From Amanita rubescens (taxonomy: Eukaryota > Basidiomycota > Agaricomycetes > Agaricales > Amanitaceae): a stretch of 64,000 nucleotides of DNA. The stretch is taken from contig WION01000127.1 of assembly GCA_015039365.1 (NCBI GenBank), forward strand, positions 1-64,000, given 5' to 3'. The notes beneath the pieces are model-generated. The model worked only from the letters and a program-made list of their open reading frames with translations. It was not told where the DNA came from and made no database searches. The position numbers and the translations under genes are program-made. Positions 1 to 64,000 of the stretch are shown here, piece after piece. How positions within the stretch are numbered: position 1 is the first letter of the stretch; each line of letters starts with the position of its first letter.

Positions 1-304
1 GTCACATTCGTAGCATTATTGAGCCGCGTTACGGTCGTTGTTGCGAACAGTCTGTGGATAAGGCTTTTGAGGTTCGTTACTTTTCCTGTCTCCTTTCAAT
101 GTCTCATTCTTCCCAGCGTTTACCGCCAACTTCAACTAAAGGTACCCTCCCATCTCTTGAATCGGACAACCCGCTCGTGAAAGTGGACCATGTCATAGAT
201 TGCATTTAAAATATTGTAGCAGCTGGAGGTGGAAAGCGTAGTAGCAATTAAGACGCGTACAGTTATTTCATTCAAAAATGTACATAACATTTGAACGTAT
301 CATA

Positions 305-2393
305 TCAAGAAAGGTCTTTCATATCGATCTTTCCCAGTATGATTACAAACTGTATGTTTAGACTTGCACAGTTTCTCATCGTGTCATCGTCTGGGGCAGC
401 TCTCGTCTTCCAACTGCCAACCGTATACCCAACGGTTGCAATATACTTACAAGGGGGTATGTCGGTCTTACCGCTATTATATATTGGTAGATCATTGATG
501 CACTTCCAACTGTCTTGGTCAAACATAAAGTTTTGGTTGCCACGGGCATCGTAAATGGGAACTTGAAACAAGAACGTTTGAGGTTACATGAACTCTATCA
601 AAATTTCACATACCAGTGTCCTTGAAACCGAGGGACGGAGAAAAATGTGTTGTTTTGCCCTTGTTCGGATTCGGAGATGTTCCAAGTTTAACAGGAGAAG
701 ATGTAAGAAGGCCTGCGGGTACTCGTGGGCGAACGGGAGAGCTGGAAGCTTCAAAATTATCTATGGGTTAGCAAGATCAATGAACACCAAAGAAAAGAAA
801 CAACAGCGCACAGGATGTCGCATAATTTCCGTTATTATAATCTCCACCTGCCCCTTCTCTTCGCGTAGTAAGAATCAAAGTGCCTGACTCTAACAAGCAT
901 ACATATTCCTCCGTCTCAAACACCGTTCCTATGTAAGCGAGAAGTCGTTGGACTTCTCCCGCAAATGGAAGTAACAGAACCTGACGGATCTAACGAATAG
1001 CGACATTGAATCAAAGTATCAGTACATTGAGCAATATGGCATCACCTTATGTCCGGATTAATTGTACTATCTCCCGGAGTTTTCATTGGAATCAACGATA
1101 AGTCCTGTTGTAATGAACACCACGTTCCTTCCATGTTTGCTGTTTTCGCCCTTAAAGCAGATTTTGCCAGCGTCATATGTGACCTAGCGCGGGTGATGCT
1201 CGAGAAGGATAACAAAAAGGCAGGGTGTAAGTAAATTTGACAGCCGCAGCCAATTGCCTATTGGGCGATATAGTTAACAGAAAATTGACAAGAAGTGTTA
1301 ATAAACGTACTGTTTACCCTTAGGTCCGGAGGCCATGTTCATGATAACGTTTTCATATCCCAGGGCAACATTTGATGCAGGCTCAGGTTGTGCTTGACCA
1401 TAGCGAACGAATTGTATTACCGATGTATTCCTGTGAATCATGATGTCAATGATGTAGTATGGTCGTAACAGCATAACTTGCCTAAGTGCTGGCAGCGATT
1501 TATGATCTTCACGCAAGAGGGGATCGATCGCGTCTTCATCTAATATCATAGGGTTATTCTGAATATCTTTATTTCGTTTGATGCCAGAGTCTGTGATTTC
1601 TGGAAAAGAATCTAAATATATTGGTGCCGTTTCCTTAGCGCCCTGATCTTTAGACAAAACCTTTGACGGAGTTCGTATTTCAAGTGAATGCGCGCTGTGC
1701 AGCCCATCCGAATCGTTGTCGCTGTCATTTGAGTTGTCAAGATCCGAATCAAAAAATCTGAGTTGAAATTCTAGTATACAATCATGAGTAATCGCTAAAG
1801 TGAAAACTAACAATTTGGAGGATTTTTCCAAGGTAGATGATTGAGGAATGAAGCCCGGCTTGCCTTTCGACGATCGTGCCGTCTGATCGGCAAGGGCAGA
1901 ATCACTAGATTCGCTAAAGTCTACCATGCGCTTCATGAAAATGAATGAAGACATACCTGCGAAGATTAAAAACTTTTGGTTTCTTGACTTTTGCAACGGG
2001 ATCTTCGTCTCTCTCTGATGTTTCATGTTCGCCGTGGTCAGATATGTCTTCGACTCTGGAAGTGCATTTAAGCGGAACGTCGCTATCATCATCGCTCGAA
2101 ACGAGTTTCTTCTGCTTCTTTGAGATCGGGCCAGTTTCCAAAAGACTGAGGAACAATGTCATAAAAGAAAAGACCGATAATCAAGAACTTACGGCTGTTG
2201 ATCATCCGATATCTCGCTGTCTTTCTGTGACAGCTTATCTTGGACATCATGGTTCTCTTGCGACGCTGGTAGTTCACTGGTGGCATAGGGTACAATGTAA
2301 GCGAACAAGATGACTGCATCACATACGAATCTGTAACAACTGGCTGCAATTGGTACGTTTGGTGTTAATTCGCTTTCTTTTGGATGGGGCCAT
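305..2393 (-). CDS. Multi-exon hypothetical protein gene (lineage-specific basidiomycete type)
   Basis: Spliced minus-strand gene. I chose the ATG at 2393 because it opens a basic N-terminus (MAPSKRKR, a possible nuclear signal) that joins the following exons in frame. Exons that join cleanly: 2393-2323, 2276-2193, 2145-1957, 1904-1812, 1757-1311, 1257-about 1184, then 989-812, 760-614 and 561-305 (stop). Introns are 46-56 nt with GT/AG ends; the intron at 811-761 has the branch site GCTAAC. The first half is acidic and serine-rich (DSDLDNSNDSDNDSD), so probably disordered. The last exon reads VPIYDARG, DLPIYNSG and VGYTVG, a pattern I associate with an expanded hypothetical family of mushrooms; that link is from memory and no function is known. 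The piece 1184-1046 does not join its neighbours in one frame, so either a splice was missed or the gene carries a 1-nt frameshift. The neighbouring gene is divergent. Confidence 0.6.
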
Positions 2394-2620
2394 CGAGAGG
2401 GAAGCACTTTAGAGATATGGAAAGAGATGAAGCAGTGAATGAGGGATAGAAGGCGCCAAAGAAAGTCAACGCCTCGTCTGCATGATAAAGCGCACCGATC
2501 GCAAGCCATATCTTTCTGGCGATTAGGAGGACGAAGGCCGACAAGAAACGGGTAATCTGGAATGGCATGGAAACCGGAAGTTGAACGTATGGTGGAGTTC
2601 TGAATGATCGAATAGGAGGA

Positions 2621-3215
2621 GCGCATCACATGAGGGAAATTAATTGAGCATCGGAATATTGTAGGGTTCGGAGCTGCGTTTCATGTAGTGCCACTGGCAA
2701 ACGTGAGGAGACAGCATTTAGAATTGCATGGATACACGACGTCGTATGTGAGATTTAGAGGCAAATAGAATGATGTCATAGAATTGCAGTGATGGGACTG
2801 TTGGCGCATCACATGATGGTAAATCATTAAGCATCGGGATACTGTAGGCTTCGGAGCTCCGTTTGATCCAGCGCCCGTCGGGTTAAATCGTCTTCCAACA
2901 CTGATATCGCTATGCTGGCACACGCTACCATTGCGCAATTAATCCACATTCTTGCCGAAGCCTTCCAGATACACGACGTTGTATGTGATATTTAGAATAC
3001 GGATGCAAATAGAATGATGTCATAGAATTGCAGTGATGGGACTGTTGGCGCATCACATGATGGCAAATCACTAAGGATCGGGATACTACCGTGAGCTTCG
3101 GAGCTCCGTTTGATGCAGCGCCTGTCGGGTTAATATGTCTTCCAACACTGATATGGCTATGCTGGCACACGCTACCATGGCGCAATTAATCCACATTTTT
3201 GCCGGAGCGTTCTAG
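2621..3215. repeat. Three-copy tandem repeat between divergent genes
   Basis: Three diverged copies start with GCGCATCACATGA at 2621, 2804 and 3048 (units of about 183, 244 and at least 165 bp). Shared words include ATGATGTCATAGAATTGC, TTCGGAGCTCCGTTTGAT and CTATGCTGGCACACGCTACC; unit 1 lacks an internal block present in units 2 and 3. The array fills most of the interval between the start codons at 2393 (minus) and 3406 (plus), so it probably lies in a shared upstream region. Confidence 0.85.
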
Positions 3216-3405
3216 AACCCTCCAAGAAAATATCCGGTGTTCGGATGCAGTGCCTGAATTCGCCAACCCGCCTGGCTTTGCTGAAGTTGCTAGGCGTCAG
3301 TATGGGATGATCAGGGATTACGACGGATCACTGGTGGTCATATATAGTAAAGTATGAGCTGAAAAGCGAAGTGAACGCATCACTTATTCGCATCCAATCG
3401 CAGAC

Positions 3406-4690
3406 ATGAACGGCAACCATGACCTGGAGGCTGCAGGTAGATTTCAGTTTGAGTCTACCAATTGTATAAATAACTGCTTAATGTGCTATGACCCAACAGC
3501 AAAACAACTAGAATCCCTTGCAGAAGAGAGGAGAGTCAATATTGTGTCGGGGATACAGTTATCGCGCTGCACAAAGGTTCGTAGGTTCCTTGCAGAAGAC
3601 ACTAGTGGATCATTGGAGTCGAACTTGTTTTGCAGGCTTCTGACTGGCCCGATGCGTTCAATGTCGTACAAATGAAATCAATCAAGCAGCTTGTCTTCTC
3701 AGAGAAAATCTCTAAAGATCAGGATTCTGCTATGAACCATATGAATGAGGTTGTTGCACACGTGCAAGGCATCATTTGGCGTCATGATCTACCTCCATTC
3801 AGGAATCAAGCAATGTAAGTTGAGGTGTCACTATTACGTGCTAATGCTAATAAACAGAGAAAGAAATGCAAATAAAGCGAAGTATCTTCGTCAAGGCGTA
3901 TCACTGACAGGGCTTGGTACTCCAACGTTCGATGCGGCATTAAGCGGGATTCTAGATGTATATTCCCTATTCAGTCGACATGTGCCGCGCGACAAACTCA
4001 AGCCGTGTTCATGCATTGATGCTTATGGTGAATTCACGAGCATCGAATCATCAAATCGTTACTTTACCTCAATTAAAGATTGTGGTCTGACCGAAAAGCA
4101 TATAACATTTTCAAGCGAAATCGATCCATATGGAATTCTAACAAGCTTTGAAAACTCAAGTTATATCCACAGCGACAACAATATAGTTGAATATTTCGAG
4201 AGAACCATTTTGGATGACGGGGAAAAAAAGTGAGTCGAAATATCATGCGGGCCAAACAAGTAACTAATTAGTCTTTGACATAGATATATGAAAATATCGC
4301 CAGTTCGATTTCAAATTGGCGATATTGTTGAAGTTCAAATGACGTTTACGTTAGTACCGGTGTTCGGGAATGAGTATAAGATGGTATCTATCTTAAGAAG
4401 TATGACAATGCTTGACAGCTTGTTCTCTCAGGTAAAAGCGTACATCACTATGGGATAAAGATGTTTAAGTTAATTATTAATCGCAGAAAGCATTCGCATC
4501 AAAAGCAGCATCTAAACTGCTTATGAACTTGAAGCCGACAGGTAATATGTGCGTCGTGAAAAGAAGGACTGGATATGACGACGAAGAACGTGCAAGCATT
4601 CGTTTAAAGATGAGCGAAATGGTGATCGAAGACGCAGAAAATGAGATGAATGAGAGAACGAGTGAAGAGGGTGTTGAAGAGCATAACTGA
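3406..4690 (+). CDS. Five-exon hypothetical protein gene, 357 aa
   Basis: Exons 3406-3576, 3636-3814, 3858-4229, 4284-4431 and 4487-4690 (stop TGA) sum to 1074 nt, exactly 358 codons. All four introns are GT...AG and 43-59 nt long; the intron at 3815-3857 has branch-like CTAAT words before its acceptor. The spliced protein contains QGVSLTGLGTPTFDAA, a cysteine pair KPCSCIDAYG, and near the C-terminus GDIVEVQMTF followed by YKMVSILRSM, resembling a conserved strand-rich module in an expanded hypothetical family of Agaricomycetes (recalled, not searched). No signal peptide or membrane segment is evident. Its function is unknown. It is divergent from the 305-2393 gene and shares its repeat-containing upstream region. 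The intact splicing and frame suggest a live gene. Confidence 0.75.
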
Positions 4691-5554
4691 CGAAACAGTT
4701 AGGTGTCGTTGTCAAGAGATAAAATAAAGATGTTTGATTGGTATATCCATACTAGCTACCAACTGCGACCAATAGAAAGTAGAAGAAGCGAAACAGAGTT
4801 ATAGCCTGAGATCAGCCTTTTTGCTCCATCCCAGCGGACCGCTCAACGTTAAGGCATTCCATGTCTCATTTCCTTATTCTACATGTACGTAGCATACATC
4901 GAGAGGCCTTGGCAAGGATAAAATACTTAGAATCTATTTAGCGACGTTCGCATCTACCAACCATCCGCTCGGCGACAACGTCTTCCATGTCTCATTTACT
5001 TAATCTCTGTGACATTTCCTGGAACTAGGTGGCAAGGATAAGTCACTTCATGATCATCAGAATCGACTCGACAACGTTGGTTGGCCATCGCCTGCCTCGC
5101 CGCCTTGCCCATCTGCAACCACTGTATACCACACCGTCCCCAATCCCGCTCACCAACACCTCTTACAGCCACAAGGAACCCCCTCAACGCCTATCAGTGC
5201 TTTCGTCACTCGTCTACAAGTTCCCTGTTCCCCCTCTACGGTGACACTTCCGCTACTCCCAGTCCCGTGCTACGAATGTGAATGCGAGCGTTGGGAGCTC
5301 AGCAGGGACTGAGGATACGAATGGGAGGGTGCTAGGGCCAAGAGCGCATGACGCTCGACGGCATTCTCACCAGTGTAAAGCGAAATCAAATGTCGTTAAC
5401 CTGCATCCTGCGCCACCACTTTCAGATCGCCATCCCATACTCGACACAAAACCACATACCTTTAGCATTCTCAAATATGCCTTCAACAGGGTCGGATGAT
5501 TGAGTGCGACTACTATATCCGCAGCGAGCCTCGCATTCTTTGACTCCGTACCAA
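4691..5554. other. Intergenic DNA, no gene recognised; one direct repeat
   Basis: No convincing coding exons are seen on either strand. Two diverged direct copies of a block beginning TTCCATGTCTCATTT and ending near GGCAAGGATAA lie at about 4858-4920 and 4986-5040. The rest is moderate-GC DNA; the short open frames around 5000-5500 lack splice or compositional support. Confidence 0.5.
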
Positions 5555-5665
5555 CGTATGTATGGTAAAATTCCAGTATCCTGTCTTTGCTTCTGGAACA
5601 GATAGTTGAGCGGCGTATGTATGGTAAAATTCCAGTATACTGTCTTGCATCTGGAATAGATAGTC
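5555..5665. repeat. Two-copy 59-bp tandem repeat
   Basis: CGTATGTATGGTAAAATTCC begins at 5555 and again at 5614, giving a period of 59 bp. Both units continue with CAGTAT.CTGTCTT and a CTGGAA.AGATAG word. The second copy runs into the tRNA-like sequence at 5663. Confidence 0.8.
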
Positions 5666-5745
5666 GTCGTCGAGCGGTTCAGGTTTAGTGGCAGTAGAGT
5701 CGTGTAATCAAAGAATGACTAATAGGTTCGAACTCCGACGTACCA
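5663..5745 (+). other. tRNA-like sequence (possible tRNA pseudogene or SINE head)
   Basis: The segment has a B-box-like GGTTCGAACTCC near 5725-5736, an A-box-like TGGCAGTAGAG near 5689-5699, and partly complementary ends (CGTCG near 5667, CGACG near 5737). The anticodon stem AGTCG/TGACT has an overlong loop. This is not a functional tRNA by eye. It could be a decayed tRNA, a tRNA-derived SINE, or chance. Confidence 0.2.
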
Positions 5746-5998
5746 AGTTAGCATTTTGTCAGAGGACGTTTGCTGAAAATGACAAATTGAGAAAGAGATA
5801 TCACCATGCATAGACTAATAAAAAACATTACTTGTTAAAAATTCACTGAATGAGTTTAAGTTGGTTAAAAGACCGGACAGCTAGCATTTCGGGACTTACC
5901 GGCGTTTAAACCTTATCCAAAAAAGGAAAAAAACGCGATTTGGGCCATCACAAAAACGGTATAAGACCGAGTCCTTCACTTCGTTCGGCCTCGGAATA
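5746..5998. other. No feature recognised
   Basis: No coding or repeat structure is seen apart from a short palindrome-like stretch near 5965-5990 (TCCTTCACTTCG...). Confidence 0.5.
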
Positions 5999-6427
5999 AA
6001 CATAATGAAAATTGCATACAAATTAGAGCCTCACAACAGCCATGCAAAACATTGCTCCTCATCAGCATCCCAGAGAACTATGTTTCTGAGTGTGGTGAGG
6101 GAAATAGCTAGCAGATTGAACATGAGAAACTAATTGTATATTGCTTTTTGCATGTCATGGACCACATTGCTAATGAGAAACACAATAATTTTGACATCCC
6201 TTCACAAAATACTTCATATCTCATGAACCACTGGGCCAAATTACATGAATAAGGGCTCAAAATGAAGCTAAGGACCAGCTCTACAAGGTTGCACAATTTA
6301 ACTGGTCATAACCAGTCTGGTTAAGGTTAGGGAAAGGGCCTAACCTTAACTGATAATTAACTGGTCGAGCAGTTAGGTTCAGTTAAGTTACGGTTAATTG
6401 CGGTTACATAACTTAACCTCCCATCAC
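5999..6427 (-). mobile_element. Truncated non-autonomous hAT-like element (same family as 20224-21004)
   Basis: This is the reverse complement of the first part of the element at 20224-21004. Similarity is so high that a 62-codon open frame inside it (6108-6296 minus; 20357-20545 plus) translates identically. The outer end at 6427 carries the terminal repeat TAGTGATGGGAGGTTAAG read on the minus strand. The match stops near 5999, so the copy is truncated. It carries no transposase and would depend on an autonomous hAT enzyme. It cuts off the 5' part of the hAT transposase gene that follows. Confidence 0.75.
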
Positions 6428-8620
6428 TAGCATTGACGCTGCTCATGCTGGTGTGAAAGGATACCTAGCGAATGGATCTATTTCAGCTGCGTTCGGAAAA
6501 GGCCAGCTTACTCATACCTATTCCTCGTGTCCAATGACCAAGCTTGAAATTAAGTAAGTCGTGGTAGAATTGTGTCCAAAGGATTGGATTAATTCGGAAA
6601 CAGGGCTGAAATAGTGCGGTGGGTTGTCGAAAGCTTGCGCCCATTTGAAGTTGTCGCGGATCACAGATTCAAAACCCTTATGAAGACAGGTCGCCCAGAG
6701 TTCTACCTGCCCCATCCGTCAACCGTGTCATGCGATGTTCGATTAGTATTCAGACGCACCCGCAAGAGGATCGCCGAGATGCTGCAGGCATATGAAGGTG
6801 CCCTGAGCTTCTCCACCGATGCCTGGACATCTGAGGCCAGTCATCGTTTGTTTGTCGCAATCATTGTTCATTTTGAACATAATGGATCGCCGTTAGCAAT
6901 GGTTCTTGACGTGATAGAAGTGGCAGAGGTAAGTTATGAACTGAACTCACCACGGCAAGCATCTGAGTCCATCTTACAGCATCACACTGGCATTGTGCTT
7001 GCGCAGGTGTTTGCGCGTGTTCTCAACAGTTTTGGTATCTCTGACAAAATTCTGGCGATCACTGGCGATAACGCATCAAATAATGATACTATGATCGATG
7101 AGCTTGAAGAAATCGTACTGGAGTTCAATGGCTCAGCTGCACGTGCTCACTGCTTCTTGCATGTTACTAATTTAGTCGTGAAATGCTTGATAAATCAATT
7201 CAATGCTAGTCATTTTAATCAAGATGAAGTCGATAAAATGGAAGCACAGGGTATTGCCATAGCTGCGGATATGGTGACGCATGGGCCCCAGAATGACGAG
7301 GATGAGGAGGAAAATAGTTTGGATGATGAGGACAGTATTGTTGATGGGCTCATTCTGATGACGGCTCAGCAGCGCCAAAGTTGAGGCCTCAATAAGGCCT
7401 ATATGATTGATTCTTCTAAAGGTATGATAATGTGCTGTGGTTCACAATAGTGAAGTCTGACTCGACCTGATCAGCTTCGTAAACTGAGCTTCAAAATGAT
7501 AAACTCGCCCACTAGCTTGCTTCCTGCATGGGAATCTGCATTAAAAGATGCCAGTCTGGATGTCAGATGCATGCCACGTGATGTACGAACCCAGTGGAAC
7601 TCAACGTATGATATGCTCCACTTCGCCTTGGAATACCGAGAGGGGATTGACGCCATCACGGACAAGGTACGACTAGGCATTGACAAGTTGGGCTTGAGTG
7701 AAGCAGATTGGAAGCTTGTGGAGCAGTTGCAAGACATTTTGCAGGTGAGACTCTACACTCTGCCACGTCACAAGCAATGACTGACGTTCTGCTCTACATC
7801 CACTGCTATTCTCACCCACGGTCCCACTCGGCCTCATGTCCCATTGCCTGAACCCTTGCCCTGCGCATGCCCTACCCACACACCAAAACCCATTCCATGC
7901 GTACAGGTCCTGAAAGAGGCAATGCTTTACTTCTCTCAATCGAAGCCTAATCTCGTGATGGTAATCCCCGCTATGGATTACATTGACGAGATATTCACCA
8001 CAGGATTGTTAAATGAGAGAAGATTGGATCCAGCTATCTGCGCCGCAATCGGCCTCACTAAAAAGATGCTCAACTGATATTACAGTAAGATGGATATGTC
8101 TAGTGTTTACAGGTCAGGTCAGGTTAGGTTATTTGCCCAAATTTTGAATAACTGTGACTGTAACCGGTTATTGAATGACCCCTAAACCTAGTAACTGTAA
8201 CCTGACCAGTTGTAACCGGTCACAACTGGTCAGGTTTGTTGAAACTAGGGGTAACAAGTCCCTAGCGAGCAGCGCAGTCTAGTACATGGAATGTACTACT
8301 TACCGAGTGTGGTGTGGAGTTGTTAAGAGCTTACTGGAGCTGGGGCTCAACAGTAGACAGTAGAGAGGATAATAGGATGAGGATTGACGCTACTAGAGTA
8401 CAGTTTATATACTACTAAACTACAAATAAGTACAAAGAGTCTTATCAGTATGAGTCAAAGGTATTTGACTCATAAGGCGTCATTCCACAGCAATGCACAG
8501 CTATTGTACAGCAATGCATAGCTTTGCGCAGCACTTGACTCATCAATTATATTGACTGACTCATCACATTATCAATCTTCAATGTGATAGGTTGATAACC
8601 ATAACGTATATATGTCTTCT

Positions 8621-8850
8621 ATTCTCATGTCAACATATATTCACATCATCAATAGTTCCACTATTATGATTGGATGATCTTATGAGAATATCTCTAGGAT
8701 ATTCTCATGTCAGAATATGTTCTCATCATCAATCATCCACTATTATGATTGGTAGATGAGTATGAGAATATGTCGAATATATTCTCATGTCAATATATTA
8801 TCTCACACTCAATCATCCACAATTATGATTGGTTGAGAGACGAGTAAGTA
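8621..8850. repeat. 80-bp tandem repeat, three units
   Basis: ATTCTCATGTCA begins at 8621, 8701 and 8781, an exact 80-bp period. Units share ATCATCCACTATTATGATTGG and TATGAGAATAT; the pair TATTCTCAT/ATGAGAATA makes each unit able to fold back. The array lies inside the non-autonomous element at 8101-9610. Confidence 0.85.
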
Positions 8851-8979
8851 ACTGAGCGTTATTACATTAGTTAGTGTAAACTAATGATATCACTTATATT
8901 TACTATATACTGTATGTATATCGTATATTATAAGTTCAACAAGGTTAACCTTGCATAACCAGTTATGACCAGTTAAAAA

Positions 8980-9270
8980 TCTGCAAATAGAAATTGAAAA
9001 TGCTCCACCAATTTCAGTCCCATCACCAGTGGAGTATTTTGCTATTCTTTCTGAGGGTTAGTGGCATGTATGTATAGGATAATTTGCAAATAGACATAGA
9101 AAATCCTCCACTAATTGCAGTGTTGTCATTGGCAGAGTATTTTGCTATTTTTTCTGATGGTTGGAACTTGGTGGTGGCATGTATATGATAATCTGCAAAA
9201 TAAAAATAGAAAATGCTCTGCCAATTGCAGTGTCATTATTGGCAGAGTATTTTGCTATTTCTCTGAAGAT
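8980..9270. repeat. Diverged tandem repeat of about 110 bp, three units
   Basis: Three units each contain a TGCAAATAGAAAT-like word, a CCACCAATTTCAGT-like word and GGAGTATTTTGCTATT (starting near 8980, 9083 and 9193). A related inverted segment, GGGCAGAGTATTTTAAGG, occurs near 26060. Confidence 0.6.
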
Positions 9271-10406
9271 TGTGAGGTAGAGAATTGGGAGGTATAGTGG
9301 TCATGTAGTCATCTTTTTCAAAATTTCTTTTTAAATTCATGGGTGTATCACTTTTAGAGCTCAAGACATAGGGTAATTCAAGATAATATAGACAGTGTAG
9401 TTCACAACAAATAACCCATTTCAAGTTGGTCATCATAACTGGTCATGACCAGTTATAGACCAGTTATACCAATTGGGCCATTTGCCATAACTGTAACTGT
9501 AACTGATCACTGACCGGTATAACTGTGACCGATGGTCAGGTTATAACTGGTAGCGGTTAGGTCAGGTTACAGTTATTTTCCAGTTATTGTGACCTGACCT
9601 GTAAACACTAGATATGTCGGACTTGTACAGAATTGCTATGAGTACGTGCTTATAATTTATTCTCTATTCCTCCACAAGAATTAACTCAATAACCGCAATG
9701 CTTCACCCTCAACACAAACTGGAATACTTCAAGCACGCTAAATGGTTGGAGAATTGGATCGCGACTGCGCGGGAACTTTTGCGCTCAGCCTATGAGTACT
9801 CATATGCGGATTGCGTCATTCCAAATGCCGACAAGCAGGCCAAAGAAAAGGGCAAGGCGAAAGAGAATAGTAAGGCATCTAAACAGAAGGTGAGACTGCC
9901 ATTTAGTACTATGAGAGAGGAGCTCAGTTTTCTATGCCTCATCAGGAAGAAAAAGTGAACATATTCGATAATTTGCCATCGCTCACCAAGCCCAAAATGT
10001 CGCGCCTCCGCGATGAACTTGGAAACTATCTCGCAACCAATATAGAAGAGGTGGATGACCCAATTGCATGGTGGAACAAATGCTGTTCCGTCTATCCACG
10101 ACTCTCATGTATGGCGCTGGATTATTTGTCGGTCCCTGGTAAGTTCAAATTGACTTATTCTATACAACCACTTTAATAAATGAATTGAATAGCTATGTCC
10201 GTTGACTTTGAGCGACTTTTCAGCCGTGGCCGTAATCTTATATCCCACACTCGAAACTGTTTGGCAGCTCAGACTGAGCACGCTATCCTTGCCTCAGAGA
10301 CTGGAGTTTGTTAGGGATGATCAAGAATGATGATCTCAAGGCCGTGGCTGCCATGCAGGACATTCAACAAACTGAAGTCATGCCAGAGGGGTGGGATGAT
10401 ATTTAG

Positions 10407-10575
10407 AGTCGTTACCAACTACTAGTAGCTACTATGTGCCAAGAATAGAGGGTTAACCCATCACCGGTTTATACCCGTAACCCGTAAAAGCTTACCCGTT
10501 GAGAGGGTGTACCCATGCCTTGGCAGGTATAACCCGGCCATGGGTGCGGGTGCGGGTCCACCTGCCCACACCTGC
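10407..10575. repeat. hAT subterminal repeat region (ACCCG words)
   Basis: Dense TACCCGTAACCCG, GCGGGTGCGGGTCC and GCGGGTTTACCCG words directly follow the hAT transposase stop. Such clustered short words are typical transposase-binding subterminal DNA of hAT elements. The terminal inverted repeat itself was not located. Confidence 0.5.
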
Positions 10576-12194
10576 GGGTTTACCCGTGCAGATCTCTACT
10601 CCTGGTAGACTCCCAGGACTCCTCTGGACTCCCTGTATGAGGAGTCCACAAGGAGTGTAAGGACTCCTTGTTTCATTCCTGTTTATGTGGTCATGTGACA
10701 TGACCAGTTGGTCTGTGCGCAGGCCCACAGGTATATAAGGAGGGGGCATCTGGCACATATCCCCCAGCACCCCCTCGGAAAAAGGGGGGGCAGTGGAGAT
10801 AAGATTAGATAGATAGATAGATAGCAGCTTAAGTAATATGATGGCCTAGATAAGATAAGATAAAACATAACAAAATTGAAAATTGCCTTTTATAGAGGTG
10901 TGTCATTATGTAATGTGTGACTATGACAAAAAAAGATGTGCCTAGCTTTTGTGATTCAGAATATGCAACAATGATAATGCCAGATAAAGTCAAACATGAG
11001 ATATTTGCAAAATACATTTTCAAACATAGCTTTGAAAAAAATCAAAAGAAATCAAAAAAAATACCAAAAAATCATGTGATCACATCTGTGCAAGAATTGC
11101 AGTGCCAAATGCTGCCAAACTCAAGATATTTGCAAAGTACTGTTTTGAACACCTGTCTTTTGAACCTGATCTGATTGTCTGATTGCCTGACTTGTGCTGG
11201 AACACTGGTTGTCTGTTGTCTGATATTAACTGATGACATCTGATTGTTGTCAGACAATCAAACAACCAGTTCCAAGGCTGAATGAAATGAGGCTCCATCT
11301 TACATATAAGAGCTGAGCCCTGTGATGTTTTGTAACACAACTTTAAGATGGCAGCAATTTCCATGTAGAAACACCATGCACATAACAAAGATGATCAGGA
11401 AGAATGGGCCTTGGATTTGCTGCTTTGCATCCCATACCCTCCAAGTGTCCCAGCACCAGTCAGGCAATCAGGAATCAGACACCATCAGATGTCAGATTTT
11501 TGGCATGTTTTCTGATGCTACTCACCATTGCACAAGTCACTGCAACTGACTTCCAGCACTTCCAGTCACTCATAACCACCAGCAACCCCAACTTCCTAAA
11601 ACTGACCAAACTTGATCATCACCAGACACCCCTCCTAAATTGACTTTGCAGGTGGTCACAGTGACATGGACTCATGGCAACAAACAGACTTTTTGCATTC
11701 ACATTTTAGCTTATTTAGTTTGGCATCACTTGCATGTCCTTGATCAAATGGGACATTTTCAAGATTATTTTCAAACTTTACAATTCCCTCACACTCACAT
11801 CTGAAAAGGTCTTTTGCAAATATTTCAAGTACTTGGCATTATTTGGTTTTACAATAAGTCCTATATGACCTGGATCATATGAATTTTCAGGTTTTTATTG
11901 CAAGTATAAACATTGCCAAACAACATGCATGCCTGCCTGAAATTTGGAAAGCAGCATGAAATTGCACATGAGTGTAAAGTACTGGTGATGTCAGTCTACG
12001 TACATACTGTAGGATGCAATAGGAATGGCTGGAATGAGTAGGAATCCTGATGGATTAAGTTTCCATGAAGATGTGACTCAGTTACATGTGTGCCTTCAAT
12101 ACACAGGCATGTGAACATTGAACGCCTAGGTGACTAGGTGGTTATGAGAAAATACTGAAAAGGATGATTAGCAGCAATTTTAACTGGTTCCTGC
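10576..12194. other. AT-rich repeat-derived tract without genes
   Basis: No credible ORF. About 10585-10680 has many GGACTCC/GGAGTCC words. Around 10690-10765 a block with TATATAAGGAGGGGGCATCT is the reverse complement of a block at about 26110-26180. A GATA run (AGATAGATAGATAGATAG) lies near 10810. Positions 11529-11960 are a diverged copy of the repeat seen at 25123-25680 and 29681-30125 (shared start GCACAAGTCACTGCAA). Confidence 0.6.
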
Positions 12195-12650
12195 TGTTAC
12201 AACACAGTATGGACTCCTGCATTATGCATACATGACACATCGGACATGTTAATTTTCTTTATGCCTACCTTACTCGTTGTCACCCTTATGCTCAATTCAT
12301 ACAGACAAGCTCGTTCCTTTACTATACCATTTCCTTGTTTTACATATGATGCTGTCCTTATAGTACTTACTCTTGTCTTCATTGTTGTTCACTAATACAT
12401 ACATTCCTTGTGCTCACAAGTATATATACTACCACCTGTACTCTTAGAGTTGAACCCTAAGTTCAACTTAGCTGTTGATTGTCATCTGGCAATCTAAATC
12501 TTACTCTTTAACTCATCAACCACAATTGTCCTCAGATACTAAGTTAAGTCATTAACTTAGTATTGAACTTGCATCTCAATCGACATTAGACTTGTGATTG
12601 TGACTAGAGTTGCTATTGCAACTCAGGTTGAGATTAATGAGTTTGTAACA
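12195..12650 (+). repeat. 5' LTR of the old gypsy element
   Basis: 456 bp, TGTTACAACA to TTTGTAACA. It contains a TATATATACT promoter word near 12421. It pairs with the LTR at 18696-19149 with many substitutions and small indels. Confidence 0.9.
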
Positions 12651-12852
12651 CCTGCATACTACATCAACAAACAATCAGAGCAGGAAAAAGTGGGCCACAG
12701 GTGGATGGTGATGATGATATTGGTGGTGATGGTGTTGGTATTGATTGGTGCAGATGATGTTTTTAAATGGTTTTGTAGTTATTTAGATTCACTGTTACAA
12801 AAAAGACTGGTCACAATTTGGTCCAGTCACGGTCCTGTGACTGGACCTCCGA

Positions 12853-13318
12853 ATGCTATATCCACCCCAATCTGTAAATGGTCACTCATCATCCTCTCAT
12901 AACAATGAATCATGGGCAATGCAGATTGATCACAAATATCTAGAACAAGACATCAACGAAGATTTAGAACTTGCGATCAGATCTATGTCCAAAGAAGAAA
13001 GAGAACACTATATCAGAGACAGTTTATGTTTCATCTGCGGAATCAAAGGACACATGTCAGGGCAATACCTGAAAAAGAAGAAGAAAGGGAAAAGCCAATT
13101 CAAAGGAGGAAAGAAAAGAAGATTCGCACCCGGACATCACATTCAAGCCACATCAAATGATGGTGATGAAAACTGGGAAGAAGAAAGTCCAAGAGTCTAA
13201 ACCGAATTACACCAAGAACATCCAAGCGCTGATGAAAGGAATGTCACATGACAAAAAGAATGATCTATTACTATCCCTTGCTGATGAAACTGAGGATTTT
13301 CAACAGTGGGACTCATGA
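12853..13318 (+). pseudogene. Gag remnant with zinc knuckle (old gypsy)
   Basis: Only the C-terminal part of Gag is left. It has a degenerate CCHC knuckle CFICGIKGHMSGQY (final Cys replaced) followed by a basic run. The frame shifts near 13160-13195 and then reads KPNYTKNIQALMKGMSHDKK to the stop TGA at 13316-13318. That stop overlaps the pol ATG at 13315 as ATGA. Most of the capsid region is missing between the 5' LTR and 12850, suggesting a deletion. Confidence 0.7.
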
Positions 13319-16300
13319 CAGTGGATGAAGTTCCAGAATTATCAGATTCAACTCTCGATATATCTCATGTAACAGTACAATCTATTTCAAAACGAAGATT
13401 ATCTGTCCCTATCAAAGTTGAAACTGAAAATAACACTGAAAACCTCATCGCCCTTATCGACTGCGGAGCCAAAGGGATATTTGTTGACAAAAGGATAGCA
13501 CATAAATGGAGAAAACGAAAAACTTCACGACCAATCAGAGTTTATAACGTCGATGGCACCATAAACAAAGAAGGAGAGATTGATGAACAATGTCTAATCA
13601 CCTTCAAAATGAACGGAAAATGCATGACCGAATGGTTTTACGTATCAGCAATAGGAAAACAAATGATTATACTGGGGCTCCCTTGGCTAGAGAAGCATAA
13701 CCCAGATGTAAATTGGAAAGAAAAGACTCTAGAGTTCTGAGACTCTGAACAGGACAAGATCAAGGCATCACTTTGGAGCATCTGTCAATGGATTGACAGA
13801 ATAGCTATGCCTGAATGGGAAGAAGATCTCGTCATCGGATATTTGATGTCACACAAAGGATCACAGATGACAGATCATGGATGGAACACACGCACATTTG
13901 AGGACATAGGAAGCTGGTCAGAAGACAAATATGATCGAGTAACTATTGCACAATATACGTACACCAGCTCAAAAATGGAACACAAGTACCATCAAACAGA
14001 GGAGGTTTACACGCTCCCTCCTGAATACTTGGCATGGAAAGATGTATTCGAGAAAAAAGCAAGTGAACAGTTCCCAGAAAGCCGATCCTGGGATCACCAG
14101 ATAGAACTTCGCAATGATTTCATACCAAAAAGAGGAAAAATCTATCCCTTATCTCCGAAACAGCAGAACACACTGGATGAATGGATTAAAGAACACGTCG
14201 AAAAAGGCTACATCAGACCATCAAAATTGCCGCAGGCATCACCTTTCTTCTTTGTAGAAAAGAAAGAAGCTCAAAAATTATGACCCTGCCAAGATTATCG
14301 ATATTTGAACAAGTATACTAAACCAAACGCATATCCATTACCCCTTATCTCCGATCTAATGATCAAACTCAAAGACTCGGAATACTTTACGAAATTGGAT
14401 ATTTGTTGGGGATATAATAACGTTCAAATCAAGGAATCTGACAGATGGAAAGCCACCTTTATTACCAATTGAGGTTTATTTGAACCTAACGTCATGTTCT
14501 TTGGATTACGAAATTCACCAGCAACATTTCAAGCCATGATGGACGATTATTTGAGGGATCTTACAGAAAAAGGATGGCTCGTTGTCTACATGGATGACAT
14601 GCTAATACATCTGTGCACTAAAGAAGAACTCGAGATTTGAACAAAACAAGTACTTGAACGATTACAGAAACACAATCTTTACCTCAAGCTTGAAAAGTGT
14701 AAATTCGCTGCCAAAGAAGTTGATTTTCTAGGCACCATCATATCCAAAAATACAATAAAAATGGACCCAATCAAACTTGCCGGAATCAGGGACTGGCCAA
14801 CCCCTACTACCGTTAAACAAGTTAGATCCTTCCTAGGATTCAGAAATTACTATTGAAGGTTTATTTTCGGATTCACCCACCTTGCACGACCCTTGCACGA
14901 CCTAACGAAGAAAAACAAATTATGGACATGGACCGCAGAATGCCAAGTTGCATTTGATCTATTAAAAGAACGCTTCACATCCACACCTGTTTTAATGATG
15001 CCCAATGTTAACAAACCCTTTATTCTACAAACGGACGCATCAGACTGCGCCATAGGAGCAGTTCTCATGCAGAAAGATGACAATGGTGACTTACACCCAT
15101 GCGGATACCTATCCCATGCTTTGACACCGACTGAAACACGATGGCAAATCTATGACTGAGAACTATTCACCATCTACTACGCTCTTTACAACGAATGGAG
15201 ATACCTGCTTGAAGGAGCAGAACACCCTGTCATTATCCATTGCGACCATAAGAATCTACTCTATTATCGAGAACCACAATGTCTTACAAACCACCAAGCA
15301 CGATGGTGGAATGAGTTATCTCAATTTAATATTAAGTTAACCCATGTTCCCGGAGCAAAACTAATAATAGCAGACACCTTATCCTGCCGACCCGATCATA
15401 TGACAAAAGACGAACCAGAAGAGTTAATAACGGTGCTCCCAAATGAACTTTTTGTTTGCACGATTGCTGAAGATCTCCGTGACAGAGCAATAGAAATAAC
15501 TGTCAAAGACGAATTCGCTCAATCAATCAAGAAATGCCTAAAAGAAAAAGGAACACCACCTTTACGCACAGCCCTTTCTGATTGGACCCTTGATGATGAA
15601 TTAATCCTGTACAAAGGGAAATCCTTTATCCCTCCTGACGCCGACCTTCGCCGAGATATTATTAGAGATTTTCATGAATCACCAACAAGCGGACACCCCG
15701 GTTTCTTCAAAACACTTGCCCTATTAAAGGAATATTACTGGTGGCCATTGATGTCTAAAATGGTTAAACAGTTCATTGACGGATGCACTGCATGTCAACA
15801 AATGAAATCGAATACTCACCCTACCACCGCACCCTTGATGCCAATCAAGTCACATGCACACTGACCCTTTCAACAAATAACCATGGATTTCATAACTGAT
15901 TTACCCACAAGTGACAGTTTTGATTCTATCTTTATCGTGGATGATCAAGGACTTACAAAGGGAGTAATTCTCATGCCTTGTAATAAAACTATCACCGCCG
16001 ACGAAACTGCCAACCTCTACATTCGGAATGTATTCAAAAACTTTGGTTTACCCGACGTCATGATCTCCGATCGAGGACCACAGTTTGCATCACATGTCTT
16101 CAATGGCATAATGGACTCATTAAAGATCAAACACAAAATGAGTACCACATTCCATCCACAAACTGATGGACAAACGGAACAATATAACACCAAATTAGAA
16201 GCTTATCTCCAAATATTCTGTGCCTATGAACCAGATACTTGGAACAAGATGATACCAATAGCACAATTCGCACACAATTCACACACTCATGAAGCGTTGA

Positions 16301-16902
16301 AACAATCGCCCTTTCAATTGATGTATGGAACATCCCTGGTTGCACTTCCCCTTGTCTCGAATAAGATGAACACACCAACTGCTGATAATCGCATCAACTC
16401 TTTGTTCCATGCACGAGAAGAAGCACTCACCGCACACAATCTAGCATGCGCTAAGATGATGGAGAGAACAACGAGAAAGACTAAACTGTTCAAAGTCAAT
16501 GACAAAGTATGGTTAGAGTCCAGGAACCTGAAGATTCCTTATCAGAGCAGAAAGCTCGCACCTAAATGAGAAGGACCCTTTTCCATCAAAGAAGTCTTAG
16601 GACCAGTGACATATCATCTCATGCTACCAAGACAATGGAAAATCCATAACGTATTCCACGCCGCCTTACTAACACCGTTCAAAGAAACTTCCTTTCATGG
16701 AACAACAGAAACAAGGCCCCCTCCCAATCTGATCGAAGGAGAACAAGAATACGAAGTAGAAGCGCTACTTGCACACCACAAGTTCAGAGGAAAATTACAA
16801 TTCCTTGTAAAGTGGAAAGGCTATGACACCAGCAAAAACACATGGGAACCAGAAAACAATTTGACGCATATGGAAGACCTCCTTCTAGAATATAAAAGAT
16901 GA
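13315..16902 (+). pseudogene. Pol polyprotein with eight internal TGA codons (old gypsy)
   Basis: One continuous frame of about 1195 codons encodes the retrotransposon enzymes. Protease: LIALIDCGAKG (usual LIDSGA, with Ser replaced). [17 protein letters not shown] and YMDDML (catalytic YMDD intact). RNase H: FILQTDASDCAIGAVL. Integrase: zinc finger SGHPGFFKTLALLKEYYWW...CTACQQMK, then DLPTSD, ISDRGPQF and HPQTDGQTEQ. C-terminal chromodomain: YEVEALLAHH...FLVKWKGY...NTWEPENNL. Internal stops at 13738, 14281, 14470, 14638, 14854, 15157, 15862 and 16567 are all TGA, mostly at positions where the family has Arg, and no frameshift was found. The ATG at 13315 is chosen because it overlaps the gag stop. 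It is not functional. Confidence 0.9.
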
Positions 16903-16939
16903 AGGAAACTTTGAAACATCATTCACACACCACATAACT

Positions 16940-18652
16940 ATGCAAAATGGAAACGACACTACCAATGCCGTTCAACACTTCCCCTGGTCCGAATTTTATG
17001 CTGGGGAGACCACTGACGCCCAACTCACCACTTCCTCTGACTCCCACTGACTCTGACTCGTTCTTCATACCACCAACACCGACAAAGAAGATGTTGACCT
17101 GAACAACTTCATTGATGTTTCCCACAGATCTTCTGATCAAATGTCGTCTCAGACGATCCCAATCACTCCCACCGAAGCCCAGGAAACCCAAGACAGAACA
17201 TCAGAAGCTCTGGCTGTACCTGGACGAATTGAAAAAAGTTGCACTAGCCAACCAATCCCACCTAGAAACGCTGAAGACATTGGCATTACCCTACATAGAG
17301 AGACAGTACTTGCCGGTCACACTCCGACTCAATCTCATAATGAACCTGTTCGAAGCCACGACCAGGGTCACAGTACAGATGGGACTCACCGCGATATGGC
17401 TAGCTCCATCATATGAACCACCCCCAATCGCTATCTCAGTTATCATGGAGTTACTACTTACACCAAGGTTAGAGACCGAGTCAGTCTAATCTGTGAGACC
17501 GCTGGATTACAGATTGATTACTATGACCAAGAAAGGATAGCCCAAGTCTGGCAACTTCTCATGGATTATCGAACTGCCACCACCCTCGCCAGTCAAGCCC
17601 AAGATCAGTACAACTACCATTGTGCCGATTTAATCGAAATGTTTTTGAATGTTACATCACTCTACTGGGAAGATGTCCACCCAAAAGGAGGAAATCTAGA
17701 TCAACTGGCGATAGATCTATTACAATGACTTCTCACAGCCAACATTGAGCACTATATCATCCTTGCTATAGAAAGCATCAAGGACCAAAGGTTTGGAATA
17801 AAGATACAGCCTTGAGACAAAAATAACTGCATCCTCATCAACCATTGGTTTCGTGCTACCGAAGCCACTCCCGACCGACACTGAGCAACTAGATGCATTA
17901 TGGAGACAGATTGTAAATCAAGAGAAATCTGGTGCCTCACCGGAAAGATCTGAGACCTCCTGTCCAGTATCCAAGGAGACACAGAATGGACTACAAACGA
18001 ATTTGCAGATGGAGTTCCCCTGCATCAACTCACTAGCGACCACATTTTGCAGATCAATAATGCGATCAGTGATCTCAATCTTCATCGCTGAATCCGTACA
18101 ACAAGCGATCCCGTTATGGAAGAACCAAAACGAGATAAGACTCCTCCTCCTCCTCATCGATCCGCACCATCCCCCACCACCACCGTTATTCGCCATGGAG
18201 TCTGGAATATTCCTGTCCCCACTACTCGACGAAATGACCCTTTGCCTCCTCAATGACCTACGACCTGCAGTATGACTAATGCCACCAACCAGCGCCCCCA
18301 CTGCTACAACCACTGCATTCACTGCCGAGGCAAGCATGCCTCTGAGGATCATCATCTTGCTATTGCAATTCCTCCTCTGCCTACTATATCTACATGCGCT
18401 CCCATGTGCCAACGCAATCCAACACCCGGTCCTTCCACTCAGATGCAAGGACATCCTTGAACTACCTCAGCTACCACTTGCCGCCGCCCTCACCAGCCGA
18501 AGAAGAAGGGAAAGAAGAAGGCGCATCACATGTCACAGTGTCAGCGATGCGTCAACAGATGACAGTGCGATGGAGCTGATGACGACGCCTGCTATGACTA
18601 TGGCGATTATGGCTACAACTACAATGACAATGCCAAGCACAACATGAACACC
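16940..18652 (+). pseudogene. Third ORF downstream of pol, unknown protein, broken only by TGA
   Basis: From ATG 16940 a single frame of about 570 codons runs to TGA 18650 without TAA, TAG or a frameshift. Internal TGAs are at 17048, 17054, 17414, 17726, 17813, 17882, 17951, 18089, 18254, 18458 and about 18554. The inferred protein has a polar N-terminal third, a helical middle (ERIAQVWQLLMDYRTATTLA, ADLIEMFLNVTSLYWEDVHP), a proline-rich stretch, a Cys/His cluster CYNHCIHCRGKHASEDH, a Lys-rich run and an aromatic-acidic tail with DYGDYGYNYND. I recognise no family. The Cys/His cluster recalls a Gag zinc knuckle, so it could be a second Gag-like or nucleic-acid-binding protein. The young gypsy at 47.6 kb has no such ORF. 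Confidence 0.65.
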
Positions 18653-18672
18653 TGAACATTCTGTTGTTGTGG

Positions 18673-18695
18673 TCAACAACGTAGGGGAGAGCTAG
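18673..18695 (+). promoter_or_regulatory. Polypurine-tract-like sequence before 3' LTR
   Basis: GTAGGGGAGAGC lies 3 nt upstream of the TGTTACAACA start of the 3' LTR, the place where plus-strand DNA synthesis is primed in LTR elements. Confidence 0.5.
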
Positions 18696-19149
18696 TGTTA
18701 CAACATGGTACAGACTCCCGCATTATGCTTACATGACATGTCGGACATGTTTATTTCTTTATGCCTACCTTACTCGTCATCCCCTTTATGCTTGATTCAT
18801 ATGGACTAACTCGTTCACTTATCGATACCATTCTTTGTTCCACATATGATGCCGTCCTTATACTTACTTTCATACTTACGCTTATACACTAATTAGTACG
18901 TCTCATTGTACTTGCTAGTATAAAGACCACCTGTACTTTAGAGTCGAACCCTAAGTTCGACTTAGCTGTTTATTGTCGTCTGGCAATATAACCTTACTCT
19001 TTACTCGTCAACCACAATCGTCCTCAGATACTAAGTTAACGACTTAACTTAGTATTGAACTTGTGATCTTAATCAATGTTTGACTTAGATTTGTAATTGT
19101 GACTAAAGTTGCTATTGCAACTTAGGTTGAGATTAATGAGTTCGTAACA
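18696..19149 (+). repeat. 3' LTR of the old gypsy element
   Basis: 454 bp, same ends as the 5' LTR. It keeps CCTTACTCTTTACTCGTCAA and TCCTCAGATACTAAGTTAA blocks with clear divergence from 12195-12650. Confidence 0.9.
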
Positions 19150-19342
19150 ACCACCAGTTCTGGACCAGTCCGAATAAAGACTGGTCCTGAACCGGTTGCC
19201 ATTTCACTCACAACCGTTGGCAACCAGTCCATACCAGTTTTGGTCCGGTTGCCTGAAATAGCAAAATTAAAAAGACCGGTCCAGGTCCAGTTGCACCAAA
19301 AATGATGCAAAAGACTGGACCAGACCAGACTTTTAAACACTA
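19150..19342. mobile_element. Fragment of a non-autonomous hAT-like element (GGTCCAGT words)
   Basis: Repeated GGACCAGTCC, ACCGGTCCAGG and AGACTGGACCAG words end in TTTAAACACTA at 19342, the end type of hAT-like elements here. The left end is absent. A related word composition occurs at 57063-57250. Confidence 0.4.
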
Positions 19343-19949
19343 ATGATGGCACAGCAAAATTTGAGAATATGGACATTGTTGGAAGGTGGTAGGGGCAGAT
19401 TTCTTTGGGTGAGCACCACTCCTGTACACATTGTGCAGGCAAGTTTACACATTCAACAGGGATAGATTGGTCACTTACATTGATCCCTGGGCCACAGTTC
19501 TGTAGCACACAGCCGGTCGGTCATGATGCAGAGATCAGATAAGTGAGATAGTCACAATGATGTGACATTATCACTGCCTCTCATCGATCTCCGAGATCAA
19601 TTGTGATTCATCCATGGCTATTGTCATCCTCAAGACACTTGAAAACCATTGTGAGTGATGCACCACCCTTGCACAATTGATTATGCAATTTGATACTCTC
19701 TAGATACCCTGATACACGGAAATTATTGTTGGCTGTGCACATTCAGTCAAAGGCTCGGAAGACACGAATGCATGAGGATTACACATTTGCATTCAAGAGT
19801 TCAATATGTCACCGATTGAGCGCTGTACAAGGCTAGGGTCATCTATGAGCAGCATTCCCGTGAGTACCAGCACCCATGTTATATCTCCCTTGCTGTCTAC
19901 ACACCCAATGGCTCACCCCATTCTATTCCTCAGGCTTATGCTGACACAT
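19343..19949. other. No gene recognised
   Basis: Unassigned DNA between the element end and the degenerate gene at 19950. A weak exon of the next gene may lie near 19880-19950, but its frame is not secure. Confidence 0.4.
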
Positions 19950-22601
19950 ACATGGGATGTGGTGCAGTTAAGAAGTGTACAGAGGCAGCAAAACTGAAGC
20001 AGCAGCAGCAGTTAGCTGCCTTGTCTATTACTCCTGCCACACCTGATTTCCAGCCTGTTGCACCATCTGCTGGTGTTCCAGATGCACCCGACTCCCTTTC
20101 CATTCCAAAAAGGGGTAGAGGTTGTCCTTGGAAGCAAGAGTCTGTGGCAGCAAGGCCATCTGTACATGCTGCAGTCATCCTGTTACGGCGCAGTTCTCAC
20201 TCCACGGATATCACCACTCCAAGTAGTGATGGGAGGTTAAGTTATGTAACCACAATTAACCGTAACTTAACTGAACCTAACTGCTCGACCAGTTAATTAT
20301 CAGTTAAGGTTAGGCCCTTTCCCTAACCTTAACCGGACCGGTTATGACCGGTTAAATTGTGCAACCTTGTAGAGCTGGTCCTTAGCTTCATTTTGAGCCC
20401 TTATTCATGTAATTTGGCCCAGTGGTTCATGAGATATGAAGTATTTTGTGAAGGGATGTCAAAATTATTGTGTTTCTCATTAGCAATGTGGTCCATGACA
20501 TGCAAAAAGCAATATACAATTAGTTTCTCATGTTCAATCTGCTAGCTATTTCCCTCACCACACTCAGAAACATAGTTCTCTGGGATGCTGATGAGGAGCA
20601 ATGTTTTGCATGGCTGTTGTGAGGCTCTAATTTGTATGCAATTTTCATTATGTTTATCATTCTGTATTGGACAATATACTTCTGACTTAGGCTGTTGGCA
20701 TTTGGGACTTGTTTCTGACTTATATTGATCAGTTATGAGCATCATAGACAACATTGCTAATGGGAAACCAATCATCTTGACATCACTCACAAAACACTTC
20801 ATATCTCATGAACCACTGGTCCAAATTACATGAATAGGGGCTCAAAATGATGCTAATAACCTGCTCTACCAGATTACATAATTTTAATCAGTTATAACCG
20901 GTCCAGTTAAGGTTAAGGAAATTCTGGGTCATCAGTTAATTGATCAGTTACAGTTAATCAATTTTGGGGCAATTAACCGGACTTAACCTAACCTCACAAC
21001 ACTAACTCCAAGTTCCATTCAGGTTATGCATCAGATGCATCAGGACTTGGAAGGCACAACGGACTGGCCCCTGTTGAAACTGTGTTTCAGCATATCATCG
21101 ATAGTGATGGTGCTGGCATCGATGAAGATGATGGAGAAGGAACCAGTGATTCGGTTGAAATTGAGGACAACATGGATTCTGATGATCTTTTGCCCATGGT
21201 GCAGAAGGCGAAAACTAAACCAAAGTCCACATGTGTCTCAAAGAAGTCCAAAGCTTCACGAAAGAAGGCAGCTGATGATATTGATGACAACAACAATGAT
21301 GGTGAGTCATGTTTGAGCAATCATGAGCAACTACTAGTTCTAATGCATATCCTTGATAGAGACCCCCCATCTTTGACATCAATATTTGAGTCAATGACAC
21401 TGTGAATGGCACGTGTATTCCTGAAATCATAAAGCCGTTGATGCCATGGCCTGAATTGCAAGAACTCCTATCCGTAACATTCAACGTACATTCATCAAAA
21501 CTTTGCATTCAATACCAGCTCAGCACTGAGCAAAAAGGTGCTTTGCCTGCCAATCTTACATCTCAATGACAATTGGACATGTTGCTCAATTTTATAAGGC
21601 TGCGGTGAGGCAATGCGAAGAAGGTAGTTGTCAATCTATTCAATAAGCATGCCCCCAAAGCTTCCCAGATGGGCGGAATTGCTGGAAAGGTGAGGAATGT
21701 GGATTTTGGCATACATTTGTTACTAATTTGATTGCACATTGATAGAACACTTCTGGGCAGAAATCTAAGAGATTGCCAAACTCCACCAAGTCTCCAGGGC
21801 CTTCAGAGCCTTCACTCGGTGGAGTGCCTGACACCAACTTTGCTATGTGCTGTAAGAACCGGGAAACAATCATAGAACTCCATTCCTGCAAGACACACAG
21901 TCACCCTGACAAGAAGGCCATTTTCTGGAAGGACAAACATGGGATTTGCTACCCGGTTACCGAGAGTAATTTGAACTTGTGGGCAAACATGGCTGTGCGT
22001 ATTCCTATTTCTCAGCATCTCAGAGATTTGTCGCTCATGCATTCAGCAGACACAACACCCAGACAAGTATTATGTATCCAAAATGCCGCCTGAGGTTAAT
22101 GCACATCAAAATGGACCATGCACAAGGGCACCTGCCAAACTCCAGCCTCCAGCCTCCAATGTTCCATCAATTGGGATGGGAATGAATTACTACCACCTGT
22201 ACTACAGCTCACTGCCACCAGCACCATTTCCATACCCCATGCAAGCATACTCAATGCCCGTACCTCCCACCAGTGACTGGCTTGCTATGCAGACAAACGC
22301 CGGGCCACAGCCTGTAGACGTTGAAACAGCCAACCTTGATTATCCGTTGATCACACAAAATGGCTTAGCTACTGTGATCAACACGCCTGTCGAGGAGGTC
22401 AGGATCTCAGCAGATATGCAGCAGTTTTTGATGGTGAGGGCTTTGTCACCATTGACCAACTTGTAGGTCCATGCATCAACATCGAGAAACTCTCTGGGTG
22501 GTTAGGAATAAGGAAAGGAATGGCAGATCTAATCTTGAGGTATGCCGAGATCGATGTCAGCCTCGTCAAGGCTGGCAAGTTGAATTTGAATGATAGTAAT
22601 T
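19950..22601 (+). pseudogene. Degenerate hypothetical protein gene, element-interrupted
   Basis: Coding-like pieces in order: KCTEAAKLKQQQQLAALSI and a basic PKRGRG motif (about 19952-20215); after the inserted element, an acidic segment DSDGAGIDEDDGEGTSDSVE and KSKASRKKAADDIDDNNNDG (21082-21320); SVSF-like fragments near 21610-21700; a proline/tyrosine-rich part MNYYHLYYSSLPPAPFPYP (22180-22240); and a C-terminal helical region GFVTIDQLVGP, SGWLGIRKGMADLILRYAEI with a stop at 22599. The last part resembles a SAM-like helical domain (inference). Frames change between pieces and stops intervene. I know similar low-complexity proteins as repeated families in basidiomycetes, function unknown. 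A 781-bp hAT-like element sits at 20224-21004. Confidence 0.5.
20224..21004. mobile_element. Non-autonomous hAT-type element, 781 bp, with 8-bp target duplication
   Basis: Imperfect inverted ends TAGTGATGGGAGGTTAAG and (complement) TAGTGTTGTGAGGTTAGG. It is flanked by ACTCCAAG at 20216-20223 and 21005-21012. There is no transposase. ACCGGTTA/TAACTGG words fill the subterminal zones. The first 430 bp or so are almost identical to the truncated copy at 5999-6427, so the family moved recently. Confidence 0.9.
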
Positions 22602-23071
22602 AGGAACATGGACTACCTCTTTGTTATGACCTGTATGACCCATATCATGACCCATATGACACGTCGTCAATTCGTAGTATAGCATAGTTACCACCACTAG
22701 TTACTCGTAGATAGCTCAAATAAAAATTGTTCATTGCCACACATTCATGGGTTCTCAATGCCATGTGCACCCTTGAGATATTGCAGACTTACTAAGTAGA
22801 GGTTCTATAGTCCATTCACTAACATCTGCCTCTTTTTACACTTGTAGGAATTTCAATTTGAAATTTATAACACTGCCAGCATACACGTATTATCCAAACT
22901 AAGTTTTTCAGCCTAAAAACTTGACCAACACCTAGCTAATAACCCTAACATCTCAGAAATACAACGGTGAAGTGAATGGATAAGTGGTTGATTTGTTATA
23001 ATTTTTCAAAGCCTGGATGCAGAAAACATATGTGTGACTATGTGACCACAACGTCATGTGCAAAACACAAT
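22602..23071. other. AT-rich DNA, no gene
   Basis: No coding or repeat structure recognised. CpG is scarce. Confidence 0.5.
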
Positions 23072-24208
23072 AATGTGTGCTTTAGGGTCCAGTGGCACAT
23101 TTCCTAAAATAGAAATAGTGCCCTTCAGCCTTGCCATTTTGGGAAATATCTGCTCACTGTCAGTGGTGATGAGCAGCAAGAAATGGCAGTATCTCCCTTA
23201 ATACTGAATACTTTTGTGGCACATTTTTTGGAACATATTCCTTATATGTATATGCACTTATCCACTATGTTAGAATGTAAAAAATGCGAAATGACAATAT
23301 CTCCATCAATACTGGTTATTTCTGTGGCGCTTTTTTTGGTATACCCTTATTAGGTATATAGGAAGGTGTTTGAATGTTAGAATGCAAATAGTATGCACCA
23401 ATCATGCCACAAATAAAATTGGTGTGCTCACTGTCTGCCACAATGAGCAGTCATATCTCCACCAAAACAAGATCTTCCTGTGGCGCTTTTTTGGATTTGG
23501 GATCATACCTAGCAAAGATAAACATTAGGAAGGTCTCAATAGAGGATCCCTAGGCAAGATCAAGTGAAATGTCCCATTTATCCTGATATGTGAACTTGTC
23601 AGCCACTCAATCTGAAGTTCAGACTCTTATCATGAAATTAAAAGTTACACATTAATTGGCAGGGCAATCTGCTTCCAGACACCCTGAATGACACTCTGTT
23701 ATCATAAGAAACCAAAGTCCAAAAAAGCGCCACAGAAAGATCTTGTTTTGGTGGAGATATGGCTGCTCATTGTGACAGACAGTGAGCACACCAATTTTAT
23801 TTGTGCATGATTTGTGCATACTATTTGCATTCTAACATTCCAAATACCCTGTTATATGCCTAATAAGGGTATACCAAAAAAAGCGCCACAGAAATAACCA
23901 GTATTGATGGAGATATTGTCATTTGTGGCTCCTCACTGTTGTCAACAGTAAGCAAGACATGTTGCATTCTGACAGAAACCATTTGCATTTTTTACATTCT
24001 AACATAGTGGATAAGTGCATATACATATAAGGAATATGTTCCAAAAAACACACCACAAAAGTATTCAGTATTAAGGGAGATACATGTACTGCCATTTCTT
24101 GCTGCTCATCACCACTGACAGTGAGCAGATATTTCCCAAAATGACAAGGCCAAAGGGCACTATTTCTATTTTAGGAAATTACCACTGGACCCTAAAGTAC
24201 ACATTAAA
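23072..24208. repeat. Long inverted repeat (arms about 430-500 bp, spacer about 210 bp)
   Basis: The left arm starts AATGTGTGCTTTAGGGTCCA near 23072 and ends TGTGGCGCTTTTTTGGA near 23497. The right arm runs from TCCAAAAAAGCGCCACA near 23717 to CCACTGGACCCTAAAG near 24197. Within each arm a unit with ATATCTCC, AATACTG and CTGTGGCGCTTTTTTTGG recurs about three times. No transposase or terminal duplication was found. A transcript across it would form a long hairpin. It may be a foldback-type element. Confidence 0.8.
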
Positions 24209-24228
24209 TTATCAATTTCCTTTTTTAG

Positions 24229-24402
24229 AAATTTGACCCTGAAAATCAATTAGCAAATATCTCAATGAAATCAGCACCAAACACTATCATACAACCACAT
24301 TTAGAAAGCCACTGACCAAGGCTACAGAATTGATTGACCCTGAAATTATGTCATCATTTCCTTTTTAGGAAATTTGACCCTGAAAATCAATTAGCAAATA
24401 AA
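24229..24402. repeat. Short direct repeat pair
   Basis: AATTTGACCCTGAAAATCAA followed by TTAGCAAATA occurs near 24231 and again near 24371, each preceded by a CCTTTTT run. Confidence 0.8.
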
Positions 24403-24499
24403 CATCATATTACTCATGATTTTTGTAGTTTTTTGTCCTCCTCTTCCTTATCATGCATATTTTTCACATGGTGTTGCTTTGTTCAATCTGACCTCCCAG

Positions 24500-25122
24500 T
24501 ATAAAGTGTCTATTAATCATATCACTCACATCATAATGACATCATGATAGACTCATGATCACACCTTATGGTGTGCTTAGCATGCCATACCTTCCCATCT
24601 ATACTATATGCTTACATATATGTATGTACATATTTGTTATCTCTTAGTATATAAACCTGTCCTGTATTGTAGAATAGGACAATCCATTCTCTTCCTCTCT
24701 CCACCACTACTACACCAAAGGGTAGTGCTAAGACCATATCACAATAGGTAAGCTATCATACCTGCTCATGCTGTGGACACACGCTTGCATGCACTTGTCT
24801 TCTTTGTCACAAATGACATCAAGATTCTTCAAGCCACTGCAGAATCATCTGGAATCTGCTGTTTTACTTGACAAACAATGCCAACATGCAACTTCACACA
24901 CATCAAGACACCATTATGCTGTTGAGCATCTTCAAAATGTCACCAGCAGCCAATACTGCACATGGGAGAAACTATGGGGGTGTTATCAATTAAATCCTCA
25001 AGGGATCTTAGGTGATAATGAAACAGTTTGACTGTTAAAACTAGACTGAGGTCTAGTCATATATTTGTGTGGTTTTTATAGTACAAGTTACATATGCAAA
25101 TGTAGTAAGTAAAAACATGTGC
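24500..25122. other. Promoter-like AT-rich segment, no gene
   Basis: A TATATAAACCTGTCCTG word near 24650, followed by a pyrimidine-rich stretch and CACAATAGGTAAGC near 24745, looks like the 3' half of an LTR or a promoter with a splice donor. No partner LTR was found. There is no coding sequence. Confidence 0.3.
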
Positions 25123-25680
25123 ACAAGTCACTGCAAGTGACTGACTTCTGCTACTGAACCACCAGCAACCCCAACTTCCTAAAACAGACCAAACTATACT
25201 GACTATCACCAGAAACCCCTGACTGAATTGTGTTGGGTTGTGGCTTTGCAGTGATCATGGCACATGGAATGGTGATGGTGACACCAGAAGACAAAAAGTA
25301 CTTTTTGGAAGTTTGGCTTATCCAATAATTCTTGATCAAATGAGTTTTGGCATTTTGAATTATTATTATTTTGCCAACTTGTGTCCAAAAAAAGTATTTT
25401 GCAAATATCTCAAGTTTGGTCCCAATCCCTATATGTCCTAGATCACATGACTTTTCTGCATTTTAAAGTATTTTTTTGAGATTTTATTGCAAGCATAGAT
25501 AACACCATACAATATTAAACAATACCAAACAACCATCCACAGCCCCTCCAAACTCATACCTTCAAAAAATGCTGTCAAATGATGCCCATATTGTTTATTT
25601 GTGTAAACAAACATAAACAAATGCAAATATTTACTTTGAGAGCATTTTTAGCATTTTTCAAAATTTTATCAGATTGTTAT
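25123..25680 (+). repeat. Noncoding interspersed repeat, copy 2 of 3
   Basis: Starts GCACAAGTCACTGCAAGTGA. It includes GTATTTTGCAAATATCTCAA, GATTTTATTGCAAGCAT, AACAACCATCCACAGCCCCT and GATGCCCATATTGTTTATTT. The copy at 29681-30125 is in the same orientation and close; the copy at 11529-11960 is more diverged. There is no ORF. Confidence 0.8.
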
Positions 25681-26597
25681 CAATAAAACTAACACATTTG
25701 GCAAGTGAGCCCTGTCCACATCTGTGACCAATTATTATGAGGCAAACCAACTTATAGTGAAAATTACCTGGGTCATCTCTATTTTCCACCAATCTGTGTA
25801 GTAGCTCCCAGCTGGACCTACAGTCTGCATTTGTTAGTTGGGCAGAACCAACCAATGTGTGAAGGATTCCATGGCATGTATCCTTTAATGCCCCAGTACT
25901 GTAAAAGTGTCCACCAAAGCATATGGAATGCACTGGTGTCACCACTGCATGTGGTGTGTGTGGCCTCATGTATGATGTATCTAAATAGTGTGAGATGTAT
26001 TCACTATCACAATCCTCAAAAAAATAGAAAAATACTCTGCTCATCGCAACACTGCAATGGGCAGAGTATTTTAAGGGTTATTATGAGTGTCCTCTTTTTC
26101 ACTACAGTAGATGCCCCCTCCTTATATACCTGTGGGCCTGTGCACAGACCATCTGGTCATGTCACATGACCACACAAGGAATATTCCAAGGAAACTCCTA
26201 GCATTCCTAGCAAAATGATTAGGAATCCATTAGGAAAGCTCTAGGAAAGCTCTAGGAATATTACAGCCAATTCACACAGTAGAAAACATGTTTTGTCCAG
26301 CTAGGAATCTAGGAATGGTTCCTAGGAATGCTAGGACATTCCACATGCAATCAGTGGCAAAGTGTAAAGTACTCCTATCTTTATAGGATTTGACATTGAC
26401 AACATTAGTAGAAATTAATGATGAAGAAACTGTGGCTCTAGCTGACATTCAATATGCTATGTATGGGTTATTGTTGTTCATTGGATACAGGTAGTGAAAC
26501 ATGTGAAATTATGCATGTAGTTGTCTAGAATGAAAGGGATCTAAAGCAATAGAATGAGGATAGTGGAGACACTATCTGGAACTGACTGGGCAGCAAG
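25681..26597. other. AT-rich DNA with TATA-bearing conserved block and AGGAAT words
   Basis: About 26110-26180 (ATGCCCCCTCCTTATATACC and GGTCATGTCACATGACCACA) matches 10690-10765 inverted. It is followed by many TAGGAAT/AGGAATCC words to about 26340 and an AGTGTAAAGTACT end-like word at 26359. No coding sequence recognised. Confidence 0.5.
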
Positions 26598-29500
26598 GTG
26601 GCTAGGAAGTGGCTAGGAAGAAGAGGTGGAGCACAGCCACCTCACTTCACCTGTGTAGACTACATTCTACATACACCTTGTGACTCGGCTACTTTAGAAT
26701 TCACATCTCTTTGGGCACTCTCTTTTCAATGGAAGCCCCAATCTTGGGAGCTCCTGGTAGGGGTACTAAAGGTGCTGCACCTCCAGTTAGGAGAGTATCA
26801 GCAAGCTCTTTATGATGATCTAGTGGGAAAGTGAGATCACCATTCTTACCTCCTTTTGCTTGGCTTGGTATATGCTTACACCAGTGTTGTGCTTCAGCTC
26901 CATATTATTTGCTCTCACAATCCTTGCATTCTCTAGTCAAGCATCAACACAGTCCAGGGTTCCCTGCATTTGATTGATGCACTCTCTTTGGTGCTACCCT
27001 TGCAACTCTTAGAAGGCTCTCTTTGGCACTTTCTTTTGTTTGCAAACATTTATAAAATGGCCCTTACAATGAATGACATGGTATTGGCATGCAAAAAAAA
27101 TTATATTCTATCATATGTATCTCTCTACCAGTGCTCACACAGAGGTCCTGATGAATAGTATAAGGCAAGGGAGTTTGAAAGGGTAGTGATGGTAGTGGAG
27201 ACTAGGAGGTCTTACAAGGTGGAGGCAAGTAACCATGCAAATGTGTAGTTATTAAGCTTACCCATCTATGTCTTGTTCTCATGATGTTTCCATCATCAAT
27301 TCATCATTGGAGAGTATTCTTACAATATGCAATACAAGTACAAACAATGACAAATAACCATCATGGTTGAAACAAGTAAGAAAATAGCTTTCAGATGCAT
27401 ATACATTCATTACAAGCCTATTTTTAGATGTGTACTACATGTACAAACAGTAGATCATCAGGATCAAAACAAGCAAGAAGAGAGCTTTCAAATGCCTATA
27501 CATACATGTATATTCCCTTTAAATGATGTTTTACAACTGGGCATATGTAGCTCTGCCCCCTGCCCTGGGAACACCTCATGGGGACTCTCCCCCCATATTC
27601 ACATTCTTTTTCACATGTTATCCTTTATCATATGTTAATGTTTTCACATGCTTTTCTTTTACTATATTTGTATGTTATAAAATCTCTGCCAATAATATGA
27701 ATTTTCTGGTATTTTTTGTGGGTTTGCTGATGTTGGTTACTAACTACTGTGGCATAATATATCCAAATAATCTCCTGCATTGCTGCTCTTCCCCTTAGAT
27801 GGCTATGCCATGATATTGAGGATGAGAAGCAGTTAGGCAACTTCAAGCCTCTCTGGGACAAGGATGAGAAGCTTAGAATCTTATTGTATCTCTTTTCAAT
27901 TGGATTCAGCAAAGTAAATCTACTGTTCCCAATAGCAAGGTGCTACAGTTTGTGCACCAATTTCTGGTATTTCAATTCACCCAAGAACACATCCCAGTTG
28001 ACATGATGGTGGTGGTATTATACATGATTCACCCATCATAAGGATAAGGATGGAAATGGATTCCAATACATATGGTTGTCAGCCATTTTGGCTGATAAAT
28101 CCTACTTCATTCCAATGAGAGTCCTATTGGAGTTATTGGACTTTAATAGGAGTTAATAGGACTACATTAACATGTAGTATTGCTATTTTGAGCTTGTTTG
28201 TATATATTTACATATATTTGAAAGTGGTAGGTGCCGTGGGTTCCACTTCTGATGTTTACATACCTCCAGAAACAGTGCTGAAAGCACCAAAACCCTCCTA
28301 AAAATCTAAAAAAATGTTGAAAAATACCCCAAAATTATGTAATGCTAATATTTGTGTTTGCTTATATTTGTTTGTATGTTTGGTGGAAAATGGACAATAT
28401 GCAGCTTGTTTCACCACATTTGTTGGGATGTTTGAGAATGGACATGTGTGACAGGGGTGTGTGACATGTTTGTGACATGCCTCAAACAATCTGCAAAAAA
28501 AGCCTAAAAAATTGTGGCCTCTCAAATGTGCAAGAATGAACATGCCAAACAAGACTAAATTTGAAAAGTCTTAAATAAAATATGTGGAAAAATCAATGTG
28601 ATTAGGCTCATACATATATGTATGTATATAACCAATGCTATGCAGAAGCCAGCATTATCAGTGGCCACTTTGCCATTGTCACATTTCCACTTGACACCTA
28701 AATTGTGAGAAAACTAGTATCTCTGGCAACACTGCTGGTATGTATTTATATAGCCTATACTTGTGAACATGAGCTTCACTTTGAGATACATAGTTATTAT
28801 TCCAAGGTTAAATGTAATGAGGCTGAGTTTTTAACACAACTTTAACACCACTGCAGTGGCAAGCAAGGTGGACCATGCTGTGAGAAGTAAAGGAAACATG
28901 TGATGGCTCTGATCCTAGTCACATAATCCTGGTTGTCCTTGAGTTGGATTTGCCACTTTGTGGCCCATAGCCTCCAAATTAGTTGTTTCTCCCATTTAAC
29001 TGGGCATGTTTACTAAATTGTAGACAATTGATGAGAGGTGGAAGTTGACAATTACCATGTCAGCCACCATTAAGTCACTGATCTATTTATGGTATGGACT
29101 CCCAAATTATGCTTGGACAGGCCCACTTGTTTTTCTACTTACTCATTTTACTATATGTATGGTTGACTAATTCAGTATGTCATTGTTCTCTTGATTATGG
29201 AGTTATATATGTGAGTTTACTTTGCCACATGCTTTTAGTGTGGATGTTTAGTAGGCTGGCTGTCATTATGCTGCTAACAACTACTCACCACCATGTGATC
29301 ACCAGATAACCAACATAACCAACAACTCATCTCTGCTCCCAGTTCTGAGTCCTCCCCTAGTTGAAACTTGACTTCAATACATATGTACATAATACCAAAT
29401 CCTCATAACCTCAACCTTCTCACATTTGTGCATGACCTCTGACAACTCTCTGCAATGCCATAGGTGATTGATGGCCACTATTGCCAGCAACAACAGTGGC

Positions 29501-29680
29501 CACATTATGGAAATTGATCATGACACAACCACTGGATCTACAGTAAGTCATACTAAGTGGCAATCTCTACACTGCAACTGCACAGAGCCCACTTTTGGCA
29601 TGCAGGCAGAGTTGATCATGTTGGCCTTGACCCATAGGTGACTACATTCACTACTGACCTCTGAAGCAATTACTCATTGT
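26598..29680. other. CpG-poor AT-rich tract, no gene recognised
   Basis: The longest plus frame (26598-26834) has no recognisable domain or splice support. GGATTCCAAT/ATTGGAGT words recur at 28050-28160. There is no rRNA or tRNA. It probably consists of decayed transposon DNA. Confidence 0.45.
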
Positions 29681-30125
29681 TGCACAAGTCACTGCAAGTG
29701 ACAAGTGGTCATGGCACATGGAATGGTGATGGTGACACCAGAAGACAAAAAGCACTTTGGCTTATCGTAATTCTCGCATGTTGTTGGTGAAATGAGTTTT
29801 GGCATTTTTAATTATTTTTTTTTTGCAGACTTGTCAATTTTCTCAGACTTGTGCCTGAAAAAAGTATTTTGCAAATATCTCAAGTTTGGCTTTATTTGGT
29901 CCCCAAATCCCTACATGCCCTAGATCACAGGATTTTTCTGCATTTAAAAGTATTTTTGAGATTTTATTGCAAGCATAAATAACACCAACCAATACCAAAC
30001 AACCATCCACAGCCCCTCCAAAAATGCTGTCAAATGATGCCCATATTGTTTATTTTGTGCAAGCAAACATAAACAAATGCAAATATCTACTTTGGGAACA
30101 TTTTTAGCATTTTTCAAGATTGTTA
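29681..30125 (+). repeat. Noncoding interspersed repeat, copy 3 of 3
   Basis: Same orientation and order of blocks as 25123-25680, with a small deletion near the start and shared AACAACCATCCACAGCCCCT and GATGCCCATATTGTTTATTT. Confidence 0.8.
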
Positions 30126-30169
30126 TCAGAATATCCCTAGGAATCCCTTCCTATAGGACTCTTATCATA

Positions 30170-30565
30170 CTGGGGGGTAGTGTAAAGTAATGAAAATCTG
30201 CCAAATTCCTCATTATGCACATTCTTTCCCCACTCAAAAACATGATAGATGAGGGAATGAGTATGGTTGATCCAGCCAGAAAATCAGTATAGATCCCCAA
30301 ATCCCAGAGTGCTAGGTGTCCTCCCTCCTGTGCATTGAATTCTCCAAGCCTTGGCTGTTATTGAGCACCATGAATGAGAAAGATTTGCAACATCATAATG
30401 GGGAAATGTTGCAGTCTGTGCACTTGGAAATCCACAGATCCTCTTGATGGCCCAGTTTTTCATAACCTCTTCAAGAACTTGCTGAGTTGGACCCATGGGA
30501 TAGACTGGGGCAAGAATTGGAGATTGAAGTCAACTGCAATAATGACAGTACTTTACACTCCCCCC
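30170..30565. mobile_element. Small inverted-repeat element, about 395 bp
   Basis: Left end GGGGGGTAGTGTAAAGTAAT near 30171 and right end, read inverted, GGGGGGAGTGTAAAGTACTG near 30565 form a terminal inverted repeat. There is no transposase. A similar AGTGTAAAGTACT end occurs near 11972 and 26359. The target duplication is unclear. Confidence 0.5.
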
Positions 30566-30799
30566 TGTTAAAAATGCACCAAGTGTTGTTGCAACTCACT
30601 ACAAATGTTGTAATAGTTGTTTAGCCCTCTGTTAAACTTAATACATGCTTTAGACGTTCACAAATGAGGTCTATAACAGTTGATAGCAGTTATATCAAGT
30701 CTATATCCAAGTGTAGGTACTGTATTTCCCTACATGTAAGGAAACCTGGCCTGTTTGGTTCTATTTAATACCTATCCCATCAGGCGCGAGTTTAGGTGT
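30566..30799 (-). repeat. Copia LTR fragment (family of 377 bp), truncated
   Basis: Reverse-oriented copy beginning with the LTR 3' end (TGTTAAAAATGC on the plus strand) and breaking off after GAGTTTAGGTGT at 30799. It joins directly to the transposase remnant. Confidence 0.85.
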
Positions 30800-31644
30800 T
30801 GGGATTGATGAAACACTCATCGTTCAGACTATTGCCAATCTTGTCAGCTAGGCTGTTGCTCTGTGGGCTGAATCATACATTGACAAACAGCCTTATCACA
30901 CATCATCTCTTTCTGGCCTGGCATGGGTTGATGAACTCATGGAAGGGCATCCAGGTTGTATCAAAACCACACTTGGTGTTACTCTCCCTATTTTCAAGGC
31001 ACTCCTCAGTACATTACAGAAGCTGGGGCTTAAAGATTCAAAGCACATCAAGCTGCCAGAGCAGCTTGCCATCTTTTTGCACACCTGTGTCAGCACCCTG
31101 GCCTATCTATTCAACATGTTGGCAAGCATTTCCAATGCTCAAATGGGACAATATCAAAGTATGTTTATTATGCTTCTTGCAGAGGATTCTAATCTAATTT
31201 GTATGCAGCTTAGCAGCATTTTCTGTGCCATTCTATACAAAATATGTCAGTCTTCCAAAGCACAATATGACCCAACTCCTCCTGAGATAGCCTCCAACCC
31301 CAAATTTTATCCCTATTTCTCCAATGTGATAGGTGCCATTGATGGCACTCACATCAACTGTGTCCCATCTGCAGCCGATCAAGCAACAAGTCGCAATCAC
31401 AAAGGCTTTCTTTCTCAGAATTGCCTCATGGCTTGCTCCTTCAATATGCACTTCCTCTATGTACTCAGTGGTTGGGAGGGATCTGCTGCTGATGCAGCTA
31501 TCTATAATGACACCCACTTTCATGACTTCCACATTCCTCCTGGGAAATTTTACCTTGCAGATGCAGGGTTTGCACTTACCAAAGAGTTATTGGTTCCATA
31601 TCATGGTGAACAATACCACCTCAATGAATGGCAGCATGGAAATT
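30800..31644 (+). pseudogene. PIF/Harbinger-like DDE transposase remnant A
   Basis: Partial transposase of the HARBI1/DDE_4-type superfamily. It has a helix-rich N-terminal part (MEGHPGCIKTTLGVTLPIF, LPEQLAIFLHTCVST), a first catalytic Asp in GAIDGTHINCVP, and a second in FYLADAGFALTKELLVPYHG. The sequence is cut at 31644 by a copia LTR, so the third acidic residue region (expected RNVIERxFG) is missing here. The 5' side is cut by another LTR fragment at 30799. It is closely related in layout to the copy at 31985-33177. Confidence 0.8.
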
Positions 31645-31845
31645 TGTTAAAAATGCGCCAAGTGTTCAAGGTTGCAACTGACTACAAATGTTGTAGTAGT
31701 TGTCTAGCCCTCTGATAGACTTAATACACACTTTAGACATTCACAAATGCAGTCTATAATAGTTGATAGCAGTAATATCAAGTCTATATCCAAGTGTAGG
31801 TACTATAGTTCCCTACATGTAACCTGGCCTGTTTGGTTCTATTTA
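31645..31845 (-). repeat. Copia LTR fragment, truncated
   Basis: Reverse copy from TGTTAAAAATGCGCCAAG to TTGGTTCTATTTA, where a GGGCCTGTTCAGCAACCG terminal sequence takes over at 31846. Confidence 0.85.
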
Positions 31846-33177
31846 GGGCCTGTTCAGCAACCGTGATCTGACACAAATATGATGTTCCCATGAGCCACAG
31901 AACATGTTGCAGTTTGAATTTCAAGTGTCAGCATGCTGATGCACTATCTAGGCCTTATCTCAGGCCTTATCTTGTCCAGCAACAATGCCCATCCTACCCC
32001 GGGTCCGCTGGAAGATTATTGTCCATCTTGTTAGCCTTCTTGTCACCATTATTGTTCCCACTATGCTACAGGTTATCCAAGCTCTTTATTTTAAACAGCC
32101 CTACCACACCTCTCTTCTCTCAGGTGAAGGCTGGGTTCAGGAGCTCCTGAATGGTCACCCAAAGTGCATTCAGCGTGAGTTGGGTGTAACTGCATATGTG
32201 TTTCAGCAGCTTATTGCAGAACTACATGCTATGGGCCATGGTTGGTCCAGATATGTATCATTGGAGGAACAATTGGCTATTTTTCTCTACATGTGTGTCA
32301 CAGGCCTCACCATCCAAGGTGAGAGATTTCAACATTCAAATGCAACAATCTCAAAGTGAGTTCTTGAATTCCAACTGGTGTTTGTTGGCCTATTTTTGAA
32401 ATTGTATCAGATACTTCAAAAAAATGGTCCATGTTTTTTCTGAGCCACCCTTTTACACAAAACACCTCAAACAGCCAACTTACAATAATGAATCACATCC
32501 CCTATGTCACAACCCCAAACTATACCCCTTTTTTAAGCAGGCTCTGGGTGCTATTGATGGTAGTCACATCCATTTTGCACCACCTGCCTTCTTCCAGGTA
32601 GCCTACCGAAACAGGAAGGGGTTTTTATCCCAAAACTGTCTCTTTGGCTGCACATTCAACTTTACCTTCACCTATGCACTTACAGGATGGGAAGGATCTG
32701 CAGCAGATGCAAGGGTTTATCAAGATGCAATCAACACAGATTTAGTGATACCAGCAGGATGGTACTATCTTCTTGCTGATGCTGGTCTCCCTCACTGTGA
32801 TCAGCTTATTGTTCCCTACCATGGTGTCCAATACCATCTTGCAGAGTGGGGGCGAGTTAAACTCAGGTAAATTTAATTTACTTTGGTTATCTGTACTTAT
32901 CAATTAAGCCAGGCCCAAAGACAAATTTGAATTATTCAATCTTCGACATGCATAAGCACGAAATGTTATAGAACGCATTTTTGGTGTGCTCAAGCAACGC
33001 TTTCAGATTTTACTTCTTGCATCAGAATACAGTGCTGAAATTCAGTCACGCATTCCACCTGCATTGGTTGCAATCCATAATTTCATCCAGATTCATAATC
33101 CACACAAAAAGGACCCTGATTACATCAATCCTGATTATGCTCTCCTGGTGGGTTTTATGCAGGGGACCACTCAATAA
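31846..33177 (+). pseudogene. PIF/Harbinger-like DDE transposase B
   Basis: The element end GGGCCTGTTCAGCAACCG (31846) is of the GGG-start type used by PIF/Harbinger, inserted after TTA in a copia LTR. The transposase starts about 31985. Exon 1 ends near 32357, then an intron to about 32406 (SK|YFKKM join), then GAIDGSHIHFAP (first Asp), YYLLADAGLPHCDQL (second Asp), an intron 32869-about 32914, and RNVIERIFGVLKQRFQIL (third acidic residue Glu). The stop in RHA*ARNV (TAA in place of an expected CAA) disables it. Usual length is about 380-400 aa; nearly all of that is present. The right terminal repeat was not found. Confidence 0.8.
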
Positions 33178-33599
33178 TACCAGGAGCAAGTAATGCAGAG
33201 CATGAAGAAGATTCAGATACCAAGATCAAATTGCAGATGACATGTGGAGGCAGTACACACTGGTACTAGCACAGAGAGCTCAGGCTGGGTTGCTAGAGGA
33301 TGAGACAAGTAGCAGTGACTCAGATGAAAGCAATGATGAAGACAACATTGAGGAAGAAGAGACATAATCATATTCAACAAGATGAAAAGGGGATAACAAT
33401 ATGAAGTGAACATGTCTGCCTGTACACTGCAATTTACATTTATGCTGAGCCAACTCCAATGCAATCCATGAGTCACAATCATTCCCAGGTGCCAACGCAC
33501 AAAACGCAGTAAACAAATTGATAAGGATTGCTTTCTTATTGGAACTCAGGTTGCTGTTGGAGACTGAAGTATCGCTAAATCTTTCTCAATGTTGGACTC
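33178..33599. other. Degraded 3' part of the PIF-like element
   Basis: An acidic-serine tail (DETSSSDSDESNDEDNIEEE) can be read on the plus strand near 33300-33365, downstream of the transposase. The rest is not assigned. Confidence 0.35.
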
Positions 33600-33987
33600 T
33601 GGCATGGAACCAATGTTTCAGATGGCATCAACAACTGTACTGAGGGAACCCTGGACACTATGAAGGAGAATGAGACCCTTATCAGGTCGTTTCGAAGGTT
33701 GATTGTCACCCTGATCTGACTTTTGCTTTTTCCCTCGAGCACAACTGCTCAACGACTGGCTTGAGCCAGTTGATGGTGGTGGAAGAGAGGTAATTGGCGA
33801 CTGGGAGGGAGATGGTGTTGCAAGCAGTGGGTGTGCAATGGGGAATGATGGCTGTCGAGGCAGTAGTGGTGCAGAGGATGACAGTGATGGTTGTACAAAG
33901 GATGGTGATGATGGCGGCAGTGGTGGTACAATAGCTGATGATGGTAATGACACAACAGGGGATGGTGGCAGCATGACACCTACCTCA

Positions 33988-34364
33988 TGTTGAATATTGA
34001 GTGATTAAACATCAGATATCGCTCAAATGCTTTATATTTAGTGTTACAATACTATATTCTTTATTTTGTGTATAATGAGCTAGTTTATAGGTGTAGCGGT
34101 TGTGTCTGTGGACAAAACGCGATATAGTGGACACCTAAACTCACGCCTGATGGGATAGGTAGTAAATAGAACCAAACAGGCCAGGTTTCCTTACATGTAG
34201 GGAACTACAGTACCTACACTTGGATATAGACTTAATATCACTGCTATCAATTGTTATAGACCGCATTTGTGAACGTCTAAAGCGTGTATTGAGTCTATCA
34301 GAGGGCTAGACAACTACTACAACATTTGTAGTGAGTTGCAACAACACTTGGCGCATTTTTAACA
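33988..34364 (+). repeat. Solo copia LTR, 377 bp, TSD CCTCA
   Basis: Complete TGTTGAATATTGAGTG...GCATTTTTAACA copy with CCTCA at 33983-33987 and 34365-34369. There is no internal region, so it arose by LTR-LTR recombination. Confidence 0.95.
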
Positions 34365-34696
34365 CCTCATTGTTCAACAGGCTTCTACAACTCTGTTATT
34401 TTCCTGCTCTTCACTATCACTGCTACCAGTCCCAGTCTCATCCTGCCCTCATCCCTCAGTGATTGCTTGTTACCTCTTCTGCATCACTGGACTCTTCTAA
34501 CTCATTTAAAGACACACAACAAGTTCAATAGCCTCCTAAGCCTCTGAGTTGTCTGAGATCTTGCTAAGTCCCTCTTTATCACTATCACTACTTTCACTAC
34601 TATCCTCTCCATCCTTATCACCCACCCAAAGATGTCCAGAGGTCCTGATGTGTTGAGATGGCACAAAGCTCACTGTTGGTGAGTGATGGTGCTCAG

Positions 34697-35069
34697 TGTT
34701 AAAAATGCGCCAAGTGTTGTTACAACTCACTACAAATGTTGTAGTAGTTGTCTGTCCCTCTGATAGACTCAATACATGCTTTAGACGTTCACAAATGCGG
34801 TCTATAACAGTTGATAGCAGTTATATCAAGCCTATATCCAAGTGTAGGTACTGTAGTTACACGTAAGGAAACCTGGCCTGTTTGGTTCTATTTACTACCT
34901 ATCCCATCAGGCGTGTGTTTAGGTGTCCACTATATCACGTTTTGTCCACAAACACAACCACTACACCTATAAACTACCTCATTTTACACAAAATAAAGAA
35001 TATAGTATAGTAACACTGAATATAAAGGATTTGAGTGATATCTGATGTTTAATCACTCAATATTCAACA
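34697..35069 (-). repeat. Solo copia LTR, reverse, TSD CTCAG
   Basis: Reverse full-length copy with CTCAG at 34692-34696 and 35070-35074. Confidence 0.95.
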
Positions 35070-35570
35070 CTCAGGTGGCGGTGCTATGGAGGAAGCACCA
35101 CTTGCACTGAGAACTAGTTCAGCTATACAACAAATGGATGAACAATTGTGCATATAGACATGGCAAATAAGTGTACATATAGATATATGTGTGCACAAAA
35201 ATAATACAAATATTGTTGGAGGCACATTGGGAGTCATTACAGGGTAGTTTGGAAGTGTAATGAGGTAGTTGGGGTGATAGTTGGGGGTTGCAGGGGAACT
35301 GGAACGGGTCCAGGTGCTCACCTATATTGCCAGGACCAAGTTGGAGGTGCAATGGGGCAATTGGAGGTGTGAAGGGGCAGTACAGAGGTGCAATAGGGTG
35401 GTTATTACCATAGTTGGGGGAATGTATGGCATGGTTAGCACATGGAGCTGGAACAGGTGTCAGAGGAGGTGCGTAGGAAGTGTGAGGGGCAGGTGAGAAT
35501 GGGAAAGGAGGGGTTACACACCATACACCTGTCATTGTGGGGGTCTCTCCCTTGTCCTTGTGGCACTTCC

Positions 35571-36660
35571 TTGTCTACTTAACCAATTTGTCTGATGTGG
35601 TGGAGATGGTCTGTTTTTGGCCACTCCTGTTCTTGGGTGGTGAGACTGGGGCAGTGTTCAAACCATTGTGATCTCTGCATGGATGGAATCCATGTGGAAT
35701 CCAGGTAATGTCATTCCATGGAATTTCCTTACAATCCACAGAATTTGCCTGGAATCTGTACAGATTCCTTCTGGATTCCTTGTGCCTTTTTGGCAGAGGA
35801 TTGAGTGTCCTCAAACCCCCTCTGGAATGCCTGGAATCCACGCAGATTCCACACTGTTGGGATATTGATACGGTTACGGATAATATAAGTTGATTAGTTA
35901 ATATACGAGGGCGCACGAGTAAGTGAGCATGATGTCTTAGATGGGGGTGAGCACATTATTATTAGCTGCACAGCCTAAATTTACATATTTATACAAGTTC
36001 TACTGATTTCACTCACAGCTCGGACAATGCCGATGCTTGCCGTTACTTCCAACACACACAGAATCCGTGGGGGAGGGTAAAGAGCTCCCATGGATCATGG
36101 TGAGACCCTCAAGAACCAAAGCAAGCATGGCTTCTGCACCAATTTGTGCATGGCTTCAAATCAGTCACCTTTCAGTTTAGGCAGCTTGAAGGTAATTAGT
36201 GGTTTATTCACCCAATAGTCGACAGTGACTGACCTTCACACCCACTTGAAGGCCTAGTTCAATCAACCTTGCCTGAGAGGAGTTGCCATAGTCAAGCTTG
36301 TCCTGAGGTTGAATGTTCAAGATTTCTTCTACCTGGTCCATGGTATCTTGATCCAGGGTTGTCACCTTTTGCAAAGTCCAGGTCGAAGTTGAAGTCTTTT
36401 GCACTGTTCTAATGAGATTTGATATGTGTGGTGCACACCAGTCCAATTCCAACAAGTCTTGTCCCTGAAGATGACATGAGGTGATGAAAGAAATAGAAGA
36501 AAGACAATTTACATTTGCGATGATGATGAAGTCAGCAATCTTCTTGGCAGAAGAAGCATTAATCTTTGCCCTGTCAGTGGGTGATATCATAGCACAAATG
36601 TTAATTTGCCAGCTGGCAATAGCATGGATGGAGAGGTGGTTAAAAAATGTTGGGTGCACC
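35571..36660. other. Unassigned DNA with GGAATCC words and a minus open frame
   Basis: About 35670-35860 has many TGGAATCC/GGAATTTCC words. The minus frame 36659-36204 (about 151 codons) has no recognised domain and may belong to the PIF-like accessory gene or another remnant. It ends where the LTR fragment at 36661 starts. Confidence 0.35.
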
Positions 36661-36755
36661 TGTTGAATATTGAGTGATTAAACATCAGATATTGCTCAAA
36701 TCCTTTATATTTAGTGTTACAATACTATATTTATATTCTTTGTTTTGTGTATAAT
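36661..36755 (+). repeat. Copia LTR 5' fragment
   Basis: Matches the first 95 bp or so of the 377-bp LTR (TGTTGAATATTGAGTGATTA...TGTGTATAATG) and then diverges. It could be the remnant of the 5' LTR of the copia body or an independent fragment. Confidence 0.8.
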
Positions 36756-37838
36756 GGCACTCATTAGGGACTGAGTCTGCCAGTGGAGCCTGATGACTTT
36801 TAATTGTAATTGCTATGCTGTGATCAAATATTATGTGTACTGTGCAGCTTGTTTTTCTCCATTTCAAGTACTCTCATGGACAGTGCCAGACCAAGGCAAC
36901 CAGCTTCACAACTCATGCCTGGCTTGAGTAGCTTTGTGCCTTCTCCTGGCATCTCCACTATTTAGTGCCTGGAGGTTCTGCCAACTCAGTCAAGGGTAGT
37001 CTGTGGGCTGCAAATTCAGTATTCCCTTTCTTTTCCTCTTCACCCCTCAACCAATCTTCTGAACAAAACTTTGCCAGTTCAGAGTCCGGTGCACCCACCA
37101 AGTCTCTGAAGGTAACTGGTGGTGACTGGTCACTGTGGAGCTCTGTTCTTTTCTCTGCCTATTTCGCTCCCAGGCACAAAGGGACCAAAGTGGAGGCACA
37201 GCACCCAGCTCTGGAATGGAAATACAGGGAAAAAAATAGCAGGTGCACCAGAGACCAGCAAGACATAAGCCTCAGCCACTTGAGGGGGCTTGCATGTTCC
37301 TATATTCACTTTGAATCCTTGGACTCCTGGCCTGCCAGTTTCATGAAAGCCCACCACAAAGCCTCCCTCTGGCTTTAGCAGGCCTTCCTCATTGTGCTGA
37401 TGAAATGGAAGGTTCCATTTATGGGTTCCACCTGCCTGATCAGCCCATCAAAAAACTCTAATCAGACAGGGACAGATCATGTGTCTCCATAACTAGTTAG
37501 AGGTCATTTTCAAATTAATAGGCTTTGTCAAGAAATGCAGACTTAAAATAAATAAATTTTGACTTGTTCCCTTCCTCCTGCACCTAGATGTCACCAAGGC
37601 CTATGTACATTGTATAATATACCATTTTTGGCCCTCAGTGGTCAGGACTTATCACAAATTGCTGAGGTGCTACTTATGGAAGGTGGTTGAGCTTCCATAA
37701 AAGGAAGTTTGCCAGACCTTGGCCTTGTCATTGTCTCACACATAGAACTTGTCAAACAAATATTGATTAGCAGGAGTATGTAGATATATAAGAACATTGG
37801 AGAAAATGAAGGAATGTTGAAAAAAACAATGCCAGATC
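36756..37838. other. Unassigned, no gene recognised
   Basis: Short open frames on both strands lack domains or splice support. CpG is scarce. It may include copia 5' untranslated DNA. Confidence 0.4.
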
Positions 37839-38225
37839 TTAGGTATCATTGGTATACTCATTGCTCTCACCTTCTCCATCCGATTCTTCAGCCTCATCAT
37901 CAATGAATGCTGTGGACTTGTACTTTCCCTTCATCAGACAATGACTACATCTGGGACTGTCTTCCTCTTCACCTTCATTCTCTTCCTCAGGTTCAACTTC
38001 TTCAACATCCTTGGTGGCTGGGGCCCACTTTTTTCTCAGCTTCCCCTTATCTGAATGAACTTTCCACTTACAGCCTACAACAATTCCATTCTTGATCTTG
38101 GCTGCATAAGCATCCATATGTTCCTTGAATTTGGCATCAGTGAGCCAAACCCATTTGCAATGTTTTTTGACTAGTTGATGTTGCAGATAGAGTGCAGGGT
38201 AGCAAATGGGATGCTTGGTGGCCAT
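37839..38225 (-). CDS. Small hypothetical ORF, 128 codons
   Basis: Open minus frame starting MATKHPICYPALYLQHQ with a basic middle (WKVHSDKGKLRKKW), a strongly acidic stretch (EEVEPEEENEGEEEDS), a Cys pair and an acidic tail. No family recognised. It lies next to the copia gag in opposite orientation and could be a fragment of a transposon accessory gene. Coding status is uncertain. Confidence 0.3.
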   Translation of the reverse strand: MATKHPICYPALYLQHQLVKKHCKWVWLTDAKFKEHMDAYAAKIKNGIVVGCKWKVHSDKGKLRKKWAPATKDVEEVEPEEENEGEEEDSPRCSHCLMKGKYKSTAFIDDEAEESDGEGESNEYTNDT

Positions 38226-38354
38226 CTGTCAAGCTTGATGTGATACTTTTGAATGATTGATATATCATAGTTTGAATAACTCATCATAATCTTCTTCTTA
38301 TTCATAGTGATAAATAAGCCCTAGATTGAAATCAACAGCTGGCAAAAAATAATA

Positions 38355-38867
38355 ATGGCCACTCAACTAAGTCCTTCAGTGATTAGAGACAAACATTCTG
38401 TGTGCATTGACTTCACATTGGACAAATTGGATGATGAATTGCTGTGTATGGCAATGATTCGTGCTCTGCCAGAGAGCTTTGCCAATTTGACTTCCAATTT
38501 GTTATTGGTGGATAAATTGGACAAGAGTGTAATCCTCCAAGCCTTCAAATTGGAGGAATTAAACCAAAAACATCGAGCTGATGTGGGAGAGGGCCAATAG
38601 AGCAGGGACATCAAGCTATAGAGGTGGAAGAGGTGGTAGCAGAGGTGGCAGAGGGGGTGGTCACCATAATGGGTTCAAAACGAAGCTTACATGCTTCTTA
38701 TGTGGAGAGGAAGGACATATGGTGGCAAAATGTCCAAAAAACAAGGTGACGGATGCACCTAGTGCCAATAAGGCAGAGGAGGGAAAGGAGGCAGAGACTG
38801 CTGAAAAGGCAGGAAATGCAAGTCATGTTCATTATAATGCATTTGGGACTTCTGCTGACCATCGTTT
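38355..38867 (+). pseudogene. Copia Gag remnant
   Basis: Gag UBN2/Retrotran_gag-like segment MAMIRALPESFANLTSNLL and VILQAFKLEELNQ, then a frameshift near 38590, a GGRGG-rich linker and a clear CCHC knuckle CFLCGEEGHMVAKC near 38693. It packages element RNA in intact copies. The frame is cut by a solo LTR at 38868 (TSD CGTTT), after which the protease continues. Confidence 0.8.
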
Positions 38868-39244
38868 TGTTGAATATTGAGTGATTAAACATCAGATATC
38901 GCTCAAATCCTTTATATTTAGTATTACTATACTATATTCTTTATTTTGTGTATAATGAGTTAGTTTATAGGTGTAGCGGTTGTGTCTGTGGACAAAACGC
39001 GATATAGTGGACACCTAAACTCACGCCTGATGGGATAGGTAGTAAATAGAACCAAACAGGCCAGGTTTCCTTACATGTAGGGAACTACAGTACCTACACT
39101 TGGATATAGACTTGATATAACTGCTATCAACTATTATAGACCGCATTTGTGAACGTCTAAAGCGTGTATTAAGTCTATCAGAGGGCTAGACAACTACTAC
39201 AACATTTGTAGTCAGTTGCAACAACACTTGGCGCATTTTTAACA
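38868..39244 (+). repeat. Solo copia LTR, 377 bp, TSD CGTTT
   Basis: Full copy; CGTTT at 38863-38867 and 39245-39249. It splits gag from protease of the copia body. Confidence 0.95.
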
Positions 39245-39871
39245 CGTTTTGACTGGAATACAGACTCAGGGGCCACTTCTCATATGACCCCACATAGACA
39301 TTGGTTCAAAACCTACACCAAAATGCGAAAAGAGGTTAGGTTGGTACATCATACTGTGATATATACAGAGGGAGTTGGGTCTGTTGTATTTAAACCAGTT
39401 ATAGATGGAAAACCAGCTAGAGAGGTTGAATTTGCTAGAGTGTTACATGTGCCAGACTTACAGAATAATCTTTTCTCTGTCTTATTATACCTTACACAAC
39501 ATAGAGGGTTTAATGTACATATCTCGAAGTCTATAATGAAATTTGAAAAAGGTAGTCAGTGATTTGTCCAAGTACTTCAAGTTGAAGGACTTGGGAGAGA
39601 CATTGTACTTGCTTGGAGTTGCTATTAGGACGGATAGAGCAAACAGAAAGATCTATCTTTCACAAAAGCAGTACATTATATTATGGACATCTTGAAGCGA
39701 TTTGGCATGGTGAATTGCAGTACAGTGGACACACCAATGAATCCTGGTTTGAAGCTTTCACAAGATCAGTGCCCTAAAAGCAATGAGGAGATGAAGGAAA
39801 TGAAAGACATTCCTTATATCAGTGCAGTGGGCTCAGTCATGTATTTGACCATGATGACAAGACCAGATATT
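39245..39871 (+). pseudogene. Copia protease and RT C-terminal remnant
   Basis: Protease motif DSGATSHMTPHRHWF with the catalytic Asp, then LHVPDLQNNLFSV. At about 39562 the reading jumps to RT thumb/connection sequence (KDLGETLYLLGVAI, YIIMDILKRFGMVNCSTVDT and YLTMMTRPDI), showing an internal deletion of integrase and RT palm. It is cut at 39872 by a PIF-like element. Confidence 0.85.
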
Positions 39872-40002
39872 AAGGGAATGCAAAGTTGATGAATCGACCA
39901 TTTCGGAACGGTTGATTCAGTTGTGATTTAAGTGAAGTGAATTGATTCAACTTTGACTGGATTTGTAACATTAGTTTCGAGCCAATTCAGTTTCAGCTGA
40001 GT

Positions 40003-41956
40003 TTGAATTTGAGATATCGGATTGAACAGAGCTCTCTTCCTCACTCCCAGGCCATGCCACATACATCTGAGCACCAGCAACTCATCAAGCAACTCATCCA
40101 GGAGGCCTACATCACTCAGCTCATTATCTCTAATAACAGTGATAGTGACAGTGGCAGTGACTTGGACTCTAATGTGGAGATGGATTCCTCCTCAAGTGGC
40201 CCTGACTCCTCGGATAGCTCTTCTGACTCTAGTTCTGGATCTGATGGCATTACCTCTGCTGTCATCAAGTACCTGTTAAAAATGCGCCAAGTGTAGTTAC
40301 AACTCACTACAAATGTTGTAGTAGTTGTCTAGCCCTCTGATAGACTCAATACACGCTTTAGATGTTCACAAATGCGGTCTATAACAATTGATAGCAGTGA
40401 TATTAAGTCTATATCCAAGTGTAGGTACTGTAGTTCCCTACATGTAAGGAAACCTGGCCTGTTTGGTTCTATTTACTACCTATCCCATCAGGCGTGAGTT
40501 TAGGTGTCCACTATATCGCGGTTTGTCCACAGACACAACTGCTACACCTATAAACTAGCTCATTATACACAAAATAAAGAATATAGTATTGTAACACTAA
40601 ATATAAAGCATTTGAGTGATATTTGATGTTTAATCACTCAATATTCAACAGTACCTTGGCTGAGATTTCTTGCCATTACTACAAGGTAGAGCAACGCTCA
40701 ATCCCTAAAACTAATGTCAACCTCCAACTGCTTCTCAACCAATACAAAACAGATTTCCCTGATATCTTTTGCTCCTACCTTCGCATTTCACCTGCCTGCT
40801 TTGATGATCTCCTCCTCACTATCTCTGATCATCCTATCTTCCACAACAACTCCAACAACTCTCAGATGGCTGTTGATATTCAACTGGCTATCACCTTGTA
40901 TCATTTTGGACATTATGGGAATGCAGCAGTTACAAATGAAGTGGCTCTCTGGGCTGGTGTTGGCTATGACACTGTCCGTAATGCCACTGCTAGTGTCATG
41001 GTTGCTATCTATGATGAAAGGTTCCATCATGCTACCATGCCATGGCCTAGTGGGGCAGAGGTTGAATCTGCCTAAGGCATGGGTGGAAGCTAACTCATGT
41101 CCTGCATGGCACAATGATTGGCTGATGATTGGTGGGACTCTTGTTCCCATTTTTCAACACCCTCATGATTTTGGAAATGCATTTCGATCAAAAGTCAAAT
41201 TATTCACTTAATGTTCAGGTGAGTGATGATTCACTGTACAATTCATTTAAATTAATGAATGACTAGATCATATCCACTCCTCAATTACAAATAGTTGATT
41301 ATGGAGTAGGACTGCCAGGGAGTCAGCATGATTCCACAGCATGGCAAGAAACATGTCTTCCCACTGAACATCATCAACTGTTGGGTCCTGAAGAATTTGT
41401 GTGGGCTGATTCAGCATATCCAGTGCACAAGTGGTGCCAGGCACCTTATAAAGAGTGAGGCTGTCTTTGAAAACTTAGGACATACCTAATCTGTGTTCAA
41501 GGCCTGAAAAAAATAGTCAAGAGAACACCACCTACAATTACCATGTATGTATCTTGCATCCGCATTTGTTCAGAACATTGCATTGGGTTCTTGAAGGGCA
41601 GATGGTCATCACTCCGTGGCCTTAGAGTGCGAATTGACTCTGTTCAAGACAAATCATTTGCCACCCTATGGGTCATCAGTTGTATCCACCTGTATAACTT
41701 TACACTCATGCATGAACAAGGTATGGATATGGAGGCTGACCAGTTTTATCTCAGAGGGGTGCAGTTGATGGAGCAAGAGAGGGTTGCAGTGGAGCATTGG
41801 CAGAGTATGCTTGCTGAACAATTGTTCACTGTAGAGGACGATGATGAGGCTGTCAGCTTGCTTGAGGGGAAATTGAGGAGGGAAACCCCGAATGAAGGAA
41901 GCTTTATTTTCTTTCTCATTTGGAGCCAACAATGTGATCCTGCATTTTATATATGA
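40003..41956 (+). pseudogene. PIF/Harbinger-like DDE transposase C, LTR-interrupted
   Basis: An N-terminal serine/acidic region (40003-40270) is cut by a solo LTR and resumes at 40651: YLRISPACFDDLLLTISDHP, LAITLYHFGHYGNAA, WAGVGYDTVRNATASVM. The catalytic core follows in pieces: GTLVPIFQHPHDFGN, first Asp in DYGVGLPGSQHDST, second in EFVWADSAYPVHKW, and Glu in SEHCIGFLKGRWSSLRGLR, then a C-terminal helical tail. The DYG...D / WADSAYP / EH.IGxLKGRW set is typical of fungal PIF/Harbinger (HARBI1-like) enzymes. Stops, frameshifts and the LTR make it inactive. Confidence 0.85.
40274..40650 (-). repeat. Solo copia LTR, reverse, TSD GTACC
   Basis: Full copy; GTACC at 40269-40273 and 40651-40655. 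It interrupts the PIF-like transposase gene and is therefore younger than that insertion. Confidence 0.95.
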
Positions 41957-42189
41957 CTTTATATGATTTATATCCAGCTGCTTGGCAACACATAGTGACT
42001 GTGATTAAAAGGAATGTAGGAGGGTATCTAGCTAAGTACTAGCTGAGTAGTAGTATCAAAAGGAATGGAGGCTGAAAGAGTGGAAAGGTGAAAAGAGTGT
42101 CAGGGTATAAGCTGAGTAGCTAAAGAGTTAGTAAAGTAATTAGCGGAAAAGGGTAGTAGGATCAATAGAAGGGAAGGGAGATGGATTAC

Positions 42190-43515
42190 TAGAAGGAGCT
42201 CCAGGTCGTAAGTGAGCCTGTGCCCTCAATCGCTCAATTTCCAAAGTATGTTTCATCATCTCAAGCTCATGCTGGCCACGTCGTTCCTCCAGCCTAAACT
42301 CATGTTCACGCTTCTCTCAATCAGCTTCAAGGCTGTTCCTTGTCAAGTTATGTTTGAGCCTTGATTTGAGCCACAGAGATGTGTGTCTTTTGGTTTTGTT
42401 CACTGACATCTTTAAGGTGATCAAAGGCACTCAACTTGCGCTTCTGAGGAATGATCTTTTGTGGCTCTGAAGCTGATGGAGTAGGAGGATGCAGTGGTGC
42501 AAGAACAGCAGGTGGAGCTTGGCTGTTCTCAGGAGAGGGTGATGATTTCACAGAATCCTCATCATCACCAAAGTCATCCCAATCAGGAGAATGACAAGAT
42601 GCAGACTTGACATTATCAGTCATTTGTTCATGAAATAAATGTAGCAACTCACCATTGGCTCTGCCACATTCTCAACAGCTTGCAAGTCAAGTGAGGAAGA
42701 ACTATTTGCCAAAGCTGAACGATCATAGACAGGATTGACTCAACAAGCGGTGTAAATGCTTGTACCACTTGAATTTGGCTTTGATTTTTTCTTTGATACA
42801 TGTTAAACACGTCCAATCATCAATGAAGTTGATTACTCACCCCAAGTGTTGTGTAATGGAGTGAGTCCCAACTGTGATCTCCAACTCACGGTCAGCTTCA
42901 ACTCTAAGCCTTGACCTGTTTCACCAAGCTCCTTTCAGAAAGCCTGGTATTTCTTCTTCAAACTGATGCACCTAAGCCCAGAAAAGATAAAGAAGAAAGG
43001 GTTACTTACTTTGAAACACGGTTTTTAACTGCATGTGCAAGTTTCTCCATGTTTGTCTCTGGGTGAGTGGGAAAGAGTTGCAGAGCAATCAAGCGGCAAG
43101 TCTGAATAAGACTCAAGCCACTACTAGTGACGGAGTGATCATCACCTCCCTTGAAGCCAAAGGCCTTCCGGCAACATATACTGTCCTCAATGATTGTGAG
43201 GAGAGTGTCAGAGTAGTGATGAAAAGCAGGATCATGCCAGCTATGCCAGAGTTCAATAAAACAAACATGAATAATGAATAATGAATAATGACACACTGAA
43301 TGACATCCTCCTTCATCATTGTTCCCAGGTTCATTCTCCTTGTCTGAGGCATTGCCGTCATCTGTACTGACAGTGTGAGAGGCCTTCAAAGGCTTCTTCC
43401 TTGGCTTTCCTTTTTTAGCCCATGCAAGCAACAGCTGAGCTTCGAGAACCTCATGGGGAGTTGGAGGGACCACAGTGGAGGCCCCTTGAGGTTGCTGAGT
43501 GGCCTTGCTGGCCAT
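42190..43515 (-). pseudogene. Accessory (Myb/SANT-like) gene of the PIF-like element
   Basis: Minus-strand pieces: MASKATQQPQGAS and LEAQLLLAWAKKGKPRKKPL (43515 downward), WHDPAFHHYSDTLLTIIED and CCRKAFGFKGGDDHSVTSSG, a spliced ISLKKKYQAF followed by TGA where Arg is expected, then KELGETGQGL (about 42950-42910), and an acidic C-terminal region DWDDFGDDEDSVKSSPSPEN with PQKRKLSAFDHLKD (42647-42348). The order (short helical DNA-binding segment, GETGQGL, acidic tail) matches the second gene I recall in mushroom PIF/Harbinger elements, which helps the transposase enter the nucleus and bind ends. The Myb call is family inference. Confidence 0.55.
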
Positions 43516-43924
43516 AATAGAGTAGAGAGAGACGATGATGCAGTGGGGTGGAGAATGCGCGTGCTTTGGGATGTTTTAAAACTCCAACCAGACATTGCCT
43601 GCTACAGCCGCAACACTTGCTACAGTAATTCTTAAGCATGAGAACCATGCCAACTTTTGAATCGACCATTCCAAAACGGTCGATTTGTCAACTTTGTATT
43701 CCCCTATTGCGGAACCTGCAAGTGTTTTGGCTCGCTTTAACAATAATCCTGGAATGGCACATTGGAAGGCAGTCAAACACTTGTTGAGATACTTAGCTGG
43801 GACACTGGAAATGGAATTGGAGCTTGGGCCTGATCCTGATTGCAACGAACTCGTCAGAGCATATGCTGATGCTGATCATGGTGGTAAGAAAGACAATGGA
43901 AAGTCCACTACTGGATATATCATC

Positions 43925-44299
43925 TGTTAAAAATGCGCCAAGTGTAGTTACAACTCACTACAAATGTTGTAGTAGTTGTCTAGCCCTCTGATAGACTCGA
44001 TACACGCTTTAGACGTTCACAAATGTGTCTATAACAATTGATAGCAGTGATATTAAGTCTATATCCAAGTGTAGGTACTGTAGTTCCCTCATGTAAGGAA
44101 ACCTGGCCTGTTTGGTTCTATTTACTACCTATCCCATCAGGCGTGAGTTTAGGTGTCCACTATATCGCGTTTTGTCCACAGACACAACCGCTACACCTAT
44201 AAACTAGCTCATTATACACAAAATAAAGAATATAGTATTGTAACACTAAATATAAAGCATTTGAGTGATATCTGATGTTTAATCACTCAATCTTCAACA
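43925..44299 (-). repeat. Solo copia LTR, reverse, TSD TCATC
   Basis: 375 bp; TCATC at 43920-43924 and 44300-44304. It splits the RNase H domain of the copia body. Confidence 0.95.
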
Positions 44300-44550
44300 T
44301 CATCAAAGTGGGATCTGGAGCTGTCAGTTGGAGTAGCAAGTTGCAACCTATTGTGGCACTCTCTACAATGGAAGCTGAATATGTCACAGCATGTGTGGCT
44401 GGGAAGGAAATCAGGTGGATGCAGAAGTTGTTGGAAGAGATGGGATATATGGTGCCTAAGCCTACAAAGCTGTTCATGGACAATCAGTCAGCTATCAGTG
44501 TAGTGAAGAACCCAGAACATCATGGGCACATGAAGCATCTAGACTTGTGC

Positions 44551-46252
44551 TGTTGAATATTGAGTGATTAAACATCAGATATCGCTTTATATTTAGTATT
44601 ACTATACTATATTCTTTATTTTGTGTATAATGAGTTAGTTTATAGGTGTAGTGGTTGTGTCTGAGGACAAAACGCGATGTAGTGGACACCTAAACTCATG
44701 TAGTGTTGCCGAAGCTAGGCTAGGCTGGCTACTGCTAAGCTAAGTCACTGGAGCCGATTTTTCGGCTCACCCGGCATCAGGGAGCTGGCTATAGCTGGCT
44801 TAGCCCTTGATTTGTCAGCACACCCAGTGTTGAAAGGTATTGAGGCTCATCAACTGCACCCTGCCTGCACCCATGTTTGCACACTTAATTAAACAATCTG
44901 TGGGGCTCAGATGGTTGCTTTGGGTACCCTAGCAAGCACCTGGGGTAGTCAGACCTATTATTTAGTGGCAAATCGCATTTATTTCATGTAATAACTATGT
45001 AAAGCTTAATTGTCATGCATAGCTAAGACATAAATGGTATTTTCATGGATTCCTGTATGGTTAATTATGGTTTGGGCAGAAATGAATGGGAAATGACTGA
45101 AAAATGCGAGGCCAAATTGGTCACTTGAGCAAAGAAATAGGAATACTGAAAGAATGGACACACCACTCGTCAAATGGATAGCACGACGAGTGAGAGCGAT
45201 GAAAACCCTTGAAGATGACGCCTGGTTGAGGTAGAATGGACCAGAAATGGATGAGATATGGCTAAAGAGCCATTGTTGCCAAGTCTGCAGAAAGTCTGTT
45301 GAATCATGGATGATTGAAGGAGCGGTTTGATAAGCGGTTAAGGCAACGAGGAAGAGTGGTAGAGGGAGGGGCTTGAATTTGATGTCATACAAATAGAAAT
45401 CTGAGGAGAAATGAATGAAATATGGTCAGATAAGGTCAGTGGAGGTGATGACTTGCCTGTGCAAGAACAAGAGTAGAACTGGTTAAGCTGTTGATGCAGT
45501 GAGGGAGGACATAGTATACCTTGACGCATAAATGAAGGGAATCTGACCATAGCCAGGTGAGATATGGCTTGACAAGTCTTCCTAGACTGGTCCTAACAAC
45601 AGAAAACATGGAATTGCGAAGGAGTGAGGCTGGCGCTCGTCAAATGGCTGTTACTGACAGAAAGATCTATGAGAGCACTTTCTATCGATACCTGGTTCAA
45701 GCAAATCGGTGCAGAAATGGATGAGTTACAACATTATCAAGCTCACCTGGTCCTTGACCTCATCCATAACACCCACTACACTTCCACCAGTCATACAACA
45801 GCTTCACATCCATCCTAAGGTGGTGAGGGAGTGAGGGGTAAGCCTCCTGAGTGGGATTTTTCGCTAGGGAGGGCTGGGGCTGCTCTTGGTCGAAGGGCAC
45901 CTATACACCAGCTATAGCCAGCTTTAGCCGGCGATGAGCCCTGAGCTAAATTTAGACTCCAGCTTGGCTACTAAACGGCTCGGCTAAGCTGACTAATGGC
46001 TTCTAGCCTAGCCGATGGCAACACTAACTCACGCCTGATGGGATAGGTAGTAAATAGAACCAAACAGGCCAGGTTTCCTTACATGTAGGGAACTACAGTA
46101 CCTACACTTGGATATAGACTTGATATAACTGCTATCAACTATTATAGACCACATTTGTGAACGTCTAAAGCATGTATTAAGTCTATCGGAGGGCTAGACA
46201 ACTACTACAACATTTGTAGTCAGTCACAACAACGCTTGGTGCATTTTTAACA
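44551..46252 (+). repeat. Solo copia LTR, TSD TGTGC, split by a hAT-like element
   Basis: The first part 44551-44700 and second part 46027-46252 together make one LTR; TGTGC at 44546-44550 and 46253-46257. The interruption lies after CACCTAAACTCATG. Confidence 0.95.
44701..46026. mobile_element. Non-autonomous hAT-like element, 1326 bp
   Basis: Ends TAGTGTTGCCGAAGCTAGGC and (inverted) TAGTGTTGCCATCGGCTAGG. It is flanked by ACTCATG (44694-44700) and ACTCACG (46027-46033), a 7-8 bp duplication with one C-to-T change at a CpG. Subterminal zones are rich in GCTAAGC/CTAGGCTGGC words. No transposase recognised inside. Confidence 0.85.
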
Positions 46253-46491
46253 TGTGCTTCTACTGGCTTTGAGATAAAGCGGAGCAGGGATTCATTGAGC
46301 CTGTCTACTTGCAAACAGATCAAATGCCAGCTGACTTGTTAACAAAGGCATTGCCCAGAGTCAAAGTGATGTTTCTTCAAAAACTTATGGGTCTTGTGAT
46401 ATGAAGGCTAGTAGGATTAGGGGGAAGGTGAAGGATGGATAGGTTTGGGGGGAAGCTTAGATGAGTGGAGTGATGTATAATCAGGGGGAAG

Positions 46492-47072
46492 TGTTGAATA
46501 TTGAGTGATTAAACATCAGATATTGCTCAAATGCTTTATATTTAGTGTTACAAAATACTATATTCTTTATTTTGTGTATAATGAGCTAGTTTATAGGTGT
46601 AGCGGTTGTGTCTGGACAAAACACGATATAGTGGACACCTAAACTCATGTTGAATATTGAGTGATTAAACATCAGATATCGCTCAAATGCTTTATATTTA
46701 GTGTTACAATACTATATTCTTTATTTTGTGTATAATGAGCTAGTTTATAGGTGTAGCGGTTGTGTCTGTGGACAAAACGCGATATAGTGGACACCTAAAC
46801 TCACGCCTGATGGGATAGGTAGTAAATAGAACCAAACAGGCCAGGTTTCCTTACATGTAGGGAACTACAGTACCTACACTTGGATATAGACTTAATATCA
46901 CTGCTATCAATTGTTATAGACCGCATTTGTGAGCGTCTAAAGCGTGTATTGAGTCTATCAGAGGGCTAGACAACTACTACAACATTTGTAGTGAGTTGCA
47001 ACAACACTTGGCGCATTTTTAACAACTCACACCTGATGGGATAGGTAGTAAATAGAACCAAACAGGCCAGGT
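46492..47072 (+). repeat. 3' LTR of the copia body, split and truncated
   Basis: Begins right after the PPT at 46492, runs to ACTCA at 46647, is interrupted by a complete LTR (46648-47024), resumes ACTCACACCTGATGGGATAG and stops after CAGGCCAGGT at about 47072. Confidence 0.9.
46648..47024 (+). repeat. Solo copia LTR inserted into a copia LTR, TSD ACTCA
   Basis: Full 377-bp copy; ACTCA at 46643-46647 and 47025-47029. It sits at the same LTR position as the hAT-like insertion at 44701. Confidence 0.95.
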
Positions 47073-47588
47073 GTGCTTTCTACCACTTCAACTCCTCATA
47101 GTCCCCATATGTTTCAGGGGTTAGAGTTGTTGGCAACTGGCATTGCCAACAACCTGAGCATGACAAATCGTCCAGAACCCAATAAGTATTACCCCTGCTG
47201 ATCCCTACTCACCAATGGCCTCCAACGAGGTCATTTCCACCATGCTTCCTCCCATGCCCACCAACAACCTCCAACGAGGTTGTTTTCCCCGTTATGCCCA
47301 CCACCTACACCCTTTGCTCACCAGTGGCCCCCAACAAAGTCGTTTCCACCACATTCACCTCCTGTGCCCACTAACGACCTCCAATGAAGTTGATTCCACC
47401 ACCAGTGACCTGCGCCCTCAAAGTTGTTTCCACCACCACCACATCACCTTTTGCACTCACCAGTGGCCTCCAATGAGGTCGTTTTGCGATTGCGCCCACC
47501 ACCCCACATCCTTTGCTCACCAACGGCCTCTAACGGCCTCCAACAACCTCCAACGAGGTTGTTTAAACCACTGCACCCACCAGTGACC
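47073..47588. repeat. Degenerate minisatellite (CCTCCAACGAGGT units)
   Basis: Repeated GGCCTCCAACGAGGTCATTT and TTTCCACCACC words at irregular 50-70 bp spacing from about 47200 to 47588. Related words occur at 55560-55660. The few open frames across it are repeat translations, so it is not called a gene. Confidence 0.7.
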
Positions 47589-47915
47589 TGTCAAGCCCCT
47601 GTTTTACTCCTTAATACGCCGCATGCTTCGTGCATGTACTGACTCATGTACCCTACGCCCTATGACATAGTATGACTCATACCCTGTACCCAATGACTCA
47701 TACCCTACGCCCTAGGTAGTATATAAGTAACGTATATTGTAGTACATACCCTAAGCAACAAGCTAGTCTTTCCTTGGACAGCTTGGAGCTCCTCCCCTCT
47801 TGACTTTGCCCTGACTCTTGACGAGTCTTGTATTCGCCCTCGCTACCTGACACTGTCGGTAGTATCTACGAGTGATTGAGTCTTGTGTTGTGCAGCCTGT
47901 CTAAGGCTCGTGACA
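47589..47915 (+). repeat. 5' LTR of the young gypsy element
   Basis: TGTCAAGCCCCTG to CTCGTGACA. It contains a TATATAA box at 47720-47726 and the putative transcript start region near 47753. Confidence 0.95.
47720..47764 (+). promoter_or_regulatory. LTR promoter: TATA box and probable transcript start
   Basis: TATATAA at 47720-47726; about 27-33 nt downstream is AAGCAACAAGCT (47753-47764), which is exactly complementary to the primer site after the LTR, so the transcript is inferred to start at or just before it. Confidence 0.6.
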
Positions 47916-47917
47916 TA

Positions 47918-47929
47918 AGCTTGTTGCTT
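47918..47929 (+). promoter_or_regulatory. Self-priming-type primer binding site
   Basis: AGCTTGTTGCTT, starting two bases after the 5' LTR, is the perfect reverse complement of LTR positions 47753-47764. This matches the Tf1/sushi mechanism, in which the mRNA 5' end folds back to prime minus-strand synthesis. No tRNA-type TGG start is seen. Confidence 0.65.
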
Positions 47930-48073
47930 TTCTTCACACCACTCACCACGAATTTCCTACGGATCTTCCTTGCTATCGCCCTGATAGCACACCTCACATA
48001 CCTCTATCTTGTAGCAGTCTATATTGCACAAGTACATCAACAATTCTACACAACCCCAAACACACGTTAAACC

Positions 48074-49411
48074 ATGGCCCTACCAGCTGCGCTCACCGCC
48101 ATCGCGCTGGCAGGTTTCACTTACATCATGAGACGAAACAGGATACAGGTTGTCCAACCAACCTTCGACAAACACGGAAATATCGTTGGAGCAATCTCAG
48201 CAACGGCCGTACCCACAATGGAAACTATCGCAACGGAAACTGAAGATGCAACTGTCGCTGCTGCAGCAATGGGAGCGAATATTGCAAACGTAATAGAACA
48301 ACTACGGCAACAAAACGAAAATTTCCAACGGCAATTGCAAGAACAACAACAGGAGTTTGAAAGACAACTCGGACGAGAACGGAGAGCCGCAGAGAGAGCC
48401 GATAGGGATGCCGATAGACTTAGGACGCGACCACCGGAACTAAAAATTGAACCTCCGGAACACTACGAAGGCGAACCAGCGGAAATCGATTCATGGCTCA
48501 GAAGGATGAATTATTACTTTGTCCAAGTAAGGCTAACAGACGACATCGCACGAGTCACATATGCGATCCAACGAATCAGGAAAGGAAAAGGAAACCGAGC
48601 ATCAAACTGGGCAAACGGAAAAATAGGAGAAATTGCCCAGAACGACGAAGAAAGGATCAGGTTCGCGAATACCTACCCAGGACGAACCTGTACCCATTAC
48701 CAAGCATGCACAACGGTACCGGCAGAAGAAGCGACTCCAGAACATCCGGCATGGGAAGAATATGTCTTCATTCACAAACCACCCTTTACGAACTGGAACA
48801 CATTCGCAGAAGAAGCAAGGCAATACTTCCTCACAATGGAAACCCGGGACGAAGCAATAAAGAAATTACGAGAATTAAAACAAGGAGACAAAACCATTGA
48901 AGAATATATTATCGAATTCAAAGGATGGGCTCAACTCTCCGGCTTCGACGAAATCGCTTTAATCGATCAATTCAAAAAAGGCGTTAAAACCGGAGTAGGC
49001 AGAAGGGTAATCGAATTAGGAAACCCGGGAGACGGTAGCGCACCAGGACAACTCCAAGCATGGTACACCAGGGCCACGGAAATAGAAAAACAATTCCGAG
49101 AAGCCGAAAGGTACTATGGTAAAAGAGAATTCAAAGTCACAAGGACAAATGCGCAAGCCGGGCCAAGTCAAACAAAGAAAGAAACAATTACGGTTAAAGT
49201 CAAAGACGAAAACGCAATGGATGTTGACCAGACCCCGACAACCCGCCCTCCACCTAAATGTTACAACTGTGGAAAAATCGGTCACATCGCAAAATACTGC
49301 AAAGGAAAAACCGTGATTAGAAGGCAAGCCGTAGGAGACTACTTCGGATCAATGACCGAAGAAGAAAAGACGGAAATGAAAGAGAAGTTGGGTTTTGTGA
49401 AAGATCAATGA
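48074..49411 (+). CDS. Gag polyprotein of young gypsy, 445 aa
   Basis: The structural protein that coats element RNA. The start ATG is in good context (ACCATGG). Features: a short hydrophobic N-terminus (AALTAIALAGFTYIM, about residues 5-19), a Gln-rich coiled-coil (about residues 80-115), the retrotransposon Gag domain around PEHYEGEPAEIDSWLRRMNYY to LRELKQGDKTIEEYI (about 135-280), and a CCHC knuckle CYNCGKIGHIAKYC near residue 398. Its stop TGA (49409-49411) overlaps the pol start as ATGA. The frame is intact and codons are rich in CpG. An N-terminal membrane-like segment is unusual for Gag and its role is unknown. Confidence 0.95.
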   Translation: MALPAALTAIALAGFTYIMRRNRIQVVQPTFDKHGNIVGAISATAVPTMETIATETEDATVAAAAMGANIANVIEQLRQQNENFQRQLQEQQQEFERQLGRERRAAERADRDADRLRTRPPELKIEPPEHYEGEPAEIDSWLRRMNYYFVQVRLTDDIARVTYAIQRIRKGKGNRASNWANGKIGEIAQNDEERIRFANTYPGRTCTHYQACTTVPAEEATPEHPAWEEYVFIHKPPFTNWNTFAEEARQYFLTMETRDEAIKKLRELKQGDKTIEEYIIEFKGWAQLSGFDEIALIDQFKKGVKTGVGRRVIELGNPGDGSAPGQLQAWYTRATEIEKQFREAERYYGKREFKVTRTNAQAGPSQTKKETITVKVKDENAMDVDQTPTTRPPPKCYNCGKIGHIAKYCKGKTVIRRQAVGDYFGSMTEEEKTEMKEKLGFVKDQ

Positions 49412-51993
49412 AGGATAGTCCCTCTTCGTTGATCTCCGATCGATGTATTTATGAATCTCTAGTACCTTCCGAATATGTATCCCTTGAATCAATAATATAC
49501 GAGGTGAAACAAAAGGAAGGAAAGATTCGAAATACATCGATAAGGGACAAAACAAACAAACTTAGAAACTCGTCATCAGCATGGATGATAAGACAACTAT
49601 GGAAATACCCGGAACAAGGAGTCACACAATTACGGGCATTCGCGCATCAAACCTTCAGGGAACAAATTGATGAAGAATTAATCAACAAAATCAACAACCT
49701 CGAAGAAGAAGAAGCAATCTGGTATCTACGAAAACTCAGAGAACCACAATGGATCGGAGCATCAGGACACAGAGAAATGGACATACGAGTCATTCTCACC
49801 ACCTTGGATACAGAAGAAAGCTTCGACACCATAGCGTTGATCGACAGCGGGTGTATGATGTTGGCAATATCCAAACAATTTGTCGAGGAACATAAAATCA
49901 ATACGACCAAATTACCACAGGCAATAACCGCTACGAACGCCGATGGAACATTAAACGTCGGAGGAAAAATAACGGACATGGTCACAATCACAATGAGAAT
50001 TTACGACCATGAAGAAACGTTAGAACTAGCAGTGGTAAACATTGGAAAGAAAGACGTATTCCTTGGACATGACTGGTTGGAACATCATAACCCAGAAATC
50101 GAATGGCGGAAAGCCCAAATAAAATTCTCAAAATGTCCAGGAGAATGTTACGACGAATCATGGGTTAGGGAACCAGAGGACGAAATCAATCAATACAATC
50201 CAGAGGAGGATAAAATATTGGCCATTGATATCGATCGACCCGAATTCATACGACACGTCGATCTTCCCTGGATAAAGGTACGAGCGAAATCGAATTTTGC
50301 AACTGACATCGCAGGAGCGAACCAAATCGAAAGGACTTGGAAGGAAATAGTACCAGAAGTCTATCGCAACTACAAGGAAGTATTCGAAAAACAGACGCTC
50401 GACCAACTACCACCAAGAAGGGCATGGGACCACGCAATCGAATTAACACCAGGTGCAAAAATGGTAGATTGCAAAATATACCCCTTAAATCCGGAAGAAC
50501 AAAAACAGTTGGACGAATTCCTAAAAGAACAACTAGAAACGGGAAGAATTAAACCAAGTAAATCGCCCATGGCATCACCTTTCTTCTTCGTAAAAAAGAA
50601 GGATGGAAAACTACGACCAGTCCAAGATTATCGGAAATTGAACGAAATGACTATTAAAAATAGATACCCATTACCGTTAATCTCGGAATTAATCGACAAG
50701 TTATCCGAAGCAAAATACTTCTCGAAAATGGACGTAAGATGGGGATACAACAACATCAGAATCAAAGAAGGAGACGAATGGAAGGCCGCGTTCCGAACGA
50801 ACCGTGGATTATTCGAACCACTGGTAATGTTCTTTGGATTAACCAATTCACCGGCAACATTCCAAACGATGATGAACGACATCTTCAGAGAAGAGATTGC
50901 TGAAGGATGGGTCGTAATCTATATGGATGACATCTTGGTATTCTCAAAAGACAAAAAAGAACATCAAGGACAAGTTAAAAGAATTCTTGAAAAACTACGA
51001 CAACATCAACTCTCCTTAAAAGCAGAGAAATGCTACTTCGAACAAGAAGAGATCGAATTCTTAGGATTAATCATCTCAAATAAAGGAATACGGATGGACC
51101 CTAATAAAGTAAAGGCAATAGCCGAATGGCCAACGCCAACGACAAAAAGGGAACTTCAGCAATTCCTCAGATTTGTCAATTTCTACCGAAGATTCATTAA
51201 AGGCTTTGCAAAAATAGCAAAAGCATTAACAAAACTAACGGGAAAAAACGAATGGCAATGGACGGAATTGCAACAAGAAGCATTCGAGGGATTAAAAAAG
51301 GAAATCGCCTCCGAAAGGGTCCTTATCATCCCTAAACCAGGAAGACCCTTCCGAATGGAGACAGATGCATCAGACTTTGCGATTGCGGCGATACTTTCTC
51401 AACTCGACGATGACGGAATTTGGAAACCTGTAGCATTCATATCGAAAGCGCTGAACGACGCAGAAAGAAACTACGAGGTATACGACAAAGAAATGCTGGC
51501 GGTAATGCAGGGATTCTACGATTGGGCCCACTACCTCAAAGGAACAGATACGGTAACGGAAGTATTAACAGACCATCAAAACCTTACATACTTTCGAAAA
51601 CCGCAAAACCTAAACAGAAGACAAGCCCGATGGATCATGGACCTGCAAGAATATAACTTTGTAATAAAACATCGATCGGGAAAAACGAATACAAAAGCCG
51701 ATATACTATCCAGAAGAGCCGGACATCCAAAAGGAGAAAACGATAACGAAGGCGTCATCCTCTTAAAAGAAGACATATTCGGAAAAATAGAAATCAGAAT
51801 AGATGACGAAAGTTACGAATGGCTAAGTATACGACAAGAAATTCGTAACACGCATCGTCGATACTTCGATAAACAGGTAATCAAAGGAATAAAAGAAAAA
51901 GACTCGGATTTCAAATACGATACCCTCGACCAATGTTGGGAATGGAAAGGACGAATATACGTACCGGCGAAACCGGAAATACGAGAAAGGTAA
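49408..51993 (+). CDS. Pol part 1: protease, reverse transcriptase, RNase H (861 aa)
   Basis: Begins at ATG 49408, one base before the gag stop, in the -1 frame. Protease: DTIALIDSGCMML near residue 145 (Asp catalytic). RT: KKKDGKLRPVQDYRKLNEMT, FSKMDVRWGYNNIRIKE, VVIYMDDILVFS (YMDD), FLGLIISNKGIRMDPNKV. RNase H: RMETDASDFAIAAILSQLD and the tail RQARWIMDLQEYNFVIKHRS with KADILSRR. The protein ends early at TAA 51991, just before the integrase zinc finger, where the frame changes. In the older gypsy copy the same region is one frame. Catalytic residues look intact. Confidence 0.95.
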   Translation: MKDSPSSLISDRCIYESLVPSEYVSLESIIYEVKQKEGKIRNTSIRDKTNKLRNSSSAWMIRQLWKYPEQGVTQLRAFAHQTFREQIDEELINKINNLEEEEAIWYLRKLREPQWIGASGHREMDIRVILTTLDTEESFDTIALIDSGCMMLAISKQFVEEHKINTTKLPQAITATNADGTLNVGGKITDMVTITMRIYDHEETLELAVVNIGKKDVFLGHDWLEHHNPEIEWRKAQIKFSKCPGECYDESWVREPEDEINQYNPEEDKILAIDIDRPEFIRHVDLPWIKVRAKSNFATDIAGANQIERTWKEIVPEVYRNYKEVFEKQTLDQLPPRRAWDHAIELTPGAKMVDCKIYPLNPEEQKQLDEFLKEQLETGRIKPSKSPMASPFFFVKKKDGKLRPVQDYRKLNEMTIKNRYPLPLISELIDKLSEAKYFSKMDVRWGYNNIRIKEGDEWKAAFRTNRGLFEPLVMFFGLTNSPATFQTMMNDIFREEIAEGWVVIYMDDILVFSKDKKEHQGQVKRILEKLRQHQLSLKAEKCYFEQEEIEFLGLIISNKGIRMDPNKVKAIAEWPTPTTKRELQQFLRFVNFYRRFIKGFAKIAKALTKLTGKNEWQWTELQQEAFEGLKKEIASERVLIIPKPGRPFRMETDASDFAIAAILSQLDDDGIWKPVAFISKALNDAERNYEVYDKEMLAVMQGFYDWAHYLKGTDTVTEVLTDHQNLTYFRKPQNLNRRQARWIMDLQEYNFVIKHRSGKTNTKADILSRRAGHPKGENDNEGVILLKEDIFGKIEIRIDDESYEWLSIRQEIRNTHRRYFDKQVIKGIKEKDSDFKYDTLDQCWEWKGRIYVPAKPEIRER

Positions 51994-53495
51994 TTAGATC
52001 AAACCACGACGTATCAACGGCGGGACACCCGGGAGTTGCAAAAACTCTGGAATTGACGACAAGAGGATTCTGGTGGCCTAACATGAGACGGGACATCGAA
52101 ACATACATCAAAGCATGTCATCAATGTCAAATCAATAAACCCGATAGACAACCACGGGCAGCACCGTTACAACCAAATGAAATTCCATCAGAACCATGGG
52201 CAGTGATCAGCGTGGATCTTATCGGACCACTGGTACCGTCAAAAGGAAAAGATATGATCCTGGTAATAGTCGATCGATTCTCAAAAAAAGCTTACTTTAT
52301 TCCATGCAATACGACGATAACATCACAAGGAGTGGCAAACCTTTACCGAGAACATATATTCAAGGAACAAGGATTACCAAAGAAGGTTATATCGGATCGA
52401 GGAACGCAATTCGTGTCCGGATTCATGAAAGGATTATACCAAACACTGGGAATAGAAGCAAACCCTTCAACAGCGTACCACCCCCAGACAGACGGACAAA
52501 CGGAACGAGTGAATCAAGAATTGGAAGAGTACCTACGAATGTACGTAAACGAAAAACAAGACGATTGGACGGATTGGCTCCCCATAGCCCAATTCTGCCA
52601 TAACGATCGACGACATTCGGCAACGGGATTCTCTCCTTTCATGATTACAACAGGGAGAAACCCATTTAAAGGAACGGAAGGACAAATGAAAATGGCGAAC
52701 CATTCAGCTGCGGAATATATCGAAAGGTTCAAAGAAACATGGAAAACGGTGAAGGCAAACTTAGAACAAGCGGCCGAAAGGATGAAAAAACAACACGACA
52801 AACATGTCAAACCATCCCGACGGTATCAACCAGGAGATCGAGTATATCTAGATTCGTCCAAAATCAAAACAACAAGGACATCGAAGAAACTCGACGCAAA
52901 ATTCCACGGACCCTTCAAGGTAATTTCCGAGGTAGGGAAATCCGCGTATAAACTGGAACTACCACCGACGTGGGGGATACACGACGTCTTCCACGAATCA
53001 AAACTCAAACCAGTTTACGAACCGCAATTCCCGGCGCAGCAGGAAAACGAACCACGGCCGCCACCGGAAATTATTAATGGACGAGAAGAATATGAAGTAG
53101 AAGCCGTGAAAGGGGTAAGAAAAACGAGGCAAGGAAAATGTTTCCTGGTGAAATGGAAAGGATTACCCGAAGAAGAAAACACTTGGGAACCTGAAGAACA
53201 CATGGAAAACGCGAAGAAGGCAATCAAAGAATATTATAAAAAGAACCCTTCAGCGTTACGACAAAATAAACCCCTTCCTCTCCTCCCCCCATCATCCCTG
53301 TCTCCAACCCCCTCTGGACCGCCGACACCAACGCCCCCACACCTCCTTCCCCTCTATGTTCCACACCCGCGCCTATATGGATGGAATGACAACGCCTTCG
53401 ACGAAGAATACAAATGGAAACTCGAACGTAACTGGCAACGCTGGAAGAGCGCACGCGAAGAAGTGAATTCGTCACAAGGACCCACACCAGTTTAA
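51987..53495 (+). CDS. Pol part 2: integrase with chromodomain
   Basis: The reading continues in the -1 frame from about 51987 (an ATG-start frame also opens at 51933, probably by chance). Zinc finger SNHDVSTAGHPGVAKTLEL...CHQCQINK (HHCC); catalytic core VISVDLIGPL (Asp), KVISDRGTQF (Asp) and STAYHPQTDGQTERVNQELE (Glu); GPY/F-like HGPFKVISEVGKSAYKLEL; chromodomain YEVEAVKGVRKTRQGKCFLV, KWKGLPEEENTWEPEEH, which in chromoviruses guides integration to heterochromatin. It ends with a proline-rich tail. It is probably translated as a fusion with part 1 in intact copies. Confidence 0.9.
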   Translation, partial: KVIRSNHDVSTAGHPGVAKTLELTTRGFWWPNMRRDIETYIKACHQCQINKPDRQPRAAPLQPNEIPSEPWAVISVDLIGPLVPSKGKDMILVIVDRFSKKAYFIPCNTTITSQGVANLYREHIFKEQGLPKKVISDRGTQFVSGFMKGLYQTLGIEANPSTAYHPQTDGQTERVNQELEEYLRMYVNEKQDDWTDWLPIAQFCHNDRRHSATGFSPFMITTGRNPFKGTEGQMKMANHSAAEYIERFKETWKTVKANLEQAAERMKKQHDKHVKPSRRYQPGDRVYLDSSKIKTTRTSKKLDAKFHGPFKVISEVGKSAYKLELPPTWGIHDVFHESKLKPVYEPQFPAQQENEPRPPPEIINGREEYEVEAVKGVRKTRQGKCFLVKWKGLPEEENTWEPEEHMENAKKAIKEYYKKNPSALRQNKPLPLLPPSSLSPTPSGPPTPTPPHLLPLYVPHPRLYGWNDNAFDEEYKWKLERNWQRWKSAREEVNSSQGPTPV

Positions 53496-53849
53496 AGTGA
53501 TTGATGCCTGTAGCAACAAGATCCGATACGAACAGGGAGAGAAAAAGATAGAAACAACGAGGAATCGGGAGAGGACGCACCTAGGCAAGATCATGGGTGA
53601 CGCCTCAAACGAGGAATCGCGAGATGTCAATAGGGTATTCGGTGAACCCTGAAGACGGACCCCTACGTGGAAAGTCGAAAGGCCTAACCTTAGCACTCGA
53701 TAGTAACCTCCCGTCGGCATCGGACGCAGGTCTGGTAACGGGTAAAGACGAAGGAGCATCAGGAAGAACGTGAGTGCCAATTGTCATACCATCGAATTTT
53801 TGGATCCCCTTCCAGTTCGTCTGGAATCCGAACCTTGAAACGGAGGCTA
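53496..53849. other. 3' untranslated part of the young gypsy
   Basis: 354 bp between the integrase stop and the 3' LTR, with no ORF and a purine-rich CGGAGGCTA just before the LTR. It lacks the third ORF seen in the older gypsy. Confidence 0.8.
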
Positions 53850-54176
53850 TGTCAAGCCCCTGTTTTACTCCTTAATACGCCGCATGCTTCGTGCATGTAC
53901 TGACTCATGTACCCTACGCCCTATGACATAGTATGACTCATACCCTGTACCCAATGACTCATACCCTACGCCCTAGGTAGTATATAAGTAACGTATATTG
54001 TAGTACATACCCTAAGCAACAAGCTAGTCTTTCCTTGGACAGCTCGGAGCTCCTCCCCTCTTGACTTTGCCCTGACTCTTGACGAGTCTTGTATTCGCCC
54101 TCGCTACCTGACACTGTCGGTAGTATCTACGAGTGATTGAGTCTTGTGTTGTGCAGCCTGTCTAAGGCTCGTGACA
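53850..54176 (+). repeat. 3' LTR of the young gypsy element
   Basis: 327 bp, nearly identical to 47589-47915; followed by the TGACC duplication. Confidence 0.95.
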
Positions 54177-54181
54177 TGACC

Positions 54182-55559
54182 CCCAGTGAGAAATGTGGCC
54201 GCTCCTGGCCGCAACTGTGGCTTCGCGAGGCTGCCATCCACCAAAGTGTCCGGTTTTGAGGATATCCACACTCAACAAAAAGTTGGAGAAACACGAATTT
54301 TTATTGCTCATTTTCTATCCGCTACAAACTGTTAAAAACTGCATTCATCCTCATTCAACTGCTCCTGATTTCCTCTCCAGTTCCTCATTCCCCTCTGCCA
54401 CTCCCATCCTCCTCCTACCACTCTCATCCTCTAGTGACCTTCCTCATCCACCATTTTCATCACCTTCCACTGTAATGAAACACAAACCTTTCAAATGTCG
54501 ACAACAACACTCTGTGGCCACTGTGGCCTTGAATAGTTCTTGCTCAGCGCTGAGAAACTATCCTTCCCTTCTTGAGCACACTTTAAGTCTTTGAGACACC
54601 TTAAGCGCTGCATTACGCTTCTTTGAGGCCTGTTCCGCCACGGATAAGTAGGGGGTGGAGAAAGAGGTGATGATTCTTGGACCGATTTTCATGGACCTGG
54701 CACCTGCTGATTTCCGTGCGGGAGTGACCACATACTTGCGGGACCATCCTCTGGGCACGATATGATATGCCCATTGATGTTGGTGTTCAGCATACGAGCT
54801 TCCGAGAACTGAGGTCAACAGTCAGTTCAAACTTCACCGGGGCACGCATATACGGACCCATCTAAGCCCACAAGCTCGTCATCATCTGCGCCGCCTCCTG
54901 TTAACATGATGGAAGTGCTGGTGCTCCTCAATGAAGCGTTATGTGGGGGATTCCCAGGTCCTGGAGCTATACCTGAACCTGAATGGCTATATGTGTGCGG
55001 CTGAGTGCCGCAATAGCCACATTGTCCAGCTGGGCGGCCTGGGCCGTATCAGAATCAAGGGTTTGACGTCGCTCCTATTTGGTTCTTCCTCGTCCTCATC
55101 GTCCATAAGAGGCAACTGGATAGCCCTGGCGAGTTACACATGATTGTGCAGAGAATCTGTGGAAGAATAGGCAGCTGGACAAGATAGGCAGATAGAGAGC
55201 GCGTGCGGGGTGTCAAAGCATCCGAATCGTGTCGTCATTGTGTCATGTGAGGGTTGTAGAGATCCTTGGCACTAATAGCTCTGGAGTTGGTTTGGAAGGC
55301 GAAGATGATAGGATGAGCACATGGTGGGTGGAGAGAAAGGGGAGTTGATTTAATTTGGCTGATTTCGACTTGGCATCCCAGACGCAAACACGTCAAGTTC
55401 ATCAAATTTTCTAAGCTGAAAGCACATGTGAAAAGTACGAAGAAGGCGTGCTGCAGCTGGGAGCAGTTGGGTGATGACGAGGTAGGTAAGAGGAAAAGGT
55501 CACGGAGCTGCACGCGGCTGGCAGTAGGCTATGCCGGATGCCGGAGGTTTCCTGCGGCT
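54182..55559. other. Unassigned DNA with degraded minus-strand coding-like pieces
   Basis: Minus-strand translation around 55030-54560 gives protein-like pieces (THIAIQVQV, KFELTVDLSSRKLV, CGHSRTEISRCQVHENR) separated by several stops. No family recognised. A TCC-rich stretch lies at 54355-54480. It may be an old transposon gene. Confidence 0.3.
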
Positions 55560-55670
55560 GGCCACCGCTCCATTTCTCACTGGGAGTGACCTCCCACGAG
55601 GCCATTTCCACCACCATGCGCTCACCAGCAGCCTCCAATGAGGTCATTTCCACCACCACTACCTGGACCT
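55560..55670. repeat. Minisatellite remnant, related to 47.2 kb
   Basis: CCTCCCACGAGGCCATTTCC and CCTCCAATGAGGTCATTTCC followed by ACCACC repeat the unit seen at 47200-47588. Confidence 0.7.
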
Positions 55671-55789
55671 ACCATAGTACCCATTATATAGATCATGTCT
55701 ATGTATTATTTAAATATCAATACACTTTATTCCCTACTAACACAAATGCTAATACTAGTATAAGTTATTGTGGCATAAGTTTTCAGTTA

Positions 55790-55962
55790 TGACTGGTCAT
55801 AACCAGTTACCCACTGGTTACACAAAGTGGGCATTGGCTATGACCGTAACTGAAACCAAGCACCAACCATAAAACCATGACCAATGGTCCAGTCATAACC
55901 GGTAGCAGTTCAGTCTGGTTACGGTTATTTTCCAGTCACCGTGACCTGACCTGTAAACACTA
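55790..55962. mobile_element. Right end of a non-autonomous hAT-type element
   Basis: Ends GACCTGACCTGTAAACACTA at 55962, identical to the right end of the 1510-bp element at 8101-9610, with the same GGTTACGGTTATTTTCCAGT subterminal words. The left end was not found. Confidence 0.75.
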
Positions 55963-57062
55963 GTCATTAAACTTTGATCGGATTGGTAGTTTTCCGTGTT
56001 CAAGACTGTTAATGATGATGTTTGTGAACTTATCTTCTGGTAATAGTTTGGTGATTTTGTCTGCCCATGACGTGTAGATTGCGGTGATAACCATGTCTTT
56101 TGTGATCATGGTTTACGGAATTTCCTTCGCTTTTGCTTCTTCTTCATAAATATGGTCAGGGCATCTCAATAAAGAGTCTGCCTGAATAAGTTTTGATCCA
56201 GGCGGATATGTTCCAACTTGATATCAAATTCAGTAATCTCCTGCCACCAACATGATTGTCTGGTGGTCATTTTCTGTGGATGTTTGTAATATGATAAATT
56301 CTTGTGATCACAATGGATCACTATCATGTGCGGACTTCCTTTAAGAAGGTGTTTCCAGGTTTCGAATGCTTTCTTTATTGCTAATAACTTGCGATCATAG
56401 ACTTGATATCTCTGTTCAGTATCACTTAACCGATGACTAATACATATATCCGCATGGGTGCAGTTCTCCATCAGATCCCTGTTGTTTCAGGATGGCACCT
56501 ACCGCCCAATTTGATGCATTGGTCTCTAATAAAAACAGTTTCATCAGATCTGGCATGACTAGAACTAGTTCTTCTAGGAATTTCTCCTTCAATGTGTCAA
56601 ATGCTTTTTGACACTCTGCATCCCATTGGAAAACAACTGATTTCTTCATGAGTTCCATGAGTGGAGCCACTATTTCAGCATAATTTCCTATAAATTTCCT
56701 GTAAAAATTCACAAATCCTAGAAATGACTGAATTTGTTTAATGGTTTTTGGTTCAGGCCATTTGCTGATTCCAGCGAGTTTTATGGGGTCCATCATGATC
56801 TTTCCTTCTTTGACAATCATCCCAAGGAACCCGACTTCCTTGGCAACAAATTTGCATTTTTCCAGTTTCAGGAACAGATCATTTTCTTTTAGCCATTGTA
56901 ATACTTGTTTAGTGTGCTCCCTTGTTTCTTCTTCACTTGTTCCATAAATCAACATGTCGTCAATATAAATGACTAGCCATCCTTCAGCTATCATATCTTG
57001 GAAGTATTTGTTCATCATGGTTTGGAATGTTGACAGTGAATTGCATATCCAAAAAGCATAAT
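55963..57062 (-). pseudogene. Ty3/gypsy RT-RNase H fragment
   Basis: Minus-strand fragment: STFQTMMNKYFQDMIAEGW, VIYIDDMLIYG (YIDD catalytic motif), FLGMIVKEGKIMMDPIKL, IQSFLGFVNFYRKFIGNY, LLETNASNWAVGAIL (RNase H, first Asp replaced by Asn), a frameshift near 56440-56470, then YQVYDRKLLAIKKAFETWKH and CDHKNLSYYKHPQK. It is cut on the 5' side at 57062 by a hAT-like fragment and runs out on the 3' side at the hAT end at 55962. It is a different family member from both gypsy elements above and cannot be active. Confidence 0.9.
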
Positions 57063-57250
57063 GGTTAGTGATTCAAGGTCCAGTCCGGTCTGGTTTTTTT
57101 TCCTTTTTTGGAAAGACTGAAACTGGACTGGTCTCAGGGTGTCCCTGATATTGAAAAGACCGGAACTGGACTGCTTAAGACCGCAAGACCGGTCTTAATT
57201 TAAAAAAAAGACCGGTTAAGACCAGTCCAGGACTGGTCCTGGTCTAGACC
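57063..57250. mobile_element. Short hAT-like fragment (GGTCCAGTCC words)
   Basis: Begins TAGTGATTCAAGGTCCAGTC and is filled with AAGACCGGT/ACTGGACTGG words to about 57250. The right end is degenerate. It truncates the RT fragment. Confidence 0.4.
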
Positions 57251-57582
57251 AATCCTTACATTAGTTTCTATGTCCCTGTGTCTCCCTGTAAAGTGGATAG
57301 GTTGATAGAGGTTGATAGCTTGTATATACTCGAACGCACAGTGCACAGGACCAAATGTATTGGGTGAGCCGTGCTAGTGTGTGCGTATGATGAAGTAATA
57401 GTGGGCTCCTTATGTAATGTGTCAATGCGTGAATATAAAGTCACGTGTGACTTGATCTATATACAATATATCTATGGGAGTTGTTCCACAACTCCCTGGT
57501 CTTCAGGCTTGGAGATCCTCTGGATCTCCATATCCATGAATATCCATCTGGGTTCCAGGATGCTCTTGTAGCTTCCTTACAC
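57251..57582 (-). repeat. LTR-like sequence (minus orientation)
   Basis: Read on minus it starts TGTAAGGAAGCTACAAGAGC at 57582, preceded by a polypurine GTGGGGGAGAG, and contains a GAGTATATAC TATA word near 57330. It includes perfect hairpins with arms GGGAGTTG/CAACTCCC and GGAGATCC/GGATCTCC. No partner LTR is in the window, so it is called LTR-like only. Confidence 0.4.
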
Positions 57583-58420
57583 TCTCCCCCACAAGATCAT
57601 GTAGTGATCTTCAATTGAAAATGCAGATGTGAACGAAAATTGGGCTTGAGGACATTGATTCATCTCAAGAAAATTCCCCAAGGTGATTGTATAGCCCTCA
57701 CATCCTCCCCCACTCGCCACAAGGTACAGGGCGAAGGTAGAACTGAAGGGAGAAGAGATTTCCGTGCAAAATTCAATTTGGGGCACCATTTTCCGTGGAA
57801 AGACAGTAAATCGTCGCAGTAATTTACTTTTTCTCTCCTCAGAGGTGTAGAGTAGTCATAGGTGCTTGTTCCTTTCGAAAGCGAACATTTCCGACGCGAT
57901 GTGAGTGAGAACGAGCCTTCTGAACGTTTGACAAGGGTGCGTGTCGAAATTCGATGTTCCTTCCATGTTTGGAAGTTCGTCACAGAGTGTGACCGACCAG
58001 ATTTCGAGGGAGGAGGCTGCAGGTATTCTCAAGTGGCGTAGATGGGGATTTTGACTTGTAGAGAGATGCCTGCGTATATAGACTTCACTCAGAACAAGCT
58101 TGAAGTCTAGACATCGAAACGGTGGGTCGGTGTGAACGTTTGAAGCTTGGGCGCGTCGGCGTCGGTGTGACTTCCGGATAAGGAAGGTCGTGGGTTGCCT
58201 GGGTCTTCGTGGTCATAGTGTGCTGTACTTCAGCACGTGGTTGAAGGGGCGTTGGGAGCTTCCCAACATGAACTTCTGGCAGGATCCAGCCGCCTGAGCA
58301 AGGTCCAAGCCTCGCTAGAATTGGACGTGATGAGCGCTCAGCGCGCGTCGGGATTTCGACGAGCCTTCCAGATTTGGAAGGTCGGTGATCATGTGACACG
58401 CGACTTGCGCGTCAAGTCTG
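57583..58420. other. Hairpin-rich DNA, coding status unknown
   Basis: No recognised gene. Contains many short perfect inverted repeats, for example AAGATCA/TGATCTT (57593-57611), the 17-bp palindrome GTTGGGAGCTTCCCAAC (58251-58267) and CCTTCC/GGAAGG (about 58363-58381). Confidence 0.5.
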
Positions 58421-58429
58421 TTTATCGCT

Positions 58430-60197
58430 AGGGGTGTCCAGCGATAACGATGAGAAGGAGAGCTCCTATCGACTGGAGCTTATCAAACGATACGGTGACG
58501 GCTACAAGAGCCATCTATACTCCTTCCACGCGGCAGAGAGGCTGGGAGAACGAGTGAGAGAGAGAGGCAGCGACGACGTGAGGTTACGAGGACAAGGTGG
58601 GTTCCTCGTCCCTCTTCTTTTCATTCTTGGTGACTGACTGATGGCGACGTCGACATGACCAGGTGCTGCGGCAGGAGGTGCGGATGAGACAGCATAAACG
58701 CGATCTCGGAGGCTAGTACTCGATCACGAGTGGTTGGGTGAATTCTCCCCCACAGAACGTGTTCTGGGGAGAATGACGTATGGCGTGGATACCAGGTGAG
58801 CACCCAGTACCGTTCTCGTTGAAGTAGCTGACACGTCTGTGCCTAGACGCGTATATCAACTCGACGACGAGGATTCAATCCTCGTGTGTTTCGACAGGAT
58901 GGGAACGGGACCGGGAGAGGCCCGAGTGTTGTCATCGACGGAGAGGGTGCTGGAGTGTTGGAAAGGGTGCAGGTGGCAAGACAGGACGAGGGCGAGGGCG
59001 GTATGTCTTTCCTTATCTTTTCTCTTCAGTTTTCTCGCTGACAGCTTCTTGTAGCATTGTCGTACAGGCGCGGTAGACCTTGAACGGACCGACGTGAATG
59101 GGAAGAGCCAATAATGCGCTTTGGGGAGTTCATCGAAACTCTCCAGCGCTTTTGGAGATGCCGAATAATCGACTTAGACTCGTCGCGAGTCTCTTCCCCC
59201 AGAAAAAATTTCCGGTGGAGATATTGGGATCCTCGGGATAGTTTCCCGAGCGCGTGAGCATAGTAGGTAAGTCCTACTATGTCCGTGATAGGGTTTTACT
59301 GACAACGTTGAAATAGCATCCTCGTACGTGGATTATCCGAGCAAGTGACCATCAAAATTGAGAGGGAGGCGGGAGTAGGATGTCTTCGAGACTATGCAAG
59401 TCTTGTCATTCCAGTTTTCCATCCTTGTATTGACAATTCAAAGAAACCGGCGTGGTTTCTCAAGTAGACGGATTGAAAGGGATGTTTTCAAGGCCTGGAC
59501 TGTATGTCGGCCTCGAGGTTAGGACTTTGCGTCGACCTCTCCTTTGTCAACATCAATGAGCCTTGCAAGTAAGCAGCCACGAGTGCAGCCGAAGAGTGAG
59601 GGAAGGGACAGGGACTACCAGTAGGTATGTCTCTTTTCCTTTCGGCTCTCGTATTCTCGCTGACTGCCGGATACACCAGGTGCGAACTTCCCGAGTACGC
59701 AAACGTCTAATGGACATGGACGGGTTGGGAGTGCCGGTAAGTCTTCGTATGTTTTCCTGAGAGTTAGTCTAAACTCTCGGTTGGTTTATTATTTCATAGC
59801 GAATCACGTTTGACTCGCCAAGTCCCTTCCCCTTCAAATGAAGAGGAGCAAAAATTAGGTGTTCGGAGTAGTGTGTCTCCGTGGTTGGAATTGATTAAGT
59901 CAAATAATTAGGCGAGTTGTATGTTAACTCAGATTTAGTTGTTTTGCTGATAATTATCTTCATAATTTACAGATTTACAAGTTTGAAGGACTCGGAATCA
60001 CGGTGAAGCCAGCAACGAACGAGACAAACGAGAATATTGACAACGCGGAGATTCCGCGCGACGCTCGTGGGTTAGGGAGTGACCCAACTCAATTGTTGTT
60101 TCAGCCTCGGGACCGGGATCATTTCCGAGTACTAAGATTGACAGTTTGGGCGGCATCGTTTCCGCCCAGTGTAGGTGTGAGTGATGTTCACTCATAA
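58430..60197 (+). CDS. Multi-exon hypothetical gene (possibly two), short introns with hairpin donors
   Basis: Plus-strand exons with GT...AG introns of about 50 nt (one 84 nt) and CTGAC branch sites. Supported exons: 58430-58594 (YRLELIKRYGDGYKSHLYSF), 58847-59000 (RVYQLDDEDSILVCFDRMG), 59055-59093, 59178-59266 (LPPEKISGGDIGILGIVSRA), 59317-59467 (ILVRGLSEQVTIKIEREAGV, stop TAG), then 59680-59736 (KRLMDMDGLGVP), 59800 onward (RITFDSPSPFPFK) and 59973-60197 (IYKFEGLGITVKPATNETNE, stop TAA). The interval 58663-58795 is not resolved. The start codon is uncertain. The internal stop at 59465 means either two genes or a broken one. No known domain recognised. Several donors sit in hairpins, for example arms CATAGTAGG/CCTACTATG around the donor at 59267. 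It converges on the minus ORF that ends at 60232. Confidence 0.5.
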
Positions 60198-60231
60198 CAT
60201 TTGTTTTACTGACGACGTTATCATAGGTTTG

Positions 60232-63200
60232 TCATCTGTAGCTAACCGCAACGTCAGGCGGCTTAAAGCGGGTGCGCCGAATACATTCGACGCTCGTGGA
60301 ATCAGGAGTTTCCGCCCACCACGAAGGTTCAGGCGGAAGCGAGGGTGGCGCGTTCGCTGTGGCCTTGGTGTCGACGTAGGCATAAGAAGGAGGGGCTGAA
60401 GTGGGAGTCTTGTCATCTTCGTAAATGATTGTGTACTCCGTCTCTTCAGCCTCGCGATTGTGGATTGCGCAGAAGGTAATGACACTGAGGACCTGCGTCA
60501 TTCTCAGCAACCTGCCAAGACTACAGCCAAGGTCGAAAGCGATGGCTTGGCTAGCGCGTTTGGGTATAGGTAGTGTGAGCACTACCACGGGTTGAGGTGA
60601 ATACGCAGCGGCACTCCTGTTGAATGACTGACTGATGACATTACAGGGATATCGTCGGAGCGAAAAGGACCAGTCGAGTTCGTTACTCGATTGCTTTGAA
60701 GGTTCAACCAGTTGACGCAACGCGCTATTCAACTGGGTCGTTGGTAGAGACAGCACGGGATTGGCGAACGCCGATGAGGGGATCGACGCGGGAACCGTGC
60801 AGAGTGCTGGTGAGTGCGGGTTTTCATTTATTCCAACCGTTTCACTGACGGCGTCTAGGACTCGTTGTAGGGATGAATCAGGACAGTCAAGTTCAGTGCT
60901 CGACTGCATGGGAGAATGATCCAGCCGGAGCATAAAGCTTTCCAGCTGGGAGATTGGGTAGACCTGCTCAGGATCGGCAGGCGCTGGTAGCAGAGGTGGC
61001 GAGAAGACCACGCGTGGAGGTGAGCGCGAGACTGCACTCGTTTCCTCGTTGCTGACTGCATGGGGGTCTCGCAGTTGGATCTCTGCCTCGTTAGGTGGTT
61101 CCGCATCTTGAGGATCATCTTCAATGCGTTCCTCGACGTAGACGGACTCTGGGAGTCTTTCCTCGCGATTTTCCGAGATTTCAACATGGGATAGTCCCAG
61201 TATGGGCTCAGGATGGCGCAGAACCAGTTTCGAACAGGGAATAGAGAGCTCAATGGCTCTCGGGATGTTGAAGTGCTGAAGAGCAGCCTCGGGTTGTACC
61301 GGAGGGGTTTCGGAATCTTCGGGTGAGCATGCACTCATGCTCAAGTCTATTTCTCTCCTAACGACGAATAGGCTCAGTCGTTGGGATGCGGACTCATTTG
61401 TCTTGTCCGGTGGACCCTTATGGATACGACGAATGGTTTCGTCGCAATCGAGTGAACGTCTACGTCTGCGTTCTTGAACATACGCTGCGGCACTCGCTAA
61501 ATACTTTCCTTCTGAAGTTTCAGAAGGATGATTGTCGGGTTTAGACTGTCTTCGAACAGTCTCGGGTCTTCGTGAGTGTGATTCACTCACTATAGATCTG
61601 TCATTAACGACACTTAGATCTTGTCGTCTAGATACCACCTCAATAGGTGGTTTGTCCTCGTCTAACGGGTGACGAGGAGACTCTTCTTGCGGAGGATGGA
61701 CATGAGAGGCGGTAGGAGCAGGGACGGATTGAGTGGACACCACCGAAGCATTAGGTGAGGAGGTTTCCTCACTTATGTGCTGTATACTAACGACGGTGGC
61801 GTCATAGACCCGCCGTTCCTCCCCCATTTCGATTGGAAGCAAAGAAAACTGGACCCGTACATCAACAGGTCCAGGACTAGACGTAGAGCGTTCAATTACA
61901 CTCTCCTTTAACGTTTCGAGAGGCGCTGGTGCGTTCCTCTCGATTTTAACAGCCTGTTTAAGCTGTTGCAGCTTTCTCGCAGTGGATGCGAGTGAGGTTT
62001 TACCAGTCCGTGGGTTTACGGCTGGTTCTGGGACTTTGGAACGAGCTTCATTCTTTTGGTGAGTAGTTTTACTCACAGCCGGTTTCGTACTGACAACACG
62101 AGATTCACGTCGTTTAGAATCATGAGGAAATGAGTAGTTTGGCTTAGCACGGAGCTGCGAAGGGGTGGCCGGTATTGAAAAGACTTGTGAAGGTTTTAGT
62201 ACCAAGGAGGTTTCCTTGGAAAAAGGTACGTGTTTCAAGGAGCTTGCTATCTTCCTTGTACTAACGACCTTTCCGATTCGAAGGTTCGATTCGGACACAG
62301 TCGCGGTTATTCGACCGGATGCGACCTTCAGGCTTTGACAAATGATATCGTCGTGAACAGAGGAGCATCGAGTTGTACGCTCCTGAGCATAAGCTGTGGC
62401 TTTAGTATGCGGCTTTCCTTCCGTCATTTCAGAAGGAACCATCAAGAGTTTGGACTGCTTCCGAGCGGTCCTAGGATAAGGTGAGTATGATTTACTCAAC
62501 CTTGTTGCCTTGCTGACAACGTTCCGGCTGTGTTGTCGTGGTACCACCTCAATAGGTGGCTTATCCTCGTCCGTAGGTTCATCCGAGGCTTCAGCTTGAC
62601 CAGGGAGGACAGGTGAGGTGATGGGATTGGGAATCGGCAGCGCAAGGACTGCCACGTCATCAGGTGAGGAGTTTTCCTCACTTCCTCGTCATGTACTGAC
62701 GCCACCATAGTCATGTTGTCTTGGTACCACCTCAATAGGTGGTAAGAGCTTGTCCAGCGATCGACGAGGAGGGCTACCACATGCAAGAGCTGATGAGATG
62801 ACTTCCTCATCCTTTTTACTGTGTATAGCGTTGACAACATCTATTAGGTCACATTGTACCCGTACTACCTTAGCGGGTGGTGTAAGCTTGTCCGGAGATG
62901 CGCAAATGGATGCAGCCGTGAACGGAGGGACTTCCGAGGCCGCAGGGGGTGGAGCCAGCAGTGCGGAGGCCGCAGAAGCACCAAGTGAGGAGTTTTCCTC
63001 ACTTTCTCGTCGTATGGTAACAACGGCGTCATTTCTTTTAGATACCACCTCACGAGTGGGTTGATGAAGGGTTGCGGGTGGTGATGGGCGAGTGACGAGT
63101 ACACGAATGGGCAGCATAGCATCTTCCGGGACTGGTGAGGGTACTTCCTCACATTTGATGTTCTGTATATTAACGATGGCATTACTGACGTGCCGTTTCT

Positions 63201-64000
63201 CCCCCATTTTACCAGAGAATAAAGAAATATAGCCGGGCGCGCTCACGAGTCCAAGAGCATTAGACGAGCACGCGGGTATGTGCTTATTTGAGATTTCGGG
63301 AAGTAAGGGTGAGCTCCCCTCTACTTCTATAATTTGTTCGAGTTGAACTACCTCTCGTGCAGCAGGTGGTGCCTTTGGACGAGCTTTGTCCGTTAAGTGA
63401 GTAATTTTACTCACTCTTGGCTTCAAGCTAACAACACGAGGTTCGCGTCGCTTAGAAAGCCACGAGGGTGCAAGAACCAGCTCGTCATTAGCCTGGACAG
63501 AAGGATTGGCCCGTATAGAGGAGATGGGCAAAGATTTGGACAGCGAGGGGGCTGTCTCGGCCAAGGGTGCGTAAACTGTTGTGTTCATTTGTTCCTTCGT
63601 GCTAACTTGAACTTTTTCATTTCCAATTCGAACCTTCGATTTGGATGAGGCACGAGGGTTAGGAATGCTCGGAGGCGTAGCAACAGCAACAACTCGACTC
63701 GGAGACTTAAGCGAGTTTCCGACAACCTCAGCACTTTTGTCCGGAAGTTTCTGGACAAGTACGGAAGGCTTCCGTACTGGAGGTTGTCGATCCTTTTCAC
63801 GTGGAACGGACTTCGACGGCGTATGAGAGATGGATGATACCATCTTCTTTGATGATTCCGAAGGAAACTTTCTTCGTGAATCTAAGCCACGAGCTATTGC
63901 TGGCTCGTTGGACTTTCTCGGTGAACTCCTCTGGAGCTCACGAGATGTGAGAGTGGAGTCCGGCTTCAACGAGCTCGGACGCTCTTGAGCACGAGTCACT
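60232..64000 (-). CDS. Long repeat-containing hypothetical ORF, partial, one internal TGA
   Basis: One minus frame is open from the window edge (63999) to 60232, at least 1255 codons, broken once by TGA at 62691-62689. There a homologous repeat copy has an Arg codon (CGA), so it reads as a CpG-type nonsense change. The protein is low in structure, rich in Ser, Pro, Arg and Glu, with internal repeats: KPPIEVVPRQ / KPPIEVVSRR, PSEMTEGK / PSETSEGK, MGEERRV / MGEKRHV, SSTELD / SSNELD. The best repeat pair is offset by exactly 909 bp (303 codons), which preserves frame. No domain recognised. The opposite strand carries many intron-like modules, so an alternative spliced plus-strand reading is not excluded. 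The 5' end lies beyond the window. Confidence 0.45.
61480..62760. repeat. 909-bp offset direct repeat within the minus ORF
   Basis: Hairpin modules at 61543, 61572, 61634 and 61754 recur at 62452, 62481, 62543 and 62663, each exactly 909 bp further on. The copies are diverged but keep the hairpins. Further, more diverged copies continue to about 63650. Confidence 0.75.

Follow-up and report, generated by a model that had tools for sequence, protein, structure and literature searches.

Positions 57287-65087 of contig C32 of Amanita rubescens are a recently inserted LTR retrotransposon of 7.8 kb, lying on the minus strand, in which a chain of conserved hairpins is combined with conserved intron signals on the strand opposite its long frame. 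We tentatively propose that this element may give rise to a spliced, self-folded antisense RNA that avoids annealing and RNA interference. The window, which is the whole 64-kb stretch of DNA analysed, holds most of the element, which runs on to 65.1 kb. Its two LTRs are 295 bp each with 3 differences between them, and its parts are arranged as follows.

57282-57286, target-site duplication, CTCCC on the plus strand and GGGAG on the minus strand
57287-57581, minus strand, 3' LTR of 295 bp, TGTAAGG...TTTACA
57582-57592, minus strand, polypurine tract GTGGGGGAGAG, adjoining the 3' LTR
57593-60231, minus strand, 3' noncoding, hairpin-rich part (15 stems of at least 7 bp vs 1.6 in shuffled sequence)
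60232-62688, minus strand, 818-aa downstream portion of the long frame, without a Pfam match
62689-64000, continuing to C32:64638, minus strand, 649-aa upstream portion of the long frame, ended by an in-frame TGA at 62689-62691
C32:64793-65087, minus strand, 5' LTR, outside the window
C32:65088-65092, second target-site duplication, outside the window

The element is one member of a large family in this genome. Terminal direct repeats with TG...CA ends and the polypurine tract before the 3' LTR are found in all seven full copies, and an exact 5-bp target-site duplication, own to each insertion, in six of them, the sole exception being C157. Genome-wide, the tract and the 3' LTR meet at 30 exact junctions vs 2 for the control, and CTTTTTTNCAC is conserved after the 5' LTR at 68 places vs 0 for the control; it stands in place of the TGG start known for tRNA primer sites. 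The long frame, here 818 and 649 codons around a single stop, has no Pfam match and is followed by about 2.6 kb of noncoding DNA. In five other copies it is open for 1,517-1,587 codons, while the remaining sense frames hold 40-104 stops. Its residues are under weak constraint; the short stems and the antisense splice sites are kept. The LTR element, its long minus-strand frame and the large family had all been missed by the first-pass annotation.

The hairpins of the element are real. Six of the eight placed by the first-pass annotation lie exactly where it put them; GTGAGGA/TCCTCAC and CCTCGTC/GACGAGG also exist, the former one base away at 61755-61772 and the latter a few bases away at 61655-61678. 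Representative hairpins are these.

61507-61528, TCCTTCTGAA gt TTCAGAAGGA
61543-61562, AGACTGT/ACAGTCT
61572-61590, GTGAGTG/CACTCAC, with the paired change GTGAGTA/TACTCAC in other copies
61634-61651, ACCACCT/AGGTGGT
61885-61904, AGAGCGT/ACACTCT; copies C2 and C252 differ from it in two neighbouring pairs, each changed in both arms
62452-62471, GGACTGC/GCGGTCC, the 909-bp-offset relative of AGACTGT/ACAGTCT, with paired changes

Stems of at least 7 bp number 22 at 56-60 kb and 24 at 60-64 kb. Dinucleotide shuffling, the control that had been proposed for them, leaves 3.4 and 3.3 (10 shuffles), and the window's other 14 bins have 0-17. The suggested density of one hairpin per 40-70 bp was too high for perfect stems, since the 71 stems of at least 6 bp with starts from 57476 to 63889 amount to about one per 90 bp. 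The excess spans the entire element: stems of at least 7 bp are 7-11 times as frequent as in synonymous-codon shuffles in nine of nine copies, about nine times in the present one, and the noncoding parts exceed dinucleotide shuffles in seven of seven. Two host stretches show no such excess, nor does one Gypsy element on the same contig. A nearby gag-like frame, which matches Retrotrans_gag and zf-CCHC, is hairpin-rich as well (16 stems vs 2.3), and antisense introns were not found in it; thus, the two features can part. No common sequence was seen among the loops listed. Rfam gives no match at the gathering score in 57-64 kb; two matches fall short of it, one with 28.3 of 45 bits and another, outside the element, with 31.4 of 60.

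The rates of stem change together with the paired changes suggest that the RNA secondary structure of the element is conserved, as had been supposed from paired differences between repeat copies. Those differences were confirmed in the 909-bp-offset copies: between AGACTGTcttcgaACAGTCT (61543) and GGACTGCttccgaGCGGTCC (62452), the outer pair changes from A-T to G-C, the inner pair from T-A to C-G, and one pair becomes T.G. In GTGAGTA/TACTCA (62481), the counterpart of GTGAGTG/CACTCAC (61572), the outermost pair has been lost as well. Over 12 copies, change per site is 0.081 in stems and 0.209 in loops, so that stems change two to three times more slowly, and between close copies the values are 0.011 and 0.037. 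Paired changes number 45 vs 25 in partner shuffles, a count reached in 0 of 300 shuffles (12 copies). They exceed most controls, but the excess is weak in a tree-based count of covariation made without filtering (165 vs 136-150 at slid partners), and two of the five measures applied to paired changes are not above shuffles. A spread of palindromic units, also suggested earlier, is not supported, since the hairpins are unlike in sequence and close copies showed no replaced arms.

On the antisense strand, which is the plus strand of the window, lie predicted introns of mostly 50-60 nt that the first reading had not seen.

58597-58662, plus strand, predicted intron
58796-58846, plus strand, predicted intron
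59001-59054, plus strand, predicted intron
59267-59316, plus strand, predicted intron, second donor at 59254
59625-59679, plus strand, predicted intron
59919-59972, plus strand, predicted intron
60177-60226, plus strand, predicted intron, donor in hairpin
60575-60646, plus strand, predicted intron
60810-60858, plus strand, predicted intron
61020-61074, plus strand, predicted intron
61323-61371, plus strand, predicted intron, donor in hairpin
61755-61807, plus strand, predicted intron, donor in hairpin
62059-62117, plus strand, predicted intron, donor in hairpin
62226-62283, plus strand, predicted intron
62481-62555, plus strand, predicted intron, donor in hairpin and acceptor in the following hairpin
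62664-62710, plus strand, predicted intron, donor in hairpin
63397-63455, plus strand, predicted intron, donor in hairpin

Across 7 copies there are 4-10 such introns per copy vs about 1, and 0 on the sense strand; a bias in this direction is also seen at 11 of 12 related loci. Their splice sites change at 0.08-0.11, look-alikes at 0.17-0.19, and single splice sites are lost in some copies. Donors lie inside a hairpin in 24 of 49 cases, compared with 20 of 358 for the donor-like sites of shuffled sequence. The earlier guesses of a structured RNA and of splicing control thus came near the mark: the intron signals are conserved, and the RNA product is predicted.

Hairpin excess, slow stems and conserved antisense intron signals together suggest that the antisense RNA is likely spliced and folded. 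In the scheme that we tentatively favor, the strand of the frame would be that of the genomic RNA, the element would presumably borrow the enzymes of another element, and the antisense RNA would be made and spliced, rendering it unequal to its target. A perfect stem would fold in both RNAs, so that Watson-Crick pairs would be favored and G.U in either strand tolerated about equally. Such a spliced, self-folded RNA would likely neither anneal to the genomic RNA nor feed RNA interference, and avoidance of the sense-antisense duplex may be the selective force; RdRP and Piwi domains are present in the host genome. A fold required in one RNA alone should clearly favor that strand's G.U. In the sense reading, A.C exceeds G.U (130 vs 95 distinct, fraction 0.578; 24 vs 12 in close copies), a lean to the antisense RNA, though the counts are nearly symmetric, and single-mismatch stems show no lean (13 vs 12). 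Against duplex avoidance, short stems slow annealing and cannot forbid it; the single-mismatch symmetry, the weak tree-based count, the two measures at shuffle level, the gag-like frame without introns and the lost splice sites also count against our reading.

It is doubtful that the antisense RNA is itself functional, as a spliced, structured lncRNA such as a copy-number regulator that the sense hairpins merely complement. A clear G.U preference of that strand would then be expected, but the lean is small and absent from single-mismatch stems; intron signals conserved on the antisense strand and the direction of the wobble lean fit such a role, and Blumeria, also a fungus, is reported to have antisense lncRNAs from transposons (PMC10648671). 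Rather unlikely, to our judgment, is service to the sense genomic RNA, with the hairpins scattered along it as signals by which a Gag-like protein of this or another element would package or compact it: an excess throughout coding and noncoding parts and the likewise hairpin-rich Retrotrans_gag/zf-CCHC frame agree with it, but sense G.U is not favored over A.C, no shared sequence was seen among the loops listed, and the antisense introns are left unexplained.

Near symmetry of the strands would also suit inverted repeats selected in DNA, as cruciforms or folds of single-stranded cDNA. This we regard as improbable, because hairpins so unlike in sequence make a single sequence-specific binder unlikely and the antisense introns again go unexplained. 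Template switching in reverse transcription, which would make and re-perfect palindromes as a by-product without function, predicts perfect, strand-symmetric stems in a reverse-transcribed element. However, it also predicts that stems change about as fast as loops, and they are slower even in close copies; moreover, of 307 close-copy comparisons of hairpins, not one has as many as three changes in the arms, and the Gypsy element on the same contig lacks the excess. Slow stems and absent arm replacement make this origin highly improbable.

Some RNA viruses have genome-scale ordered RNA structure, with pairing over coding and noncoding regions beyond codon-based controls; the Amanita element shares this extent of pairing but differs in its perfect local stems, its near strand symmetry and its being a retroelement. 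Introner-like elements of fungi supply many similar short introns, near-identical in many host genes, whereas the similar short introns predicted here lie within one mobile element, antisense to its frame. Blumeria hordei has antisense transposon-derived lncRNAs, discussed together with RNAi (PMC10648671); there antisense was seen as RNA, whereas in Amanita it is predicted, though even diverged copies have kept the predicted splice sites. The earlier view that no described nuclear system fits goes too far, since conserved RNA secondary structure is stated for the plant LARD and TRIM elements Sukkula and Cassandra, LTR elements without gag or pol that are moved in trans (passages of PMC7215508). 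The Amanita element resembles them in a conserved fold, here deduced from sequence. According to the same passages, the Cassandra fold pairs LTR against LTR, unlike the chain of short local hairpins in Amanita, and LARDs encode no protein; antisense introns, predicted in Amanita, are not mentioned there (PMC7215508). Conserved RNA folds are thus already known for plant LARDs, and conserved antisense introns were not found in the literature searched. The element departs from a LARD in that its core keeps about 1,500 codons open in one frame.

Proteins are commonly regarded as what holds a retroelement in shape, and we know of no retrotransposon that escapes silencing by a spliced, self-folded antisense RNA. 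That this is a two-strand retroelement, with a sense genomic RNA bearing the open frame, a multi-intron antisense RNA, hairpins folding in both, and antisense splicing and folding evolved as a shield against RNAi, seems to us unlikely. If antisense splicing and folding were confirmed, a mobile element would be shaping the strand complementary to its own coding sequence, and escape from RNAi would be directly testable in a mushroom with RdRP and Piwi genes.

Contig C32 of the 75.7-Mb assembly, whose positions 1-64000 form the window, carries a 298-bp direct repeat (C32:57287-57584 and 64793-65090) at the ends of a hairpin-rich LTR retrotransposon, listed here with two further features (C, contigs; L, extracted stretches).

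C32:57287-65087, minus strand: LTR element of 7,801 bp, LTRs of 295 bp differing at 3 sites, target duplication GGGAG
C7:44969-50104 (L045:969-6104): element of a second family, LTRs of 185 bp, frame of 1,268 codons
C32:76866-80000 (L040:6866-10000), minus strand: gag-like frame with Retrotrans_gag and zf-CCHC matches

Seven full copies of the element share 73-90% identity, and six of them have their own exact 5-bp target duplication and 0-3 LTR differences, indicating that insertions are recent; the copy on C157 has 12 LTR differences and no target duplication. In all seven, the polypurine tract GTGGGGGAGAG adjoins the left LTR (window coordinates) and CTTTTTTGCAC the right, and the GTGGGGGAGAG junction has 30 exact matches in the genome (control, 2). 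Tract and frame concur that the minus strand is sense, with some doubt, because a purine run, AAAAAAG, lies at the opposite end and the usual primer site is absent. The junction TTACA/CTTTTTTNCAC after the 5' LTR (C32:64782-64797) occurs at 68 places including this one (control, 0); as a guess, priming could be of an unusual kind, with the U tract there paired to a poly(A) end. Immediately outside the left LTR, GACCGG/GGACTGG inverted repeats cluster at 57100-57245, and a 211-aa Gypsy-like reverse transcriptase fragment, recognized on inspection and through its match to a Gypsy at 83 kb, adjoins the element (56437-57072, minus strand).

In the C32 copy, the sense strand has open stretches of 818 and 649 codons separated by a single stop; in five other copies the frame runs uninterrupted through 1,517-1,587 codons, against 40-104 stops in their other sense frames. 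Substitution frequency is nearly equal across codon positions, and dN/dS is 0.58-0.84 (12 comparisons) versus 0.65-0.92 in a shifted frame (six comparisons). From these long open frames, near-flat codon positions, and near-shifted-frame dN/dS values, we infer that openness is maintained and residues are weakly constrained. A Pfam search of the frame found no domains, and the element appears to be a novel, non-autonomous LTR-element variant. Plant LARDs and TRIMs are likewise described as having conserved RNA folds (PMC7215508), but since LARDs are said to encode no protein, the element is not assigned to them.

Stems of at least 7 bp number 18-42 per frame in nine of nine copies, whereas synonymous-codon permutations average 2.0-4.5 and never exceed 9 in 50. 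The 3' noncoding part holds 12-18 stems versus 1.5-2.1 in dinucleotide shuffles (7/7 copies), and 12 further related loci, some near-duplicates, hold 13-33 per 3.1-3.3 kb versus 1.7-2.7. Among control regions, two host stretches and one Gypsy showed no excess, a second Gypsy a mild one, and the gag-like frame a strong one (16 versus 2.3), with no antisense introns in the intron-pattern scan. The second-family element, with junction sequences GTGGGGGAGAG and CTTTTTTACAC, has 17 hairpins versus 3.8 and 4 antisense introns versus 0.8; on C32, a 5' LTR and junction of this family lie at ~89.2 kb, past the gag-like frame and a nested Gypsy (80013-88466), and may belong to one element with that frame. 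Window 8199-11260 is also hairpin-rich, with stems up to 15 bp (17 of at least 7 bp in 8001-12000 versus 3.6 shuffled), for which the 80-bp and 103-bp tandem repeats within it may partly account.

Across 12 copies (21,264 pair comparisons), change per site is 0.081 in stems, 0.209 in loops, and 0.173 in flanks, and 454 of 603 double changes keep a Watson-Crick pair. Doubles make up 0.212 of changed pairs, versus 0.125-0.135 with partners slid by 1 and 0.078-0.097 by 2-3. Distinct changes at 97 locally filtered loci include 45 doubles (29 Watson-Crick) versus 25.4 +- 3.6, maximum 36, in 300 partner shuffles. With 14 rows, pair-counting found 91.5% of cells paired versus 90.5, and two-sided changes in 44 cells versus 21.8 +- 3.4 (0/500 shuffles; slides, 7-17); pairs with both-sided change were little above control (19 versus 15.9; 68/500), and further pair types showed no excess (72 versus 79.2; 500/500). 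An unfiltered tree-based count was weak: its 165 same-branch doubles well exceed the 67.6 obtained with randomly dropped events, but slid partners already give 136-150. Close copies show 0.011 in stems and 0.037 in loops; single changes number 48 and paired ones 2. Purifying selection is consistent with the slow change of stems, which replacement of one arm by the other would not produce; a mutational origin of the hairpins is very improbable, and selection at the DNA level only a little less so.

An A.C in the sense reading is a G.U in antisense RNA. A.C exceeds sense G.U in cells (1,040 versus 735), distinct changes (130 versus 95; fraction 0.578, bootstrap interval 0.524-0.631, 104 loci), and close copies (24 versus 12). 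Loop substitution rates predict equality, and single-mismatch stems show no lean (13 versus 12). Our reading is that selection acts on both RNAs with a small antisense lean. That the hairpins serve packaging of sense RNA is unlikely; that the antisense RNA is itself functional is somewhat less doubtful.

Intron signals (donor GTRNGB, branch CTRAC, acceptor YAG) number 10, 4, 6, 4, 6, 6, and 8 on the antisense strand of seven copies, versus ~1 in shuffles and 0 on the sense strand; wider patterns find a few sense introns in C7 (1 in one scan; 3 versus 13 antisense in another). Antisense introns outnumber sense ones at 11 of 12 related loci, the remaining locus having none. The 49 predicted antisense introns have a median length of 53 nt. 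Their donor, branch, and acceptor sites change at 0.078, 0.078, and 0.111, versus 0.187, 0.168, and 0.191 where these motifs occur at other antisense positions, rates from related copies and so not independent counts; the few sense look-alikes lack a steady pattern (0.137, 0.109, 0.221 versus 0.113, 0.218, 0.176). As 24 of 49 donors lie within stems, cleaner evidence comes from branch sites and acceptors. Because 14 of 20 predicted exons have stops in every frame, a spliced protein is not proposed. The predicted introns are still present in new copies, so a spliced RNA cannot be the one that is copied, which again suggests the strand of the frame as genomic RNA.

The host genome encodes RdRP and Piwi domains, and antisense transposon lncRNAs are on record in a fungus (PMC10648671). 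An element transcribed from both strands would yield double-stranded RNA, and annealing would be weaker if the antisense RNA underwent splicing and both it and its target formed short hairpins. Predicted antisense splicing and folding may thus reduce sense-antisense annealing, a proposal that unites the antisense introns, the near strand symmetry, and the spread of hairpins across coding and noncoding parts.
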